64,000 nucleotides of DNA from Pararhizobium capsulatum DSM 1112 (GTDB lineage: Bacteria; Pseudomonadota; Alphaproteobacteria; Rhizobiales; Rhizobiaceae). The DNA lies in NCBI RefSeq assembly GCF_030814475.1, contig NZ_JAUSVF010000001.1:517001-581000 (forward strand). The letters are read 5' to 3'. Made by a program: the position numbers and the translations under genes. The notes under the pieces were generated by a model that made no database searches, had not been told where the DNA came from, and saw only the letters and a program-made list of their open reading frames with translations. Shown one piece after another: positions 1 through 64,000 of this stretch. Each line of letters starts with the position of its first letter. Position 1 is the first letter of the stretch.

Positions 1-115
1 TCGCGCCTGTAACTGCACCGCCAGCGGCACCGGTGACGGTGCCTTCCTGGGCCAGTGCTGCTGTCGACGTCATGCCCAGCGTTGCTGCGGCGAGGATCAT
101 AATCTTGGTCTTCAT
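1..115 (-). CDS. Small secreted glycine/alanine-rich protein, N-terminal part only
   Basis: The gene runs off the left edge of the window; only the first 38 codons are present. The start is fixed by a strong ribosome binding site (AAAGGAG) a few bases upstream of the ATG at 115. The first 22 or so residues form a typical Sec signal peptide (MKTKIMILAAATLG followed by a small-residue stretch ending ALA-Q). The mature part begins QEGTVTGAAGGAVTGA, a glycine-zipper-like pattern found in small rhizobial envelope proteins. Function cannot be assigned from this fragment. It lies in a cluster of small minus-strand genes, two of which carry stress-type promoters. Confidence 0.75.
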   Translation of the reverse strand, partial: MKTKIMILAAATLGMTSTAALAQEGTVTGAAGGAVTGA

Positions 116-156
116 GGCCAACTCCTTTCGATTTTTTGTCTAGCCATGGAGCGGTA

Positions 157-181
157 AATGCCCGTGATGGCGGTTCGTTCC
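157..181 (-). promoter_or_regulatory. Possible weak EcfG-type promoter for the secreted protein
   Basis: On the minus strand GGAAC at 181-177 is followed after 16 bases by CATT at 160-157. The general-stress consensus is GGAAC-N16/17-CGTT, so the -10 element has one mismatch. It sits about 42 bases before the start codon at 115. It is listed because two neighbouring genes have perfect matches, but alone it is weak. Confidence 0.3.
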
Positions 182-189
182 GAAAAAAA

Positions 190-387
190 TCACGCCATGC
201 CGGCGGGATCGCCGATCGGCAGGAGGGCCGGCTCAAGCGTCGGGTCGTTCGGATTCTTGCTGTCGCTGTCATCAAGGATCGGCGGCGTTGCTGGCTTATC
301 CTGGCTGCGATCGGGCACACCTGGCGTCGTTTGGGGGCCGCGTGGGGTTTCCGACGAAGGCGCCGGCAGCGGATCACGATTTGGCAT
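190..387 (-). CDS. Small proline/aspartate-rich hypothetical protein (65 aa)
   Basis: A 65-residue protein with no recognisable domain, signal peptide or membrane segment. It is rich in Pro, Asp and Ser (MPNRDPLPAPSSETPRGP...), and is probably disordered and cytoplasmic. Support for it being real: a good ribosome binding site (AAGGAGAAGC) directly before the ATG at 387, and a perfect EcfG-type promoter about 55 bases further upstream. This suggests expression in the general stress response. A function is not known to me. An overlapping minus-strand frame (374-781) and plus-strand frames lack such signals and were set aside. Confidence 0.6.
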   Translation of the reverse strand: MPNRDPLPAPSSETPRGPQTTPGVPDRSQDKPATPPILDDSDSKNPNDPTLEPALLPIGDPAGMA

Positions 388-441
388 GATGCTTCTCCTT
401 TTCGAGCGGGCTATGCGTCTTGAAACGACGCTCGAAAAAGG

Positions 442-466
442 AACGGGATGGAACCGCGATGGTTCC
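442..466 (-). promoter_or_regulatory. EcfG (general stress sigma factor) promoter
   Basis: Minus strand: GGAAC at 466-462, 16-base spacer, CGTT at 445-442. This is an exact match to the alphaproteobacterial EcfG consensus GGAAC-N16/17-CGTT controlled by the PhyR-NepR-EcfG system. It lies about 55 bases upstream of the 65-aa gene starting at 387. Confidence 0.65.
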
Positions 467-498
467 CGATCGGCTCTTCAAACGCGACCCGGATGGAC

Positions 499-846
499 TT
501 ACGTCCGGTCGGCAACTGCGTTGAGGCGACCCCGAGAGCGCGACGCCGTGCGTGCCGCCAGAAGCGTGGTGGCCAGTTTGCGTTCCTGTGCAGTGAAGAG
601 CAGTTCGTATCGGGGATCGAGGATCAGTGCTTCCATGGAGATAGCGGCCATGCCGTGCTGCTGTAGCCGTTCCAGACCGGTCGTTCCCGGCTGTTCCAGA
701 AGGGCGCGGGCGGCGGCAACCCCGCCTTTCAGCAGGACGAAACGGCGCAGCAGCACCGGACGAAAGCCGATCTTGGCGCATCGATCATAGATGGCCAGCA
801 TCTCCTGATGAAATTCACCTTCAAGCTTGCCCGTCACGCGCTTCAT
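499..846 (-). CDS. Conserved-looking hypothetical protein (115 aa)
   Basis: No domain recognised. The ATG at 846 (MKRVTGKLEGEF...) is chosen because AGGGAT lies just upstream; the longer frame begins at 885 inside a hairpin. The protein is soluble, basic and mostly helical by composition (LLRRFVLLKGGVAAARALLEQ, ISMEALILDPRYELLFTAQERK). The final part resembles short helical DNA- or protein-binding segments, but nothing diagnostic is seen. It follows the DUF992 gene on the same strand, separated by a strong hairpin, so it probably has its own promoter. Confidence 0.6.
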   Translation of the reverse strand: MKRVTGKLEGEFHQEMLAIYDRCAKIGFRPVLLRRFVLLKGGVAAARALLEQPGTTGLERLQQHGMAAISMEALILDPRYELLFTAQERKLATTLLAARTASRSRGRLNAVADRT

Positions 847-860
847 TGGATCCCTATAAG

Positions 861-895
861 ATTTCGGCCGGTGCGGGATGCGCACCAGCCGAAAT
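861..895 (-). terminator. Hairpin downstream of the DUF992 gene
   Basis: A 15-bp near-perfect stem (ATTTCGGCCGGTGCG at 861-875 pairing with 881-895, one G-T pair) with a 5-base loop. It sits between the DUF992 stop and the next minus-strand gene. It lacks a clear U-run, so it may terminate weakly or act as a 3' stabiliser. Confidence 0.5.
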
Positions 896-942
896 AAACG
901 CCGGAAGGCCTGCTGTGTGTCAAGCGCCCCTGCGGCTGATTG

Positions 943-1452
943 TCAGCTGGGCGTCAGGGTGACCGAGGTTCCCGTGGCCGCGACATTGAGACCAAGTTGT
1001 CCGGTTACGCTGATGATCTGGAGCTGGATGGAGCCAGACGTACCCCCGATGAGGATATTGGTTCCGATGCCGGCAAAGACCGTCGCTTCAGCCGTGGCGC
1101 CCTGATAGAGACCGCCGAGCGAGCCGCGATGATAGCCGGCGGTGGGTGCAAACACAGCCCAAGCCAGGCTGCCCTGCGTCGTGAAGCCGAGATCCACGCC
1201 TATCTTGCGGATGACACCGGTATAGCGATCCTGCTTGCCGGTGGTCGAGTTGAAGACGCAGTCAAGATTTTTGGCGGATCCGAGAACATAGCCGACACCG
1301 CCACCGACATTGCAGGTCAGCATGCCGATTTTGACGCCGTTATAGTCGTCCGCCTCCCGGTAGGTGGCGACCGGATCGGCGGCATTGGCCGCCATTGCAA
1401 AGGCTTGCGCCAAAGATGCTGCGGCAACGACTGTCGCGATGGTCCTGTTCAT
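943..1452 (-). CDS. DUF992 family secreted protein (169 aa)
   Basis: The first 24 residues form a Sec signal peptide (MNRTIATVVAAASLAQAFAMAANA-AD). The mature protein has the features I associate with DUF992: an early 'IGMLTCNVGGGVGYVLGS' segment with one Cys, a second Cys in 'KNLDCVF', and a glycine-rich C-terminal half. The family is confined largely to Rhizobiales and is thought to be periplasmic or outer-membrane associated; its function is unknown. The start codon ATG at 1452 is preceded by AAGGAGAA. No operon partner: the next upstream gene is 124 bases away. Confidence 0.8.
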   Translation of the reverse strand: MNRTIATVVAAASLAQAFAMAANAADPVATYREADDYNGVKIGMLTCNVGGGVGYVLGSAKNLDCVFNSTTGKQDRYTGVIRKIGVDLGFTTQGSLAWAVFAPTAGYHRGSLGGLYQGATAEATVFAGIGTNILIGGTSGSIQLQIISVTGQLGLNVAATGTSVTLTPS

Positions 1453-1576
1453 TGGGTTCTCCTTAGGGTTCAGCCCTGCCCGGATTGATTATATAGCGTG
1501 TGCCTTATTTCCACCAAGGCCGGTGCAGGTCATTTCAGGGGGCCTTGATCGGCCCCGCCAATTGTTGTGTTCCGTT

Positions 1577-1897
1577 TTACCAATAGCGGCGGCGCGGCGG
1601 TTCCGGTTGGGATGCAGCGCCGAGAATGTAACCGATCACCATGCCGGCTGCCGCCGCAACGAAAACCACCGAGCCGGCTGCTGCGGGATGTTCGCGAGCT
1701 GTCTGCGCGATGGCGCTGCCCTCGGCCTTAGCAACGGCGGCTGCCTTGCGGGCAACCGGCGCCGCGGCATCTGCGACGCTGGAAGCCCGGTCGCGAAGGT
1801 CGGAATAGGCTTCGGCACTCTGGGCACTGACGATTTTTGAGAGACGAGCGACCTCTTCGCGCAGTGCATCGAGGTCACGGGTTGATTCGATAGCCAT
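1577..1897 (-). CDS. DUF883/ElaB-YqjD-like membrane-anchored protein (106 aa)
   Basis: The layout matches the ElaB/YqjD/DUF883 type: an N-terminal amphipathic helix (DLDALREEVARLSKIVSAQ), an Ala-rich helical linker, and one C-terminal transmembrane segment (about residues 71-93, SVVFVAAAAGMVIGYILG). A short basic tail (RRRYW) follows. E. coli members are stationary-phase inner-membrane proteins that bind ribosomes. Here a perfect EcfG promoter lies about 28 bases before the start codon, which fits stress induction. The ribosome-binding role is inferred from the family only. Confidence 0.75.
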   Translation of the reverse strand: MAIESTRDLDALREEVARLSKIVSAQSAEAYSDLRDRASSVADAAAPVARKAAAVAKAEGSAIAQTAREHPAAAGSVVFVAAAAGMVIGYILGAASQPEPPRRRYW

Positions 1898-1924
1898 GGC
1901 TGTGTTCTCCAGTTGACGAAGGAG

Positions 1925-1949
1925 AACGATCAGCTCTCGCGTTGGTTCC
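1925..1949 (-). promoter_or_regulatory. EcfG (general stress sigma factor) promoter
   Basis: Minus strand: GGAAC at 1949-1945, 16-base spacer, CGTT at 1928-1925, an exact consensus match. The transcript would start roughly 20 bases upstream of the DUF883-like gene (ATG at 1897), leaving room for its Shine-Dalgarno sequence (CTGGAGAA). Confidence 0.7.
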
Positions 1950-2043
1950 GCGCATCAAATCCAGTATATCCAGGCATTTTTCAGGCGCCGAAAACTGTTG
2001 TAGCGAAGTGGTTGAGAACTTTGGGAAATCCGTTTGCAAGTTC

Positions 2044-2058
2044 TTAACCACACCTTAA
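2044..2058 (+). promoter_or_regulatory. CtrA-binding box upstream of PBP1a
   Basis: TTAA at 2044-2047, seven bases, TTAA at 2055-2058. This is the full CtrA pattern TTAA-N7-TTAA. A CcrM methylation site GAGTC (GANTC) follows at 2072-2076. The box lies 87 bases before the PBP1a start. It suggests cell-cycle control of this cell-wall synthase. Confidence 0.55.
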
Positions 2059-2144
2059 ATCGCCGCATTTAGAGTCCATCGGATCGCTCAAGCGGGCCAT
2101 AAACGGCCTCTTTAACCCCAGTTTCGGGAGCAGACTGCCTCGGC

Positions 2145-4382
2145 ATGGCATCACACAACAGATCACGGCAGAGAATGGAGCCCTCCTTTGAAGAGGAGGC
2201 AACCGATGGCGATTCCCTGAACATCGGTGCCGGTGAACGTGTGTCGGGCGGGAGCCGAAAAGCATCTGCGAAGCCTGCAGGCAAATCATCATCCCGCAAA
2301 ACACCCGCCAGGAAGACGAGCCGGCGACAGCGCGGTTCCGGCGGCGGCTTCTTCGGTCCTGTCAGAAGGATGATCTATTGGTGCGTCGTTCTCGGCATAT
2401 GGGGCGCGATCGGGGTCGGCGGCCTTGTCATCTACTACGGCTCACGCATGCCGAGCGCGACGAGCTGGGCTATTCCAGAACGGCCGCCGAACGTCAAGAT
2501 TCTCGCAGTCGATGGCACGATTCTTGCCAATCGCGGCGTAACCGGCGGCGAGGCGCTCTCGCTGGAAGAAATGTCGCCCTACATTCCGCAGGCTGTGGTC
2601 GCCATTGAGGACCGGCGCTTCTATTCGCATTTCGGCGTTGATCCGCTTGGTCTTGCCCGCGCCATGGTCACCAACCTGACCACCGGGCGCATGGTGCAGG
2701 GCGGCTCGACTCTCACCCAGCAGCTTGCCAAGAACATGTTCCTGTCACCCGAGCGTACGCTGGAGCGCAAGGTGCAGGAAGTGCTCCTCGCCTTCTGGTT
2801 GGAGCAGAAATACACCAAGGACCAGATTCTGACGATGTATCTGAACCGGGTGTTCTTCGGCTCAAACGCTTATGGCGTCGAGGCAGCTTCGCGGCGCTAC
2901 TTCAACAAGTCCGCCCGCGACGTGAACCTTGGCGAGGCAGCCTTGCTCGCCGGTCTGCTCAAAGCGCCGTCACGCCTTTCCCCCGCGCGCGATCCCAAGG
3001 CCGCCGAAGCGCGCGCCCAAGTCGTGCTCGGCGCGATGCGGGAGGAAGGTTATATCTCGGATTCCGAGATCAAGACCGCCATGTCGCAACCGCCGACAAA
3101 GGCAAAGAGCTTCTGGTCGGGCGCGCAATATTATGCCGCCGACATGGTGATGGACCAGCTGCCGGGAATGATCGGCAAGGTCGATCAGGATCTGATCGTC
3201 GATACCACTCTCGATCTGACGCTTGAGAAGAAGGCCGAAGAGACGTTGGCGGCGAGCCTCGACGCCGAGGGCGAGAAATTGAATGTTTCGCAGGCGGCGC
3301 TGGTTTCGGTGGATGGCACTGGCGCAATTCGGGCGATCGTCGGCGGACGGGACTATGCCACCAGTCAGTTTGACCGTGCCGTGAAAGCCAAACGTCAGCC
3401 AGGCTCGGCCTTCAAGCCCTTCGTCTATGCGGCCGCAATGGAAATAGGTCGCACGCCGATGTCGGTGCGCAACGATGGGCCGGTCCGCATCGGAAACTGG
3501 ACGCCTGAAAATTACGACCAGAAATATCGCGGCGAGGTTTCGCTCGCCGAGGCGCTCGCCAATTCTCTCAATACGATTGCTGCACAGCTTGTCATGGAAG
3601 TCGGGCCGCAGAATGTCATCAAGCTGGCGCACCGGCTCGGCATCGAATCGGAGCTTCAGTCCAATGCGTCGATTGCGCTCGGAACATCGGAGGTCAGCCT
3701 GCTCGAGCTGACATCTGCCTATGCGCCGTTCATGAATGGCGGGTTCAAGGCGACGCCGCACATCATTCGCCGCATTTCGACTGCCGACGGCACGGTGCTG
3801 TATGAAAACACCTATGACAGCCCGCCGCGTGTACTCGACCCGGAGGTTGTCAGCGAAATGAACCAGATGATGCTCGGCGTCATCGATCATGGCACGGGCA
3901 AGAATGCCCGGCTGAAGGGTTGGGAAGCTGCCGGCAAGTCCGGCACGACTCAATCCTTCCGGGACGCTCTTTTTGTAGGCTTTACCAGCAACCTGACGAC
4001 CGGCGTCTGGTTTGGCAACGACGATGGCAAGTCGATGAAGAAGGTGACCGGCGGCGGTCTTCCCGCCAAGGCCTGGCATGAATATATGGCGGCTGCCCAT
4101 GAAGGACTTTCGCCGTCTCCGATCTTCGGAACGGCCGGCGTGCAGCCTGTTTTCGACCAGAACGGCCAGCCGCCTGCGACGATCGGCGACGTGATTTCGG
4201 GCAATTTCGGGGGTGCGCCGGCCGGTGAGTTTCCGGATCGTCCGCAGGGGGACGGCAATCAGGCGGCACAGTTTCCGCCGCAGGGCAATGGTTCCGGTCT
4301 GGTGCCCCCTGCCGATGTCGGCCAGACGACAGGAGCCACGAGCCGGCGCACGACATTGTTCGATATCCTGACCGGCGGCTGA
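2145..4382 (+). CDS. Class A penicillin-binding protein, bifunctional transglycosylase/transpeptidase (PBP1a family, 745 aa)
   Basis: Inner-membrane enzyme that polymerises and cross-links peptidoglycan in the periplasm. A basic cytoplasmic tail of about 74 residues precedes a single membrane anchor (about 75-97). The GT51 glycosyltransferase domain follows, with catalytic Glu in EDRRFYSHFG (from residue 155) and GGSTLTQQLAKN (from 186). The transpeptidase domain carries all three active-site motifs: SAFK at 421-424, SLN at 474-476 and KSGT at 598-601. The C-terminus is Gly/Pro/Gln-rich and low in complexity. The length is normal for a family member without an OB domain insertion. A CtrA box upstream suggests cell-cycle timing, which would fit the polar growth of Rhizobiales. 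The ATG at 2145 is the first in frame; its ribosome binding site is weak. Confidence 0.93.
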   Translation: MASHNRSRQRMEPSFEEEATDGDSLNIGAGERVSGGSRKASAKPAGKSSSRKTPARKTSRRQRGSGGGFFGPVRRMIYWCVVLGIWGAIGVGGLVIYYGSRMPSATSWAIPERPPNVKILAVDGTILANRGVTGGEALSLEEMSPYIPQAVVAIEDRRFYSHFGVDPLGLARAMVTNLTTGRMVQGGSTLTQQLAKNMFLSPERTLERKVQEVLLAFWLEQKYTKDQILTMYLNRVFFGSNAYGVEAASRRYFNKSARDVNLGEAALLAGLLKAPSRLSPARDPKAAEARAQVVLGAMREEGYISDSEIKTAMSQPPTKAKSFWSGAQYYAADMVMDQLPGMIGKVDQDLIVDTTLDLTLEKKAEETLAASLDAEGEKLNVSQAALVSVDGTGAIRAIVGGRDYATSQFDRAVKAKRQPGSAFKPFVYAAAMEIGRTPMSVRNDGPVRIGNWTPENYDQKYRGEVSLAEALANSLNTIAAQLVMEVGPQNVIKLAHRLGIESELQSNASIALGTSEVSLLELTSAYAPFMNGGFKATPHIIRRISTADGTVLYENTYDSPPRVLDPEVVSEMNQMMLGVIDHGTGKNARLKGWEAAGKSGTTQSFRDALFVGFTSNLTTGVWFGNDDGKSMKKVTGGGLPAKAWHEYMAAAHEGLSPSPIFGTAGVQPVFDQNGQPPATIGDVISGNFGGAPAGEFPDRPQGDGNQAAQFPPQGNGSGLVPPADVGQTTGATSRRTTLFDILTGG

Positions 4383-4486
4383 CGGGATTGCCTCGCCGAG
4401 AGAGCGCCGCGTTACCGTAAATTTTAACGGGCGCATGCGGCGCGGGTGTTTGGTCAGTTTTTGCCTGTTTTCCCCGCCTCGAATGC

Positions 4487-4517
4487 CTTGCAGTCCCCAA
4501 AACCCCTCCTTATATAC
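4487..4517 (+). promoter_or_regulatory. Heat-shock (RpoH) promoter of dnaK
   Basis: CTTG (4487-4490, CTTGCAG) and CCTTATATAC (4508-4517), separated by 17 bases, match the alphaproteobacterial sigma-32 pattern (CTTG, then a C(C/T)TAT-type -10). The predicted start leaves a 5' leader of about 105 bases before dnaK. I see no CIRCE element. Confidence 0.6.
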
Positions 4518-4626
4518 GCCCCATCACCGCGGTCATCGATCGCGGCCCATCACAGACCATCCCGTTAGGGGCTGTCCCATGAATGCCTGACCGGGTTCCG
4601 ACAGTCCGCTGCAAGGAGAGAACGAC

Positions 4627-6546
4627 ATGGCTAAAGTAATCGGTATCGACTTGGGAACGACCAACTCCTGCGTCGCCGTCATGGACGGCAAGGACGCGAA
4701 GGTCATTGAAAATGCTGAAGGTGCGCGCACGACCCCTTCGATCGTTGCATTCAACGACGACGGCGAGCGCTTGATTGGTCAGCCAGCCAAGCGCCAGGCC
4801 GTCACCAACCCTGAAAACACGCTGTTTGCCGTCAAGCGCCTCATCGGCCGCCGTTACGACGACAAGCTCGTGGAAAAGGACAAGGGTCTCGTTCCCTACA
4901 AGATCGTCAAGGGCGACAACGGCGATGCGTGGGTCGCTGCGCACAGCGAAAAATATTCGCCGTCTCAGGTCTCTGCCATGATCCTTCAGAAGATGAAGGA
5001 AACCGCCGAATCCTATCTCGGTGAAAAGGTCACGCAGGCCGTCATCACCGTTCCAGCCTACTTCAACGACGCGCAACGCCAGGCAACCAAGGATGCCGGC
5101 CGCATCGCCGGTCTTGAAGTCCTGCGCATCATCAACGAGCCGACGGCTGCTGCACTTGCTTACGGCCTCGACAAGAAGGACGGCAAGACCATCGCCGTTT
5201 ACGACTTGGGTGGCGGTACCTTCGATATCTCGGTTCTCGAAATCGGCGACGGCGTCTTCGAAGTGAAGTCGACGAACGGCGACACCTTCCTCGGTGGTGA
5301 AGACTTCGATATGCGTCTGGTCGAATACTTGGCTGGCGAGTTCAAGAAGGACCAGGGCATCGACCTGAAGAACGACAAGCTGGCTCTGCAGCGCCTCAAG
5401 GAAGCTGCTGAAAAGGCCAAGATCGAGCTCTCGTCCTCGCAGCAGACCGAAATCAACCTGCCGTTCATCACGGCAGACGCTTCCGGTCCGAAGCACCTGA
5501 CCATGAAGCTGTCGCGCGCCAAGTTCGAAAGCCTGGTTGATGATCTGGTTCAGCGTACCGTTGCGCCGTGCAAGGCAGCCCTCAAGGATGCCGGCGTCAC
5601 CGCAGCCGAGATCGACGAAGTCGTTCTGGTCGGCGGCATGAGCCGCATGCCGAAGGTACAGGAAGTCGTCAAGCAGCTGTTCGGCAAGGAGCCGCACAAG
5701 GGCGTCAACCCGGATGAAGTCGTCGCTCTCGGCGCCGCCATCCAGGCCGGCGTTCTCCAGGGCGACGTCAAGGACGTGCTGCTCCTCGACGTGACCCCGC
5801 TGTCGCTCGGTATCGAAACCCTCGGTGGCGTCTTCACCCGTCTGATCGAGCGCAACACGACGATCCCGACGAAGAAGAGCCAGACCTTCTCGACGGCGGA
5901 AGACAGCCAGTCGGCCGTCACCATCCGCGTCTCGCAGGGCGAGCGTGAAATGGCAGCCGACAACAAGCTGCTCGGCCAGTTCGACCTCGTCGGCATCCCG
6001 CCTGCACCGCGTGGCGTACCGCAGATCGAAGTCACCTTCGATATCGACGCCAACGGCATCGTGCAGGTTTCGGCCAAGGACAAGGGCACCGGCAAGGAGC
6101 ACCAGATCCGCATCCAGGCATCGGGCGGCTTGTCCGACGCCGACATCGAGAAGATGGTCAAGGACGCGGAAGCCAATGCCGAGGCTGACAAGAAGCGCCG
6201 TGAGGGCGTGGAAGCCAAGAACCAGGCCGAAAGCCTGATCCACTCCTCGGAAAAGTCCCTGAAGGAGTTTGGCGACAAGGTCACCGAAGCCGACCGCAAT
6301 GCGATTTCGGATGCGATCGCCAGCCTGAAGACGGCTGTCGAAGCATCCGAGCCGGATGCTGAAGACATCAAGACCAAGACGCAGACCCTCATGGAAGCAT
6401 CCATGAAGCTCGGTCAGGCCATGTATGAGGCCCAGCAGACTGAAAGCGCCCACGCCGACGCTGCCGCCGATGCTGCCCGCGATGGCGACAATGTCGTCGA
6501 TGCCGACTACGAAGAGATCAACGACGACGACAAGAAGTCGGCCTGA
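4627..6546 (+). CDS. dnaK: Chaperone DnaK (Hsp70, 639 aa)
   Basis: ATP-driven cytoplasmic chaperone working with DnaJ and GrpE in folding, disaggregation and control of RpoH. Diagnostic sequences: [17 protein letters not shown] near the N-terminus (phosphate 1), [18 protein letters not shown] near residue 192 (phosphate 2), [13 protein letters not shown], and the interdomain linker [15 protein letters not shown] near 385. After these come the substrate-binding domain and an acidic lid tail ending in a poly-Asp stretch. Full length. GGAGAG precedes the ATG. A heat-shock promoter lies upstream and a strong terminator directly downstream, so dnaK is largely its own transcription unit here. Confidence 0.98.
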
Positions 6547-6567
6547 TCTTCATCAACTGAATGATCG

Positions 6568-6603
6568 AGCTCCGGAGCGCCACACGCTCCGGAGCTTTTT
6601 TTT
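6568..6603 (+). terminator. Rho-independent terminator after dnaK
   Basis: A perfect 12-bp stem (AGCTCCGGAGCG at 6568-6579 with 6585-6596), a 5-base loop, then a run of eight or nine T. A textbook intrinsic terminator. It separates dnaK from the acyltransferase and dnaJ genes. Confidence 0.92.
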
Positions 6604-6720
6604 GGCCGCGATCAACCCATTAACAGTTGTTTGAGAGAGTGCTGATAGGCTTCTTCAGCTGGAAGTATGGTCCACGGGCTGGCTTCCGGATTGGCGCTTT
6701 TCTGCAGGGGATGACGTCGC

Positions 6721-7824
6721 GTGCATTTCCGCATCTTCGAGACATGGAGACTGATGGCCGCGCTCCTGGTGATGGCTTATCATTTCCTCCGCTTCGGTCC
6801 AGGTACACCCCAGCAGTTTGCCGCCGGCGAAGTTCTTCATCGGCTGCTGCCGCTGATGGACATGTTCTTCATGATCTCGGGCTTCCTGATCCTGCTGCGA
6901 TACGGCGACCGGTTGAAGGACACTGCAGGTTACCGGCGTTTCATCGTTCGGCGACTTGCGCGGTTCTATCCCCTCTATCTGGTGACATCGGTCTTTTTCG
7001 TCGTCGTCGCCATTGCCCTGCATCTCGGTATGGTGGAATCGACCCAGGCTGAGCGCTATGACTACAATCTGCTCTGGCAGAACCTGTTGCTCGTCCAGGC
7101 ATGGGGAACGACGGAAAATCTCAGTTTCAACTATGTCGCCTGGTCGCTCTCAGCCGAGTGGTTCTGCTATCTTCTGCTGCCGGTCTACGTTTTGGTGATC
7201 CGGCGCGGCGGCCTTGTGGGTCTTGCTACGCTCGCTGTCCTGAGTGTTATCGCGCTGGAAGTTGCAACAGCCGCCGGCATCATCCCGTTCGACAGCTGGC
7301 TCCAGGCGGATACCTGGGGCGCCTATCGCGCCTTTGCCGATTTTGCGGTCGGCGGCGTGGTCATGATGTGCGCCCGCGACAGCCGCTGGCAATTGCGCTC
7401 GCATCTGCCGGCCTGGGGCGTGTTTGCAATCTCGATTGTCGGCATGCTGCTGCTCTGGCCGTCCTATGTCACGGTCTTCCTGCTTGCCCTGTCCATGTTT
7501 TTTGCAGCCCTTGCCGAGCGTAACAATCCTGCTGACGCGGAGTGGCTCTCTGTCTTCTCTCCGGCGGGCCGCGCGTCTTTCGGCATATACCTGATCCACC
7601 CCATGGTTGAGACGATCCTGCTTGCCATCGTCTGGCAGCATTTCCTCGCACCGCTCGAGGTCATGAGCTTCTATGTCTTCTGGATCGTGCCCATGGTTGC
7701 GACAATATTCCTTGCCATGGCATCGGATCGGTACTTCGAAAAGCCCGTCAGTGAACGCCTCAACCGGCTCTTTGGCGAACCAGAGGCTGCCGGCAAGGTG
7801 CAGCGGCGCAACGCCCCGGCCTGA
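6721..7824 (+). CDS. Acyltransferase 3 family membrane protein (OafA/YrhL-like, 367 aa)
   Basis: A polytopic inner-membrane protein with about ten hydrophobic segments. It shows the family's N-terminal pattern: R near residue 10 (WRLMAALLVMAYHFLRFG) and the presumed catalytic His in AYHF. A conserved 'FMISGFLI' segment and 'LSAEWFCYLLLP' follow. Members transfer acetyl or other acyl groups to extracellular polysaccharide, lipopolysaccharide or other envelope sugars. The acceptor is unknown. The start is a GTG at 6721 with AGGGG about 11 bases upstream; the nearby ATG at 6711 is out of frame. It lies between dnaK and dnaJ, which are usually adjacent in relatives, so it looks like an insertion. 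No base-composition shift is obvious. Confidence 0.85.
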   Translation: MHFRIFETWRLMAALLVMAYHFLRFGPGTPQQFAAGEVLHRLLPLMDMFFMISGFLILLRYGDRLKDTAGYRRFIVRRLARFYPLYLVTSVFFVVVAIALHLGMVESTQAERYDYNLLWQNLLLVQAWGTTENLSFNYVAWSLSAEWFCYLLLPVYVLVIRRGGLVGLATLAVLSVIALEVATAAGIIPFDSWLQADTWGAYRAFADFAVGGVVMMCARDSRWQLRSHLPAWGVFAISIVGMLLLWPSYVTVFLLALSMFFAALAERNNPADAEWLSVFSPAGRASFGIYLIHPMVETILLAIVWQHFLAPLEVMSFYVFWIVPMVATIFLAMASDRYFEKPVSERLNRLFGEPEAAGKVQRRNAPA

Positions 7825-7972
7825 ACTGTCGATTTTGAGGCAAAAAACCGCATGTCAGCAGTATTGGCTATGGTATCGCGCTTGAAGGTTCACTAAATCC
7901 TGTTGCAAGGAAATCAGGCGACCACCGGACGGCCGGGCTCGGCGCGTCTATTCAACAGGACAACCTGCACGA

Positions 7973-9106
7973 ATGAAACGTGATCTCTACGAAACGCTCG
8001 GCGTTGCGAAAACGGCGGACGAGAAGGAGCTGAAAAGCGCCTTCCGCAAATTGGCGATGAAATATCATCCGGACAAGAACCCCGGTGACGCCGAATCCGA
8101 AAAGACGTTCAAGGAAATCAACGAAGCCTACGAGACTTTGAAGGACCCGCAGAAACGAGCGGCCTATGATCGTTATGGCCATGCTGCCTTCGAGCATGGC
8201 GGCATGGGTGGCGGCGGTGGTGCCGGCATGGGTGCCGGTGGCTTCTCCGACATCTTCGAGGATATCTTCGGCGAGATGATGGGTGGTGGGCGCCAGCGTC
8301 GCTCCTCGGGCGGCCGTGAGCGCGGCGCCGATCTGCGCTACAACATGGAAATCAGCCTTGAAGAAGCCTTCGCCGGCAAGACGGCGCAGATCCGGGTTCC
8401 GACCTCGATCACCTGCGATGTCTGCACCGGCACCGGCGCAAAGCCGGGCACCAAGCCCTCGACCTGTGTCACCTGTCAGGGTTCCGGTCGCGTGCGCGCC
8501 GCCCAGGGCTTCTTCTCGATCGAGCGCACCTGCCCGACCTGCCACGGCCGCGGCCAGACGATTTCCGATCCCTGCTCCAAATGTCACGGCCAGGGCCGTA
8601 CAACGGAAGAACGTTCGCTGTCGGTCAACATTCCCTCGGGCATTGAGGATGGTACCCGCATTCGTCTGTCGGGTGAGGGCGAGGCCGGCCTGCGCGGCGG
8701 TCCTTCCGGCGATCTCTATATCTTCCTGTCGGTCAAGCCGCATGCCTTCTACCAGCGCGACGGGGCCGATCTCTATTGCAGCGTGCCGATCTCGATGACG
8801 ACGGCGGCCCTTGGGGGCAAGTTCGACGTGGCGACCCTTGATGGCACCAAGTCCCGTGTATCGGTTCCGGAAGGAACCCAGGCCGGCAAACAGTTCCGTC
8901 TCAAAGGCAAGGGCATGCCCGTGCTGCGCTCGACCCAGGTGGGCGATCTCTATATCCAGATCCAGATCGAAACGCCGCAGAAGCTCACCAAGCGCCAGCG
9001 TGAGCTGCTCAAGGAGTTCGAGGAAATTTCCTCCAAAGAAAATAACCCTGAATCCTCGGGTTTCTTTTCCCGCATGAAAGACTTCTTCGACACGCTTAGC
9101 GATTGA
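7973..9106 (+). CDS. dnaJ: Chaperone DnaJ (Hsp40, type I, 377 aa)
   Basis: Co-chaperone that delivers substrates to DnaK and stimulates its ATPase. All type-I parts are present in order. The J domain has HPD at residues 32-34 (YHPDKNPG). A Gly/Phe-rich linker follows ([16 protein letters not shown]). Four zinc-binding CxxCxGxG repeats come next (CDVCTGTG from 148, [24 protein letters not shown] from 201), then the C-terminal substrate-binding domains. Full length. It is separated from dnaK by an acyltransferase gene and a terminator, so it probably has its own promoter in 7825-7972, which I could not identify with confidence. Confidence 0.97.
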
Positions 9107-9131
9107 TCTCCTTTCGGGACAAGACGTTTTT

Positions 9132-9168
9132 CAAGGCCGGAAGCTCGGGTTTCCGGCCTTGTTCTTTT
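9132..9168 (+). terminator. Terminator after dnaJ
   Basis: An 11-bp stem (CAAGGCCGGAA at 9132-9142 with 9151-9161), an 8-base loop, then TTCTTTT. It lies 25 bases after the dnaJ stop. Confidence 0.88.
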
Positions 9169-9246
9169 ACGCAGGCACCCTTTCCGGAACCATTTCCCTC
9201 GCTTAGCTTTGTTCTCTGATGAGGATGAAACGATAGCGGGGGTGAC

Positions 9247-9972
9247 ATGGCCTACGAACTTTACTATTGGGACGGCATTCCGGGACGGGGCGAATTCGTT
9301 CGTCTGGCGCTTGAATATGCGCGGGCGGATTATGTCGATGTCGCACGCATGAACGGTGGCACGGAACAGCTGCTTGCTCTGATGAAGGGCGAAAATGCGA
9401 ATGTCGTACCCTTCGCGCCGCCTTTCCTGAAGGATGGAGAGATCCTTGTCTCCCATGTCGCCAACATTCTTCTTTATCTCGGCAGTCGGCTGGGTCTGGC
9501 GCCAGAAAGCGAGATCGAGCGACTGACTGCCAACGGTCTGCAACTGACGATCACCGATTTCGTCGCCGAAGTTCACGATTGCCATCATCCGATAGGTACA
9601 TCGCTCTATTACGAGGAGCAGAAGGATGAGGCGAAACGTCGTTCCGAGACATTCGTCGCGGAGCGGCTGCCCAAATTTCTAGGCTATTTCGAAAAGGTTC
9701 TGGCCCACAACCCGAAGTCGGATCACGCGGTCGGGAGCAGTTTTTCCTATATCGACCTGTCGCTCTTCCATCTTGTCGAGGGACTGCGCTACGCCTTTCC
9801 GCAGGCCATGGAGGGCGACGGCGCGCGCTATCAGCGGCTGATTGCACTGCATGACCGCGTATCGCAACTGCCGACGATCAGCGCCTATCTTGGCTCAGAA
9901 CGGCGGCTTGCTTTCAATCAATCCGGCATTTTCCGCCACTATCCGGAGCTTGATGTCCTGAACAGGCCGTGA
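9247..9972 (+). CDS. Glutathione S-transferase family protein (241 aa)
   Basis: A cytosolic GST-fold protein. The N-terminal thioredoxin-like domain begins YELYYWDGIPGRGEFVRLAL, the pattern in which the first Tyr or following residues activate glutathione. 'VSHVANILLYLG' corresponds to the glutathione gamma-glutamyl-binding segment (usually ES-xAI); here it is SHVAN, which is a variation. The all-helical C-terminal domain includes 'SYIDLSLFHLVEGL', equivalent to the conserved N-capping box region. Substrate unknown; detoxification of electrophiles is the general family role. It stands alone between dnaJ and the efflux operon. Confidence 0.85.
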   Translation: MAYELYYWDGIPGRGEFVRLALEYARADYVDVARMNGGTEQLLALMKGENANVVPFAPPFLKDGEILVSHVANILLYLGSRLGLAPESEIERLTANGLQLTITDFVAEVHDCHHPIGTSLYYEEQKDEAKRRSETFVAERLPKFLGYFEKVLAHNPKSDHAVGSSFSYIDLSLFHLVEGLRYAFPQAMEGDGARYQRLIALHDRVSQLPTISAYLGSERRLAFNQSGIFRHYPELDVLNRP

Positions 9973-10001
9973 CGGCGAAAGGTTCGCCGCCTCGCACCCT
10001 C

Positions 10002-11540
10002 TCATTCCATCACAGCACTATGGTCGATGGCTGGCGGAGCCTTGGGCTTGCGCAGCAGGAACACCAGCGGCATGACCGAGAGCGACATGATCATCAGCAG
10101 CTTGAAATCGTTCATGTAGGCGATGATCGTCGCCTGCAGCGTGATGATGCTGTCGAGGGAAGCGCGCCCGGCTTCGGTAAAGGGGCTGAGGCCCTGGGCG
10201 GCAGTCGCTTGAAAGGCGTGGTTGAACGGCGTCACCGTTGCGCCGATCGTTTCGTGATTGGCCTGGGTGTTCTCGACGAGAAGGGCTGCGACCACGGCAA
10301 TGCCGACGCTCGACCCGATATTGCGCGAGAGATTGTAGAGGCCTGTGCCATCGCCGCGCATATGGGCGGGAAGGGTCGCAAAGGCGATGGTGGTTAGCGG
10401 CACGAAAAGGAAGCCGAGCCCGGCGCCCTGCACGAAGCCGACCGAAACGATCGTCCATTGCGAGACATCAGGCGTCCAGCCTATCATGTCGTACATCGCC
10501 CAGGCGGTGATCCCCAGGCCGATGAACAGCAGGATGCGGGTATCGACCTTGCCGATCAGCCGTCCGACGACGAACATGCACAGCATAGTTCCAAGCCCGC
10601 GGGGTCCCATGACAATGCCGGCGGTGATGACCGGATAGCCCATCAGCGATTGCAGATAAGGTGTCATCAACGCCAGAGAAGCAAGATAGGTGACACCGAT
10701 CACGAAGATGAACAGCATGCTGACGGTAAAATTCTGGTCGAGGAACAGCCGCGGATTGATGAACGACTTTTCGGCCGTCAGGGTGTGGACGATCAGCAGG
10801 TAGAAGGCGCTGGCGCAGACAATCGCCTCAAGAATGATCTCGCCCGAGGAAAACCAGTCGAGCTGGCCGCTGCGGTCGAGAAAAAGCTGCAGCGAACCGA
10901 TTGCAAGGCTCAGCATGCCGAAGCCGAACCAGTCGAGCTTGGCGAGGCTGTCGAGTTTGGTTTCCTTCACGTAGATGCTGATGCCGGCAAGGGCGAGCGC
11001 GCCGATCGGTATGTTGATATAGAATACCCAGCGCCAGCTGATATTATCGGTGAGCCAGCCGCCGATGACGGGCCCAAGCACCGGCCCGACCATGACCGAG
11101 ACGCCGAACAGGGCCATCGCCGAGCCACGTTCCTCGACGGAATAGATGTCGAGCAGGATGCCTTGCGAAAGCGGCACGAGGGCCGCGCCAAAAAGCCCCT
11201 GCAACAGACGGAAGCCAACGATCTGGGAGAGCGACTGCGCGAGCCCGCAGAGGATCGAGGCGACCACGAAGCCGACAATGGCGACCATCAGAACGCGCTT
11301 GCGGCCGAATTTCGCGGCAAGAAAGCCCGACGGCGGTGTCATGATCGCGGCCGCGACGATATAGGACGTCAGCACCCAGTTGATCTGATCGGCGCTGGCG
11401 GCAACGCTACCCTGGATATAGGGCAGTGCCACGTTGGCGATCGTGGTGTCGAGCGCCTGCATGATCACGGCCAGGATGATGCAGGCCGTGATCGCGCCGC
11501 GATTGGCGACCGGTGCCGTGGCGGCTGCGGTGGGTGTCAT
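10002..11540 (-). CDS. emrB: DHA2-family (EmrB/QacA) MFS drug efflux permease (512 aa)
   Basis: A 14-segment proton-driven exporter of the inner membrane. Seen: the DHA2 motif in helix 1 (LDTTIANVALPYIQGS), loop 2-3 motif A (GFLAAKFGRKRVLM), and motif C in helix 5 (GVSVMVGPVLGPVIGGWLTD). Length is as expected for EmrB. It is the last gene of marR-emrA-emrB and starts 5 bases after emrA, so it is translationally linked. It would pair with the EmrA adaptor and an outer-membrane TolC-like channel encoded elsewhere. The drug substrates cannot be read from sequence. Confidence 0.92.
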   Translation of the reverse strand: MTPTAAATAPVANRGAITACIILAVIMQALDTTIANVALPYIQGSVAASADQINWVLTSYIVAAAIMTPPSGFLAAKFGRKRVLMVAIVGFVVASILCGLAQSLSQIVGFRLLQGLFGAALVPLSQGILLDIYSVEERGSAMALFGVSVMVGPVLGPVIGGWLTDNISWRWVFYINIPIGALALAGISIYVKETKLDSLAKLDWFGFGMLSLAIGSLQLFLDRSGQLDWFSSGEIILEAIVCASAFYLLIVHTLTAEKSFINPRLFLDQNFTVSMLFIFVIGVTYLASLALMTPYLQSLMGYPVITAGIVMGPRGLGTMLCMFVVGRLIGKVDTRILLFIGLGITAWAMYDMIGWTPDVSQWTIVSVGFVQGAGLGFLFVPLTTIAFATLPAHMRGDGTGLYNLSRNIGSSVGIAVVAALLVENTQANHETIGATVTPFNHAFQATAAQGLSPFTEAGRASLDSIITLQATIIAYMNDFKLLMIMSLSVMPLVFLLRKPKAPPAIDHSAVME

Positions 11541-11545
11541 CGGCT

Positions 11546-12730
11546 TTACTCGTGCGCGTGGGCCGTAAACTGGCCAAGGAGCTTCGCGATGCTGTCTGGC
11601 AGACCGCGCGCGTGGCCGGTGTTGATCTCGACGACAGCGCTCATACCGACACGGAGTGGCGGCTTACCTTCTGCGGGGTCGATGGAAACACGCATGGGAA
11701 TGCGCTGAACGACCTTGACCCAGTTGCCTGAGGTGTTCTGGGCCGGCAGGAGCGAGAAGCTGGCACCCGAGGCAGGGCTGACACTCGCGACCTTGCCGGT
11801 CCATTCCTCGCCCGGATAGGCATCAACGCTGATCGACACGGTTTGCCCGGGCTTCACATAGGTCAGCTCGGTTTCCTTCGGATTGGCCGATATCCACATG
11901 TTGCTGGTGGAGACCAGCGAAAAGCCCTGCTGGGCCTCTTCGAGATAGCTGCCGACCTGAAGCGCGTTGACATTGGTGACAACGCCGTCGAAAGGCGCGC
12001 GCACGACCGTATCATCGAGTTCGCGCTGGGCGTCATCGACGTCGGCTTTCGCCTCGAGATAGGCCGGATACGTTTCGATCGGTTTGTCGGCATTGCCGCC
12101 GAGTTGTGCCAGCGTCCCTTCCGCCAGGGCCTTGGCGACCGAAACCTTCTGTCCGGCGGCATCGAGATCGTGCTTTGCCTCGTCATAGGTGGCATGGGAC
12201 GCGGCGGCGTTGGAGATCAGTTTCTCCTGGCGCTCAAGGACGGTCTGGTAGTAGGGGATGTCGGCTTCCACCTGGGCAATTTGCGCCAGGGTCTGCTTAT
12301 AGCCGGCCTTGAGGTTCAGGAGCTGGTTGCGGGCGGCTTCCAGCTTTGCTTGGGCGCCTTCGAGCGTGATGCGGAAGCTGTCCGACTTCAACTGGAACAA
12401 TACCTGACCGGTTTTCACGGCCTCGTTTTCCTGAACATCGACAGAAGCGACAATGCCGGCAACGTCGGTCGACACACCGACCATGTCGGCCTGAAGATAG
12501 GCGTTGTCCGTTTCCATGATCTGGCCGCCGGTTACGTAGTAGTAGCCACCGGCGACGAGCGCGATCGGCAGCAGCGCAAACAGCACCGGACGCTTAACGC
12601 TGCGTTTGCGGCGCACGGGCTCTGCAGCCGGAACGGGCAGGGCAGCCGCTGATGTAGCCGGCGCTTCCGCGACCGTTTCCACGGTTTCATTGACATTGGC
12701 AGGGACGCGAAGGGAGGTAGGTTCAGCCAT
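11546..12730 (-). CDS. emrA: HlyD/EmrA-type membrane fusion protein (394 aa)
   Basis: Periplasmic adaptor of the Emr efflux system. It has a cytoplasmic Pro/Ala-rich tail and one membrane anchor (about residues 48-66, VLFALLPIALVAGGYYYV). The biotinyl-lipoyl-like half motifs (NAYLQADMVGVSTDVAGIVASVDVQENEAVKTGQVLF; APFDGVVTNVNALQVGSYL) flank a long coiled-coil hairpin (about 120-220). A beta-barrel domain ends the protein. The start at 12730 overlaps the marR stop by 8 bases, which indicates translational coupling. Confidence 0.92.
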   Translation of the reverse strand: MAEPTSLRVPANVNETVETVAEAPATSAAALPVPAAEPVRRKRSVKRPVLFALLPIALVAGGYYYVTGGQIMETDNAYLQADMVGVSTDVAGIVASVDVQENEAVKTGQVLFQLKSDSFRITLEGAQAKLEAARNQLLNLKAGYKQTLAQIAQVEADIPYYQTVLERQEKLISNAAASHATYDEAKHDLDAAGQKVSVAKALAEGTLAQLGGNADKPIETYPAYLEAKADVDDAQRELDDTVVRAPFDGVVTNVNALQVGSYLEEAQQGFSLVSTSNMWISANPKETELTYVKPGQTVSISVDAYPGEEWTGKVASVSPASGASFSLLPAQNTSGNWVKVVQRIPMRVSIDPAEGKPPLRVGMSAVVEINTGHARGLPDSIAKLLGQFTAHAHE

Positions 12731-13187
12731 GGTGTGTTTCTTTATCAGCCGGCGCGCGGCAGGCCTGGAGGAGGTTGGACTTCATAAGATCGAGGATGAT
12801 GACGAGCCGGTCCCGATCGTCGTCGGAGATGCCATCGAGCGCTTCGCTGCGCGTTGCGTCACCGATGGCGCGCATGTCTGATAGAAGCGCGCGGGCTTCC
12901 TCCGTTGTATAGAGGAGACAGATACGTCGGTCGGTCTCGTGCCGCTTGCGCGCGATGAAACCGCGCTCGGTAAGCTTTTCCAGGACACGCATCAGGGTGA
13001 TGGGCTCGATCTCCAGCAGCTCCGCGAGCCCGCTTTGATGGATACCTTCGTTCCGCGAAAGATAGGCAAGCGTCTGCCACTGGGAACGAGTAAGGCCAAT
13101 ATCCCGCGCACGCTGCTCGAAGCGCTTTCTCAAGAGCCTGGCAACGTCATGCAGAAGGAAACCGAGGGTCGGTGGATTGAGGCTCAT
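12723..13187 (-). CDS. MarR-family transcriptional regulator (154 aa)
   Basis: A winged-helix dimeric repressor, first gene of the marR-emrA-emrB operon and therefore its likely autoregulator. The DNA-binding region is clear: LTRSQWQTLAYLSRNEGIHQSGLAELLEIEPITLMRVLEKLTERGFIARK (helices 2-4), followed by the wing with the family motif 'ETDRRICLLYTTEEARALL' (DxR). It is divergent from recF with 162 bases between; a palindrome there (CTTAATTTAAG) is a candidate operator. The ligand is unknown. Confidence 0.92.
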   Translation of the reverse strand: MSLNPPTLGFLLHDVARLLRKRFEQRARDIGLTRSQWQTLAYLSRNEGIHQSGLAELLEIEPITLMRVLEKLTERGFIARKRHETDRRICLLYTTEEARALLSDMRAIGDATRSEALDGISDDDRDRLVIILDLMKSNLLQACRAPADKETHHG

Positions 13188-13194
13188 CGAAATA

Positions 13195-13217
13195 TCTTAA
13201 GCATCCTTAATTTAAGC
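13195..13217. promoter_or_regulatory. Candidate MarR operator in the marR/recF divergent region
   Basis: An AT-rich palindrome CTTAA-T-TTAAG at 13206-13216, preceded by another TCTTAAG at 13195-13201. It is placed 8-30 bases upstream of the marR start codon, where a repressor would block transcription. The assignment is from position and symmetry only. Confidence 0.4.
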
Positions 13218-13349
13218 ACCCATAATTCAATTGCTGCGTCTGCGCAATCACCTCTCTGCGGCGCCGCAATTTTTATTCATGCCCTCTTGCGTCTTGCCAT
13301 CCAGCCCAAGGCGGCATAGCTCTGCCCGTGAAGTGCAACCGGACAGACC

Positions 13350-14474
13350 ATGCCGCACAAGGTTTTCCTTACCCGCCTGAAGCTTGCCGATTTCCGCAAC
13401 TATGCGGGGCTCGCGCTCGATCTCGATGAGCGCCATGTGGTGCTGACGGGAGAGAACGGGGCAGGCAAGACCAACCTGATGGAGGCGGTGTCCTTCCTGT
13501 CTCCGGGCCGGGGGCTGCGCCGCGCCGCCTATGGCGATGTCGCGCGTGTCGGGTCGGATGGTGGTTTCTCGGTCTTTACCGAATTGGAAGGGATGGACGG
13601 CAGTGTCGAGCTCGGCACCGGCACACTGGGTGGCGAGGAGGGGCAGTCGCGCCGTCTGCGGATCAATGGCACGACGGCCAAAAGTGTCGATGAACTGCTG
13701 GATCATCTGCGGATACTCTGGCTGACACCGGCCATGGATGGCCTTTTTACCGGTGGTTCCGGCGATCGCCGCCGATTTCTGGATCGTCTCGTTCTCTCGC
13801 TTGATCCTGAGCACGGCCGTCGGGCGACCGACTACGAGCGAGCCATGCGAAGCCGCAACAAGTTGCTTTCCGAGCCGCGACCCGATCCTGCGTGGCTGAC
13901 GGGGCTGGAGCGGCAGATGGCAGAACTTGGTGTGTCGATGGCCCATGCCCGCCACGAAATGCTGGGCCTGCTCGCGACCTTGATCGAGCAAAACGGAGAG
14001 GGCAGCGCATTTCCCGCAGCCAGCCTTGCCCTTTCCGGGTTCTTGGACGGCGAATGGCATCGCCCCGCCGTGGACCTGGAGGAGCAATATCTCGGCATGC
14101 TGCAGACCGGACGCTACCGCGACGCCGCCGCAGGCCGAACACTGGAAGGCCCTCACCGCAGCGATCTCTTCATTCGCCACCGCGCCAAGGACATGGAAGC
14201 AGCACGTTGTTCCACTGGAGAGCAAAAGGCGCTTCTCGTCGGCCTGGTGCTTGCCCACGCCCGCCTCGTCGCCAATCTCACTGGCCACGCCCCCGTGTTG
14301 CTTCTCGATGAAATTGCCGCCCATCTCGATGAAGGCCGGCGGGCCGCACTGTTCGATCTCGTCGATGGGCTCGGCGGTCAGGCCTTCATGACCGGTACGG
14401 ATCGCGCGATGTTTTCCGCGCTTGGCGATCGAGCCCGTTACCTCACGGTTGCCAACGGCGCCGTTTCCGAGTGA
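13350..14474 (+). CDS. recF: DNA replication and repair protein RecF (374 aa)
   Basis: SMC-like ATPase that, with RecO and RecR, loads RecA at single-strand gaps. Seen: Walker A GENGAGKT at residues 34-41, the ABC signature region CSTGEQKALLVGLVLAHA near 290, Walker B VLLLDEIAAHLD near 312, and the N-terminal 'LKLADFRNYAGLALDLD' typical of RecF. Length is normal. It is not next to dnaA-dnaN-gyrB as in E. coli; in rhizobia recF sits beside moeB as here. recF and moeB are separated by only 9 bases. Confidence 0.96.
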   Translation: MPHKVFLTRLKLADFRNYAGLALDLDERHVVLTGENGAGKTNLMEAVSFLSPGRGLRRAAYGDVARVGSDGGFSVFTELEGMDGSVELGTGTLGGEEGQSRRLRINGTTAKSVDELLDHLRILWLTPAMDGLFTGGSGDRRRFLDRLVLSLDPEHGRRATDYERAMRSRNKLLSEPRPDPAWLTGLERQMAELGVSMAHARHEMLGLLATLIEQNGEGSAFPAASLALSGFLDGEWHRPAVDLEEQYLGMLQTGRYRDAAAGRTLEGPHRSDLFIRHRAKDMEAARCSTGEQKALLVGLVLAHARLVANLTGHAPVLLLDEIAAHLDEGRRAALFDLVDGLGGQAFMTGTDRAMFSALGDRARYLTVANGAVSE

Positions 14475-14483
14475 AGCTATATC

Positions 14484-15257
14484 ATGTCCACTTCCCCGCT
14501 CAGTCCTGACGAAATCGAACGCTACGCCCGCCATATCGTCCTGCCGGAAGTTGGCGGGGTGGGACAGCAGAAGCTGAAGGCGGCGCGTGTCCTCGTTATC
14601 GGTGCAGGAGGGCTGGGCGCGCCGGTGTTGCTCTATCTAGCCGCCGCTGGCGTGGGCACGATCGCTATCGTCGATAACGATGAGGTTTCTCTCTCCAATC
14701 TGCAGCGCCAGATCATCCATGGCACGCCGGATATTTCCAAGCCCAAGGTGGAAAGCGCCGAAGATGCCATGACGCGGATCAACCCGCATGTCGCAGTGGT
14801 CACGCACGCGGAGCGTCTTGACGCTTCCAACGCGGAGCGCATTTTCTCCGGCTATGACATCGTGGTGGACGGGTCCGACAATTTCGAGACGCGTTATCTC
14901 GTGGCCGATGTGGCGGAGCGGATGGAAATCTCTCTCGTGACCGGTGCCGTCGGCCGGTTTGACGGTTCCCTGACTGTACTTCGCCCGTGGGTGCAAGGAC
15001 CGGATGGGCGGCTTAACCCGCGCTACCGCGATCTTTTTCCAGAACCACCGGCACCGGGTGTGGTGCCGTCATGCGCCGAGGCCGGGATTGTCGGCGCGCT
15101 AACCGGCGTCATCGGTACATTGCAGGCTATGGAAGTGATCAAGCTGATTACGGAAGCCGGAGCGCCCTTGATCGGACGACTTCTTCTCTATGATGCCGTG
15201 GCCGCGCGTTTCGAAACGATCCGCTACAGGCGGCGCGCACCGCACGAGGTAGAATGA
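14484..15257 (+). CDS. moeB: MoeB/ThiF/HesA-family adenylyltransferase (257 aa)
   Basis: An E1-like enzyme that adenylates the C-terminal Gly of a ubiquitin-like sulfur carrier (MoaD or ThiS). The nucleotide-binding motif GAGGLG is at residues 40-45, followed by VDNDEVSLSNLQRQIIH (Asp and Arg-finger region) and the conserved Cys in VPSCAEAG at about 197. Unlike E. coli MoeB, the usual zinc CxxC pairs are absent: the segment before VPSC reads YRDLFPEPP, and the C-terminus (RYRRRAPHEVE) has no Cys. No rhodanese domain. Whether it serves molybdopterin or thiamine sulfur transfer cannot be told; moeB is the conventional name. Confidence 0.85.
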   Translation: MSTSPLSPDEIERYARHIVLPEVGGVGQQKLKAARVLVIGAGGLGAPVLLYLAAAGVGTIAIVDNDEVSLSNLQRQIIHGTPDISKPKVESAEDAMTRINPHVAVVTHAERLDASNAERIFSGYDIVVDGSDNFETRYLVADVAERMEISLVTGAVGRFDGSLTVLRPWVQGPDGRLNPRYRDLFPEPPAPGVVPSCAEAGIVGALTGVIGTLQAMEVIKLITEAGAPLIGRLLLYDAVAARFETIRYRRRAPHEVE

Positions 15258-15721
15258 TAATCGAGCGCATCAACGACGGCTTTACGGCTTTGGAAGACTT
15301 GTTGTCGCTGATCCTGGCCGCGTTCGCCTATATGGAGCCGCGGATCGATCCGCCATCGTCGGCGCATCTTCTGAACGTCTCTTCCTTGCGCGAAAAGGCA
15401 GCAACGGAAATCGCCTATGTCGCTGTGGAGCAGGGGCAGATCCTCGGCTGCGTTTTCCTGAACCCGGAACCAGATTGTCTCTACATCGGCAAACTGGCAA
15501 TCGATCCGACCATGCAGGGCAGGGGGATTGGTCGCGCACTTCTCGATACAGCAATCCACACAGCCGAAACTCTGGGTCTGCCACAGCTGCGGCTTCAGAC
15601 TCGTATCGAGCTTATTGAGAACCATGCGATCTTCAGCCGCTGGGGCTTCCGAACGACGGCAGAACGCGCACATCCTGGTTTCACGCGCGCGACCTACATC
15701 GAGATGCGCAAGGCCCTCTGA
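15254..15721 (+). CDS. GNAT-family N-acetyltransferase (155 aa)
   Basis: A small acetyl-CoA-dependent acyltransferase with the GNAT core: 'YIGKLAIDPTMQGRGIGRALLDTAI' contains the acetyl-CoA pyrophosphate-binding motif (Q/R-x-x-G-x-G/A). The later 'NHAIFSRWGFRTTAERAHPGF' matches motif B. The start overlaps the moeB stop by 4 bases (ATGA), so it is translationally coupled with moeB. The acetylated substrate is unknown. Confidence 0.88.
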   Translation: MIIERINDGFTALEDLLSLILAAFAYMEPRIDPPSSAHLLNVSSLREKAATEIAYVAVEQGQILGCVFLNPEPDCLYIGKLAIDPTMQGRGIGRALLDTAIHTAETLGLPQLRLQTRIELIENHAIFSRWGFRTTAERAHPGFTRATYIEMRKAL

Positions 15722-15723
15722 AT

Positions 15724-16728
15724 TCAAACCCTGTTCGGAAGAACGCGGTCCGGCGGGCGATGCCCGTCGAAGAAGGTCCGGATGTTGATCACGACCTTTT
15801 CGCCCATATCCACACGTCCCTCGAGCGTCGCCGAACTCATATGCGGCAGGAGCACGACCTTGCCTTCGGCGGCGAGCTTGACGAGCTTCGGATTGACGGC
15901 CGGCTCGTTTTCGAAAACGTCGAGCCCGGCGCCGGCAATCTTGCCCTCTCGCAGGCATTTGATCAGCGCCGCCTCATCGACAATGCTGCCGCGCGCGGTG
16001 TTGACGATGTAGCTTGTCGGCTGCATCAGCGCGAGACGCCGAGCCGACAGGAGATGGTAGGTTGCGGGCGTCGAGGGGCAGTTGACCGAGATGATATCGA
16101 CACGGGCGAGCATCTGGTCGAGGCTGTCCCAATAGGTCGCCTCCAGCTTTTCCTCAGTCTCGTGGCTGACACGCTTGCGGTTGTGGTAATGGATCGAAAG
16201 CCCGAAGGCCTTGGCGCGGCGGGCAACGGCGGTGCCGATACGGCCCATGCCGACGATACCGATGCGTTTTCCCGCAAGGCGACGGCCGAGCATCCAGGTC
16301 GGAGACCACCCGGCCCATTCGCCCTTCTTGTCGGTGAGGATATTGGCACCCTCGATCAGCCGTCTCGGCACGGCGAGAATGAGCGCCATCGTCATGTCGG
16401 CGGTGTCCTCGGTCAGTACGTTTGGCGTATTGGTGACCGTTATGCCGCGACGGGCGGCGGCATCGACATCGATGTTGTCAACGCCGTTGGAGAAGCTGGC
16501 GATCAGCTTCAGCTGCGGTCCGGCCTGCTCGATCAGGGCAGCATCAATTCGGTCGGTAAGGGTCGGCACGAGCACGTCGGCGCGCTTGACGGCCGCCACC
16601 AGTTCCGGCTGGCTGCGCGGCGCATCGTCGATATTGAGTTCGGCGTCGAACAGCTCGCGCATGCGCGTTTCCACGACATCCGGCAGCTTGCGGGTGATAT
16701 AGACCTTGGGCTTTTTCTTCGCGGTCAT
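15724..16728 (-). CDS. D-2-hydroxyacid dehydrogenase, probable glyoxylate/hydroxypyruvate reductase (334 aa)
   Basis: NAD(P)H-dependent enzyme of the D-isomer 2-hydroxyacid dehydrogenase family. The Rossmann motif is GIVGMGRIGTAVARRAKAFG. The catalytic triad is visible: Arg in NTARGSIVDE, Glu in VFENEP, His in LLPHMSS. The N-terminal 'KVYITRKLPDVVETRMRELFD' and overall size agree with glyoxylate reductase/glycerate dehydrogenase (GyaR/GhrB). Convergent with the GNAT gene, with 2 bases between stops. The precise substrate is inferred. Confidence 0.88.
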   Translation of the reverse strand: MTAKKKPKVYITRKLPDVVETRMRELFDAELNIDDAPRSQPELVAAVKRADVLVPTLTDRIDAALIEQAGPQLKLIASFSNGVDNIDVDAAARRGITVTNTPNVLTEDTADMTMALILAVPRRLIEGANILTDKKGEWAGWSPTWMLGRRLAGKRIGIVGMGRIGTAVARRAKAFGLSIHYHNRKRVSHETEEKLEATYWDSLDQMLARVDIISVNCPSTPATYHLLSARRLALMQPTSYIVNTARGSIVDEAALIKCLREGKIAGAGLDVFENEPAVNPKLVKLAAEGKVVLLPHMSSATLEGRVDMGEKVVINIRTFFDGHRPPDRVLPNRV

Positions 16729-16925
16729 CTATGCCTGTCTTGTGCTTGTTGACGGGTTCTTAACCAAGATGAGTGATCGTTCTCCCTGCAGTGCATTTTC
16801 TACCAGACCCGGTGCGGAAGACAAACGAAACTCTGAAACTTCTCCGGCGAATTGTTTGCGAGTTATCGCGCCGATCTGATTTTTGCCTGCAAGCTTCTGA
16901 TTGTTTTGGAAAAAACGGATTCGTC

Positions 16926-17462
16926 ATGCGTAAGGTCCTCTCCAGGTTCGTTCTCGCCGCGGTCGTTCTGGCCGGTTGTGCAAGCGTTGCCGCGCCGGCC
17001 TTTGCTCAGGCCGCCAAGGGCGCAAGCGGTCTGCCGCTGCCACGTTTCGTCAGCCTCAAGTCGAAAAGCGTCAATCTGCGCGTCGGCCCGAGCGTCGATT
17101 ATGCGATCGCGTGGCGCTATATGCGCTCCGGCGTTCCGGTCGAAATCATCCAGGAATATGATAACTGGCGCCGTATCCGCGATGCTGACGGTGCAGAGGG
17201 CTGGGTCAACCAGGCCCTGCTTTCCGGCGACCGAACGGCGATTACCGCGCCATGGATGCGCAGCAAAGGCGATGATATCTTCGTCAACATGCGGCGGGAA
17301 CCCCAGTCAAGTGCTGCGATTATCGCGCGTCTTCAGCCGGGCGTCGTCGTGCATGTCGGCGAGTGCAATGGCGATTGGTGTCATGCGGACGCTCAGGGCA
17401 CTGAGGGCTGGATCGCCCAAACCGAAATCTGGGGCGCTTATCCGGGCGAAGCCTTCAAGTAA
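16926..17462 (+). CDS. Secreted bacterial SH3 domain protein (178 aa)
   Basis: A signal peptide (MRKVLSRFVLAAVVLAGCASVAAPAFA-QA) is followed by two SH3b-like repeats. The first is SKSVNLRVGPSVDYAIAWRY...GWVNQALLSG; the second is GDDIFVNMRREPQSSAAII...EGWIAQTEIWG. Such tandem SH3 proteins are periplasmic and are thought to bind cell-wall peptides. The LAGC in the leader looks like a lipobox, but ALA/AFA-QA 11 residues later is the better type I cleavage site; a lipoprotein is the alternative. The ATG at 16926 is chosen because the longer frame has no signal peptide at its start. Confidence 0.85.
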   Translation: MRKVLSRFVLAAVVLAGCASVAAPAFAQAAKGASGLPLPRFVSLKSKSVNLRVGPSVDYAIAWRYMRSGVPVEIIQEYDNWRRIRDADGAEGWVNQALLSGDRTAITAPWMRSKGDDIFVNMRREPQSSAAIIARLQPGVVVHVGECNGDWCHADAQGTEGWIAQTEIWGAYPGEAFK

Positions 17463-17474
17463 CTCGGCGGGGGC

Positions 17475-18467
17475 TCAGAGGAGCCCCGCCTCTTTCGCTG
17501 CATCCGAAAGCGAAATCATCGGGCGCGGTCCCACTTGCTCGATGACGATGCCGGCGGCAAGGCTGCCGAGCCTGCCGCAATCGGCAAGCGAACGATCGGC
17601 GGTGTAGCCGAACAGGAAACCTGCCGCATAAAGATCGCCGGCGCCGGTCGTATCGACGACCTCTGCAATTTCCGTTGCTTCAACACGAACGCGCTCGCCG
17701 CCCCGAATGACGATCGAGCCTTCCTCGCTCATCGTCACGGCCGCAAGCTTGCAATCTTTGGCGATGCTGTCGAGGGCAAGATCGAAATCCTCCGTCTCGT
17801 AGAGCGCCAGTGCCTCCTGCCGGTTGGCGAAGACGATATCGACGGTGCCGGAGCGCATCAGGTCGAGGAATTCGGCACGGTAGCGGTGAACGCAGAAACT
17901 GTCGGAGAGCGTCATCGCCACTTCGCGACCGTTGGCATGGGCAATGCGGGCGCATTCGCGGATTGCATCCTTGGCGCGCGGCGGATCCCAGAGATAACCT
18001 TCGAAATAGGTGACCTTGGCATCGGCGACAACATCGGCTTCGACATCTTCCGGGCCGAGCTCGATACAGGCGCCAAGATAGGTGTTCATCGAGCGTTCGC
18101 CGTCGGGCGTGACAAAGATCATCGAGCGCGCGGTCGGCGGCTCCGAGGGAAGGGGCTTTGTCTCGAAATGCACGCCCTGGGCGCGAATGTCGTGGGTGAA
18201 GATGTCGCCCAGCTGGTCGCTTGAAATCTTGCCGAAATAGGCGGCGCGTCCCCCGAGACTGGCAACGCCCGCCGCCGTGTTGCCGGCACTGCCGCCGGAG
18301 GCTTCGAGGGCCGGGCCCATGCGGGAGTAGAGAAGCTCGGCGCGCTCGGCATCGATCAGGTTCATCGCGCTCTTGATGATGCCGTTGTGAACCAGAAATG
18401 CGTCCTCGCAACGGGCGATGATGTCGACAATCGCATTGCCGACCGTGAGCACGTCGAATTTCGTCAT
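17475..18467 (-). CDS. Adenosine kinase-type PfkB carbohydrate kinase (330 aa)
   Basis: Cytosolic kinase of the ribokinase/PfkB superfamily. Signature 1 region: GGSAGNTAAGVASLGGRAAYFGKISSDQLG. Signature 2: DTTGAGDLYAAGFLFGYTADRSL, containing the anion hole and catalytic Asp (GAGD). The N-terminus (FDVLTVGNAIVDIIARCED) and the NTYLGACIELGPED segment match rhizobial adenosine kinases, which phosphorylate adenosine to AMP in purine salvage. Sugar kinase is the main alternative. The gene is divergent from the TetR gene and ends 12 bases from the SH3 gene stop. Confidence 0.87.
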   Translation of the reverse strand: MTKFDVLTVGNAIVDIIARCEDAFLVHNGIIKSAMNLIDAERAELLYSRMGPALEASGGSAGNTAAGVASLGGRAAYFGKISSDQLGDIFTHDIRAQGVHFETKPLPSEPPTARSMIFVTPDGERSMNTYLGACIELGPEDVEADVVADAKVTYFEGYLWDPPRAKDAIRECARIAHANGREVAMTLSDSFCVHRYRAEFLDLMRSGTVDIVFANRQEALALYETEDFDLALDSIAKDCKLAAVTMSEEGSIVIRGGERVRVEATEIAEVVDTTGAGDLYAAGFLFGYTADRSLADCGRLGSLAAGIVIEQVGPRPMISLSDAAKEAGLL

Positions 18468-18572
18468 GGGGAACCGCCTGGAAAATATGCTTCAGCCGGT
18501 ATCCGGTAATAGCGAATTTGTGGGTCTTGGGAAGCGCAAATGCTGAAATCGTACGAAGGGCGTAGATTTTTC

Positions 18573-18602
18573 TTGATTTTGGAAACGATCATTTCCTATA
18601 TA
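18573..18602 (+). promoter_or_regulatory. Autoregulated promoter/operator of the TetR gene, possibly leaderless
   Basis: TTGATT (-35, 18573-18578) and TATATA (-10, 18597-18602) are separated by 18 bases. The spacer is almost entirely filled by a near-perfect palindrome, GGAAACGATCATTTCC (18581-18596). The -10 ends only 6 bases before the ATG at 18609, so transcription should start at or next to the initiation codon. This is a typical arrangement for TetR self-repression. Confidence 0.6.
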
Positions 18603-18608
18603 GCCGCC

Positions 18609-19235
18609 ATGAACACGCTCCCAGCAACCTGCGATCTCCTCAAACCCGCCCGCGGACGTCCACGGGCTTTCGATGTCGATGCGGTGCTGGATGGCGCCAT
18701 CGCTGTCTTCAGCGAGCGTGGCTACCACGGCACGTCGATCGGCGATCTCGCCAATGCGATGGGGCTGACCACCGGCAGCATCTACAAGGCTTTCGACGAT
18801 AAACGCGGCGTTCTGCTTGCGGCCTTCGCGCGTTACCGGAAAGTGCGCCGGACCCTGCTGTTGAGTGCCATCGCACACGCACGAACCGGACGCGAGAAAA
18901 TCCGTGCCGTGCTTGGCTTTTATGCTGATGCGGCCTGTGGTGGTTCCGGCCAGCGGGGCTGTCTTGTCGTGGCCACAGCAACCGAACTTGCCGCAACAGA
19001 TGCGCTTGCTGCCCGCGATGTCGATGAAGCCCACGCCTCGAACGAGGGGCTGCTCCGGGATCTGATCCTCCTTGGACAGCAGGATGGCTCGATTGGCGTT
19101 GAGATCGACGCTCAAGCAACCGCCCGCACCATGCTTTGCCTGCAACAGGGCATGCGTGTTGTCGGCAAGACCGATTCCCGTAGCCGTGAAGACATGGCCC
19201 GCATCGTCGATGTGGCCATGGCCATGCTCGGCTAA
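18609..19235 (+). CDS. TetR/AcrR-family transcriptional regulator (208 aa)
   Basis: The N-terminal helix-turn-helix is clear: GRPRAFDVDAVLDGAIAVFSERGYHGTSIGDLANAMGLTTGSIYKAFDDKRGVLLAAFARY. The C-terminal ligand-binding domain has Cys residues (AACGGSGQRGCLVV, CLQQGM) resembling NemR-like regulators that sense electrophiles. The ATG at 18609 is preferred over 18540 because the intervening bases form a promoter and palindrome. It lies 34 bases upstream of the MFS gene, its probable target. Confidence 0.88.
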   Translation: MNTLPATCDLLKPARGRPRAFDVDAVLDGAIAVFSERGYHGTSIGDLANAMGLTTGSIYKAFDDKRGVLLAAFARYRKVRRTLLLSAIAHARTGREKIRAVLGFYADAACGGSGQRGCLVVATATELAATDALAARDVDEAHASNEGLLRDLILLGQQDGSIGVEIDAQATARTMLCLQQGMRVVGKTDSRSREDMARIVDVAMAMLG

Positions 19236-19269
19236 CGCAACACCGATAACGCCAGACTGGAGATTTTCC

Positions 19270-20484
19270 GTGGCCACCATAACCGCCGTCGATGCAGCGC
19301 AATCCCCGCCGGCATCGCTCTCGCCGTCCATGACCTTTCTGCTCGCTGCGGCCTGCGGATTGATTGCCGCCAATCTTTATTATGCGCAGCCGTTGATCGG
19401 CTTGATCAGTTCGTCGCTGGGTCTGACGCCGGCCGCGGCCGGCCTCATCGTCACGCTGACGCAGATCGGTTATGGGCTGGGCCTGCTGCTGATCGTGCCA
19501 CTTGGCGATCTCTTCGAAAACCGCAGGCTCATCCTCGTCATCACCGGGCTCGGCACCCTTGCCGTCGTTGCCGCAGGTCTGGCGAATACGCCCATGCAGT
19601 TTCTCGCTGCAGCGCTCTTCATCGGTATAGGCTCGGTCGCGGTGCAGATCATCGTGCCCTATGCCGCCCATATGGTGGCTGAGGAACATCGCGGTGCGAC
19701 CGTCGGCAATGTCATGAGCGGCCTGATGGTTGGCATCATGCTCGCGCGGCCGGTATCGAGTTTCATTGCCGAGTTCCTGCCGTGGCATTCCGTTTTCTTT
19801 ATCTCCGCCGCCGTGCTCGTCGCCCTGATGGTCGTGCTCGGCCGGGCCTTGCCGGATCGCGTGCCGAAGACAGGCCTCGGCTATGGCGCCCTTCTGACCT
19901 CGATGGGGCGGTTGGTGGTAACGACGCCGATCCTGCGCCGCCGGGCGCTCTATCAGGCCTGTCTCTTCGGTGCCTTCAGCCTATTCTGGACGACGACGCC
20001 GCTTCTGCTGTCTGGGCCGGAATTCGGCCTGTCGCAGGGCCAGATAGCGCTTTTTGCACTCGCCGGCGCTGCGGGCGCGGTCGCGGCACCCATAGCTGGG
20101 CGCATGGCCGATCGTGGCTGGAGCTATTGGGCAAGCCGCGCCGCGATGGCCTCTGTCGCGGTGGCCTTCCTGATCACGCACATCGCGCCCACAGGCTCGA
20201 TGCTCGCTCTGGTGCTGCTGACCTTCGCGGCGATCCTGCTCGATTTCGGGGTGACGACCAACCTCGTCCTTGGCCAGCGCGCGATCTTCGTCCTCGGTCC
20301 CGAATATCGCAGCCGACTGAATGGCCTCTATATGGCAACGTTCTTTGCCGGCGGCGCGATCGGTTCGGCCGTGGGAGCATGGCTCTATGCCGATGGCGGC
20401 TGGTGGGCGGCATCGACCTTCGGGCTTGCGTTACCACTCACAGCGCTCGCCTATTCCCTGACGGAAGGGCGTGACAAAGGCTGA
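19270..20484 (+). CDS. MFS transporter, DHA1-type (404 aa)
   Basis: A 12-segment proton-coupled exporter of the inner membrane. Seen: helix 1 'FLLAAACGLIAANLYYAQPLIGLIS', loop 2-3 motif 'LLLIVPLGDLFENRRLILV', and central 'YQACLFGAFSLFWTTTPLLL'. This resembles the YnfM/NepI-like or arabinose-efflux permease subgroup. The start is GTG at 19270 with TGGAGA upstream; the longer frame overlaps the tetR gene and has no membrane character. Likely substrates are small toxic molecules exported under TetR control. Confidence 0.88.
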   Translation: MATITAVDAAQSPPASLSPSMTFLLAAACGLIAANLYYAQPLIGLISSSLGLTPAAAGLIVTLTQIGYGLGLLLIVPLGDLFENRRLILVITGLGTLAVVAAGLANTPMQFLAAALFIGIGSVAVQIIVPYAAHMVAEEHRGATVGNVMSGLMVGIMLARPVSSFIAEFLPWHSVFFISAAVLVALMVVLGRALPDRVPKTGLGYGALLTSMGRLVVTTPILRRRALYQACLFGAFSLFWTTTPLLLSGPEFGLSQGQIALFALAGAAGAVAAPIAGRMADRGWSYWASRAAMASVAVAFLITHIAPTGSMLALVLLTFAAILLDFGVTTNLVLGQRAIFVLGPEYRSRLNGLYMATFFAGGAIGSAVGAWLYADGGWWAASTFGLALPLTALAYSLTEGRDKG

Positions 20485-21264
20485 TCAGGGCTGCGGCGGT
20501 TCCGTGAACTGCTGGGGTAGCTCAACCAAAGGTGCGGGGATGGCATTGGTCTTCTCCGCTGCCTTGCAGATATCGGCGATCACGCAGCGCTGACATTCGG
20601 GCTTTCGGGCCTTGCAGCAGTAGCGCCCGTGCAGGATCAGCCAATGATGCGCATGGTAGAGATAGTGATCCGGAATGATCCGCATCAGATTGTCCTCGAC
20701 CTCATCCGGGGTTTTCCCCGGCGCCAGACAGAGCCTATTGGCGATGCGGAAGACATGGGTATCAACCGCCATGGTCGCCTGACCGAAAGCCATGGACATG
20801 ACGACATTCGCCGTCTTGCGGCCGACGCCGGGCAGGGTGATCAATTCCTCTCGGGTGCGGGGAACTTCTCCACCGAAATCCGCAATCAGCTTCTCACTGA
20901 GCGCGATGACGTTCTTGGCCTTGTTGCGATAGAGCCCGATGGTCTTGATGTAGTCGCGAACCTTTTCCTCGCCGAGTTCAACCATTTTTTCCGGCGTATC
21001 GGCCACGGCAAAGAGCGCCCGGGTCGCCTTGTTGACGCCGGCATCGGTCGCCTGTGCCGACAAGGCCACAGCAATGACCAGGGTGAAGGGATTGACGTGT
21101 TCAAGCTCGCCTTTCGGTTCCGGTCGCTGGATCGAAAAGCGGCGGAAGATTTCCTCAATCTCGTCCCGGCTATAGGCGGTCTTCATCGGCGCCTTGCCGC
21201 GACCGGGCGTCGCGGGGCGGGTTTTTGCCGGCGCGGATGCTGTTTTCGACTTCACGTTTCTCAT
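20485..21264 (-). CDS. nth: Endonuclease III, Fe-S DNA glycosylase/AP lyase (259 aa)
   Basis: Base-excision repair enzyme removing oxidised pyrimidines. The helix-hairpin-helix is LPGVGRKTANVV, followed by the catalytic Asp in VDTHVFRIANRL. The HhH lysine GRKTAN is the lyase nucleophile. The iron-sulfur cluster motif C-x6-C-x2-C-x5-C is complete near the C-terminus (CKARKPECQRCVIADIC). A basic extension of about 30 residues at the N-terminus is typical of rhizobial forms. The ATG at 21264 (MRNVKSK) is chosen: a -10-like TATAGA ends 6 bases before it, and the longer frame crosses the divergent gene's start. Its stop is next to the MFS stop (convergent). Confidence 0.94.
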   Translation of the reverse strand: MRNVKSKTASAPAKTRPATPGRGKAPMKTAYSRDEIEEIFRRFSIQRPEPKGELEHVNPFTLVIAVALSAQATDAGVNKATRALFAVADTPEKMVELGEEKVRDYIKTIGLYRNKAKNVIALSEKLIADFGGEVPRTREELITLPGVGRKTANVVMSMAFGQATMAVDTHVFRIANRLCLAPGKTPDEVEDNLMRIIPDHYLYHAHHWLILHGRYCCKARKPECQRCVIADICKAAEKTNAIPAPLVELPQQFTEPPQP

Positions 21265-21300
21265 GAGCCATCTATAGTTGGCAGCCATGAACGATGGCAA
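21250..21300. promoter_or_regulatory. Bidirectional overlapping promoter for nth and DUF2244 gene
   Basis: Plus strand: CTTCAC (21250-21255), 17 bases, TATAGT (21273-21278), then ATG at 21287. Minus strand: TTGCCA (21300-21295), 18 bases, TATAGA (21276-21271), then ATG at 21264. The two -10 boxes overlap by four bases. Both transcripts would begin within about two bases of the start codons. Only 22 bases separate the two start codons. Confidence 0.45.
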
Positions 21301-21784
21301 TGGCGAGATCGCGATCCCTGAGAAGCCGGTTTTCGAGGCCGAGCTGACTCCCTATCGTTCGCTCGGAATAAAAGGCTTCAAGGTCTTCTTCCTGATTGCT
21401 GGCTTGATGAGCCTTGTGCACATCTTCGTCTTCGTGGTCATAGGCGCCTGGCCGGTCGTCTTCTTCTTTGGGCTCGATTACCTGCTGCTGTTCGGAGCCT
21501 TCTGGCTGAACTATCGAGCCGCCCGCGCCCGCGAAGAAGTCTCGGTATCGCGCACCGATGTCCGTGTTCGGAAATTCACGCCGACCGGCCATATGACCGA
21601 ACATAACTTCAATCCCTTCTGGACACGCTTCAATATCTCCCGCCATTCCGAGATCGGTATCGTCTCCATGCAGGTCGCCGATCGCCGCCGCGTCACCGAT
21701 GTCGGCATGTTCCTCAATCGCGACGACCGGGAAAGCTTCGCCAAGGCCTTTTCCGGTGCGCTGGCGACCGTCAAACGTCGCTGA
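21287..21784 (+). CDS. DUF2244 integral membrane protein (165 aa)
   Basis: Two adjacent transmembrane helices near residues 29-71 (FKVFFLIAGLMSLVHIFVFVVIG; WPVVFFFGLDYLLLFGAFWL), then a cytoplasmic domain of beta character with conserved Arg/Trp (NFNPFWTRFNISRH). This is the DUF2244 pattern, a family widespread in alphaproteobacteria with unknown function. The ATG at 21287 is preferred to the TTG at 21278. The gene is divergent from nth and shares its promoter region. Confidence 0.82.
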   Translation: MNDGNGEIAIPEKPVFEAELTPYRSLGIKGFKVFFLIAGLMSLVHIFVFVVIGAWPVVFFFGLDYLLLFGAFWLNYRAARAREEVSVSRTDVRVRKFTPTGHMTEHNFNPFWTRFNISRHSEIGIVSMQVADRRRVTDVGMFLNRDDRESFAKAFSGALATVKRR

Positions 21785-21821
21785 GGCAAGAAACGGGTGG
21801 AAGCGAAGGGGCTGGAGTGAT

Positions 21822-21842
21822 TATCTCCCGTATAAGGAGATA
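21822..21842 (+). promoter_or_regulatory. Palindrome over the ribosome binding site of the Ada-like gene
   Basis: TATCTCC (21822-21828) and GGAGATA (21836-21842) are perfect inverted repeats with a 7-base spacer. The right arm contains the GGAG Shine-Dalgarno, so as RNA the hairpin would hide it; as DNA it could be an operator. Confidence 0.45.
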
Positions 21843-21847
21843 TGATC

Positions 21848-22720
21848 ATGAACATCACGACCCCAATCCCTACGGATATCACGCCCAAGGGCAGCGATTA
21901 TGAAGTCGTCAGCCGTGTGGTCGAACTGCTGACCGAAAATTATCGCGATCAGCCATCGCTCGAGGTGATCGCCGGTGAACTCGGTGAATCACCAACACAA
22001 CTGCAGAAGACCTTCACGCGTTGGGCCGGCCTGTCGCCCAAGGCTTTCCTGCAGGCTGTGACGCTCGACCATGCCAAGCGCCTGCTGCGGCAGGAAGAGT
22101 TGCCGCTGTTGGAAACCAGCTACGAGCTCGGCCTGTCCGGCCCTGGCCGTCTGCATGATCTCTTCGTCACCCATGAGGCTATGTCGCCCGGCGAATGGAA
22201 ACAGCGCGGAGCGGGTCTGACGATCCGCTACGGGTTCCATCCCTCGCCCTTCGGCGTTGCGTTGGTGATGATGACGGATCGCGGGTTGGCCGGTCTTGCC
22301 TTCAATGATCCCGGCCATGAACGGGAGAGCTTTGAGGATATGGCGGGACGCTGGCCCAATGCGAATTACGTGGAAGACAGCGCCGCGACCGCCGGCTATG
22401 CCACTCGCATTTTCGACGCGGATCGCTGGCAGGCCGAGGAGCCGTTGCGCATCGTGCTGATCGGTTCCGATTTCCAGGTCCGCGTCTGGCAGACGCTTTT
22501 GAAGATCCCCATGGGCAAGGCCGTCACCTATTCTGATATCGCTTGCGATATCGGTCAGCCGACGGCGTCCCGCGCTGTCGGCGCTGCTGTCGGCCGCAAT
22601 CCCATATCCTTTGTCGTCCCCTGCCACCGGGCGCTGGGCAAGAGCGGTGCGCTGACGGGCTACCACTGGGGCCTCACCCGCAAGCGCGCCATGCTCGGCT
22701 GGGAAGCCGGCAAGGTCTGA
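21848..22720 (+). CDS. Ada-like methylated-DNA--[protein]-cysteine S-methyltransferase with AraC-type HTH (290 aa)
   Basis: Repairs O6-methylguanine by suicide transfer to Cys. An N-terminal AraC-like DNA-binding domain (VVSRVVELLTENYRDQPSLEVIAGELGESPTQLQKTFTRWAGLSPKAFLQA) is followed by the methyltransferase domain. That has the active site PCHR with Cys at about residue 259, preceded by 'SRAVGAAVGRNPISFVV' and followed by 'SGALTGYHWGLTRKRAML'. The N-terminal phosphotriester-sensing zinc domain of E. coli Ada is missing. ATG at 21848 is chosen over 21842 because GGAG is then 8 bases away. Confidence 0.92.
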   Translation: MNITTPIPTDITPKGSDYEVVSRVVELLTENYRDQPSLEVIAGELGESPTQLQKTFTRWAGLSPKAFLQAVTLDHAKRLLRQEELPLLETSYELGLSGPGRLHDLFVTHEAMSPGEWKQRGAGLTIRYGFHPSPFGVALVMMTDRGLAGLAFNDPGHERESFEDMAGRWPNANYVEDSAATAGYATRIFDADRWQAEEPLRIVLIGSDFQVRVWQTLLKIPMGKAVTYSDIACDIGQPTASRAVGAAVGRNPISFVVPCHRALGKSGALTGYHWGLTRKRAMLGWEAGKV

Positions 22721-22732
22721 GACCGTTCGACG

Positions 22733-22762
22733 AAAAAGCCCGGCATGATGACCGGGCTTTTT
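22733..22762. terminator. Bidirectional terminator between the Ada-like gene and cycM
   Basis: AAAAAGCCCGG (22733-22743) and CCGGGCTTTTT (22752-22762) form a perfect stem with an 8-base loop and A/T runs on both sides, serving both convergent genes. Confidence 0.9.
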
Positions 22763-22784
22763 ATCTTAAACTATAGGATCAGGC

Positions 22785-23390
22785 TCACTTGGCCGGAGCG
22801 GGCTCCGCAGGCTTGGCTTCGCCCTCGGTCGCGGCGGCTGCGGAAGCTTCAGGAAGCGGCGACGGGCTGTCGGACTGCTCGCGCAGCCAGGCAATCAGGT
22901 TGGCGCGTTCGTCCGGCTTCTTGACGCCGGCAAAGCCCATGGCGGTGCCAGGCACGTGCTTCTTCGGTGCTTCGACGAAGAAGCTCAGGTGATCATAGGT
23001 CCAGGTCTTGTTGGCTTCGGCGAAAGTCTTCATGCCTGCCGAATAGCTGAAACCTTCATGCGATGCGATTGGCCTGTCGACGACGCCCCAAAGGTTCGGA
23101 CCGACTTTGTTCGGCCCTCCCTTCTCGGCGTTATGACAGCTCGCGCATTTCTTGAAGACGGTCGCGCCGGCAGTGGCATCCGCGCCAGCAAGCAGCGGCT
23201 TGATGTCGACTTCGGCTTCCGCCTGGGCGCCGCCAGCGGCTTCCGACGTTCCCTCTTCAGCGACGATCGCGAAACCTTCCTTCTCGGGTTCCGCCGAGTG
23301 GAAAATGCCCTCCGACGCGATCGAGACGGACATCAGAACAAAGACGGTACCAAGCAAGGCACCTACGCCCATGTTCACATATGAGTTCAT
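22785..23390 (-). CDS. cycM: Membrane-anchored cytochrome c (CycM type, 201 aa)
   Basis: Class I c-type cytochrome held to the periplasmic face by an N-terminal helix ([30 protein letters not shown]). The heme motif CASCH is at residues 82-86. The distal Met ligand lies in '[28 protein letters not shown]', typical of mitochondrial-like cytochromes c. A Pro/Ala/Glu-rich tail follows. CycM carries electrons to the aa3 oxidase in rhizobia. ATG at 23390 is preferred over the long upstream frame because the membrane anchor starts there. Divergent from kdsB. Confidence 0.92.
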
Positions 23391-23546
23391 CTGTAAACGC
23401 TCCCCTTGCGGCCGGCACAAACAAAAAACCGGCCCATCTTGAAATCGCGCGGAACCTATGTCTTTTGGCTTTGTGTTGCAACAGACATTCTCCACGCCGA
23501 ACCGTGACGTTTTGACACTTTTCCTGTGTACTTTGAAGGCCAAAGC

Positions 23547-24299
23547 ATGACCAGCGACAATTTGCATGAAACTCTTGTCCTCATTCCCGCACGGATGGCT
23601 TCCACCCGCTTGCCCGGCAAGCCGTTGGCCGACATTTGCGGCCTGCCGATGATCGTCCAGGTGGCGCTTCGCGCACGCGCCGCCGCAGTCGGGCGAATCG
23701 TTGTCGCCGTCGACCACCAGGATACGTTCGATGCGGTCGTAGGGGCGGGCTTCGAGGCCGTGATGACCAGGGTCGACCATCAGTCGGGTTCCGACCGCAT
23801 CCATGAAGCGCTTCTAAAGTGTGACCCGGAAGGTCGCGCCAAGATCGTCATCAACGTCCAGGGCGACCTGCCGACCATTGAGCCGGAAACCATCCGCGCC
23901 GCGCTGAAGCCCCTCGAAGATCCTTCGGTCGATATCGCCACCCTGACGGTCGAGATCGAGGATGAGGCGGAAAAGACCAATCCCAATGTCGTCAAGGTCG
24001 TCGGTTCACCGATTGCCGAGGATCGACTCAGGGCGCTTTACTTCACCCGCGCTACCGCGCCCCATGGTGCCGGCGCGCTCTACCACCACATCGGGCTCTA
24101 TGCCTATCGGCGCGCTGCGCTCGAAAAATTCGTGGCGCTTTCGCCTTCCGCACTGGAAAAGCGCGAATCGCTTGAACAGTTGCGTGCGTTGGAAGCAGGG
24201 ATGCGGATCGATGTGCAGATCGTCCGCTCCATTCCGCTCGGCGTCGATACGCCGGCCGATCTCGAAAAGGCACGGCGCCTGCTTGCCGCGAAAGGCTGA
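23547..24299 (+). CDS. kdsB: 3-deoxy-manno-octulosonate cytidylyltransferase (CMP-Kdo synthetase, 250 aa)
   Basis: Cytosolic enzyme activating Kdo with CTP for lipopolysaccharide inner core synthesis. Signature N-terminus: [21 protein letters not shown]; then '[38 protein letters not shown]' and '[16 protein letters not shown]' (metal-binding Asp in QGDLP). The end '[14 protein letters not shown]' is also typical. Full length. ATG at 23547 is chosen since GAAGG lies 8 bases upstream; the GTG at 23526 adds no conserved sequence. Followed by pheA after 6 bases. Confidence 0.95.
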
Positions 24300-24305
24300 T
24301 TTTCC

Positions 24306-25160
24306 ATGATCACCAAAACCAACAGGATTTCCTTCCAGGGAGATTTCGGCGCCAATTCCGATATGGCGTGCCGCGACATGTTTCCGGACATGGAACCGCT
24401 GCCCTGCCAGACCTTCGAGGATGCTTTTCTGGCGGTCGAGAACGGCGAGGCGGATCTGGCGATGATCCCGATCGAAAATACGATTGCCGGTCGTGTTGCC
24501 GACATCCATCATCTTCTCCCGGAGTCGCGCCTGCACATCGTCGGCGAGTATTTCATGCCGATCCGCTTCCAGCTCATGGTGCTGCCGGGCGTCTCGCGGG
24601 ATGAAATCCGCACGGTTCACAGCCATATCCATGCGCTCGGCCAATGCCGCAAGATCGTCCGCGCCAATGGCTGGAAGCCGGTGGTTGCCGGTGACACCGC
24701 AGGTGCCGCCAAGCTCGTTGCCGAGATGGGAGATCGCTCCATGGCAGCGCTCGCGCCTCGGCTTGCCGCCGATCTCTACGGCTTGGAAATCATTGCCGAA
24801 AACGTCGAAGACACCGAAAACAACGTCACCCGCTTCGTCGTCCTGTCGCGCGATGCGCAGGATATCCGTCGAGGTGCAGACAAGGACGTGATCGTCACCA
24901 CCTTCGTCTTCAATGTCCGCAACATTCCGGCGGCGCTCTACAAGGCGCTCGGTGGCTTCGCCACGAATGGTATCAACATGACGAAGCTCGAGAGCTACCA
25001 GCTCGGCGGTAAGTTCATCGCCACCCAGTTCTATGCCGATATCGAGGGCCATCCGGAGGACACACATGTGCGCCAGGCACTCGATGAACTTCGGTATTTT
25101 TCCGAAAAGGTAAGAATCCTCGGCACCTACCGCGCTCATCCGATGCGATTGACGCTCTGA
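24306..25160 (+). CDS. pheA: Prephenate dehydratase with ACT domain (284 aa)
   Basis: Converts prephenate to phenylpyruvate in phenylalanine synthesis. It is a monofunctional type without a chorismate mutase domain. The catalytic domain starts 'ISFQGDFGANSDMACRDMFP' and includes 'IPIENTIAGRVADIHHLL' and the Thr-Arg-Phe active-site motif (NNVTRFVVL). The C-terminal ACT domain (about 195-275) contains 'INMTKLESYQLGGKF', matching the ESRP-type phenylalanine-binding region, so feedback inhibition is expected. Probably co-transcribed with kdsB (6-base gap). Confidence 0.95.
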   Translation: MITKTNRISFQGDFGANSDMACRDMFPDMEPLPCQTFEDAFLAVENGEADLAMIPIENTIAGRVADIHHLLPESRLHIVGEYFMPIRFQLMVLPGVSRDEIRTVHSHIHALGQCRKIVRANGWKPVVAGDTAGAAKLVAEMGDRSMAALAPRLAADLYGLEIIAENVEDTENNVTRFVVLSRDAQDIRRGADKDVIVTTFVFNVRNIPAALYKALGGFATNGINMTKLESYQLGGKFIATQFYADIEGHPEDTHVRQALDELRYFSEKVRILGTYRAHPMRLTL

Positions 25161-25378
25161 CAAGCCTGCGGCCGTGGCGCTTCTGTCACGGTCGCGCATT
25201 GATTGTCCGGCTAGCGATAACTGGCTAGATTTGCGGGGTGGAGTTTCCCCGTCTTGCATGATTTTCTCCGTCGTGACGACGCGACTCAGTTCGCATGGCC
25301 TCCTGCCATCGCGATCCGACACGCCGCCGCGGTTTGAATGCTGGCGCTGATTTTTCCAGCATAGACACGGAGATCTCT

Positions 25379-26440
25379 ATGAAAATCAAAGCTCTTTTTG
25401 CCGGCTCGGTTGCCGCGCTTACCTTCGTTCCAGCAGCTTATGCTGCCGATGCCGTTGTAGCGGCCGAACCCGAGCCGATGGAATATGTGCGCGTCTGCGA
25501 CGCCTATGGTGCCGGGTATTTCTACATTCCGGGCGGTGAGACCTGCCTGAAGATCGGCGGCTATGTCCGCTTCGACCTCGGCCTCGGCGACGATGTCTAC
25601 AGCGGCGAAGATATCGGCTTTTCGACCTTTACCCGCGGCACGCTGACCTTCGATGCCCGCAATGATACCGAGATCGGCACCGTGCGCTCCTTCATCGAGC
25701 TTCGCGCCGAATCGGATGGCGATACCTACATTAACGCAGCCTATATCGATGCAGCCGGTTTCCGCGCCGGCTATGCCGATTCGCGCTTCGACACCTGGCT
25801 TGATTCGGCCGGCAACATCATCAACGACGATGTCATCGACTATACCGGCGACCGCACCAACCAGGTGAGCTACGTCTATGAGGGCGGGAACGGGTTCAGC
25901 GCTCTCATCGGCCTTGAGGAAGGCGCCGGCGATTACGACACCGGTTATGCTCCAGTACCGACCGCCTTTTACGATGATGGCGACTGGCCGAAACCGATCG
26001 TGGGCGTGAAGTACGAGCAGGATTGGGGCGGAATCTCCGCCGTCGGAGGGTATGACCCGTTCGCGGAGAGCTTTGCCGGCAAGGTGCGCCTTGATGTGGT
26101 CTTCAACGACGTATTCTCCGCCTGGGTCATGGGCGGTTACCAGTCCGACTGGGATAATGACAAGGGTCCGGGCGGCACCCGTCGCTTGAATTACTTCGGT
26201 GCCTGGAATGGCGACTGGGCAGCCTGGGGCGGCTTCGCCGTCAAGGCCAGTGAAAAGGCCTCCTTCAACGCTCAGGCGGCCTATGAAGAAGACGGCACGT
26301 TCGCCGGCGCCCTCAATGTCGATTATGCGGTTGCCGACGGCCTGAGCTTCATGCCGGAACTCAACTACACCAGTTTCGGCGGTGAGCGCGGTGATGGCGA
26401 TGCTATCGGTGCCACCATCAGATTCCAGCGCGACTTCTGA
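25379..26440 (+). CDS. Alphaproteobacterial porin, first of tandem pair (353 aa)
   Basis: Outer-membrane beta-barrel porin of the Porin_2/RopA type. Signal peptide (MKIKALFAGSVAALTFVPAAYA-AD), then the family start 'AAEPEPMEYVRVCDAYGAGYFYIPGGETCLKIGGYVRFD' with two Cys that probably form a disulfide. Alternating hydrophobic strands continue to a C-terminal Phe (IRFQRDF) required for barrel assembly. ATG at 25379 follows ACGGAG. The 218-base upstream region holds several small hairpins but no clear regulatory motif. A paralogue of the same length follows. Confidence 0.93.
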   Translation: MKIKALFAGSVAALTFVPAAYAADAVVAAEPEPMEYVRVCDAYGAGYFYIPGGETCLKIGGYVRFDLGLGDDVYSGEDIGFSTFTRGTLTFDARNDTEIGTVRSFIELRAESDGDTYINAAYIDAAGFRAGYADSRFDTWLDSAGNIINDDVIDYTGDRTNQVSYVYEGGNGFSALIGLEEGAGDYDTGYAPVPTAFYDDGDWPKPIVGVKYEQDWGGISAVGGYDPFAESFAGKVRLDVVFNDVFSAWVMGGYQSDWDNDKGPGGTRRLNYFGAWNGDWAAWGGFAVKASEKASFNAQAAYEEDGTFAGALNVDYAVADGLSFMPELNYTSFGGERGDGDAIGATIRFQRDF

Positions 26441-26462
26441 TCAGCGCCCATGCGCCAAAACG

Positions 26463-26494
26463 ACCGGCACCTTTCCTTAGGTGCCGGTTTTGCT
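26463..26494 (+). terminator. Terminator after the first porin
   Basis: ACCGGCACCT (26463-26472) pairs with AGGTGCCGGT (26479-26488), 6-base loop, followed by TTGCTTTG. Strong stem, moderate T-tail. Confidence 0.8.
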
Positions 26495-26724
26495 TTGTCG
26501 TCATACCCGTCATCAAATCCCACCCGGCGTTCAACAAGGACGCGTATTCTCGCCCTTCGATCCAGGCCACATGTAAAGCGACGTCTCGGTTGAGGGTAAA
26601 CCTTAAATCGCTGCATCCTTCGCAATAATCGCGATTTTTGATAAATTGCGACCATCTGGACAACCTGCTCGCGAGTGCTGTAGTTTTGCCACATTCGATA
26701 TTTTCGTGTTGCGTGGGGGTAACT
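26495..26724. other. Intergenic region between the porins
   Basis: Between the first porin's terminator and the small frame at 26725 there is no convincing gene. It is relatively AT-rich around 26585-26700 and presumably carries the promoter of the second porin. No operator or riboswitch was recognised. Confidence 0.5.
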
Positions 26725-26853
26725 ATGACAGTTTACCTGATAGAATGTGACATAGACCCGTGGTCTTTTTACGCCGTCTGGCGCGCTGAGTCCGTCCGCG
26801 ATTCCGAGTTGGTCGGGCGGCTTGGCACCGGAAATTCATGTGTTGTCATTTGA
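26725..26853 (+). CDS. Possible 42-aa leader peptide upstream of the second porin
   Basis: ATG at 26725 is preceded by GGGGG at a suitable distance (GTGGGGGTAACT). The frame encodes MTVYLIECDIDPWSFYAVW... and stops at 26853, 17 bases before the second porin. No homologue recognised. It may be a chance frame in the 5' leader or a small upstream ORF affecting porin translation. Confidence 0.25.
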   Translation: MTVYLIECDIDPWSFYAVWRAESVRDSELVGRLGTGNSCVVI

Positions 26854-26869
26854 CACGATTGGGGATTTG

Positions 26870-27931
26870 ATGACCATCAAGAGCCTTTTGCTTGCTTCGG
26901 CAACCGCGCTTGCAGCTTTTCAGAACGCCACAGCAGCGGACGCCATTGTCGCGGCCGAGCCAGAGCCGATGGAATATGTTCGCGTCTGCGACGCATTCGG
27001 AAAAGGTTACTTCTACATACCGGGCACCGAGACCTGTCTGAAGATCGGCGGCTACGTTCGTTTCGATAATATGTTGGGTGAGAGCCCCTATAACGGGATC
27101 AACGACGGCTGGGTTGGCCATACCCGTGCCACGCTGCGCTATGACGCAGCCTCCGATACGGAATATGGTACGTTGCGTTCCTTTATCGAGCATCGTTGGG
27201 ATAACACGGATGGCGTGGAGAAGTTTACGCTGATCAGTTCCTATATCGAGCTGGGTGGCTTCCGCGCCGGCTATTCGGATTCGCGCTTCGACAAATGGCT
27301 GGATTCGGCCGGCAACATCATCAATGACGATGTCATCGATTACTCGCCAAACCGCACCCCTCAGGTGAGCTATGTCTACAAGACTGACAACGGCTTCGAG
27401 TTACTGATTGGCCTGGAAGAGGGCAACGGCACCTATAGTGCCGGCGGCACGACGGTCTACTACAAGGACGAAGACTGGCCGGATCCGCTGGCCGGCTTCA
27501 AGTACAAGCAGGATTGGGGCGGCATTTCCGCAATCATCGGCTACGACGCCCAGTCCGAAGAAATGGCAGCCAAGGCCCGCCTTGATCTGACCCTCAACGA
27601 TGTCTTCTCGATCTTCATCATGGGCGGCTATCAGTCTGGCTGGGATAATGAAGACGGCCCGGCAGGCTCGCGCCAGCGCAACTTCTTCGGTTCGTGGAAC
27701 GGCGAATGGGCAGCATGGAGTGGCTTTGCTGCCAAGGTAACTGACAAGGCTACGATCAATGGCCAGGCAGCCTATGAAGAAGACGGCACCTTCGCCGCAG
27801 CCCTGAACGTGGAATACAAGATGGTCTCTGGCTTCAAGATCATGCCGGAAATAAACTACACCGATTTCGGTGGCGTGCGTGGCGACGGCAATGCCTTCGG
27901 CGGCACCGTCCGCTTCCAGCGAGATTTCTGA
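26870..27931 (+). CDS. Alphaproteobacterial porin, second of tandem pair (353 aa)
   Basis: The same protein type and exactly the same length as the first porin. Signal peptide MTIKSLLLASATALAAFQNATA-AD, shared start 'AAEPEPMEYVRVCDAFGKGYFYIPGTETCLKIGGYVRFD', identical stretches such as LDSAGNIINDDVIDY, and a C-terminal RFQRDF. Differences concentrate in presumed surface loops (for example ESPYNGINDGWVGH and GNGTYSAGGTTVYYKDED). This is a tandem duplication with loop divergence. GGGGATTTG precedes the ATG at 26870. Confidence 0.93.
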   Translation: MTIKSLLLASATALAAFQNATAADAIVAAEPEPMEYVRVCDAFGKGYFYIPGTETCLKIGGYVRFDNMLGESPYNGINDGWVGHTRATLRYDAASDTEYGTLRSFIEHRWDNTDGVEKFTLISSYIELGGFRAGYSDSRFDKWLDSAGNIINDDVIDYSPNRTPQVSYVYKTDNGFELLIGLEEGNGTYSAGGTTVYYKDEDWPDPLAGFKYKQDWGGISAIIGYDAQSEEMAAKARLDLTLNDVFSIFIMGGYQSGWDNEDGPAGSRQRNFFGSWNGEWAAWSGFAAKVTDKATINGQAAYEEDGTFAAALNVEYKMVSGFKIMPEINYTDFGGVRGDGNAFGGTVRFQRDF

Positions 27932-27953
27932 TCAGCAGGCACTAAATACAAAG

Positions 27954-27978
27954 CCGGCGCCCTTGGGGCGCCGGTTTT
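27954..27978 (+). terminator. Terminator after the second porin
   Basis: CCGGCGCCC (27954-27962) pairs perfectly with GGGCGCCGG (27966-27974), 3-base loop, then TTTT. Immediately followed by a RIME-like repeat. Confidence 0.88.
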
Positions 27979-27989
27979 CGTTTGCCTGC

Positions 27990-28093
27990 TAGAGCTTGTC
28001 AGGGAAAAGTGGGGACCGGCTTTTCCCGAAAAGACAAACGAAGATAAGAGAATCTAGAGGATGTCTGGTTCAATCTGAACCAGACATCCTCTA
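27990..28093 (+). repeat. RIME-like two-palindrome mosaic repeat, copy 1
   Basis: A 104-bp element bounded by TAGAG and CTCTA. Palindrome 1 has CTTGTC/GACAAAC outer arms and GGGAAAA...TTTTCCC inner arms around GTGGGGACCGG. An A-rich linker follows. Palindrome 2 is a perfect hairpin (AGAGGATGTCTGGTTCA / TGAACCAGACATCCTCT, loop ATC). The right-hand TA provides the TAG stop codon of nudC on the minus strand. It resembles the rhizobial RIME/ABC intergenic mosaic elements. Confidence 0.85.
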
Positions 28094-29065
28094 GCGGTGC
28101 CAGTCCAGCCAGTCCCGCATAAGCTGATGGGCGATCGCGCCCTTCGGCGGCGGACCGAGCTCACCGGCGGCAAGGCTGACGCCGGTATTTCGCGCCAGCA
28201 TGGTGGCGGTTTCCTCACGGGTGAACCAGCGGCAGTCTTCCAGTTCCTGTTCGTCGCGGTGGATATCGCGGTTCTTCGCCTCCGCATAGCAGCCGATCAT
28301 TAGCGTGTGCGGCATCGGCCAGGGCTGCGAGGCATGGTAGCGCACGCGACCGATGCGAATACCGGATTCCTCGTGCGTCTCGCGGCGCACAGCATTTTCG
28401 ATCGTCTCGCCCGGTTCGACGAAGCCGGCAAGACAGGAATACATGCCTTCGGGAAAATGCGGACTGCGGCCAAGCAGACAGAGATCGCGCTCGAGATCGA
28501 TCGTCAGCATGATTACGACGGGATCGGTGCGCGGAAAGCTAAGATGGCCGCAGGCGGTGCAGATCCGTTTGTAACCGCCGGCCTGGCTTTCAGTCGCGCT
28601 GCCGCATTTGCCGCAGAAACGATTGTTGGCGTTCCAGGTGATCAGGCTCGATGCCTGCGCGAACTGTCCCAGAAGCTCGTCGGTGAGCATCTGCTGGCGA
28701 TAGAGGGTGCGCCCGTCCGCAATCTTGAACGGCTCGGGGAGCGTCTCCTCTGTCAGCCCGATCGGCACGGCAAGCCGCGGCTCGCCATTTGGCAGGAAGC
28801 CGAGCAGGATCGCGTCGTCAAGTTCCGGCTGCAATCCCGAAAGCTCGTAAGGTGCGAAGAGCGGATCGATGATCTTCTCGTCGTGCTTGACCACCAGCCG
28901 GCTGCCGGAGAAGGCCAATACATGCGCCCCCTCAGCCCGGAAGGCCTTTTCGACGCAATCGTCGGCTCGATGCTCCGACTGGCGGTCCAGGTGGTTTTCG
29001 GCAAAGGCGACGAGGGTGCTGGGTTCGGGATGCGGGCTGTGCAGGTCGAAGATCGATTTCGTCAT
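28091..29065 (-). CDS. nudC: NAD(+) diphosphatase / NADH pyrophosphatase (NudC, 324 aa)
   Basis: Nudix hydrolase splitting NAD(H) to NMN(H) and AMP; E. coli NudC also removes NAD caps from RNA. The zinc ribbon is CGKCGSATESQAGGYKRICTAC. The complete Nudix box GFVEPGETIENAVRRETHEESGI follows, then the NudC-specific downstream 'SQPWPMPHTLMIGCYAEA'. ATG at 29065 (MTKSIFDLHSP) is chosen; it sits 2 bases after the HIT gene stop, so the two are coupled. The TAG stop codon is the end of a RIME-like repeat. Confidence 0.93.
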   Translation of the reverse strand: MTKSIFDLHSPHPEPSTLVAFAENHLDRQSEHRADDCVEKAFRAEGAHVLAFSGSRLVVKHDEKIIDPLFAPYELSGLQPELDDAILLGFLPNGEPRLAVPIGLTEETLPEPFKIADGRTLYRQQMLTDELLGQFAQASSLITWNANNRFCGKCGSATESQAGGYKRICTACGHLSFPRTDPVVIMLTIDLERDLCLLGRSPHFPEGMYSCLAGFVEPGETIENAVRRETHEESGIRIGRVRYHASQPWPMPHTLMIGCYAEAKNRDIHRDEQELEDCRWFTREETATMLARNTGVSLAAGELGPPPKGAIAHQLMRDWLDWHR

Positions 29066-29067
29066 GG

Positions 29068-29472
29068 TCAGAGGTTTTCCAGTAGGCGGGCTGCGAATGC
29101 CTTGCGTTCTTCGTCGCTCCACGGCTCGGCCGTGCCGAAACCCCAGACAGGCCCCGGCCAGTTGGCGTCGCCTTCGCTGCGGGCGATGACGTGGACATGA
29201 AGCTGGCGGACGATATTGCCGAGCGCTCCGACATTAATCTTGGTCGCCCCGGTCGTCTTTTTCAATGCCGCAGCCACCATGTTGGTCTCGAATGTCAACA
29301 TCGTCTGGTCGAGCGGGGTCAGGTCGAAAATTTCCGAGATACCGTCTCGCTGCGGAATGAGCACCAGCCAGGGCCAGCGCCGGTCGTTCATCACCCGGAG
29401 CTGGCAGAGTCCGAGGTTGGAAACGAGCAACCCATCGCGTTCAAGGCGGGGATCAAGGGAAAAGTCAGACAA
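29068..29472 (-). CDS. HIT-domain protein with TTG start (134 aa)
   Basis: Histidine-triad nucleotide hydrolase fold. The motif region reads NIVRQLHVHVIARSEGD, so HxHxI with Gln replacing the first His of the classic triad. Early part: 'DPRLERDGLLVSNLGLCQLRVMNDRRWPWLVLIPQRDG'. No ATG fits: the TTG at 29472 has GGAG 6 bases upstream, and starting there gives LSDFSLDPRL, the normal HIT length. Upstream frame residues belong to intergenic and SRP RNA sequence. Upstream of nudC in a two-gene operon. Substrate probably a nucleotide conjugate; unknown. Confidence 0.82.
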   Translation of the reverse strand: MSDFSLDPRLERDGLLVSNLGLCQLRVMNDRRWPWLVLIPQRDGISEIFDLTPLDQTMLTFETNMVAAALKKTTGATKINVGALGNIVRQLHVHVIARSEGDANWPGPVWGFGTAEPWSDEERKAFAARLLENL

Positions 29473-29571
29473 GAAGAACTCCGGGCTTTGCGAATTATCG
29501 TTGTTTTGCAAATCAATAGCAGTTTTTTGAAGGCTTGGCTTGCTTTTGCTGGCGATATTGCCGATATGAGA

Positions 29572-29672
29572 GCCGGGAGGTTGGTGGTGGACGAGCCACT
29601 CGCCAACCGGGTCAGGTCCGGAAGGAAGCAGCCCCAACGAGCCAGGCACGGGTCATCGTGCCAGCCTCCCAC
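29572..29672 (+). ncRNA. ffs: Signal recognition particle RNA (4.5S, small bacterial type)
   Basis: About 100 bases containing the invariant SRP core GGTCAGGTCCGGAAGGAAGC followed by AGCC (from about 29610): the asymmetric loop and GGAA tetraloop that bind Ffh and FtsY. The ends pair (GGGAGGTTGG at 29575-29584 with CCAGCCTCCC at 29661-29670) to close the long hairpin. A TTTT run follows at 29674-29677. Position between the HIT gene and dnaX is the usual one in this group. Exact ends uncertain by a few bases. Confidence 0.93.
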
Positions 29673-29741
29673 CCTTTTCCTTACTGTCCTGTCTGGACAC
29701 GATTTGCAGCCAAGCGGCCCCATCGTGGGGAAAAGAGGGCG

Positions 29742-31628
29742 ATGAGCGAAGATAGTCTGATCCCGACATCCGAAAAGCCCGCCGCCTACCGCGTCCTTGC
29801 GCGAAAATACCGGCCGAAGGACTTCTCCGACCTTATGGTCGGCCAGGAGCCGATGGTGCGCACGCTCACCAACGCCTTCGAGACCGGTCGAATCGCCCAA
29901 GCTTATATGCTGACCGGGGTTCGCGGCGTCGGCAAGACGACCACCGCCCGCATCCTTGCTCGCGCGCTGAACTACAAGACATCAGAAATCGACAAGCCGA
30001 CCATCGACCTGCGCATCCCCGGTGAGCATTGCCAGGCGATCATGGAAGGCCGCCATGTCGACGTGATCGAGATGGACGCCGCCTCCCATACCGGTATCGA
30101 CGATATCCGCGAGATCATCGAACAGGTGCGCTACCGCCCGGTGTCTGCGCGCTACAAGGTCTACATCATCGATGAAGTGCACATGCTCTCGACGCAGGCC
30201 TTCAATGGCCTGTTGAAGACGCTCGAAGAGCCGCCGGAGCATGTGAAGTTCATCTTCGCCACGACGGAAATCCGCAAGGTTCCGATCACGGTGCTGTCGC
30301 GCTGCCAGCGCTTCGACCTGCGCCGTATCGCCGCGATCGATCTCGTTGTCCTCTTCACCACCATTCTCGAAAAGGAAGGTGTCGCCGCCGAGCCGGATGC
30401 CTTGGCGATGATCGCCCGTGCAGCCGAGGGTTCCGCCCGCGATGGCCTCTCGCTGCTCGATCAGGCAATTGCCCATGGGGCCGGTTCCGTCGAAGTTGAG
30501 GCCGTGCGCTCCATGCTCGGTCTTGCCGACCGCGCCCGCATCGTAGATCTCTTCCATCATATCGTGAAGGGGGATGTCGCTGCAACGCTCAGTGAGTTCG
30601 CGCGCCAATACGAGGCTGGTGCTAGCCCGTCCGTGGTTCTGACCGACCTTGCTGATTTCACCCATCTCGTCACCAAGCTCAAATATGTGCCGGATGCGGC
30701 CAATGACCAGTCGCTGAGCGAGATCGAGCGCACCCGCGGCGTCGAGTTCGCCTCTGGAATCGCGGTCACCACGCTGTCGCGTATCTGGCAGATGCTCTTG
30801 AAGGGTATTCCTGAAACGGAGAGCTCCTCGCGCCCAGCCGGTGCCGCCGAAATGGTGCTGATCCGGCTTGCCCATGCTGCCCACCTGCCGGCGCCGGAAG
30901 ATGCTGCACGTCGCCTGCTCGAACTTTCGGGTGGCGATGCCGGCCGTGCACCGACGGTCAATGGTAACGGTGCGGGAACACCGCAGGCCTTCCAGGGATC
31001 GAACATTCAGGCACGATCCATCGACACGCCGCCTGCCCAGCGCGCTAACGGAAATGGTGCAACGATGTTGCGGGCAGTGCCCGATACACCAACGCCCGCT
31101 GTGCAGATTGTCGGCCGCATCGAGGAAAAGCCCGCCGAAGCGCCTATTGTCAGCGCTGCCCCGAAGGCCCAGCCCAAGGTTCCGGTCAATTCCGTTGCCG
31201 ACATTGCCGAACTCTGCGCGAAAAACCGCGATATCCGCCTGAAGACGCTGGTGCGTGGCTTCGTGCGGCTCGTCAATCTCGAACCGGGGCGCCTGGAGAT
31301 CAACCTCCCCGAAGAAGCGCCGAAGACGCTGGTGGCCGATCTGCAGAAGCGGCTGGAGGAATGGACCGACATCCGCTGGATGGTCATCCTCAGCCGCGAA
31401 CCCGGCCAGCAAACGCTACTGGAGGCCGAGCAGCAGGCTCAGGAAAAGCGCCTCAGCGACGCTCGGCAGGACCCCGATGTCGCCGCCATCCTCGCTCGCT
31501 TCCCGGGCGCCAAGATCGCCGACGTGCGCATCAAGGGGCCGGATCCGGAAGTTGAGGAGCCGCAGGTCGTTGCCGTTGCCGAATCAGAGGAAGGCGACAT
31601 CCTTCCCGGCGATGATATCGAGCACTAG
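29742..31628 (+). CDS. dnaX: DNA polymerase III subunits gamma/tau (628 aa)
   Basis: AAA+ clamp-loader ATPase. Walker A is GVRGVGKTTT at residues 59-68, Walker B VYIIDEVHMLS, sensor 1 'FATTEIRKVPITVLSRCQRF', sensor 2 region 'GSARDGLSLLDQAI'. The zinc module between Walker A and B is degenerate: where E. coli has four Cys, the segment NYKTSEIDKPTIDLRIPGEHCQA keeps only one (about C97). The C-terminal tau-specific domain (from about 480, SVADIAELCAKNRDIRLKTLVRGFVRLV) is present. No clear slippery site for gamma was seen. ATG at 29742 follows AGAGGGCG. The stop TAG is the first codon of a RIME-like repeat. Confidence 0.95.
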   Translation: MSEDSLIPTSEKPAAYRVLARKYRPKDFSDLMVGQEPMVRTLTNAFETGRIAQAYMLTGVRGVGKTTTARILARALNYKTSEIDKPTIDLRIPGEHCQAIMEGRHVDVIEMDAASHTGIDDIREIIEQVRYRPVSARYKVYIIDEVHMLSTQAFNGLLKTLEEPPEHVKFIFATTEIRKVPITVLSRCQRFDLRRIAAIDLVVLFTTILEKEGVAAEPDALAMIARAAEGSARDGLSLLDQAIAHGAGSVEVEAVRSMLGLADRARIVDLFHHIVKGDVAATLSEFARQYEAGASPSVVLTDLADFTHLVTKLKYVPDAANDQSLSEIERTRGVEFASGIAVTTLSRIWQMLLKGIPETESSSRPAGAAEMVLIRLAHAAHLPAPEDAARRLLELSGGDAGRAPTVNGNGAGTPQAFQGSNIQARSIDTPPAQRANGNGATMLRAVPDTPTPAVQIVGRIEEKPAEAPIVSAAPKAQPKVPVNSVADIAELCAKNRDIRLKTLVRGFVRLVNLEPGRLEINLPEEAPKTLVADLQKRLEEWTDIRWMVILSREPGQQTLLEAEQQAQEKRLSDARQDPDVAAILARFPGAKIADVRIKGPDPEVEEPQVVAVAESEEGDILPGDDIEH

Positions 31629-31728
31629 AGTTTGTCAGGGAAAAGTGGAAACCGGTTTTCCCGAAAAGACAAACAGAAACAAAAGAAGTTAGAGGATGTC
31701 TGGTTCAATCTGAACCAGACATCCTCTA
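31626..31728 (+). repeat. RIME-like two-palindrome mosaic repeat, copy 2
   Basis: 103 bp, bounded by TAGAG and CTCTA; same architecture and orientation as copy 1. The second hairpin is a perfect stem (GAGGATGTCTGGTTCA with its complement). The left TA plus G is the dnaX stop codon, and the element fills most of the dnaX-ybaB spacer. Confidence 0.88.
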
Positions 31729-31766
31729 TTTCTAGCTTTTAAGCACATTTCGAAGAGGAAAATCCG

Positions 31767-32090
31767 ATGCGCGACCTCATGGGCATGATGGGCAAGGTCA
31801 AGGAAATGCAGGCCAAGATGGAAAAGATGCAGGATGAAATCTCCGCTCTCGAAGTCGATGGTGCGTCCGGCGGTGGGCTGGTGACCGTTCGCATGGATGG
31901 CAAGGGCAACCTCAAGGGCATCAAGATCGACCCTTCGCTGTTCAAGGAAGACGATGTCGAGATCCTCGAAGACCTGATTGTTGCTGCCCATAAGGACGGC
32001 AAGGACAAGGCCGAGGCCATCGCCGCCGAAAAGACCCGTGCGCTGACCGCAGGCCTCCCGATCCCGCCCGGCATGAAGCTGCCTTTCTAA
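31767..32090 (+). CDS. YbaB/EbfC-family nucleoid-associated protein (107 aa)
   Basis: A small dimeric DNA-binding protein. Typical sequence: [58 protein letters not shown], with an N-terminal coiled helix and 'tweezer' beta core, ending '[12 protein letters not shown]'. GAGGAAAA precedes the ATG. In most bacteria the order is dnaX-ybaB-recR; here recR does not follow. Confidence 0.95.
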
Positions 32091-32353
32091 AAGGGCTAAA
32101 CACGGCGATAGCTGGCGGATAGCCTAGATAGGCTAATCGAAGCTGCAGGCTCGGTGCCTTGCGGTCAAAATCCATGGCAAGGTCGCCAAAGCTTGACCTC
32201 GCAACAGACGGAGGTGGTCTTCGTGCCACCTCGAAGTGCTTGCAAATACCGCCAAGGTTCGCAGGCCGATAACGGCGCAAGTGCCGAGCTTCGCATGATG
32301 TCGCCTTCATGGTACAATTTCTCCGTTGGCTGGCAGGCGAGCGGAGAAACGGG

Positions 32354-32716
32354 ATGTCCGAAGAACAGGCGATCCGGACGATCTTGCATCTCTATGTCGA
32401 TGGCATGGCCTTCGGCAACGAAGTGGCCCTGCGAAAGGCTTTTCATGCCAATGCGCGGGTTATCGGCAACTATGAAGGTTCGGTCGAATGGCTGACGCGT
32501 GATGAATTCATCAGCGCCGTCCTTGCAGAGCCGCCAGCGCCACCGGATACCCAGCCTGTCATGGATATAGAGACGATCGACATTTCCGGCGATGCGGCGA
32601 GCGTCAAGGTTACCGACGAGTTCGCCGGCATGCGCTTTACCGATTATCTTTCGCTTCTGAAGATCGAGGGCCGCTGGATCATCGTCAACAAGCTCTACCA
32701 CCTGCATCCGGCCTAG
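32354..32716 (+). CDS. NTF2-like/SnoaL-type protein (120 aa)
   Basis: A cone-shaped NTF2-like fold is suggested by 'MSEEQAIRTILHLYVDGMAFGNEVALRKAFHANARVIGNYEGSVEWLTRDEFISAVLAEPP' and 'ASVKVTDEFAGMRFTDYLSLLKIEGRWIIVNKLYHLHP'. This resembles the putative lumazine-binding (Lumazine_bd_2) group. Catalytic or carrier role unknown. ATG at 32354 with GGAG 9 bases upstream is preferred to 32309. Its TAG stop lies in the first codon of RIME-like copy 3. Confidence 0.78.
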   Translation: MSEEQAIRTILHLYVDGMAFGNEVALRKAFHANARVIGNYEGSVEWLTRDEFISAVLAEPPAPPDTQPVMDIETIDISGDAASVKVTDEFAGMRFTDYLSLLKIEGRWIIVNKLYHLHPA

Positions 32717-32795
32717 AGTTTGTCACTGAAAAGTGGAAACCGGTTTTCCCGAAAAGACAAACGGAAACAAAGGAATCTAGAGGAAGCTCCGGCTC
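32714..32795 (+). repeat. RIME-like repeat, copy 3 (right half decayed)
   Basis: Starts with TAGAGTTTGTC, which supplies the stop codon of the NTF2-like gene. Palindrome 1 and the A-rich linker are intact (GTGGAAACCGG core; GACAAACGGAAACAAA). After TCTAGAGGA the sequence departs from the other copies and no second hairpin or right-hand CTCTA is found. Confidence 0.78.
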
Positions 32796-32871
32796 GACTC
32801 GAATATCTTTCACGCCGACGGGAATGGTCCCCGGCTCAAGGCCGAGGACGATTGTCAGGGCAGGTTCCTTC

Positions 32872-35298
32872 TCAGGCCCGCAGCGTGCCGCCGGTGGACT
32901 TCGTCACGTTGGCAACGATCTTGGCGGTGAGGGCTTCAAAATCCTCATCCGTCAGCGTGCGTTCGGCGGGCTGGATGACGACTTCGATGGCCACCGACTT
33001 CTTGCCTTCGCCGAGCGACGCCCCTTCAAAGATGTCGAAGACGGAGACGCCGGTCACCAGCTTGCGATCAGCGCTGGACGCAGCCTTCAGGATCGCGCCG
33101 GCTTCCACCGTGCGGTCAACGACGAAGGCGAAGTCGCGCTTGACGGCCTGGAAGGGCGAAAGCTCCAGCGCCGGCTTGGTGCGGGTGGCCTTCTTCTTCG
33201 GGTCCGGCATGGCATCGACATAGATTTCAAAGCCGGCCAAGGCACCGGAGACATCGAGCGCTTCCAGCGTCTTCGGGTGGAATTCCCCAAACGTGCCGAG
33301 CACGATCTTCGGGCCGAGCTTGATCGTACCCGAGCGGCCCGGGTGATACCAGGACGGGCCGCCGGCCTCGAACTGCACATTGCCCATCGGCACGCCGCAG
33401 GCTTCGAGAACCGCGATCGCATCGGCCTTGGCATCGAAGACATCGACCGGCTTGCCGCCGCCCTTGGCCGTGTTCGACCACAGTCGACCGGAACCGGCAA
33501 GCGATGCCGTGCCGCGGCGGATACCGCCGGCAACGCGGCGCTGGCCGGTTGGCGTGTCGTTCTCATAGGTGCCGGAGACTTCGAAGATCGCGACGTCGCC
33601 AAAGCCCTTGTCGGCATTGCGCTGAGCAGCCGTCAACAGACCCGGCAGCAGCGAGGGGCGCATGTCGGACATATCGGCCGCAATCGGGTTTGCGAGCGAA
33701 AGGCTGGCCGCGCCGCCGCCGAAGAGCTCGGCCTGGGCCCCGGAGATGAACGACCAGGTGACGGCCTCCAGCATGCCGCGCGAGGCGAGCGCGCGCTTGG
33801 CAAGACGCGTGCGGATCTGCAGCGTCGTCAGGATGCGGCCGTTGACCGAAGTATGGCTTTCGATCGGCTCAGGCTTGATGAAATCGACGCCATGGATGCG
33901 CATGACTTCCTCGACCAGATCGGCCTTGCCATCAACATCCGGCCGCCAGGAGGGAACGGACACCGAGACACGCTCGCCCGAACCTTCAACACCAAAGCCG
34001 AGCTTCGACAGGATCGAGATGCTTTCCTCGGCGCTGACTTCGAGGCCCGTCAGGCGCTTGACCTCGAAAACCGGGAAATCGACGACCTTTGGTGTGTAGC
34101 CGGCATAACCGACGACATCGGCTTTCGCCGCCGTGCCGCCGCAGATATCGACGATCAGCTGCGTCGCGGCATCCAGGCCGGGAACCATATATTCCGGATC
34201 GACGCCGCGCTCGAAGCGGTAACGGGCATCGGTGATGATGCCGAGGCCGCGGCCTGATTTGGCGATGTTCATCGGGTCCCAGAGCGCCGATTCGATCAGA
34301 ACGTCGGTCGTGTTCTCGTCACAGCCGGAATGCTCTCCACCCATGATGCCTCCGATGGACTCGACGGCTTTTTCATCCGCGATAACAACGTTAGCTGGGG
34401 ACAGCGTGTATTCGCGGGTATCCAGCGCCAGAACCTTCTCGCCTTCGATTGCCCGGCGCACGGTGAGGTTGCCGTTGACCTTGGCGGCATCGAAGACGTG
34501 CAGCGGGCGGCCCTGGTCGAAGGTCAGGTAGTTGGTGACATCGACCAGCGCGTTGATCGGGCGCAGGCCGATGGCGAGCAGGCGCTGCTGCATCCACTTC
34601 GGGCTCGGGCCGTTCTTGACACCCCGCACGAGGCGAAGTGCGAAACCGGGGCACAGATGGGTATCAGCGCCGAGATCGAGCTTCACCTTGACCGGCGTTT
34701 CGCCTTTAATAGCGAAGGTGTTTGCAGCCGCAGACTTCAGCGTGCCGAGGCCGGAGGCGGCGAGATCACGGGCGATACCGTAGATGGACGTGCAATCCGG
34801 ACGGTTCGGCGTCAGGTTGATCTCGATCAGTGGATCGTCGAGGCCAGCGTAAGCGGCAAAGCTCTGGCCGACGGGCGCGTCTTCCGGCAGGTCGATGATG
34901 CCGTCATGATTGTCGGACATCTGCAGTTCGCGCTCGGAGCACATCATGCCGCGGCTTTCCACGCCGCGGATCGTGCCGACGGAAAGCGTCACATCGATGC
35001 CCGGAACATAGGCGCCGGGGGCCGCGAAGGCGCCGACGAGACCGGCGCGGGCATTCGGCGCACCGCAGACGACCTGTACCGGTGCGCCGGCACCGGTATC
35101 GACCATCAGCACCTTCAGCTTGTCGGCTTGCGGGTGTTTTTCGGCGGAGATAACCTTGGCGATAACGAAAGGCTTGAAGGCCGCCTTGTCGTCGACATCC
35201 TCGACCTCAAGCCCGATCGCCGTCAGGCGCTCGCAGATCTGTTCGAGGGTGGCATCTGTTTCCAGATGGTCTTTCAGCCAGGAGAGAGTGAACTTCAT
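32872..35298 (-). CDS. pheT: Phenylalanyl-tRNA synthetase beta subunit (808 aa)
   Basis: Large subunit of the alpha2-beta2 enzyme. N-terminal OB-fold tRNA-binding domain ([26 protein letters not shown]), B3/B4 editing domain, B5 domain, catalytic-like core and C-terminal anticodon-binding domain ([23 protein letters not shown]...). Full length. It follows pheS after 39 bases on the same strand. Confidence 0.97.
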
Positions 35299-35337
35299 TG
35301 TCTTGCTCGTTTCCTAATATCTATGCGGGCCGGGCGA

Positions 35338-36423
35338 TCAGGCGCTGAGGCCGCCGAACAGCGTCGGCATGTCGAGCGGGCGGAAGCCGTAGTGGCTCAT
35401 CCAGCGCACGTCGGCGTCGAAGAAGTTTCTGAGGTCCGGCATGCCGTATTTCAGCATGGCAATACGGTCGAGGCCCATGCCCCAGGCAAAGCCCTGGTAG
35501 ACGTCGGGGTCGAGGCCGCCGGCGCGCAATACGTTCGGGTGAACCATGCCGCAGCCGAGGATTTCCATCCAGTCGGTGCCTTCGCCGAACTTGACGATCG
35601 GGCCGGAGGAGCGGTCGCACTGGATATCGACTTCGAACGACGGCTCGGTGAAGGGGAAGAAGGACGGGCGGAAGCGCATCGTCACGTTGTCCACCTCGAA
35701 GAAGGCCTTGCAGAATTCTTCCAGGATCCAGCGCATGTTGGCGACGTTCGACTTGGTGTCGACGACGAGACCCTCGACCTGATGGAACATCGGCGAGTGG
35801 GTGGCATCCGAATCCTGCCGGTAGGTCTTGCCGGGGATGATGATGCGGATGGGTGGGCTAGAGGTTTCCATCGTGCGGATCTGCACCGGGGACGTATGGG
35901 TGCGCAGAACCTTGCGCTCGCCCTTCTCATCGGGATTGAAGAAGAAGGTGTCGTGCATCTCGCGGGCCGGGTGGCCTTCGGGGAAGTTGAGTGCCGTGAA
36001 ATTATAGTAGTCGGTCTCGATATCAGGGCCTTCGGCGATCGAGAAGCCCATGTCGGCGAAGATCGCGGTGATCTCGTCGATGATCTGGCTGATCGGATGA
36101 ATGCGGCCGCGCTCGGTGGGCGACGAGCGGACCGGCAGCGAGATATCGACGGTCTCGCGGGCTAGGCGTTCGTTGATCGCCTGATCCTTGAGTTCGGCCT
36201 TGCGGGCTGAAATCGCGTCGCCGACGACGGTCTTCAGCGCGTTGATCGCCGCACCGCGGGTCTGTCGCTCTTCCGGTGTCATCGTGCCGAGCGTCTTCAA
36301 AAGCTCGGAGATAGAACCCTTTTTGCCGAGAGCGCCAACGCGTACGGCCTCGATCGCGGGCTCGTCGGCGGCCGCGGCGATGTCGGCGAGAAGGGTGTGT
36401 TGCAGTGTATCGAGTTCGCTCAT
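35338..36423 (-). CDS. pheS: Phenylalanyl-tRNA synthetase alpha subunit (361 aa)
   Basis: Catalytic subunit charging tRNA-Phe. Class II motifs: motif 2 '[47 protein letters not shown]', followed by '[19 protein letters not shown]' and motif 3 '[22 protein letters not shown]'. The start ATG at 36423 overlaps the stop of the upstream kinase-like gene (ATGA), so it is translationally coupled to it. Confidence 0.97.
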
Positions 36424-37256
36424 TCTGTCCTGCCTTGAGTGCGGGAATAATAGTGTGCCAGCGTCGTCATCGTCGCCGACCGAAGGAAGTCAGTTGCGGA
36501 AATAAATCGCATGATATCTTTTCCGGCCCGAAGGCGCGCCGCAAAGCGAGCGAACGGCAAAAGCCGGCTAAAGAACGGCACGATCTGCCCAAGTGCGATC
36601 TCCGCGTGCTCGGGTCGATGGCTGCGCCAGGCTTCAAGCACCGCTGCAGGCGTTTCGGGGTGAAGGCAGCGGCTTGCGACTTGAAGAAACAAAAGCCAGA
36701 TATCGCGCGCCTGGGTCGTCGCCAACCGCATAACCGCGTCGGGCTCCTCTTCAAAATCCAGAAACCCGAATGCATCACCGTCAAGCACGAAATCGCGTGG
36801 GTGCGGCCGCCCGTGGCAAAGCCCGGCAGCATGCAGGCGTCCAAGTTCGAGGCCACAGCGGACGAGGAGCGCACCGTGGGCGACGGGGTCACCTTTGGCC
36901 AGGCCGTTCATTTGCTGCAGCACGTTCTGGCCGAGATGGGAGAGCACGAGCGTGGTGTCATTGCGGTAGAGAACGGTTGGCGTGAGAAATCCGGTTGCGG
37001 TGAAATTTTCGATCCGGCGGATTTCGCGTTCGACCATGCCCTGAGCATTCAGGAGCGGTGCGGGGCGCAGCACCGATTGGCGCAGGAGCCGCGCCAATAA
37101 CCAGAGGATGCGTTTGCGGAACCGCGGGCCGAGGCGTGCATAGCGCTTCACCCAAACCGTCTGATCGGAAAGAGTGACACGCTGGACGCGGTCTGTCCCG
37201 CCGGCAAGCGTTGCCAGCACCAACCCGATATCGTCGTCCTTCAGTTCGGGTAGCAT
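36420..37256 (-). CDS. Kinase-like fold protein, possible lipopolysaccharide/sugar kinase relative (278 aa)
   Basis: Fold suggested by a Lys in '[11 protein letters not shown]', a catalytic-loop-like '[21 protein letters not shown]' and a metal-binding-like '[11 protein letters not shown]'. These match the WaaP/InaA/BUD32-type small kinases, except that the catalytic Asp of HGD is Arg (HGRPHPRD), a variant I associate with a subset of LPS-kinase-like proteins; the following D may substitute. Function unknown. ATG at 37256 (MLPELKDDD) follows AAAGGGCGG; the longer frame's extra residues are basic and low in complexity. Directly coupled to pheS. Confidence 0.7.
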
Positions 37257-37330
37257 CTGCCGCCCTTTGCCTTGCTGTTGGCGTCTTGATGAGGAGGCCT
37301 GCCGGCCCATAAGAAAACCCGCGCCAGCCT

Positions 37331-37380
37331 ACCAGCGCGGGTTTCCCAAGTACTAGAAATAAAGTCTGGGAAGCGCTGGT
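37331..37380 (-). terminator. Long hairpin after rplT
   Basis: ACCAGCGC/GCGCTGGT (37331-37338, 37373-37380) with inner TTCCCA/TGGGAA (37343-37348, 37367-37372). It directly abuts the rplT stop. There is no U-run, so attenuation or transcript stabilisation is as likely as termination. Confidence 0.45.
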
Positions 37381-37785
37381 TTACTTGACCGCGCTTTCAA
37401 ACTCGTTTGCCGTGCCGGCATCCTTGAGATAGGCAAGCGCCTTCTTGGAAGCTTCGACCAGCGCGCCGAAGGCTGCCGGCTCATGGATAGCCATGTCGGA
37501 CAGAACCTTGCGGTCGACTTCGATGCCGGCCTTGTTCAGACCGTCGATGAAACGGCCGTAGGTCAGGCCGAATTCGCGGACAGCAGCGTTGATGCGCTGG
37601 ATCCACAGAGCGCGGAAGTTGCGCTTGTTGACCTTGCGGTCGCGGTAAGCAAACTGCTTGGAGCGATCAACCGCAGCCTTTGCAGCGCGGATGGTGTTCT
37701 TGCGGCGGCCGTAGAAACCCTTGGCTGCCTTCAGTGTCTTCTTGTGCTTGGCGTGGGAAGTTACGCCGCGTTTTACACGTGCCAT
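37381..37785 (-). CDS. rplT: 50S ribosomal protein L20 (134 aa)
   Basis: Large-subunit assembly protein, also a translational repressor of its own operon in E. coli. Sequence is standard: [68 protein letters not shown]. The C-terminal extension (FESAVK) is as in other Rhizobiales. Follows rpmI after 37 bases. Confidence 0.98.
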
Positions 37786-37822
37786 GTCATGATCTCCTTA
37801 AAATCCAAAAGTGCCAGATGTC

Positions 37823-38026
37823 TTAGAGACCGTTCGGCAGGTAGTTCTTGATGACCTTCTTGCCATCGGGCTCAGCCAGCACCATGGTGCCACGGGCATC
37901 GCGAATGAACTTGTTGGACCGCTTGATCATGCCGTGACGCTTGCCTGCGGCAGCCGCCATGACTTTGCCGGTTGCGGTGATCTTGAACCGCTTCTTGGCA
38001 GAGGACTTCGTCTTCATCTTGGGCAT
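37823..38026 (-). CDS. rpmI: 50S ribosomal protein L35 (67 aa)
   Basis: Small basic ribosomal protein: [47 protein letters not shown], the full L35 pattern. First gene of rpmI-rplT. It is separated from infC by 229 bases and a terminator, so unlike E. coli infC is a separate unit. Confidence 0.98.
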
Positions 38027-38206
38027 TTTGCTACTCCATGTTCTTGATATGAGATCGACTGACGAAGGTCGTCTCCAGCGTAAAGAACGGCCACGGCATG
38101 CCCTGCCGGACCGTTCGGACGGGGGCTTGTAACCGAACTACCGGGAAAGTGCAACGGGATTCGCCGCAACCTCCGTTATTTCGATCGATCAAGCCATTTC
38201 ATCGAA

Positions 38207-38232
38207 AAAGCCGCCCCGAAAGGCGGCCTTTT
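38207..38232 (-). terminator. Terminator after infC
   Basis: GCCGCC (38210-38215) pairs with GGCGGC (38222-38227), loop CCGAAA, flanked by AAAA and TTTT so that the minus-strand transcript ends in a U-run. Confidence 0.8.
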
Positions 38233-38255
38233 CATCAAAGCAAGCTTTCGCTTGA

Positions 38256-38792
38256 TTACTTCGGTGCCAGCACCATCATCATCTGGCGGCCTTCGAGCTT
38301 TGGCTCGGCTTCCACCTTGGCGATGGTGGTGGTGTCTTCCTTGACCTGAAGCAGCAGCTTCATGCCGAGTTCCTGGTGGGCCATTTCACGGCCTCGGAAC
38401 TTGAGCGTCACCTTTACCTTGTCGCCGTCTTCGAAGAAGCGGTTCATCGCCTTCATCTTCACGTCATAATCATGCGTGTCGATATTGGGGCGCATCTTGA
38501 TCTCCTTGATCTCGATGACCTTCTGCTTCTTGCGGGCTTCGGCGGCTTTCTTCTGGGTCGCATATTTCAGCTTGCCGAGATCGAGGATCTTGCACACCGG
38601 CGGTTCGGCGTTGGGCGAGATCTCAACCAGATCAAGGCCGGCTTCTTCCGCCATGCGCAGCGCCTGGTCCGTGGGCACGATGCCCTGGTTGTTGCCTTCG
38701 GCATCGATAAGCTGAACCCGGGGAATCCGGATTTCCTTGTTTGAGCGGGGCCCGTCCTTGACTGGGGCGTCCGTTTTGAAAGGTCTGCGAAT
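38256..38792 (-). CDS. infC: Translation initiation factor IF-3 with ATT start codon (178 aa)
   Basis: Prevents premature subunit joining and checks the start codon. The conserved N-terminus is encoded upstream of any ATG/GTG: starting at ATT (38792-38790), preceded by GAGGAGAG, gives (M)[14 protein letters not shown] then [19 protein letters not shown], normal for rhizobial IF-3. Later: [21 protein letters not shown] and the C-domain [18 protein letters not shown] initiation lets IF-3 repress its own translation, as known in E. coli. A GTG at 38678 would cut off most of the N-domain. Confidence 0.95.
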
Positions 38793-39005
38793 GGTCGTAC
38801 TCTCCTCGAGCTGTTACGATATGTAGTATATGGGGCATTGCGCAATCCCGGCCAAGGGCCGCTCAACTGCTGCTGAATGCCTGCATGAATTGCTGAGGCG
38901 AAGTCTTTAGCACAGGTCTATTTGGAAATCACCACCTGTCATGCACCTGAAGAATCTGTTTTAGAAAGAAAAACGGCATCTGAACGAGACTTCGAGGAAA
39001 ATTCC

Positions 39006-39806
39006 ATGACGAACCCGCCGGAAAACACCGAGCCGACCTACCTCGATGTCGGTTCAGGAGACGAATCGCGCCGGATCGCCGTGATTTTTCTCCCGGCCGG
39101 CAAGACCGAGCTGCCGGCCCTGGTCTGGCTCGGTGGTTATCGCTCCGACATGAGCGGCACGAAGGCGGTCGAGCTTGAGAGACATGCGGCAGCGCTCGGC
39201 GCGGCCTGCATACGCTTCGACTATTCCGGTCACGGGGTTTCGGGTGGCGCCTTTCGCGACGGCAACATCTCCCGCTGGCTGGAGGAAAGTCTTGCCGTTG
39301 TGGATCATACTGTCGCAGAGCCGATGATCCTTGTCGCCTCGTCCATGGGCGGCTGGATTGCGCTGCGGCTGATCGAGGAGCTGCGCAAGCGCGGCGAAGG
39401 AGATCGTGTCGCCGGCCTCGTGCTGATCGCCCCGGCACCGGACTTCACCTCGGAACTGATCGAACCCAACCTGACGGAGACAGAAAGAGTTTCCCTTATC
39501 GAACGCGGCTATTTCGAGGAGCCCACGCCTTACGGGCCGGAACCCAATATCTATACCGCCATCCTCATCGATGACGGGCGGGAAAATCGCGTGCTGAAAG
39601 GCATCATCGAAACCGGTTGCCCGGTTCATATCCTTCAGGGCATGCAGGATCCCGACGTTCCGTATACCCATGCGCTGAGGCTCGTCGAGCATCTTCCAGC
39701 CGACGACGTGGTATTGACCCTGATCCGCGATGGCGACCACCGCCTGTCCCGGCCCGAGGATATCGCCCGAATGCTCGCTGCAATCGATGGTATGCTGGCC
39801 GGCTGA
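39006..39806 (+). CDS. Alpha/beta hydrolase (266 aa)
   Basis: A serine hydrolase fold. The nucleophile elbow is ASSMGGW (Ser), the acid probably the Asp in 'QDPDVPYTHALRLVEHL', and the His in 'IRDGDHRLSRPED'. 'LVWLGGYRSDMSGTKAVELERHAAALGAACIRFDYSGHGVSGG' is typical of the group that includes mitochondrial ABHD10-like thioesterases. Substrate unknown; ester or thioester hydrolysis likely. ATG at 39006 with GAGG 9 bases upstream is chosen. Confidence 0.87.
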   Translation: MTNPPENTEPTYLDVGSGDESRRIAVIFLPAGKTELPALVWLGGYRSDMSGTKAVELERHAAALGAACIRFDYSGHGVSGGAFRDGNISRWLEESLAVVDHTVAEPMILVASSMGGWIALRLIEELRKRGEGDRVAGLVLIAPAPDFTSELIEPNLTETERVSLIERGYFEEPTPYGPEPNIYTAILIDDGRENRVLKGIIETGCPVHILQGMQDPDVPYTHALRLVEHLPADDVVLTLIRDGDHRLSRPEDIARMLAAIDGMLAG

Positions 39807-40032
39807 GCAATCCTTCCGAGTTACAACAAGACCCCTCTCACGCCTCACCGTTGGGGGAGGGCTAATCTGGTTATGGACCCCAGCCGGCGAGCCGGGCCTG
39901 ATGCTGCGCCTCATCTCGACTCAGCAGGTTAACCTTTGCGCCGCTGTCAAGCGTGCAAAACCTGCCTTTCCGCCCGTTAACCATAGGGATCGATCCCTAA
40001 TTCTGAAGATTGACGAAACCCGATCTGCGTTG
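39807..40032. other. Intergenic region before the cysteine peptidase gene
   Basis: No gene is seen. It contains two isolated TTAAC half-sites (near 39931 and 39980) and leads into a full CtrA box at 40033. The start of the region includes 'CCTCTCACGCCTCACC' and GC-rich sequence without coding signals. Confidence 0.5.
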
Positions 40033-40048
40033 TTAACTCTTTTTTAAC
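40033..40048 (+). promoter_or_regulatory. CtrA-binding box upstream of the cysteine peptidase gene
   Basis: TTAA (40033-40036), 7 bases, TTAAC (40044-40048): a perfect TTAA-N7-TTAAC CtrA site, 105 bases before the start codon. Confidence 0.6.
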
Positions 40049-40152
40049 GATTAGAGCGGTGCGCGAGGGGAACAGTTCGCGAAGCCGGCAAGAGTTCCAG
40101 ATTTTGCGGGGCTTCCGGAATGATCCGGAATACCGCGCCACAGGGGATTTGC

Positions 40153-40773
40153 ATGGCGCAGTTGACTGGGGTTAAAGCAATGATCGTGGGGTTTGCCACC
40201 ATTGTTGCATCGGCGGGTGCGGCCATTCCGGCACCGAACGCCACATCGCTCTTCATGCAGACCGGCGCCGTGACATCTCAGCCGATCGGCCACTACGAAT
40301 TCTGCCGCAGTCACAAATCCGAGTGCGAGATCAAGTCGGCTTCCGCGCCAGCTCCGCGCGTGACCGAATTCGGCTGGCAGGTGATCAACAAGATCAACCA
40401 GACCGTTAACCGCGACATTACCCCTGTCACCGACGAAGACCTTTACGGCCAGGAAGAACTCTGGACCTATCCCGAAACGGCTGGCGACTGTGAAGACATC
40501 GCGCTTCTCAAGCGCAAGCGTCTCATGGAAAAGGGCTTTTCCGCCTCCGACCTGTTGATGACCGTCGTTCGTAAACCGGATGGAGAAGGCCACGCGGTGC
40601 TGACCGTACGCACCGCCCAGGGCGATTTCATCCTCGACAACCTCGACAACGAGGCAAAGCTCTGGACCAAGACGCCCTATCGATTTTTGAAGCGCCAGGC
40701 TTCCTTCAACACCGGCCGCTGGGTCACCATTGAAAACGGTGCCGAAGTTCTGGTGGGCTCGGTCGGCAACTGA
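40153..40773 (+). CDS. Secreted transglutaminase-like cysteine peptidase (BTLCP family, 206 aa)
   Basis: Signal peptide at the start (MAQLTGVKAMIVGFATIVASAGAA). The BTLCP catalytic triad is visible: Cys in 'ETAGDCEDIALLKRKRLMEKG', His in 'GEGHAVLTVRTAQGDF', Asp in 'ILDNLDNEAKLW'. The family includes LapG-type periplasmic proteases, but rhizobial stand-alone members are of unknown target. No LapD-like partner is nearby. The CtrA box upstream suggests cell-cycle expression. M20 (MIVGF) is a possible alternative start. Confidence 0.87.
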   Translation: MAQLTGVKAMIVGFATIVASAGAAIPAPNATSLFMQTGAVTSQPIGHYEFCRSHKSECEIKSASAPAPRVTEFGWQVINKINQTVNRDITPVTDEDLYGQEELWTYPETAGDCEDIALLKRKRLMEKGFSASDLLMTVVRKPDGEGHAVLTVRTAQGDFILDNLDNEAKLWTKTPYRFLKRQASFNTGRWVTIENGAEVLVGSVGN

Positions 40774-40793
40774 TCAGGACCGGACGGTTTTTA

Positions 40794-40821
40794 AAAAAGG
40801 CGGCCTTCGAGGCGCCTTTTT
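40794..40821. terminator. Bidirectional terminator between the peptidase gene and mbfA
   Basis: AAAAAGGCG (40794-40802) and CGCCTTTTT (40813-40821) pair perfectly, with A and T runs at both ends, serving both convergent genes. Confidence 0.88.
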
Positions 40822-40833
40822 GTTGACCTGTTG

Positions 40834-41814
40834 TCAGGCGTTGCCGATCAGAATGCCCGCCGCCAGCACCAGCCCGCCGCCGAGCACCACCTGGAAGACG
40901 GCGCGGAAAAAAGGCGTTTCCATATATCTGTTCTGGATGAAGGCGATCGCCCAGAGTTCGAAGAACACGACGGCTGCGGCAATCGCAGTCGCAGTCCAGA
41001 AATGCGATATCAGATAGGGCAGAGTGTGGCCGAGCCCGCCGAGCGCCGTCATGACGCCCGATGAAAGGCCTCGCTTGATGGGCGAGCCACGGCCGGAAAG
41101 CTTGCCGTCGTCATGGGCCGCTTCCGTAAAACCCATGGAAATGCCTGCGCCGACCGAGGCCGAAAGACCGACGAGGAAGGTTTGCCAGGTATCCTGCGTT
41201 GCAAAGGCTGCAGCGAAGATCGGCGCGAGTGTCGACACCGACCCGTCCATCAAGCCGGCAAGACCGGGCTGCACATAGGTCAGTAGGAATTGCCGCTTTT
41301 CTGTCTGCCGCTCCTCGTCTCCGGCATCCCCCGCTCTATGCTGTTCAACAAGGCGTTGGGCAAGCGAATGGTGGGAGCGTTCAGCCATGGCGAGGTCGCC
41401 CAGAAGCCTGCGTGTTTCGGCATCCGTCACGTTCGCCGCCGCCTGTTCGTATAAACGCTGAGCTGCTTCCTCCATCGCTTCCGCTTGCAGACGGGCCTGT
41501 TCGATCGGCATGAAAGCCACCAGCCAGTCCGGCTTGCGATCGCGAAATCCGCGCACATGCTCGCGACGGATAAGCGGAATACGTGTGCCGAACCGACGCA
41601 CATGCAGGTCAATCAGCATCTGTCGGTGACTGTCTTCCTCTTCCGCCATCTCGTCGAAGATGGCAGCGGAATGGGGGTAGTTTGCGCGCAGCGCGTCGGC
41701 ATAGGCGAGGTAGATGCGGCCGTCATCCTCCTCGCAGGAGATGGCGAGCGCGAGAATTTCCTGCTCGGAAAGCGCCGAAAGCGGGCGACGGGAACGAAGG
41801 CGGGAGAAAAACAT
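40834..41814 (-). CDS. mbfA: Membrane-bound ferritin MbfA, iron exporter (326 aa)
   Basis: N-terminal ferritin-like di-iron domain (about 1-165) with EED/ExxH motifs: 'ISCEEDDGRIYLAYADAL', 'FDEMAEEEDSHRQML', 'MEEAAQRLYEQAA', 'DLAMAERSHHSLAQRL'. A CCC1/VIT1-type membrane domain follows (about 175-326) with 'GLAGLMDGSVSTLAPIFAAAFAT' and 'SMGFTEAAHDDGKLSGRGSP'. This fusion is MbfA, which exports iron and protects against peroxide in Bradyrhizobium and Agrobacterium. A perfect Irr box 12 bases upstream agrees with repression by Irr when iron is scarce. Confidence 0.93.
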   Translation of the reverse strand: MFFSRLRSRRPLSALSEQEILALAISCEEDDGRIYLAYADALRANYPHSAAIFDEMAEEEDSHRQMLIDLHVRRFGTRIPLIRREHVRGFRDRKPDWLVAFMPIEQARLQAEAMEEAAQRLYEQAAANVTDAETRRLLGDLAMAERSHHSLAQRLVEQHRAGDAGDEERQTEKRQFLLTYVQPGLAGLMDGSVSTLAPIFAAAFATQDTWQTFLVGLSASVGAGISMGFTEAAHDDGKLSGRGSPIKRGLSSGVMTALGGLGHTLPYLISHFWTATAIAAAVVFFELWAIAFIQNRYMETPFFRAVFQVVLGGGLVLAAGILIGNA

Positions 41815-41826
41815 GCGGAAACCTAG

Positions 41827-41843
41827 TTTAGAATAATTCTAAA
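41827..41843. promoter_or_regulatory. Irr box (iron control element) of mbfA
   Basis: TTTAGAATAATTCTAAA, a perfect 17-bp palindrome matching the Irr consensus TTTAGAA-N3-TTCTAAA. It sits 12 bases before the mbfA start codon, so bound Irr would block transcription. Confidence 0.85.
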
Positions 41844-41980
41844 TCTAGGAGAGAGTAGTGACCGCGTCAAGGTCGCGGTACCCCGAACCGTAAGGAGTGT
41901 TGTCCTTCGTGATGCGGTGGACTCGACAGACACCCGTCACGCTTCCTAAATGAAGGAAAGATAAGCCGGAAAGCGCCGCG

Positions 41981-42787
41981 ATGAACCCGCTCTATGCCAG
42001 CAAGGATACGTTTCTCGATCGCGTCGGCCGACGTGTTGCGGGTCGGCTGACGACCCAGACCTCGGGCTACGAGCCCTATACACCCTCCGATCCCGAAACA
42101 TTGGCGCGAACGCTGCGCCCCTGCGATATCCTGCTGATTGAGGGAAACCAGAAGATCTCTTCGGCGATCAAATATCTCACCCAGTCGACCTGGTCGCATG
42201 CCGCCTTCTTTGCAGGCGATGAAATCCCCCTGACACTAGACCAGGCAACGCTGCCCGTGATCCAGCGCCCACAGCTGATCGAGGTCAATCTGGGGGAGGG
42301 CTGTGTAGCTGTGCCGCTCCGCAAGTATTCGACCTACAACACCCGCATCTGCCGGCCGGTCGGCCTCACGCCGGACGATCGCGACAAGGTCCTGTCCTTC
42401 ATGATCTCGCGACTTGGCCTCAAATATGATCTGAAGAATATCTTCGACATGCTGCGGTATTTCCTGCCGGCGCCACCCGTGCCCGTGCGCTGGCGACGGC
42501 GCATGCTGGCCTTCGGTTCCGGCGATCCGACGCGGGCGATCTGCTCGACGCTGGTTGCCGAGGCCTTTGCCGGCATCCAGTATCCGATCCTGCCGGAAAT
42601 CACCCGTGCGCCCGGCCGGGCAGCTGCAACCTCGACCTATTCACGGGCCGAGATCCTTCATATCCGCCACCACTCGCTTTACACGCCGCGCGACTTCGAC
42701 CTCTCTCCCTATTTTGCCGTGGTAAAGCCGACGCTCGAATATGGCTTCGACTATAAGCGGCTGCAGTGGGAGCCGGGCGAGGATTAA
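41981..42787 (+). CDS. YiiX/YebB-like permuted NlpC/P60 cysteine hydrolase (268 aa)
   Basis: The permuted papain-like pattern is visible: His in 'LTQSTWSHAAFFAGDE' preceded by 'RPCDILLIEGNQKISSAIKYL', and the Cys in 'AICSTLVAEAFAGI' near residue 190. Members are thought to cleave amide bonds in peptidoglycan or lipids. No signal peptide, so it is cytoplasmic or peripheral. The stop overlaps the cfa stop region by 4 bases (convergent). Confidence 0.8.
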   Translation: MNPLYASKDTFLDRVGRRVAGRLTTQTSGYEPYTPSDPETLARTLRPCDILLIEGNQKISSAIKYLTQSTWSHAAFFAGDEIPLTLDQATLPVIQRPQLIEVNLGEGCVAVPLRKYSTYNTRICRPVGLTPDDRDKVLSFMISRLGLKYDLKNIFDMLRYFLPAPPVPVRWRRRMLAFGSGDPTRAICSTLVAEAFAGIQYPILPEITRAPGRAAATSTYSRAEILHIRHHSLYTPRDFDLSPYFAVVKPTLEYGFDYKRLQWEPGED

Positions 42788-44025
42788 AGCGCCAGGTTCA
42801 GCGTCTGCTCGCGCACGATATAGGCCTTCTGCCGGTCGGTGATGTAGTCGCGCACGATCGGTGCGGCATCGCGGGTGCGGGAAAGCTGCATGTGGAAGAC
42901 AAGCTGGCTGCCAGTACGGAACATCATTTCACAGCTGATGAGATAGAATTCCCACATGCGGGCAAAGCGCTCGTCATACATGGCAACCACCTTGTCGCGG
43001 TTCTTGTCGAAGCGTTCGCACCAGTGTTTGAGCGTCGTCGCATAATGGACGCGCAGGAATTCGAGATCGCTCACCCACAGGCTGTTCTGCTCGACAACCT
43101 CGAAGACCTCTGAGAGTGCCGGCGAATAGGCGCCGGGGAAAATGTATTTGCGCAGCCAGGCGCTTGCCATGCCGGGCGGACTCATATGGCCGATGGAATG
43201 CAGAACAGCGATGCCATCGTCCGGCATCAGCGCATTGACCTTCTTGAAGAACTCGTCGTAGTGCTGCACGCCGACGTGCTCGAACATGCCGACGGAAACG
43301 ATGCGGTCGAAGGTTTCGTCGACATCGCGATAATCGCGCAGTTCGAAGCGCACGCGGCCTTCAAGGCCGGCTGCCTTTGCCCGCTCCGTCGCCAAGGCCT
43401 GCTGCTCTTTGGAAAGCGTCACGCCGAGCACCTCGACATCCTCCAGCTGGGCGAGATAGAGCGCGAGGTCGCCCCAGCCGCAGCCGATATCGAGCACCTT
43501 CATGCCGGGCCTGAGGCAAAGCTTGGAGGCAAGCAGCCGCAGCTTGTTGCGCTGCGCCTGCTCCAGCGTCTCCTCCGGATCGCGGAAATAGGCGCAGGAA
43601 TAGAGCATGTTGTCGTCGAGGAAGAGTTTGTAGAAATCGTTGCCGACGTCGTAGTGATGGGCGACGTTGCGCTGTGCCTCGCCCTTGATGTTGGACTGCT
43701 GGCGGTTGCGAAACCGCATCTTGATCGAGCGAATGAATTTCTGCACCGGATAAGCGCCGAGCGACAGGCGGTTCAGCGAGAAAAGCTGCAGGAAATCGCG
43801 GAGCGTCGAGCCTTCCTCGAAGCGCAGCGTACCGTCCATATAGGCCTCGCCGGCGGCGAGTTCGGAATTGAAGACGAGCGAGCGGTAGAGCTTCGGCTCG
43901 GTGAGCCGCATGGTCACTTCGGGACCGGGTGTTCCGGAAAACACATGCCGTTTTCCGGCAGCGTCGATAACGGTCAACTGGCCCTTGCGGATAAAGGCCT
44001 TCATCATATGCGACAATGGAAACAT
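42784..44025 (-). CDS. cfa: Cyclopropane-fatty-acyl-phospholipid synthase family methyltransferase (413 aa)
   Basis: Transfers a methylene group from S-adenosylmethionine to double bonds of membrane lipid acyl chains. SAM-binding motif LDIGCGWGDLALYLA; CFAS hallmarks 'AHHYDVGNDFYKLFLDDNMLYSCAYF', 'VSVGMFEHVGVQHYDEFFKKV', 'FPGAYSPALSEV'. N-terminal domain present, length normal. ATG at 44025 (MFPLSH) with GAGGGAA upstream is chosen over the TTG at 44037. Rhizobia often have two cfa genes; which one this is cannot be told. Confidence 0.93.
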   Translation of the reverse strand: MFPLSHMMKAFIRKGQLTVIDAAGKRHVFSGTPGPEVTMRLTEPKLYRSLVFNSELAAGEAYMDGTLRFEEGSTLRDFLQLFSLNRLSLGAYPVQKFIRSIKMRFRNRQQSNIKGEAQRNVAHHYDVGNDFYKLFLDDNMLYSCAYFRDPEETLEQAQRNKLRLLASKLCLRPGMKVLDIGCGWGDLALYLAQLEDVEVLGVTLSKEQQALATERAKAAGLEGRVRFELRDYRDVDETFDRIVSVGMFEHVGVQHYDEFFKKVNALMPDDGIAVLHSIGHMSPPGMASAWLRKYIFPGAYSPALSEVFEVVEQNSLWVSDLEFLRVHYATTLKHWCERFDKNRDKVVAMYDERFARMWEFYLISCEMMFRTGSQLVFHMQLSRTRDAAPIVRDYITDRQKAYIVREQTLNLAL

Positions 44026-44273
44026 ACATTCCCTCAAGCGATATCGTGGCTTCCTGACGAGGGCATCCTATCACCGGCTTTTGAAAAAGCGCGGAAATAA
44101 TAGAGGATTTAGGCACGCAAAGCGTGTCGAAGTGAAGCGGTGAAAATTCGGTTACCCGGCGCGTAACCAAGGGCTTGTGCGCCGGCAAATTCATATTTGT
44201 CGGGAACAGGGATGAGGAAATTTGATGGACGTCGCGGCCGGCTGTGTTTTATCTCGATGCCTGTGCCGGTTCG
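44026..44273. other. Intergenic region between cfa and glsB-like gene
   Basis: No gene recognised. It presumably holds the cfa promoter near 44040-44120. A short GTTACC..GGTAAC-like repeat (44152-44169) is seen. The EcfG promoter of the next gene begins at 44274. Confidence 0.5.
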
Positions 44274-44298
44274 GGAACAAACAGCGCTCTCCGCCGTT
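44274..44298 (+). promoter_or_regulatory. EcfG (general stress sigma factor) promoter
   Basis: GGAAC (44274-44278), 16-base spacer, CGTT (44295-44298): an exact consensus match. It is 32 bases upstream of the GlsB-like gene, a stress protein family. Confidence 0.75.
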
Positions 44299-44330
44299 TT
44301 CTTGGGAGTTGAACCAAGTGGAGCACGACA

Positions 44331-44582
44331 ATGGACGTGAACGGTGTCGGATGGATTGCAGCACTCCTGATTGGCGGTCTGGCCGGATGGCTCGCCGAAC
44401 AATTCATGAAGTCGAATATGGGCGTCTTGATGAATATTATTCTGGGTATGATCGGCGCTGTTGTGCTGAACGCGATCCTGGCTTTTGCCGGCATGGCGTT
44501 TGCCGGTTGGCTCGCCTATCTGGTGATCGGCTTTATCGGCGCCTGCATACTCATTGCGGCCGGTCGCGCCATCAGGCGCTAG
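44331..44582 (+). CDS. GlsB/YeaQ/YmgE-family stress membrane protein (83 aa)
   Basis: A small inner-membrane protein with three hydrophobic helices: 'VGWIAALLIGGLAGWLAEQFM', 'MNIILGMIGAVVLNAILAFAG', 'LAYLVIGFIGACILIAAG'. It contains the family motif GGLAGWLAEQFMKS...G-x-x-x-N-I-x-LGMIGA. Role in general or glucan-related stress in other bacteria; mechanism unknown. Perfect EcfG promoter upstream. Confidence 0.92.
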   Translation: MDVNGVGWIAALLIGGLAGWLAEQFMKSNMGVLMNIILGMIGAVVLNAILAFAGMAFAGWLAYLVIGFIGACILIAAGRAIRR

Positions 44583-44609
44583 GCCGACCAGTCAGCCAAG
44601 GAGAAGACG

Positions 44610-44954
44610 ATGTTGACGTTTGCGGCAGAGGGAAACGGGCAGGGCAAGCTTGAACTCAACGGCTATTCAGAGCCGGTAGCTTATGAACTGGTCGTTGCCC
44701 GTGAGGACGATGACAATACCCGTCAGGTTCGCATCCGTCTCAACGCCCCGCGTGACTGGCTGTTGAAGCAAGGCTTCAGTGGCGAGGCTGTTCTCGTTCG
44801 CAACAACGGCGCCCGGATCGCCGTGAAGCGCGAGGGCGGGCTTAATGTTGAAGATGCCATTTCCGTCACGCTCGAAGGATATGACGACAGTCATGTCGGC
44901 GCGACGGATCTTGCGGAGGCATATCCCGAACTCAGCACGGCCAATCGCCACTGA
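44610..44954 (+). CDS. Hypothetical protein downstream of glsB (114 aa)
   Basis: No domain recognised. A soluble acidic protein with beta character (GQGKLELNGYSEPVAYELVVAREDDDNTRQVRIRLNAPRDWLL). The first 70 residues read like a small beta-sandwich or PilZ-like fold, but diagnostic residues are missing. AAGGAGAAG precedes the ATG and it follows glsB by 27 bases, so it is probably in the same EcfG-controlled operon. Confidence 0.75.
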   Translation: MLTFAAEGNGQGKLELNGYSEPVAYELVVAREDDDNTRQVRIRLNAPRDWLLKQGFSGEAVLVRNNGARIAVKREGGLNVEDAISVTLEGYDDSHVGATDLAEAYPELSTANRH

Positions 44955-45035
44955 GGGGAGGATCGTCCCGGAAGAAATCGCCAAAATGAAGGAGGGCGCG
45001 CTCCAAGACCGCGCCCTTCGCAATTTGAAGTGTTG

Positions 45036-45138
45036 TAGAGTTTGTCAGGGAAAAGTGGGAACCGGTTTTCCCGAAAAGACAAACGGAAACAAAAAAATCT
45101 GGAGGACGTCTGGTTCAATCTGAACCAGACGTCCTCTA
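45036..45138 (+). repeat. RIME-like two-palindrome mosaic repeat, copy 4
   Basis: 103 bp with TAGAG and CTCTA ends. Palindrome 2 carries a paired change relative to copies 1 and 2 (GACGTC... with ...GACGTCC instead of GATGTC... with ...GACATCC), which keeps the stem. It lies between the 114-aa gene and the end of efp, 16 bases from the efp stop codon. Confidence 0.88.
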
Positions 45139-45153
45139 GTCCAACCGATAGGA

Positions 45154-45723
45154 TCAGTCCTTGGCGCGCTCGACATAGGAGCCGTCTTCGGTCGCGATAA
45201 CGACACGGACGCCGGCGTTGATGTGTCCGGGGACGAGGGTGCGAACGCCGTTTGAAAGGATGGCGGGCTTGTAGGACGACGACGCCGTCTGGCCCTTGAC
45301 GACCGGCTCTGTCTCGACGATCTCGAGCGTGACGTGGCGCGGCAGTTCGATGGCGATCGCAAGACCTTCGTGAACCGAAAGAATGCAGGTCATGCCTTCC
45401 TGCAGGTAGTTCTTCAGGTCGCCGATGTCTTCGGTCGACATGACCAGCTGGTCATAGGACTGCGGGTTCATGAAGTGGAAGCCTTCGCCGTCTTCGTAAA
45501 GGAAGGTATGTTCGGTGTCCTCGACGAAGGCACGCTCGACCTGCTCAGTCGTGCGGTAACGTTCAGAAACCTTCACGCCGTCGGAGATGCGGCGCATATC
45601 GACCTGGGTCACCGGCGTGCCCTTGCCAGGGTGGAAGTTCTGGGCCGTCAGAACGACGTAAAGCTTGCCGTCGACATCGAGAACATTGCCCTTGCGGACC
45701 GAAGAGGCGATTACCTTGACCAT
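45154..45723 (-). CDS. efp: Elongation factor P (189 aa)
   Basis: Relieves ribosome stalling at poly-proline. Three beta-barrel domains; the modification site is Lys34 in HPGKGTP, the residue lysylated by EpmA. C-terminal '[24 protein letters not shown]' is typical. ATG at 45723 with AAGGAAG upstream. Divergent from epmA-epmB, 193 bases apart. Confidence 0.97.
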
Positions 45724-45916
45724 AAGTCTTCCTTGCAACAGAGGCTGTCGCGTCGTAGAGGAGCGCACAAAGCCTGCCCAGACGCTGATTTCAGAGTTTT
45801 CGGGCCGCACCTATCCTATATTCATGCAAATTGCCAGCGGGACGACCACGCGAGGCAGAAGAAAGGCGGAAAGACGCGCAGAAGGCGTTGTTCACCGTCA
45901 AACCGGAACCGATCGA

Positions 45917-46987
45917 ATGGCCTCGCTCAGCACGACATCCGTCGCATCTCCCTGGTGGACACCCGATGTTCATGCCGATCGTCGCGGGTTTCTGCTCGGT
46001 CGCAATCGGATCCAGGCGGCCCTGCGCGGCTTCTTCGTGGATCGGGATTTCATCGAGGTCGACACGGCGACATTGCAGATTTCTCCGGGCAACGAGGCTC
46101 ATCTTCACGCCTTCGCCACCGCAGCTATCAATGCCGATGGTAGCGAAGTGCCGCTCTATCTTCACACTTCCCCTGAATTCGCCTGCAAGAAGCTTCTGGC
46201 AGCCGGCGAACAACGTATCTCCTGCTTCGCCCATGTTTATCGCAACCGCGAGCGAGGTCCTCTCCACCATCCAGAATTCACCATGCTGGAATGGTACCGT
46301 GTCGGAGAAACCTATCAGGCGCTGATGGACGATTGCGCCGCCATTCTGGCGCTCGCCGCCCAGGCTGCCGGGCGTGATGTCCTGAGCTATCGCGTCCGCG
46401 TCACCGATCCTTTCGCCGTTCCGGAGCGCATCACCGTCGCAGAGGCTTTCGCCGCCCATGCCGGCGTCGATCTGCTCGCCTCCATAGACGGCGATGGTGA
46501 AACCGACCGCGAGCAACTGGCGGGAAGCCTCCGGCAAGTGGGCATCCGCGTTGCATTGGATGATACATGGGCTGATCTCTTCAGCCGCGTCATCGTCGAG
46601 AAGGTCGAACCCAATCTCGGGCTTGGCCGCGCCACGATCCTCTATGAATATCCGGTTGCCGAAGCAGCGTTGGCGCGCCCAACGCCGCATGATCCGCGCG
46701 TGGCAGAGCGTTTCGAGCTCTATGCCTGCGGTGTCGAGCTTGCCAATGCCTTCGGCGAACTCACGGATGCCGGCGAGCAACGCCGACGCTTCGGCTTCGA
46801 AATGGCGGAAAAACAACGCGTCTATGGCGAGAGCTATCCGCTGGATGAAGACTTCCTGTCGGCGCTTCATATCATGCCCGAGGCAAGCGGTGCCGCTCTT
46901 GGCTTCGATCGGCTGGTGATGCTGGCGACAGGCGCGCAGCGGATCGATCAGGTGATCTGGGCGCCGGTTGCGGAGACTGCCTCTTGA
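45917..46987 (+). CDS. epmA: EF-P lysine ligase EpmA (PoxA/GenX, 356 aa)
   Basis: A class II lysyl-tRNA-synthetase paralogue lacking the anticodon-binding domain; it attaches beta-lysine to EF-P Lys34. Motifs: 'RGFFVDRDFIEVDTATLQISPGNEAHLHAF', motif 2 'YRNRERGPLHHPEFTMLEWYR', motif 3 'SGAALGFDRLVMLATGA'. Size is right for EpmA. ATG at 45917 is chosen; the long upstream frame lies antisense to efp. It overlaps epmB by 4 bases. Confidence 0.94.
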   Translation: MASLSTTSVASPWWTPDVHADRRGFLLGRNRIQAALRGFFVDRDFIEVDTATLQISPGNEAHLHAFATAAINADGSEVPLYLHTSPEFACKKLLAAGEQRISCFAHVYRNRERGPLHHPEFTMLEWYRVGETYQALMDDCAAILALAAQAAGRDVLSYRVRVTDPFAVPERITVAEAFAAHAGVDLLASIDGDGETDREQLAGSLRQVGIRVALDDTWADLFSRVIVEKVEPNLGLGRATILYEYPVAEAALARPTPHDPRVAERFELYACGVELANAFGELTDAGEQRRRFGFEMAEKQRVYGESYPLDEDFLSALHIMPEASGAALGFDRLVMLATGAQRIDQVIWAPVAETAS

Positions 46988-48057
46988 ACGCGCCAATCCC
47001 TTCGCCCGTCGCCCGCGCCCTGAAAAGCGTGGCAGACCTGGAGGCTGCCAGGCTGATCGCGCCAGAGGCAGCACCCTCCCTTGGCAGCATCGGCGAACAC
47101 TATGCCATAGCCGTAACGCCGGCCGTTGCGGCCTTGATCGATCCCGCTGACGCGAATGACCCGATTGCCCGCCAGTTCATCCCCGATCCGGCCGAACTGA
47201 TCCGCCTGCCGGAAGAACGCGACGATCCGATCGGGGACGCGGCGCACAGCCCCGTTCCCGGCATCGTTCACCGTTATCCGGATCGGGTGTTGCTCAAGGC
47301 CGTGCATGTCTGCCCGGTCTATTGTCGCTTCTGTTTCCGACGAGAAATGGTTGGGCCCCAGGGTCTGGGAACGCTGGCGCCATCCGAAATGGACGCCGCT
47401 TTCGAGTATATTGCCGGTCATCCGGAGATCTGGGAAGTGATCCTCACCGGCGGTGACCCCCTGGTGCTTTCACCCCGGCGGTTGCGGGCGATCACGGAAA
47501 GACTGGCCGCTATCGATCATGTGAAGGTCGTGCGGTTCCACACACGCGTTCCTGTCGTCGAACCAGCCCGCCTCGATGCTGCACTGATCGAAGCGCTCAA
47601 GGCCAGCGGCAAGGCTGTCTATCTCGCCCTTCATGCCAACCATCCGCGGGAGTTTACCGACGATGCGCGCCAAGCCTGCGCCCGGCTTGTCGATGCCGGC
47701 ATCGTTATGGTCAGCCAGTCGGTGCTCTTGAGAGGCGTCAATGATGACGTCGAGACACTGGCTTTGCTTATGCGCAACTTCGTCGAAAACCGCATCAAGC
47801 CCTATTACCTGCATCATCCCGATCTCGCGCCGGGCACAAGCCATTTCCGGCTGACCATCGAAGAAGGTCAAGCGCTGGTCGCTGCACTGCGTGGCCGGAT
47901 CTCCGGGCTTTGCCAGCCTGCCTATATCCTCGATATTCCCGGTGGCCACGGCAAGGCGGTAATCTCCGCAAGCACGATCGCAAACGAGGGCGGAGGGTGT
48001 TTCACTGTCACCGATTTTCGCGGCAACGCGCATAACTATCCGCCGCGATCGGAGTAG
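46984..48057 (+). CDS. epmB: EF-P lysine 2,3-aminomutase EpmB, radical SAM (KamA family, 357 aa)
   Basis: Makes beta-lysine from alpha-lysine for EF-P modification. Radical SAM cluster CPVYCRFC with Cys at residues 110, 114, 117; 'GGDPLVLSPRRL', 'RFHTRVPVVEPARL', 'NHPREFTDDA', 'YYLHHPDLAPGTSHF' are KamA/EpmB hallmarks. Start is TTG at 46984, in a TTGA overlap with the epmA stop, with GGAG about 9 bases upstream. Short length (no C-terminal extension) favours EpmB over a lysine-catabolic KamA. Confidence 0.92.
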   Translation: MNAPIPSPVARALKSVADLEAARLIAPEAAPSLGSIGEHYAIAVTPAVAALIDPADANDPIARQFIPDPAELIRLPEERDDPIGDAAHSPVPGIVHRYPDRVLLKAVHVCPVYCRFCFRREMVGPQGLGTLAPSEMDAAFEYIAGHPEIWEVILTGGDPLVLSPRRLRAITERLAAIDHVKVVRFHTRVPVVEPARLDAALIEALKASGKAVYLALHANHPREFTDDARQACARLVDAGIVMVSQSVLLRGVNDDVETLALLMRNFVENRIKPYYLHHPDLAPGTSHFRLTIEEGQALVAALRGRISGLCQPAYILDIPGGHGKAVISASTIANEGGGCFTVTDFRGNAHNYPPRSE

Positions 48058-48108
48058 AAGCGTCGCCTCGGATAGGCGACGCTGACAGGACAAAGCGCTG
48101 CCGCCGCT

Positions 48109-51100
48109 TCAATTCGTGGTGTGATCCTCGACATGCTCGGCTGGCGCAGCGGGTGATCTGCTTCCGATACCCGTAATCTGGTGACCCCGCTCGCGCAACC
48201 ATTGGAAGGCGACATAGAGGGCGGGGATAAGGAAAATACCCACGACGGCAGCCGCGAGCATGCCGCCGGCGACGCCGGTACCGACAGCCCGCCGGCTGAG
48301 CATGCCGGCGCCTTGCGCGACGATCAGTGGCACGAGGCCGATGATGAAGGCGAAGCTGGTCATCATCACGGCGCGGAAACGGGTACGCGCACCCTCGATT
48401 GCCGCATCGATGATGCTGGCACCCTTTTCGCGTCGATCCTTGGCGAATTCGACGATCAGGATCGCATTCTTGGAGGCAAGCGCGATCAGCACGACAAGGC
48501 CGATCTGGGCGTAGATGTCGAAGGACAGCCCGGCCACCAGGATGGAAATCAACGCGCCGGCAACGCCGACCGCAACGGAAAGCAGGACCGGTATCGGGAT
48601 GGTCCAGCTTTCATAGAGAGCCACGAGGAACAGATAGGCAAACAGCACCGCGAGCGCGAGGATGACGGTGGTCTGGCCGGCTGCCTCCAGTTCCTGCAGG
48701 GCGGTTCCGGTCCATTCGTAGCCATAACCCGAAGGCAAGGTCGTGGCGGAAAGCTGCTCCATCGCCGCCAGTGCTTCGCCGGAGGATACGCCCGGCGCCG
48801 GCTGGCCATTGAGGGTGATCGAGCGGTAGTTGTTGTAGCGCACGATGGATTGCGGGCCGACGATATATTGTACCCGCGCAACCGAGGCGACAGGCACCAT
48901 CTCGCCGGATGAGTTGCGCACATGCAGCCGCGAAATATCATCGACGGAACTGCGATCTGCTTCTGCGGCCTGCATTGTGACCTTCCAGCTTCGGCCGAAA
49001 AGGTTGAAGTCATTAATGTAGTAGGAGCCGAGCGTGCCCTGCAGCGTGGTAAAGAGGTCGCTGACGGAGACGCCAAGTGCCTGCAACCGGTCGCGATCGA
49101 GATCGAGATAGAGTTGCGGTGCGCTTGCCGAATAGGTCGTGAAGGTCGGGCCAAGCAACGGATTCTGGTTGGCCGCGACGATCAGACCGCCTGCCGTCGC
49201 CGACAGCTCGGCCGGCGGTCGTCCCTGCAGATCGAGAAGCTGATATTCGAAGCCGGAACCGGTGCCAAGACCCATGATCGGCGGCAGGTTGAAGGCAAAG
49301 ACCTGCGCCCCGCGAATGGCCTGACCTTTCATCATCGTCGTGCGGATGGCTGAATCGACAGATGCGCTGGGGGCCTGGCGCTCTTCGAAGGATTTCATCG
49401 TCACCAGAGCAAAGCCGCTGTTGGATTTCGAAAGACCGTCGAGGAAGCTATAGCCGCTGACGGTGAAGACGTTCGAAACTCCCTCGACCCCGCGCAGCAT
49501 CGTCTCCACGTTGGAAACAATCTCGCTTGTGCGGTTGAAGGATGCGCCTTCCGGCAGGCGGACTTCGACGAAATAGGCGCTCTGGTCCTCGCTCGGCAGA
49601 AAGCCTGTCGGCACGATGCGGAACAACCAGCCGCTGGCACCGATGGCGACGGCAAGCAGGACGACGCCGATGACGGCGCGACGGGCAATATGACCGGCAA
49701 CGAAGACATAGCCATCCCGGCCATTGTCGATCCGCCGTGAAATCCAGCCGAGGACGCCACGTTTTTCGCCATGATGCGGTTTGAGCAGAATGGAGCAAAG
49801 CGCAGGGCTGAGCGTCAGGGCGTTGATGGCGGAGAGCACCATCGAGACTGAAACGGCAACCGCGAACTGCTGGAAGAGCTGGCCGCTCAGGCCAGGAATG
49901 AACGCAACGGGAACGAAGACCGAGAGCAGAACGAGGGTGATCGCGACAATCGCACCGGTGATCTCGCCCATGGCCACGCGCGCCGCCTCCGGCGCCAGCA
50001 TGCCCGGATTTTCCTCCATCACCCGCTCGATATTCTCGACGACCACGATCGCGTCATCGACCACGATACCGATCGCGAGAACGAGAGCCAGAAGCGAGAT
50101 GGTATTGAGCGAGAATCCGAGGGCAAGGATAACCGCAAAAGTACCGATCAGCGCCACGGGCACCGCGACCAGCGGAATAAGCGTGGCCCGCCAGTTTCCG
50201 AGGAAGAGGAAGACCACCAGTATGACGAGCGCGAAAGCTTCGATCAGCGTATGCACGACGTTGTCGACGCTGGCCGAGACGAACTGCGAGGTATCGTAAT
50301 TGACCTCGTATTTCAGGCCGGGTGGAAAGCTTTTCGACAGCTTTTCCATCGTGTCGCGAACACCCTTGGCAGCGGCAAGCGCGTTGGCGCCGGGAGCCTG
50401 ATAGGTCCCGATCATGGCGACCGGCTTGCCGTTGAAGCTGGCGCTGGAATCCGAGGTTGCTGGGCCGAGTTTGACCTTGGCGACATCGCGGATGCGGATG
50501 AAGGAACCATCGGGTTGCGCCCGCAGCACCACGTCTTCGAATTGTTTCGGGTCGGTCAGGCGCCCCTGGGTCTGCAGATTCAGCTGGAAGAGAGGGTCGT
50601 CGGTCATCGGTTGGGCGCCGATACGGCCGATCGCCGCCTGCACGTTCTGGGCCTTTAGAGCGGCAATGACGTCGGAAGGCGTCATGTCGAGACTGGTGAG
50701 ACGATCGATATCGAGCACGATCTGCATCGAATAATCTTTGGCGCCGAACATCGAGGCATCGCCGACGCCGGGAATGCGCTTGATCGTGTCCATCAGGTTG
50801 ATGGTCGCATAGTTCGATAGGAAGAGCGCGTCGAAATCCTTGCCTTCGCCGTAGATCGCGATGACCTGCATCAGCGCCGAGGATTTCTTGCGCACGCTCA
50901 CACCGGTCTGCTTGACCTCGGCGGGCAGTCGCGCCTCGGCAAGCGAGACGCGGTTCTGCACGTTGACGGTGGCGATGTCCGGATCGGTGCCGACCGCAAA
51001 GGTGACGGTCAGATTGTAGGAACCGTCAGCGCCGCTGGTCGATTTCATGTAGAGCATGTCATCGACACCGACGATCTGGCTCTCGATCGGCTGGGCAACG

Positions 51101-51282
51101 GTTGCCTCGACCACATCTGCGCCGGCGCCCGGATAGGAGGCGGTCACGCTGATCTGCGGCGGCACGATGTCAGGAAATTGTGAAACGGGCAGCCGCGTCA
51201 GCGCAATCAGGCCGGCGAGCGTTAGCACGATGGAAATGACCGCGGCGAAGCGCGGGCGATCAATGAAAATCTCGGAGATCAT
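48109..51282 (-). CDS. RND-family (HAE1) multidrug efflux permease (1057 aa)
   Basis: An AcrB/MexB-like inner-membrane trimeric proton-driven pump. Twelve membrane segments in the usual 1+5+1+5 arrangement with two large periplasmic loops. Starts '[28 protein letters not shown]'; the proton-relay Asp pair is in helix 4 ([21 protein letters not shown]). Full length. Its start is 3 bases after the adaptor gene stop. No outer-membrane channel gene is in the operon. Confidence 0.96.
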
Positions 51283-51285
51283 GGC

Positions 51286-52404
51286 TCAACCGCCCGCTGC
51301 AGGGGTTGCATCAACGGTCGCGCTCGGGCGAACCTTGCCCACGCCGTCGGTAATCACCTGCTCGCCTTCCTTCAGGCCCGAAGCAATCACCGCCTGGCCG
51401 CGTGCGGAACGCGTAACATCGACGCGGCGAAGCTCGACCTTGGAATCGGTGCCGACGACCATGACGAAGGCACCCTGCTGGTCGCGCTGGATCGCCTGCT
51501 CCGGAACCGCCAGAACCTCCTGCTTGTCTTCCTGTTCAAGGTTGACGCGAACGAGCGTGCCGTCGAGCAGGGTAGAGTCGGCATTGTCGAACGCCGCTCT
51601 CACGATCACCGTATCGGTGCCTTGAGAAACATTGCTCGCGATAAAGTCGACCGTGCCCTTCTCGGGATATTGTCTGCCGTTGGGCAAGGTAATGCCGACA
51701 TTGGCGCCGCCGCTGTATTTTCCACTTTTTACGCCTTCGCGATATTCCAAGAGAAGCGCTGTTGCGACCGGAAACTGCACGTAGATCGGATCAAGCCGCG
51801 TCAAGGTCACCAGGGCGCCACTGTCCGGGCCGACCAGAGCGCCGACATCGGCAGTTGTCAGGCCGACAATGCCGTCGAACGGTGCCGTTATCTTGGTATA
51901 GGAAAGATCAAGCTCCGCTTTCGCCTTGGATCCCTCCAGGCTGACCAGATCGGCCTCCGCCTTTTTGAGCTGCGCTTCGGCGATATCGACCTTGGATTGC
52001 GGCGTGGTGTTGGATGCGAAGAGCTGCCTTTGGCGGTCCCGTTCGATTACGGCCAGGTCATGTTGCGCTTGCGCTGCGGCCAGCGATCCTTCGACCTGCT
52101 GCAAGGCAGCCTGGTAGGAACCGTCCTCTACCTCATAGAGCACGGTTCCGGCCGTGACCTTCTTGCCCTCGGTGAAGTTGATTTTTTCGAGAAAGCCGGA
52201 AACGCGGGCGTGGATATCGACCTTCTGAACGGCGACGAGGCGGCCGGTGAAATCGACGCTTTCGCGCAGGTCCATGATTTTCGCAGGCGCGACGATAACG
52301 GAGGGTGCGGGTGCCTGCTGGGCAAAGCTCGCGGTTGCCGTCAAATTGGTTGCAACAAGCACTCCCAGTGCAAGCGTCGAGAGCAGAATCCTCGGTATCG
52401 GCAT
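51286..52404 (-). CDS. RND efflux periplasmic adaptor (MFP, 372 aa)
   Basis: AcrA/MexA-type adaptor. Signal peptide (MPIPRILLSTLALGVLVATNLTATASFA-QQ), lipoyl half-motif 'VDFTGRLVAVQKVDIHARVSGFLEKINFTEGKKVTAGTVLYE', coiled-coil hairpin (about 100-165), second half 'LSYTKITAPFDGIVG', beta-barrel and membrane-proximal domains. No lipobox seen. First gene of the two-gene RND operon. Confidence 0.95.
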   Translation of the reverse strand: MPIPRILLSTLALGVLVATNLTATASFAQQAPAPSVIVAPAKIMDLRESVDFTGRLVAVQKVDIHARVSGFLEKINFTEGKKVTAGTVLYEVEDGSYQAALQQVEGSLAAAQAQHDLAVIERDRQRQLFASNTTPQSKVDIAEAQLKKAEADLVSLEGSKAKAELDLSYTKITAPFDGIVGLTTADVGALVGPDSGALVTLTRLDPIYVQFPVATALLLEYREGVKSGKYSGGANVGITLPNGRQYPEKGTVDFIASNVSQGTDTVIVRAAFDNADSTLLDGTLVRVNLEQEDKQEVLAVPEQAIQRDQQGAFVMVVGTDSKVELRRVDVTRSARGQAVIASGLKEGEQVITDGVGKVRPSATVDATPAAGG

Positions 52405-52617
52405 GCTAAAACCCCTTGAATTTAGCTGTTATTCCAGTCTCCTCAGGCACGTAAGCTGCAGACTAATCATGAAAAATTGAATTTGAAAGACAATTGTGCG
52501 TCGCTGTTTTAGCAGATTGGACGGCTAGCCAAGGACCTCTGGGACAGCAGGAGGACGAACAAAAGCAGTTGGCCAGGGAAAGATTCGGGAGGGTGCGGCA
52601 CACCGGTGGCGGGCATC
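52405..52617. other. Promoter region upstream of the RND operon
   Basis: 213 bases with no coding signal. AT-rich between 52465 and 52520, presumably the promoter. No operator palindrome strong enough to call. Confidence 0.45.
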
Positions 52618-52951
52618 TATTTTGGGGATGCTATAGCTGAAGCCTGCTGAAAAGGGCGCCCGGTTTCGGTCTTGCGGAAAATGGAGCGGATATGGCTGCG
52701 GACGGTTTCATAGGCGAGACCGGATTAGAGTTTGTCAGGGAAAAGTGGAAACCGGTTTTCCCAAAAAGACAAACGAAAACAAAAGAATCTAAAGAATGTC
52801 CCGTACAATCTGAACCAGACATTCTTTAGGCGGCGATATCGACAGCGCCGGTCCCCTTGGCGAGCGGCATCGAGATACGCGCTTCGGCCGGGGTCAAACC
52901 AAAAAGGGCTGCAAGCTTTTCCGGCTTTTTCGGGTGCGTAAATTCCTAACG
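52618..52951 (-). pseudogene. LuxR-type regulator remnant split by a RIME-like repeat
   Basis: Two minus-strand fragments of a LuxR helix-turn-helix lie on either side of repeat copy 5. Upstream piece (52951-52829): EFTHPKKPEKLAALFGLTPAEAR, then ISMPLAKGTGAVDIAA. Downstream piece (52725-52618): GLAYETVRSHIRSIFRKTETG, then a short tail and stop. Joining them with one TA kept restores frame and the exact HTH spacing (IAA-xx-GLAYETVRSH), although the joint codon would be TAA. An in-frame stop precedes the first piece and the sensor domain is gone, so the gene is dead. Confidence 0.8.
52726..52828 (+). repeat. RIME-like two-palindrome mosaic repeat, copy 5 (inside luxR pseudogene)
   Basis: 103 bp, TAGAG at left and CTTTA at right. 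Outer arms of palindrome 2 changed together (AAAGAATGTC with GACATTCTTT), while the inner left arm is mutated (CCGTACA) and no longer pairs fully. Palindrome 1 has one substitution (CCCAAAAA). Same orientation as all other copies. Confidence 0.85.
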
Positions 52952-52972
52952 AACTCACGCCCATGCGCATGA

Positions 52973-53009
52973 AAAAAGCCGGCCTCCGCAAACGGTGACC
53001 GGCTTTAAG
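52973..53009 (-). terminator. Terminator after the OmpA lipoprotein gene
   Basis: On the minus strand, AAAGCCGG-TCACCG-TTTG-CGGAGG-CCGGCTTT forms a stem with a small internal mismatch, followed by a run of T (52979-52973). It ends 20 bases from the gene stop. Confidence 0.85.
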
Positions 53010-53028
53010 CATAGTTGAAGCAAAGGTT

Positions 53029-53694
53029 TTAGCCTTCGCGGATCGGAGCGATGGAGATTTCGACGCGGCGGTTCTGCGCGCGGCCAGCTTCGCTTGCGTT
53101 GGACGCCACCGGGCGATCCTGGCCGTAGCCGATGGCCGACATGCGTCGCTGGTCAACGCCCTGTGTCGCAAGGTAGTTGGCGACCGAAGCGGCGCGGCGT
53201 TCCGAGAGGCCCTGGTTGTAGCTAGGATTGCCGGTCGAGTCCGTATGGCCGTCGACGTCGACAAGCGTCTTGTTGAACTTGCGCAGCACGATCGCCACCG
53301 AGTTCAGCGTTGAGTAGAAGCCCGGTATCACCTGGTCCTGATCGGTCGCGAAAGTGATGTTCGAAGGCATGTTGAGGATGATGCGGTCGCCGGCGCGGGT
53401 CACGGAAACACCGGTCCCCTGCAGCTGGGCGCGCAGTTCAGACTCCTGGCTGTCCATGTAGTTGCCGATCAGGCCGCCGCCGAGTGCGCCGATCCCGGCA
53501 CCGACGAGCGCTGCGTCACGCCGCCCACGGGCGCTACCGCCAACGAGCAGGCCGGTTGCCACGCCAAGGCCCGCGCCAATCAGCGCGCCGCCAGCCGTGT
53601 TCGACATCTTCTGTTCGCCCGTATAGGGATCGGTGGTCGTGCAGCCGGAGAGATAGACGGCCGCGATGGCCGCGATGGCAGTTTTCTTGATCAT
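53029..53694 (-). CDS. OmpA-family lipoprotein with glycine zipper (221 aa)
   Basis: A lipoprotein signal peptide with lipobox LSGC (Cys at about 18): MIKKTAIAAIAAVYLSGCTTT. A glycine-zipper membrane-spanning region follows (GGALIGAGLGVATGLLVGG...GAGIGALGGGLIGNYMD), then a C-terminal OmpA/peptidoglycan-binding domain (FNKTLVDVDGHTDSTGNPSYNQGLSERRAASVANYLATQGVDQRRMSAIGYGQDRPVASN). YiaD-type. It anchors the outer membrane to peptidoglycan. ATG at 53694 is chosen to give a short leader. Confidence 0.93.
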   Translation of the reverse strand: MIKKTAIAAIAAVYLSGCTTTDPYTGEQKMSNTAGGALIGAGLGVATGLLVGGSARGRRDAALVGAGIGALGGGLIGNYMDSQESELRAQLQGTGVSVTRAGDRIILNMPSNITFATDQDQVIPGFYSTLNSVAIVLRKFNKTLVDVDGHTDSTGNPSYNQGLSERRAASVANYLATQGVDQRRMSAIGYGQDRPVASNASEAGRAQNRRVEISIAPIREG

Positions 53695-53839
53695 GGAATC
53701 ATTCGTCCTCAAAAAGTGCTTCCCTGCTTCATACTACCGATTGCGGCGGGAAGATGAAGACGTTGCATATACACGAGCATATCGTGTTGCAGACGGAGCC
53801 GGTGACGTCCTAGGGACGGCGCAACGGTGTGCGAAGATC

Positions 53840-53874
53840 GAGACAGCGCCGGTTCAAAAACCCGGCGCTGTCTC
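53840..53874 (-). terminator. Hairpin downstream of the 124-aa secreted protein gene
   Basis: GAGACAGCGCCGG (53840-53852) pairs perfectly with CCGGCGCTGTCTC (53862-53874), 9-base loop. No U-run, but a very stable 13-bp stem 8 bases after the stop codon. Confidence 0.6.
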
Positions 53875-53881
53875 CGGCTCA

Positions 53882-54256
53882 TTACTCGGTCAGGTCAATT
53901 TCTTCGGTGTTGCCGCCGGTGCAGGTGTAGCAGCAATCGTCGCAGGTTTCGGCATTGTCCGGGCCGGTGCCCCAATAGGTAGCCTTGTCACCGGAAACCC
54001 AGGCGCCGTAGCAGATTTTTTCGCCTTCATCGCAGGCCAGCGGAATCTGCTTGGTCTCGCCGTCATCCAGATAATAGACCTGATTGTTGCCCGGCCAGAC
54101 ATGGTCACGGTCCTGGCTGTAGAGTTCGAGCTCGACGGCATTCGGATGGCTGTTGCGCATCTGGAAGGTAACGTCGGCTGCAAACGAGGCAGCGACAGAA
54201 CCCAACAGGATTGCAGCGGAAAGCGCGCCAAGCTGCGCGCGGCGAATGATGGACAT
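53882..54256 (-). CDS. Small secreted Cys-rich hypothetical protein (124 aa)
   Basis: Signal peptide (MSIIRRAQLGALSAAILLGSVAASFA-AD). The mature protein of about 95 residues starts VTFQMRNSHPNAVELELYSQDRDHVWPGNNQVYYLDDGE. It has six Cys, four clustered as CDDCCYTC, plus 'LACDEGEKICYG'. This looks like a disulfide- or metal-binding periplasmic protein. Family unknown to me. GGGGAAAT precedes the ATG at 54256. Confidence 0.78.
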   Translation of the reverse strand: MSIIRRAQLGALSAAILLGSVAASFAADVTFQMRNSHPNAVELELYSQDRDHVWPGNNQVYYLDDGETKQIPLACDEGEKICYGAWVSGDKATYWGTGPDNAETCDDCCYTCTGGNTEEIDLTE

Positions 54257-54374
54257 GAATGATTTCCCCTTTTGCATCGGCGCCCCGCCGACGCGTATTG
54301 GCTAGCATGCAAATCGGGCTTGCGAAACGGGGTGGAGCCAGCCGTTTGCGCCATTTTTGGTAATTATCTGCTGC

Positions 54375-54905
54375 TCAGATCGCCGAAAGCGATTTGTAAA
54401 AAAACGTGGAGCCACAATAACTACCGTCCGGCATCAGCGCGTATTGTGGGATGACACCAACACGCTGCCAGCCGAGCTTCGAATAGATGGTTTCCGCCGC
54501 GCTTCCCGTTGCTGTGTCGAGGACCAGAACATGTCTCTTGTGATGGAGCGCCTCCGCTTCTGCTCGCTCCATCAGTAGCCGGGCGAGCCCGAGGCCGCGT
54601 GCCCTGCGATGAACCAGCAGCTTCTTCAGGTCCGCCCGGTGCGGCTGGTTCGGCATGGTACCGATGCCAAGTTGCACGGTACCGACAATATCCTCGCCCA
54701 GCTTTGCGGCGATCAGCACGGTCTCACCGACTTGAATGGCGGAAACAACACCGCGCCAATAGGGCAGGGCGTCTGCAGTCGAATAGGGGGTCAGGAAGCC
54801 GACGGAAGCACCGCCTTCGACACAATCGGAGAGGATTTCGCAGAGCGCCGGTATGGCCGTTTCGGCCTGTGCAGAGGAAAGGACGTGCAGGACAGGTTGG
54901 TTCAT
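54375..54905 (-). CDS. GNAT-family N-acetyltransferase (176 aa)
   Basis: GNAT fold with acetyl-CoA motif 'LKKLLVHRRARGLGLARLLMERAEAEA' (R-x-x-G-x-G/A form, RARGLGLA) and 'ETIYSKLGWQRVGVIPQYAL'. Substrate unknown. It starts 7 bases after the XRE/cupin gene and is probably controlled with it. Confidence 0.87.
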   Translation of the reverse strand: MNQPVLHVLSSAQAETAIPALCEILSDCVEGGASVGFLTPYSTADALPYWRGVVSAIQVGETVLIAAKLGEDIVGTVQLGIGTMPNQPHRADLKKLLVHRRARGLGLARLLMERAEAEALHHKRHVLVLDTATGSAAETIYSKLGWQRVGVIPQYALMPDGSYCGSTFFYKSLSAI

Positions 54906-54912
54906 CGCTGTA

Positions 54913-55485
54913 TCACTTTTTGCGGTTGAGAACGACGGCGTAGCGCGCCGGCTCGTTATAGGGGTTATGGAAGACGTGACCATCGCCCAGCGCCATGAAA
55001 AGGCAGTCTCCCGCCTCCAGCACATGGATCTCGTCACGAAGGGTCATGTTGAGCCGGCCGCTGAACAGCCAGATATGCTGTGTTGTCCCGGTCTCGATCT
55101 GGTGTGGATCGAAAACAACACGAGCGCCGGGTGGAAACTCGACGTCAACGATATCGACGGAGGAATCGACTCCTTCGGGCGAAACGGAGCGGCGTAGATA
55201 ACCGGTTTCCGGATCTCGCCACTGACGCTGGTCGCAGCGGCGCGAAAAAGGCGAGGCGGGCGCCTCGTCGGTGGCGAAAAAGCGGGAGAGGGTCGTCCCG
55301 AGTGCTGCGCAAAGCCGCGCGAGGAGCTGCGCGGTCGGGCTTGCCTCCGATCGCTCCACTTTGGAAATCATCGCGCGACTTACGCCCGAGCGCGTGGCGA
55401 GGTCGTCGAGAGTTAAGCCACGCTGTTGGCGCAGCAGGCGGATGCGTTCGCCAATGGCGGCTTCGAGAGGGTCGTTGTTTTCCAT
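54913..55485 (-). CDS. XRE-family regulator with C-terminal cupin domain (190 aa)
   Basis: N-terminal helix-turn-helix (IGERIRLLRQQRGLTLDDLATRSGVSRAMISKVERSEASPTAQLLARLCAALGTTLSRFF), then a cupin sensor domain (VEFPPGARVVFDPHQIETGTTQHIWLFSGRLNMTLRDEIHVLEAGDCLFMALGDGHVFHNP). This architecture is common for regulators of adjacent catabolic or acetyltransferase genes. ATG at 55485 is chosen; an ATG at 55509 would put the operator palindrome inside the gene. No Shine-Dalgarno is seen for either. Confidence 0.88.
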   Translation of the reverse strand: MENNDPLEAAIGERIRLLRQQRGLTLDDLATRSGVSRAMISKVERSEASPTAQLLARLCAALGTTLSRFFATDEAPASPFSRRCDQRQWRDPETGYLRRSVSPEGVDSSVDIVDVEFPPGARVVFDPHQIETGTTQHIWLFSGRLNMTLRDEIHVLEAGDCLFMALGDGHVFHNPYNEPARYAVVLNRKK

Positions 55486-55487
55486 TA

Positions 55488-55510
55488 TATGAGAATTGTA
55501 TTTTCTCATA
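55488..55510. promoter_or_regulatory. Operator palindrome at the XRE/cupin gene start
   Basis: TATGAGAA (55488-55495) and TTCTCATA (55503-55510) are perfect inverted repeats, 7-base spacer, 2 bases upstream of the ATG at 55485. Likely autoregulatory site. Confidence 0.55.
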
Positions 55511-55669
55511 ATGGAGTCAAGCGACTGGTCATCCCGCCGGAATTATTTTCGCCATGCCGCTTTGGCGATAGCCGGGGCACTTGGCAAACGCTACGATGGT
55601 CTCGCTGTCTGCCCGGAAACGTGTTCTATGGCAATATGTTAGATAGCGTTTAAGGAGCAGAGGGTTTCC

Positions 55670-56947
55670 ATGACGGCCGCAGATCACCCGCAGGTTGGCG
55701 AACCGGGCGGCTCGCTCTTGTCCATTGCCAGCATCGTCCTTTCCATGGCCTGCGTCGCCTTGGGCAACGGATTGATGCTGGCTTACGTGCCTTTCGTGCT
55801 GTCGCGGGCGGATGCTCCCTCCTGGGTTACCGGGGCTGCGGTCACGTCGCTGGCCTTTGGCGGCTTTGCCGGCTGTTTCATCGCAGGGCCGGTCATACGC
55901 CGCGTCGGCCATGCCCGTGCCTTTGCTTGCTCTATGGCATTCGTCATAGTCTCGGCCGTCATCATCGCGCTCGGGGTCAATCCACTGTTGTGGCTGGCAG
56001 CACGCATGCTCTACGGCATGTCGGGCAACGCAAATTTCATCATCGCCCAGAGTTGGGTCAATCATGCGAGCGCCAACAGCTGGCGTGGCCGTGCCATGTC
56101 GGGTTTCTATATGGCCTATGTCATCTGCCTCGGCGTCGGCGCCTGGATCTTCGGCCAGATTCCTGCGGAGGGCAATGTCTCCCCATTGCTGACGATCTGC
56201 TTCACCGCCATCGCCATCCTGCCCGTCGGCCTTACGCGGCTTCCCAATCCGCCACCGCCGGCCAAGGTCAGCGTCGATATTCCCATGACCTGGCGCAATT
56301 CGCCTGTCGCCTTCGTCGGCGTCCTGGCTGCGGGCGGGCTTTCGATGACGGTGCAGGGTTTCACGCCAATCTATGCCGCTACAAATTCCGTCAGCCAGCA
56401 GGACGTTGCGCTGCTGATGTTTGTCATGCAGCTCGGCCTGATCTTCATCCAGTATCCGCTCGGCGTCCTGTCTGACAGGATCGACAGGCGCATCGTGCTG
56501 ATTATTGCATGCCTGCTGATCGCGGCTGCGGCTCTTGCCGCCTTCTTCGTCCCGTTCTCGCAAATGCTCGTTCTCATGCTGGTCTTCGCGATCTGGGCAG
56601 GTGCAGTCGAGGCGGTCTACTCGCTTGCCAATGCCCATGCCAACGACCGCACGGTACCAGCCGATTTCGTGCCATTGGCTTCGACCATGCTGCTCTGCTG
56701 GTCGAGTGCGGCGACCATCATCCCCCTGGGGGTCACGGTGTTGACGCCCATTTTCGGACCGCAGACCTTTATCTATGCCGTACTCGGCATCGCATTTGCC
56801 TATATTGCCTTTGTTGCGGTCCGCTTGCTGCACCGGGAAGTCATGCCGGCGCACCTGCGCGAGAGCTTCGAGATCAAGACGGCGCAGATGCCAAATGCCG
56901 AGGGGCTGGTCGAAGGCCACGGAATGCCAGCGGACACTGGGCGCTGA
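55670..56947 (+). CDS. MFS transporter (425 aa)
   Basis: A 12-helix major facilitator. 'SLLSIASIVLSMACVALGNGLMLAYVPFVLSRADAPSWVTGAAVTSLAFGGFAGCFIAGPVIRRVGHARAF' resembles the YcaD/YfkF-like subgroup. Motif A-like 'YPLGVLSDRIDRRIVLI' sits between helices 8 and 9. Substrate unknown. AAGGAG is upstream of the ATG at 55670. Divergent from the XRE/cupin gene. Confidence 0.87.
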   Translation: MTAADHPQVGEPGGSLLSIASIVLSMACVALGNGLMLAYVPFVLSRADAPSWVTGAAVTSLAFGGFAGCFIAGPVIRRVGHARAFACSMAFVIVSAVIIALGVNPLLWLAARMLYGMSGNANFIIAQSWVNHASANSWRGRAMSGFYMAYVICLGVGAWIFGQIPAEGNVSPLLTICFTAIAILPVGLTRLPNPPPPAKVSVDIPMTWRNSPVAFVGVLAAGGLSMTVQGFTPIYAATNSVSQQDVALLMFVMQLGLIFIQYPLGVLSDRIDRRIVLIIACLLIAAAALAAFFVPFSQMLVLMLVFAIWAGAVEAVYSLANAHANDRTVPADFVPLASTMLLCWSSAATIIPLGVTVLTPIFGPQTFIYAVLGIAFAYIAFVAVRLLHREVMPAHLRESFEIKTAQMPNAEGLVEGHGMPADTGR

Positions 56948-56985
56948 GCCCGGAATTATAGTCAACAATCGGTGCATTTCCCGCT

Positions 56986-57013
56986 TTGCGGCGGTTGCGA
57001 CCACTGCTATATG
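56986..57013 (+). promoter_or_regulatory. Possible promoter giving a leaderless lepA transcript
   Basis: TTGCGG (56986-56991), 16 bases, TATATG (57008-57013), then ATG at 57020 only 6 bases later. No Shine-Dalgarno is present before the ATG. Transcription would begin at or next to the start codon. Confidence 0.35.
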
Positions 57014-57019
57014 CGGCCC

Positions 57020-58846
<1,827 letters not shown>

Positions 58847-58856
58847 TCTTTCCATT

Positions 58857-58894
58857 CATGTTCTATGTGCGTTATAATTCGCACATAGAACATG
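58857..58894. promoter_or_regulatory. ccdAB operator/promoter: 38-bp palindrome with -10 in its loop
   Basis: Arms CATGTTCTATGTGCG (58857-58871) and its exact complement (58880-58894), 8-base loop TTATAATT that contains a perfect TATAAT (58873-58878). The right arm ends on the ATG of ccdA at 58892. A CcdA/CcdB complex bound here would cover the promoter. Confidence 0.8.
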
Positions 58895-59134
58895 GATCTG
58901 GATATGTCGTCACCCGCTCGTGCATTGGATCAACTCTCCGTCGATAGCCATCTCGTCGCTGAAGCGCGTGAGCTAAAGATTGACGTATCAGTTGCAGCTG
59001 CTGAAGGCATAGCCCAGGCAATCCGGACCGAGCGCGAGCGCCTTTGGTTGTTAGAAAACGCGGAGGCAATCCGCCAGTCCAATGAATATGTCGAAAGACA
59101 TGGTTTGCCATTGGCGAAATATCGCGCTTTCTAA
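58892..59134 (+). CDS. ccdA: CcdA-type antitoxin (80 aa)
   Basis: Type II antitoxin. N-terminal ribbon-helix-helix region (VDSHLVAEARELKIDVSVAAAEGIAQAIRTERERLWLLENAEAI) and a disordered C-terminal toxin-binding tail 'RQSNEYVERHGLPLAKYRAF', the usual CcdA ending. The ATG at 58892 lies in the palindrome; an ATG at 58904 (MSSPARAL) is an equally good start, with GGAT before it. The stop overlaps the ccdB start (TAATG). Confidence 0.9.
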   Translation: MDLDMSSPARALDQLSVDSHLVAEARELKIDVSVAAAEGIAQAIRTERERLWLLENAEAIRQSNEYVERHGLPLAKYRAF

Positions 59135-59433
59135 TGGCTCGTTTCGACGTTTATCAGATCAAGGGTGGGGATCTTCCGGTCGTCGATCTTCAAGCGACAT
59201 TTCTCGATAGTCTACACCATCGCGTCGTGGCGCCGCTTATCCCCGCTGAGATTTTCTTCAAGCCGTTGAGCCGTTTGAACCCGAGAATTGTCCTGGAGAA
59301 CAGGACCTATGTTCTCGCAACTCATCTCATGGCCGCTGTACCAACTCACGAGATTGCTGTGAAAGTGGGAAATGTTTCCCACTGCCGTGACGAGATCGTC
59401 GCTGCAACGGATTTCCTCTTCCAAGGGTTCTGA
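59134..59433 (+). CDS. ccdB: CcdB-type toxin (99 aa)
   Basis: CcdB poisons DNA gyrase. The protein has the CcdB frame: 'MARFDVYQIKGGDLPVVDLQATFLDSLHHRVVAPLIP', 'LNPRIVLENRTYVLATHLMAAVP', and the end 'RDEIVAATDFLFQGF'. The C-terminal three-residue toxic motif of F-plasmid CcdB (WGI) is replaced here by QGF, so toxicity and target are inferred. Chromosomal location between lepA and glnII suggests a horizontally acquired module. Confidence 0.9.
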   Translation: MARFDVYQIKGGDLPVVDLQATFLDSLHHRVVAPLIPAEIFFKPLSRLNPRIVLENRTYVLATHLMAAVPTHEIAVKVGNVSHCRDEIVAATDFLFQGF

Positions 59434-59454
59434 ATCAGCTATCCTTCAAAAACA

Positions 59455-59483
59455 AAACGGCGCGAACAATGTTCGCGCCGTTT
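59455..59483 (-). terminator. Terminator between ccdB and glnII (convergent)
   Basis: AAACGGCGCGAAC (59455-59467) pairs with GTTCGCGCCGTTT (59471-59483), 3-base loop; on the minus strand it continues as TTTTGTTTTTG. Ends glnII; may serve ccdB also. Confidence 0.9.
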
Positions 59484-59504
59484 CCTGTTTCGGGAGATTG
59501 CCAA

Positions 59505-60545
59505 TCAAGCTGCCGCGGAGGCGCTGCCTGCGAGCGGAACTTCGGAGATGGTCTTAAGAACCTGCGAAGCGATCTGGTAGGGGTCGCCCTGGGAGTTGGG
59601 GCGGCGATCTTCCAGATAGCCCTTGTAATCGTTCTTGACGAAGGAATGCGGGACGCGGATCGAGGCGCCACGGTCGGCAACGCCGTAGGAGAACTTGTTC
59701 CACGGAGCGGTTTCGTGCTTGCCGGTCAGACGCTTGTCATTGTCCGGGCCGTAAACGGCGATGTGGTCCATGAGGTTCTTTTCGAAAGCAGCCATGAGGG
59801 CTTCGAAGTATTCCTTGCCGCCGACTTCGCGCATGTATTTGGTCGAGAAGTTGCAGTGCATGCCGGAGCCGTTCCAGTCGGTGTCGCCGAGCGGCTTGCA
59901 GTGATACTCGATGTCGATGCCATACTTTTCGGTCAGGCGCTGCAGCAGGTAGCGTGCCATCCAGATTTCGTCGGCAGCCTTCTTGGAGCCCTTGCCGAAA
60001 ACCTGGAATTCCCACTGACCCTTGGCCACTTCGGCATTGATGCCTTCGTGGTTGATGCCGGCAGCGAGGCACAGGTCGAGGTGTTCTTCGACGATTTCGC
60101 GGGCAACGTCGCCGACGTTCGAATAGCCGACGCCGGTGTAGTACGGGCCTTGCGGAGCCGGGTAACCGGACTCGGGGAAGCCGAGCGGGCGGCCGTTCTG
60201 ATAGAAGAAGTATTCCTGTTCGAAGCCGAACCAGGTGCCTTCGTCGTCAAGAATGGTGGCGCGGGCATTGGTCGAATGCGGCGTTACGCCGTCCGGCATC
60301 ATCACTTCGCACATGACGAGAGCACCGTTGGTGCGGGCTGGATCCGGATAGATCGCAACCGGCTTCAAGACGCAGTCCGAGGAGCGGCCTTCGGCCTGCA
60401 TCGTCGACGAACCGTCGAAGCCCCAGAGCGGCAGCTGTTCCAAGGTCGGGAACTCTGCGAATTCCTTGACCTGCGTCTTGCCGCGCAGGTTAGGGACCGG
60501 CGTATAACCATCGAGCCAGATGTACTCGAGCTTGTATTTTGTCAT
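59505..60545 (-). CDS. glnII: Glutamine synthetase type II (GSII, eukaryote-like, 346 aa)
   Basis: Joins ammonia to glutamate using ATP; the non-adenylylated, octameric enzyme typical of rhizobia. 'YKLEYIWLDGYTPVPNLRGKTQV', 'WGFDGSSTMQAEG', 'FGFEQEYFFYQNGRPLGFPESGYPAPQGPYYTGVG', 'INAEVAKGQWEFQVFG', 'DWNGSGMHCNFSTKYMRE'. ATG at 60545 with GAGAGAC upstream. A sigma-54 promoter upstream indicates NtrC control under nitrogen limitation. Divergent from gstI. Confidence 0.97.
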   Translation of the reverse strand: MTKYKLEYIWLDGYTPVPNLRGKTQVKEFAEFPTLEQLPLWGFDGSSTMQAEGRSSDCVLKPVAIYPDPARTNGALVMCEVMMPDGVTPHSTNARATILDDEGTWFGFEQEYFFYQNGRPLGFPESGYPAPQGPYYTGVGYSNVGDVAREIVEEHLDLCLAAGINHEGINAEVAKGQWEFQVFGKGSKKAADEIWMARYLLQRLTEKYGIDIEYHCKPLGDTDWNGSGMHCNFSTKYMREVGGKEYFEALMAAFEKNLMDHIAVYGPDNDKRLTGKHETAPWNKFSYGVADRGASIRVPHSFVKNDYKGYLEDRRPNSQGDPYQIASQVLKTISEVPLAGSASAAA

Positions 60546-60640
60546 TTGACGTCTCTCATCATGAGTTGCTTCGAAAACGAGCACGCCCCGTTGGCAGGGC
60601 GGCCAAAACCGCCCGATCACCGAGGACCCGGAAATCTGTG

Positions 60641-60657
60641 AAGCATAATGTGTGCCA
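60641..60657 (-). promoter_or_regulatory. Sigma-54 promoter of glnII
   Basis: Minus strand: TGGCAC (60657-60652, -24) and ATGCTT (60646-60641, -12). The GG and GC doublets are separated by 10 bases, the required spacing. It lies about 100 bases upstream of glnII. A GTTGCA-G-TGCAAC palindrome at 60792-60804 is a possible activator site. Confidence 0.75.
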
Positions 60658-60959
60658 GTTTGATCGAAGACACCGGACAATCGCAAAGAAAACCAACTCT
60701 TTGCCGGTTATCAGCCTTCCCGGCGGGGATTCTTGCTGTCGTCACGCGGGGTTAGCAAAAGCGCGACATTTTTGCCTATATTTTAGACATCGTTGCAGTG
60801 CAACACGAGTGTCATCTGGTTTTTTGAGTCGCATGCGTCGTAATATGCTTACAAAAGAAACATTTGCCGAAATATTTTGCAGTAGATAGTGCAAAAACCA
60901 GGCAAAGTTGTTATATTCCCTCCAAGCGCAGATCGCGCCCCAACACCGGAGGCCATAAT
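60658..60959. other. Divergent control region between glnII and gstI
   Basis: No gene. Carries activator-type palindrome GTTGCA-G-TGCAAC (60792-60804) and AT-rich sequence 60760-60920 that presumably holds the gstI promoter. No clear second sigma-54 promoter was found. Confidence 0.5.
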
Positions 60960-61163
60960 ATGGCAATACATACGCATCACGGGTCTGCCGAGATCGTGCA
61001 GTTCCCGGCAGGCATGTTCAGACGCTCCCGCCCGCTTTCCGAAGCTGGCAGCGTCATTTCGTTCCGCAGGAAGCCGGAAGTCATCTGCTACGAAGCCCTC
61101 GAAAGCAGCTGGTACCATGGCGAAGCCGTACGCGAAGCGGACACGGAAAAACGCCTCGACTGA
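60960..61163 (+). CDS. gstI: GstI, glutamine synthetase translation inhibitor (DUF2735, 67 aa)
   Basis: In Rhizobium leguminosarum a 63-aa gene divergent from glnII makes a protein that blocks glnII translation when nitrogen is ample. This gene has the same position and orientation, a similar size and the DUF2735 features: 'MAIHTHHGSAEIVQFPAGMF' (SAEIVQFP) near the N-terminus and 'SSWYHGEAVREADTEKR' at the end. GGAGG precedes the ATG. Confidence 0.85.
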   Translation: MAIHTHHGSAEIVQFPAGMFRRSRPLSEAGSVISFRRKPEVICYEALESSWYHGEAVREADTEKRLD

Positions 61164-61165
61164 GA

Positions 61166-61193
61166 GGACCGGACTGCCGAAAGGCAGCCGGTC
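61166..61193 (+). terminator. Hairpin after gstI
   Basis: GACCGG-A-CTGCC, loop GAAA, GGCAG-C-CGGTC form a stable stem 2-3 bases after the gstI stop. No strong T-run follows. Confidence 0.5.
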
Positions 61194-61414
61194 GCATTCG
61201 TCATCGTTTAAGCGATATCTTCGCAAATGCTCCTAGCCCGCTTTGGGGCACTTTTCCCACGACTGAGTTCTCTGTCTCGTTGCTGAAAACCTTTCGGCGG
61301 CTGCAAATGGCTGTCACGCTACAAGACGCTTGCGCGTTTTAAACACGCGCCTATCTCCCGAAGTGGACGTCGCTTTGATAAACAGTCACGCGATATGAGA
61401 ATGGGAGAAACATC

Positions 61415-61870
61415 ATGACAAACACGCCGACATTGCCGAGCGAGGGAGCCTGTCGCTGCGGGCGGGTGCGCCTGAAGATTTCCAAGCCGCCGATCCTGAC
61501 CATGGCTTGCCATTGCACTGGATGTCAGCGCATGTCCTCCAGCGCCTATTCGCTGGGTGCCGCGATCCCGACCGATGGTTTCGAGGTGACACAAGGCGAG
61601 CCGGTGATCGGCGGGCTGCATGGCGAGCACAAGCACTATTTCTGCGGCCACTGCATGAGCGGGATGTTCACGCGGCCTGCCGGCATGGACTGGTTCGTCA
61701 ACCTGCGCCCGACCATGCTCGATAATGTCAGCTGGTTTTCGCCCTTCATCGAAACCTATACGTCGGAAAAGCTCGCCTTCGCGGAAACCGGCGCCCGCCA
61801 CGCTTACGAAACCTTCCCGCCTATGGAAGCCTATGAGGGGCTCATGGCGGAGTATCACACCCAATCCTGA
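61415..61870 (+). CDS. GFA/CENP-V family zinc protein (151 aa)
   Basis: Glutathione-dependent formaldehyde-activating-like fold with zinc ligands: CRCG (early), CHCTGC, and CGHC. 'GACRCGRVRLKISKPPILTMACHCTGCQRMSSSAYSLGA' and 'HYFCGHCMSGMFTRPAG' are diagnostic for the superfamily. Most members have not been shown to act on formaldehyde, so the substrate is unknown. Plain cytosolic protein, apparently monocistronic. Confidence 0.9.
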   Translation: MTNTPTLPSEGACRCGRVRLKISKPPILTMACHCTGCQRMSSSAYSLGAAIPTDGFEVTQGEPVIGGLHGEHKHYFCGHCMSGMFTRPAGMDWFVNLRPTMLDNVSWFSPFIETYTSEKLAFAETGARHAYETFPPMEAYEGLMAEYHTQS

Positions 61871-61947
61871 GCGCCGCCTTCCATCCGCTGTCACGGAATT
61901 GACATTCCCCCGGCCATCGGCTGATCTGTCCGCCGAAGGGGGAAGGC

Positions 61948-62592
61948 ATGAAAGCGCTGATCACCAGACCGGTTGCCATGATGATCGTCGTTTTCGCACG
62001 AGCGCTGACCGCCGTGCGTGCGATATGGCCGGAGACTGGTCTGCCCGCGGGGCAATGTGTCTACTTTGCCAATCATTCCAGCCACGGCGATTTCATCCTG
62101 ATCTGGTCGGTCCTCCCGCCCTGGATGCGGGTGAAAACCCGCCCGGTGGCCGGCGCCGAATACTGGCTGGCCACGTCTCTCAAACGGTTCATCGGCTGTG
62201 ATGTTTTCAATGCCGTCTTGATCGAGCGCGACCGGGAAAAACGCACCGGCGATCCGATCGCCCGCATGGCTGAAACGCTCGACGCCGGCTCGTCGCTGAT
62301 CCTCTTTCCCGAGGGCACCCGTAACGAGACCGACGAGCCGATTCTGCCTTTCAAGAGCGGGCTCTACAATCTTGCGACACTCCGGCCGGATATCGATCTC
62401 GCGCCCGTGTGGATCGACAACCTCAACCGGGTGATGCCCAAGGGCGAGATCGTGCCGATCCCGCTGATCTGCACCGTCACTTTCGGCGATGCCCTGCGTC
62501 TCCGGCCGGACGAGAGCCGCGAAGCCTTTCTGGCCAGAACCAGCGCGGCGCTCCTGTCCCTTTCACCGAAAATCACGGGAGCGGCGGAATGA
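61948..62592 (+). CDS. Lysophospholipid acyltransferase (PlsC-like, 214 aa)
   Basis: 1-acyl-glycerol-3-phosphate acyltransferase fold. Catalytic H-x4-D: 'FANHSSHGDFILIW' (HSSHGD); acceptor motif 'LILFPEGTRNETDE'. N-terminal hydrophobic segment. First gene of a cluster with cdsA-like and CDP-alcohol phosphotransferase genes; together they could build a phospholipid from acyl donor through phosphatidate and CDP-diacylglycerol to a polar head group. Its stop overlaps the next start by 4 bases. Confidence 0.88.
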   Translation: MKALITRPVAMMIVVFARALTAVRAIWPETGLPAGQCVYFANHSSHGDFILIWSVLPPWMRVKTRPVAGAEYWLATSLKRFIGCDVFNAVLIERDREKRTGDPIARMAETLDAGSSLILFPEGTRNETDEPILPFKSGLYNLATLRPDIDLAPVWIDNLNRVMPKGEIVPIPLICTVTFGDALRLRPDESREAFLARTSAALLSLSPKITGAAE

Positions 62593-63539
62593 GCGAGGCG
62601 CGTTCGGATCTCATCCTTCTGCTCATCGGCACCGGGGCCTTTCTCGCACTGGCTTCGCTGATCGGCTACATCCTGAAGATCAGGCTTTCGCCTGACGGAT
62701 CCAATACCGTCGTCGAAAATCTCAATGCACGCATTAATGCCTGGTGGGTGATGGTGGCCCTGATCGGCATCGCCTTCATCGCCGGCAGGGTCGGTGTCGT
62801 CATCCTCTTTGCCTTCTGCTCCTTTGCGGCGTTGCGCGAATTCGTGACCCTCACCAACACTCGGCGCGCCGATCACTGGGCGTTGGCAGCCGCCTTCTTC
62901 GTTGTCCTGCCGATCCAGTATTATCTGGTTGCCATCGAATATTACGGGCTCTATTCGATCTTCATCCCCGTCTACGCCTTCCTGTTCATGCCGATCATCT
63001 CGGTACTGCGCGGAGATTCTGAACGGTTCCTGATCCGCATCGCGGAGGTGCAGTGGGCGCTGATGATTTGCGTCTTCTGCGCGTCCCATGTGCCCGCGCT
63101 TCTGAGCCTCAATATTCCCGGTTATGACGGGCGCAACGTATTGCTCATCGCTTTCCTGGTCATCGTCGTGCAAATGAGTGATGTCCTGCAATATGTCTGG
63201 GGCAAGCTTTTCGGAAAGACCAGGATCGCGCCGAGACTTTCGCCGTCGAAGACAGCTGAAGGCTTCGCCGGCGGCGTCGCAAGCGCCACGCTCGTTGGTA
63301 CAGGGCTCTGGTGGATAACGCCGTTTTCGCCGCTGCAGGCTGCCGGTCTTGCGCTGACCATCGCGATCATGGGCTTCTTCGGCGGGCTCGTCATGTCGGC
63401 CATCAAGCGTGACCGTGGCGTCAAAGACTGGGGCCATCTTATCGGCGGCCATGGCGGCTTGATCGACCGGCTGGATTCGGTCGTCTTCTCCGCGCCGATC
63501 TTCTTTCATATCGTTCGTTTCGGATGGTCGCTTACATGA
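62589..63539 (+). CDS. cdsA: Phosphatidate cytidylyltransferase (CdsA-like, 316 aa)
   Basis: Makes CDP-diacylglycerol from phosphatidate and CTP. About eight membrane helices. The CdsA signature is complete near the C-terminus: 'SAIKRDRGVKDWGHLIGGHG' followed by GLIDRLD. ATG at 62589 is in an ATGA overlap with the acyltransferase gene. It is probably a second CdsA, since the housekeeping copy normally lies with uppS-dxr elsewhere. Confidence 0.9.
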   Translation: MSEARSDLILLLIGTGAFLALASLIGYILKIRLSPDGSNTVVENLNARINAWWVMVALIGIAFIAGRVGVVILFAFCSFAALREFVTLTNTRRADHWALAAAFFVVLPIQYYLVAIEYYGLYSIFIPVYAFLFMPIISVLRGDSERFLIRIAEVQWALMICVFCASHVPALLSLNIPGYDGRNVLLIAFLVIVVQMSDVLQYVWGKLFGKTRIAPRLSPSKTAEGFAGGVASATLVGTGLWWITPFSPLQAAGLALTIAIMGFFGGLVMSAIKRDRGVKDWGHLIGGHGGLIDRLDSVVFSAPIFFHIVRFGWSLT

Positions 63540-64000
63540 CAGGCACGAATGAAGAGCTGAAGGACCGGCGTCCGCTCGCCAGCCGCAATACGAGGTGGGC
63601 TCAAGGCATCGCCCGCTTACTGGCACAGAGGTCGGTAACGCCCAACCAGATTTCTCAAGGAAGCATGGTAGCCGCGGCACTCGCAGGCCTCTCCTTCTGG
63701 TGGGCCGGGCACAGCGAGGATATCGAGCGCATCGTCATGCTGTTGCTCGCCGCCCTGTTTTGCCAGCTGCGGCTGCTCTGCAATCTCTTCGACGGCATGG
63801 TAGCCGTGGAAGGCGGGAAGGGGGCGGCTGACGGGCCGTTCTGGAACGAGTTTCCCGATCGTGTCGCCGATCTCCTGATCCTTGCTGGTGTCGGTATCGG
63901 CGTCGATATGCCGGAACTCGGCTGGGCGGCTGCGGCGCTTGCGATCCTCACGGCCTACGTCCGCGAACTCGGGCACGCGAGCGGCTTGCCAGCCGATTTT
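63536..64000 (+). CDS. CDP-alcohol phosphatidyltransferase family protein, N-terminal part
   Basis: The gene runs off the right edge after 155 codons. ATG at 63536 overlaps the cdsA stop (ATGA). The CDP-alcohol motif D-x2-DG-x2-AR-x8-9-G-x3-D-x3-D is partly altered: NLFDGMVAVEGG keeps DG and A but has Asn for the first Asp and Val for Arg, and NEFPDRVAD keeps the last two Asp. Head group cannot be predicted. Membrane helices follow (about 65-82, 115-140). Confidence 0.82.
   Translation, partial: MTGTNEELKDRRPLASRNTRWAQGIARLLAQRSVTPNQISQGSMVAAALAGLSFWWAGHSEDIERIVMLLLAALFCQLRLLCNLFDGMVAVEGGKGAADGPFWNEFPDRVADLLILAGVGIGVDMPELGWAAAALAILTAYVRELGHASGLPADF

Follow-up and report, generated by a model that had tools for sequence, protein, structure and literature searches.

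Stop codons supplied by the ends of a hairpin-rich repeat, most likely an IS630-type MITE, in Pararhizobium capsulatum

RUP of Streptococcus pneumoniae is a 107-bp repeat for which IS630-Spn1 is proposed as the mover, and according to the available parts of PMC3049150 and PMC2229807 it resembles the repeat analysed here in its length, TA ends, link to IS630, strong fold and excess between convergent genes. It differs in that its ends hybridise into one duplex, that it carries stops in all six frames and that it belongs to another phylum; no landing on stop codons is reported for it in those parts. Repeat-supplied stop codons without truncation are already described for another pneumococcal repeat, BOX, which provides 36 annotated genes with their stop codons, truncation being without strong evidence (PMC3049150). 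BOX, however, is modular and tied to another insertion sequence, and the available text gives no mechanism built on end sequence and target word. Among the four sources considered for a MITE that lands on stop codons (PMC3049150, PMC2229807, PMC5896051 and PMC2759123, each in part), only the first, with BOX, has stops supplied without truncation. The small MITEs RU-1/ERIC of enterobacteria and QMITE2 of Coxiella share with our repeat the TA ends and a position at the 3' ends of some genes, and the enterobacterial elements share the TA duplication as well (available parts of PMC2759123, PMC5896051). They are read through and lengthen the protein, RU-1 having taken away the normal stop of one gene and QMITE2 adding 33 residues to another, whereas the end of our repeat closes the frame at once.

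In alphaproteobacteria, CIR (CcrM-associated intergenic repeats), Bru-RS1/2 of Brucella and RIME of Rhizobium (mentioned in the available part of PMC2245857) are, like our repeat, intergenic and about 103-110 bp long. In the accessible passages of PMC2229807, CIR are described as having a pair of arms with a linker between them, together with TA ends and GANTC. Two hairpin arms and a linker are also found in our repeat by its fold and pair counts, but the conserved GANTC of CIR lies at or in a terminal loop, whereas here GANTC occurs in 54 of 87 full copies; in this genome 40 of 64 copies have it, at positions 59-61 in the linker. Bru-RS1/2, likened by description, agree with the repeat in length (103-106 bp; excerpts of PMC10800456 and PMC2267715), and, as regards RIME1, a search of plasmids with the repeat at E 0.5 hit 28 records, none of them a plasmid of S. 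meliloti. Insertion sequences of the IS630 / Tc1-mariner type duplicate a TA target, as does our repeat, which itself has no transposase gene; within the IS630 family, ISY100 placed 34 of its 39 insertions in vitro into TA, which was duplicated (PMC2170065, in the part available).

The repeat of P. capsulatum is 103 bp long and hairpin-rich, and 72 copies were found in 54 stretches of the genome; both ends read TAGAGNNTGTC. The copies in the window, the whole 64-kb stretch of DNA analysed, are listed in Table 1 together with the genes that they close. The first-pass annotation had placed the stop codons of dnaX, nudC and an NTF2-like gene on the terminal TAG of the repeat, and all three coordinates proved exact. 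Its description of two TAGAG ends and two hairpins behind each gene fits two of the three copies, the third having lost the second hairpin and the right end, and the NTF2-like gene matches the Pfam model Lumazine_bd_2 (lumazine-binding/NTF2-fold). A family model also confirmed ybaB in the window. At the Rfam gathering score SRP RNA was the sole match in the window, the repeat matching no known Rfam RNA family, and phage records gave no match to the repeat at E 1e-5. At the dnaX locus all 25 genus relatives lack a copy, and the repeat was not matched in 80 dnaX loci of other species.

Table 1. Repeat copies in the 64-kb window, the genes closed by them and the predicted hairpins of the copy behind dnaX.
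Feature	Position	Strand	Remarks
Repeat copy, full (104 nt)	27990..28093	+	Right-end TAG, read on the minus strand, 28093-28091 = nudC stop codon
nudC, NAD(+) diphosphatase	28091..29065	-	Closed by the 27990 copy; family model match
dnaX, DNA polymerase III gamma/tau	29742..31628	+	Closed by the 31626 copy; family model match
Repeat copy, full (103 bp)	31626..31728	+	Left-end TAG 31626-31628 = dnaX stop codon
Left hairpin	31630..31674	+	Stems = element columns 5-11/43-49 and 13-23/27-37
Right hairpin, 18 pairs	31690..31728	+	Terminal TA within its foot
Putative lumazine-binding protein	32354..32716	+	Closed by the 32714 copy; Pfam Lumazine_bd_2
Repeat copy, left part, right hairpin lost	32714..32803 (end about)	+	Left-end TAG 32714-32716 = stop codon of the lumazine-binding-like gene
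Repeat copy, full	45036..45138	+	No stop codon at its ends; right-hand gene ends 15 nt away
Repeat copy, full	52726..52828	+	No stop codon at its ends

Copies that exactly end a gene, in either orientation, make up 30 of the 72 in this genome (54 fetched stretches, a part of the genome), 22 of 37 in four related genomes and 9 of 13 in publicly annotated plasmids. The chance expectation is 14%, as stops make up 117 of the 827 YTAR sites that are unoccupied and either intergenic or at a stop (Fisher P 7e-8 against 30/72); with this genome and its relatives pooled, 52 of 109 copies lie at stops, against 15.5% expected (P 2e-13). The enrichment at stop codons that the harmless-landing idea of the first-pass annotation called for is therefore present in the fetched stretches. 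No copy lies inside a predicted gene among the 72 (54 stretches) and the 37 (relatives). Genes in these counts come from our own codon-usage caller, checked from outside by the public plasmid annotation and by family models for four window genes. Gene-ending copies use the left end in 29 cases and the right end in 25 (P 0.68), without bias in orientation, and in several cases one copy closes two convergent genes together, in agreement with the rebuilding of UAG in either orientation.

Alignment across the junction at three empty sites shows that insertion occurs at TA, that the TA is duplicated and that the previous TAG is retained. Comparison of Shinella zoogloeoides XJ20 with ATCC 19623 (95% identical) gives CTAG, a gap of exactly 101 (103-2) and a kept TAG; that of the ribokinase gene of A. 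vitis CG957 with Allorhizobium S4 (93%) gives TTAG; and that of Sinorhizobium RAC02 with Shinella HZN7 (81%) gives CTAG and a gap of 101. A fourth site, A. vitis CG78 against F2/5 (95%), has the old TAG and an unalignable far flank. Of the further plasmid relatives tried as empty sites, one was unalignable there and two carried damaged copies, and in orthologue flanks that are 75-90% identical the divergence was too great for placing the junction. In 58 of the 64 copies having a right end, Y precedes the left end and R follows the right end. For IS630 / Tc1-mariner insertion sequences, a CTAG preference is reportedly named in the title of a 1991 paper by Tenzen and Ohtsubo.

The far-end letters of the 46 gene-ending full-copy ends are TAR in 31, CAR in 8, TGA in 2 and others in 5. 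They supersede a list of "pre-insertion codons" (25 TAG, 20 TAA and 1 TAT; n=46) that had presumed TA plus the next base. Two observations here count against the explanation that we prefer: the far-end dinucleotide is other than TA in 14 of the 46 ends, and the joined flanks of the dnaX copy read TAT, no stop, though 25 of 25 relatives have a stop there. Truncation of genes by insertion is rejected, as protein length is almost never changed. The element-free dnaX ends at the same position in 25 of 25 genus relatives, and among occupied genes the end is the same in 13 of the 14 that have an orthologue in genome G010 and in 15 of the 16 that have one in genome G002, these two genomes being the nearest relatives. 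The exceptions are one occupied gene (L093) that is 1-2 residues shorter than both orthologues, a G010 gene closed by a partial copy, which falls 3 residues short of its relative in G000 (L222), and nudC, which ends 1 and 6 residues later in two more distant species.

We consider the following explanation very probable as a whole. The repeat would be a MITE, a non-autonomous transposon that an IS630-type transposase moves in trans, as its ends and target suggest. The three empty sites show that it inserts into the TA of YTAR, a palindromic word, and duplicates the TA. This word is scarce in coding DNA, and its TAR, when in frame, is a stop codon. Since both ends of the element carry GAG behind the TA, a TAA or TAG stop hit in this way is rebuilt as TAG, whichever side the gene lies on and in either orientation, and one insertion closes both of two convergent genes whose stops share a TA. 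The protein is unchanged and the insertion would therefore survive, and many insertions elsewhere may have been purged. Stop codons as a harmless landing site, as first suggested, are supported by the enrichment at stops, the lack of truncation and the TAG found before and after insertion at the empty sites.

An IS630-type MITE is the most likely assignment because of the empty sites, the TA duplication, the IS630-like ends and target word and the near-constant protein length; the repeat is short, present in many copies and without a transposase gene, and has a TA target with a 2-bp duplication. A screen of 30 DDE_3 loci in Rhizobiaceae for inverted ends that begin with TA gave TAGAG or TAAAG at one or both ends in 17, of which 14 lie at YTAR. 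Regional IS630 ends (TAGAGC..) have TAGAG in common with the repeat, and the L285 end reads TAGAGCGTGTCA. No transposase gene with the inner end sequence of the repeat was found among the regional IS630 elements and the 30 DDE_3 loci, the likeness going no further than TAGAG and a loose match; three DDE_3 matches in this genome were considered as autonomous partners, and one (L237) lies between TAGAGC ends, not those of the repeat. IS630-type ends in Rhizobiaceae commonly begin with TAG or TAA, the target TA counted, and on this basis such ends together with YTAR, a stop word on both strands, might be an adaptation of the transposon and its MITE to gene ends, by which in-frame hits are closed, convergent genes are served and rare TG hits turn TGA into TAG. 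We regard such an adaptation as conceivable but unlikely.

Stops themselves are not preferred, since copies are about as dense at YTAR sites within the 20 nt downstream. Per target word, copies are densest at gene ends and immediately behind them, the density dropping several-fold farther away, and stop-codon YTAR are 5 times denser in copies than all other intergenic YTAR. This and the steepness of the drop within 50 nt, convergent genes included, would suit a transposase or target complex actively guided to stop codons or terminators. We hold such guidance to be very unlikely: copies per unoccupied site number 0.57 at stops against 0.50 at YTAR 1-20 nt downstream for convergent genes and 0.22 against 0.21 for tandem genes (P 0.13-0.14 for stops versus 1-50 nt downstream), and part of this gradient would be expected from the purging of insertions near promoters. 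Between convergent genes, 40 copies stand against 72 unoccupied YTAR at 0-20 nt and 13 against 105 beyond (P 9e-6), a fall steeper than near-promoter purging alone predicts, which counts against our explanation. It would favour hairpins that act as terminator or mRNA stabiliser, with copies kept at gene ends by selection for function and not by harmlessness. The very stable predicted folds of full copies (z -7 to -9), the compensating changes on both sides of 7 of the 18 right-hairpin pairs and the T-rich stretch following this hairpin on the minus strand point in the same direction. Left and right ends are nevertheless used about equally, although the T-rich tail exists in one orientation only; both-sided changes were looked for in the left hairpin and none were found; templated repair can also make a palindrome covary; terminator-like sites in this region are no more frequent than in shuffles; and the genus relatives lack a copy at dnaX. 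Selection for function is thus quite unlikely as the reason for the placement, while it is possible, judging from the predicted folds, that the hairpins give the transcript a structured 3' end or alter termination or mRNA stability.

The proposal that the old stop was TAA or TAG is upheld by the TAG at the three empty sites and the fourth site, but not by the nearest orthologues in G010 and G002, where the stop is TGA for 14 of the 19 occupied genes compared. TGA stops might accordingly be hit too and turned into TAG, with the terminal TA brought by the element (T^GA insertion). Two copies (L103:7463-7565, L096:7428-7530) have TG + A at the far end, and the G002 relative of the L103 copy reads TGATCGCC, agreeing with the far flank. 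As a general rule this is contradicted by the three junction-aligned empty sites, with TA before and its duplicate after; moreover, GA is not in excess after the far end (8 of 46) and TAG turns over fast. Occupied TAG-ending genes have a TGA orthologue in 13 of 18 cases, compared with 7 of 16 unoccupied TAG-ending genes (P 0.16, not significant) and 19 of 61 unoccupied TAG- and TAA-ending genes (P 0.003). These 61 TAR genes replaced a first turnover control of 28, and the excess was reduced, not removed. We find T^GA insertion very improbable; the TGA excess in element-free nearest orthologues is not predicted by harmless landing.

Harmless landing at YTAR would offer a simple, testable reason why many copies are carried without harm, in that the end sequence and the target word together make for safe entry at stops, whichever the orientation, and can even serve two genes together. 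Annotators are also warned that a repeat of this kind can supply a true stop codon with its terminal TAG. The near-identical 3' hairpins behind unrelated genes also provide a set for testing the effects of stop-codon hairpins on mRNA.

In the Pararhizobium capsulatum genome, the terminal TAG of a hairpin-rich repeat of about 103 bp, both ends of which read TAGAG inward, serves as a gene's stop codon more often than random landing predicts. The window contains five copies of the repeat, and its genes were named from family models (nudC, dnaX, ybaB, and a putative lumazine-binding protein). The first-pass annotation had proposed that the repeat supplies the stop codons of dnaX, nudC, and the third, lumazine-binding gene, making stops a harmless landing site; its positions for these three stop codons are exact as read from the sequence.

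Repeat copies and other features of the window
Feature	Position	Remark
Repeat copy	27990-28093	
Repeat copy	31626-31728	
Repeat copy	start 32714	left part only
Repeat copy	start 45036	
Repeat copy	start 52726	
Two adjacent genes	25378-27931	1062 bp each; long repeats 72-81% alike; tandem duplication
Small SRP RNA gene	29576-29672	directly upstream of dnaX; Rfam RF00169

Across the genome (6.48 Mb, seven contigs), a core pattern with at most 3 mismatches matches 66 places, and a right-hairpin pattern matches 58 sites, 50 of them listed. A profile search of 54 stretches, namely the window and 53 fetched around known places, identified 72 copies of at least 50 bits; rows below 50 bits, which for the most part matched the right palindrome's second arm, were left out. 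These 72 are a count over the 54 stretches rather than a genome total, with at least three further matches outside (contig positions C2:750319, C2:801259, and C5:40678) besides unlisted sites. A purpose-written codon-usage caller yielded 827 genes. None of the called genes in the 54 stretches spans any of the 72 copies, and the terminal triplet is the exact stop codon of a gene in 30 copies (13 by the left end, 17 by the right).

The flanks are Y before and R after in 58 of the 64 copies having a right end, giving the proposed target word YTAR. Outside copies, YTAR occurs at 710 intergenic, 117 stop, and 440 coding places, the corresponding numbers for plain TA being 3824, 287, and 12319. If copies landed at random on YTAR that is intergenic or at a stop, 14% of them would lie at stops, versus 42% observed (P = 7e-8). 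Stretches of four related genomes (G010, G002, G001, and G011) have 22 of 37 copies at stops, counting those of at least 30 bits with the left end present, and two of them end a gene at each end. Pooled, 52 of 109 copies lie at stops against 15.5% expected (P = 2e-13), and 39 of 87 in a stricter set of full copies and genes with good coding scores; six genes run into one of the 109 copies, relatives included, and stop elsewhere within it. Among public plasmid records with third-party annotation, 9 of 13 have an annotated stop exactly at a copy end, two of these at both ends. This sample covers 13 of the 26 matching records, at one place (the best) in each, and excludes near-duplicates and two short partial matches; in two records the right end, just past the BLAST match, was taken from the sequence. 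The enrichment at stops that had been anticipated is thus borne out over fetched stretches rather than genome-wide.

At four loci (L207:5001-5103, L234:5001-5103, L274:1501-1603, and L278:1501-1603), a single copy closes a pair of convergent genes, forming a stop codon at each end. The same intergenic region carries separate copies in P. capsulatum (L103:7463-7565) and G002 (L225:5000-5101), one at the stop codon and the other 8 nt behind. Two plasmids labelled Roseateles sp. XES5 (NZ_CP084753.1 and NZ_CP084754.1, UNVERIFIED_ORG) match this Rhizobiaceae repeat at 19 and 17 places, respectively, and their species label looks wrong.

The protein ends argue against truncation, the other outcome considered at the outset. 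The DnaX end position is shared by all 25 genus relatives without the copy (stops 15 TAG, 9 TAA, 1 TGA); the closest named relative by DnaX among the 80 loci listed, where nearer ones may be missing, is Pararhizobium sp. YC-54. The NudC end is the same in YC-54 (TAA), G002 (TAG), and G010 (TGA), and G002 (TAG) and G010 (TAA) also share the end of the third gene. Among orthologue pairs of at least 70% identity aligned into the last six residues, the only ones kept, occupied genes are unchanged in length in 13 of 14 (G010) and 15 of 16 (G002), and unoccupied controls in 106 of 116 and 126 of 136.

The target preference of IS630 is CTAG. The empty site in Shinella zoogloeoides XJ20 is CTAG where ATCC 19623 has TA-GAG...CTC-TA, the gap being exactly 101 and the permease there retaining its TAG stop. 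A CTAG site and a gap of 101 also separate Sinorhizobium RAC02 and Shinella HZN7 (81% identical). At the ribokinase, the empty site of A. vitis CG957 is CTTTAGGC, and in Allorhizobium S4 the copy is flanked by two TAs; A. vitis CG78 has TAG at the place of the F2/5 copy, its far flank being unalignable. In a screen for inverted ends starting TA, 17 of 30 Rhizobiaceae loci with the IS630-type transposase domain (DDE_3) were read as having TAGAG or TAAAG ends, three of them at a single end, and in 14 of the 17 the element lies at YTAR; a DDE_3 element of P. capsulatum has TAGAGC ends. At L305:889-2176, an IS630-type element lies between repeat-like ends (TAGAGTTTG and TAGAGTCTGTCAGA); it may have inserted into a copy or be a larger relative. 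ISY100 of the IS630 family made 34 of 39 insertions in vitro at TA with normal duplication (PMC2170065).

The suggestion that the old stops were TAA or TAG fits the empty sites (TAG) but not the nearest orthologues of occupied genes, which mostly end in TGA (14 of 19, versus 7 of 16 for unoccupied TAG-ending and 12 of 45 for unoccupied TAA-ending genes). For the 18 occupied TAG-ending genes (13 TGA), the excess is not significant against unoccupied TAG-ending genes (P = 0.16) and is significant against TAG and TAA together (P = 0.003). It may come partly from fast turnover of TAG stops, and some insertions may have been at TG, as TG-A is seen at the far end of two copies. Also out of line are the joined flanks of the dnaX copy, which read TAT, and the far-end dinucleotide, which is TA for no more than 32 of the 46 full-copy ends that close a gene.

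We expressed landing density as copies per unoccupied YTAR in bins at the stop and at 1-20, 21-50, 51-100, 101-200, and >200 nt from the gene end. It is 0.57, 0.50, 0.17, 0.18, 0.07, and 0.06 between convergent genes, 0.22, 0.21, 0.08, 0.05, 0.04, and 0.05 between tandem genes, and 0.03 between divergent genes; the drop past 20 nt is significant (P = 9e-6 convergent, 2e-6 tandem). Since density at stops resembles that at 1-20 nt, gene ends are special, and stops are not special relative to their near neighbours. Purging near promoters easily explains the tandem and divergent densities, but the convergent class less easily, and unannotated genes within long gaps may add to the fall.

The predicted fold has two hairpins, with z between -7 and -9 in full copies. 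Both-sided changes affect 7 of 18 right-stem pairs and no left-stem pairs among 48 aligned copies (46 distinct); the structure as a whole has 21 such cells versus 4.7 in shuffles, a control that ignores relatedness. A T-rich tail follows the right hairpin on the minus strand, where the hairpin has a terminator-like score in a scan whose total is not above shuffles. Stops are met equally by left and right copy ends (29 vs 25), so selection for a single transcript structure is not evident. In many G010 copies (L199-L223) the right hairpin differs (GAGTATGTC...GACATACTC) and the left arm is nearly unchanged; the arms differ in evolutionary speed, and the right looks lineage-specific. The copy at L115:8021-8123 lies within a perfect genomic inverted repeat (GAGCCCGCG and CGCGGGCTC), as if placed in a terminator-hairpin loop.

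The literature searched, mostly at listing level, yielded no account tying end sequence and target word to stop-codon landing. In the available descriptions, enterobacterial RU-1 and Coxiella QMITE2 do the opposite of this repeat: they are read through and lengthen a protein. The alphaproteobacterial CIR, Bru-RS, and RIME, compared by such descriptions rather than by sequence, look similar in size or layout. Croucher and others (PMC3049150) report that BOX repeats supply the stops of 36 genes, with no strong sign that these are truncated, and that BOX, RUP, SPRITE, and IS elements are in excess between convergent genes, interpreted as tolerance. Repeat-supplied stop codons without truncation are, on this account, already known, and the P. 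capsulatum repeat is a further case.
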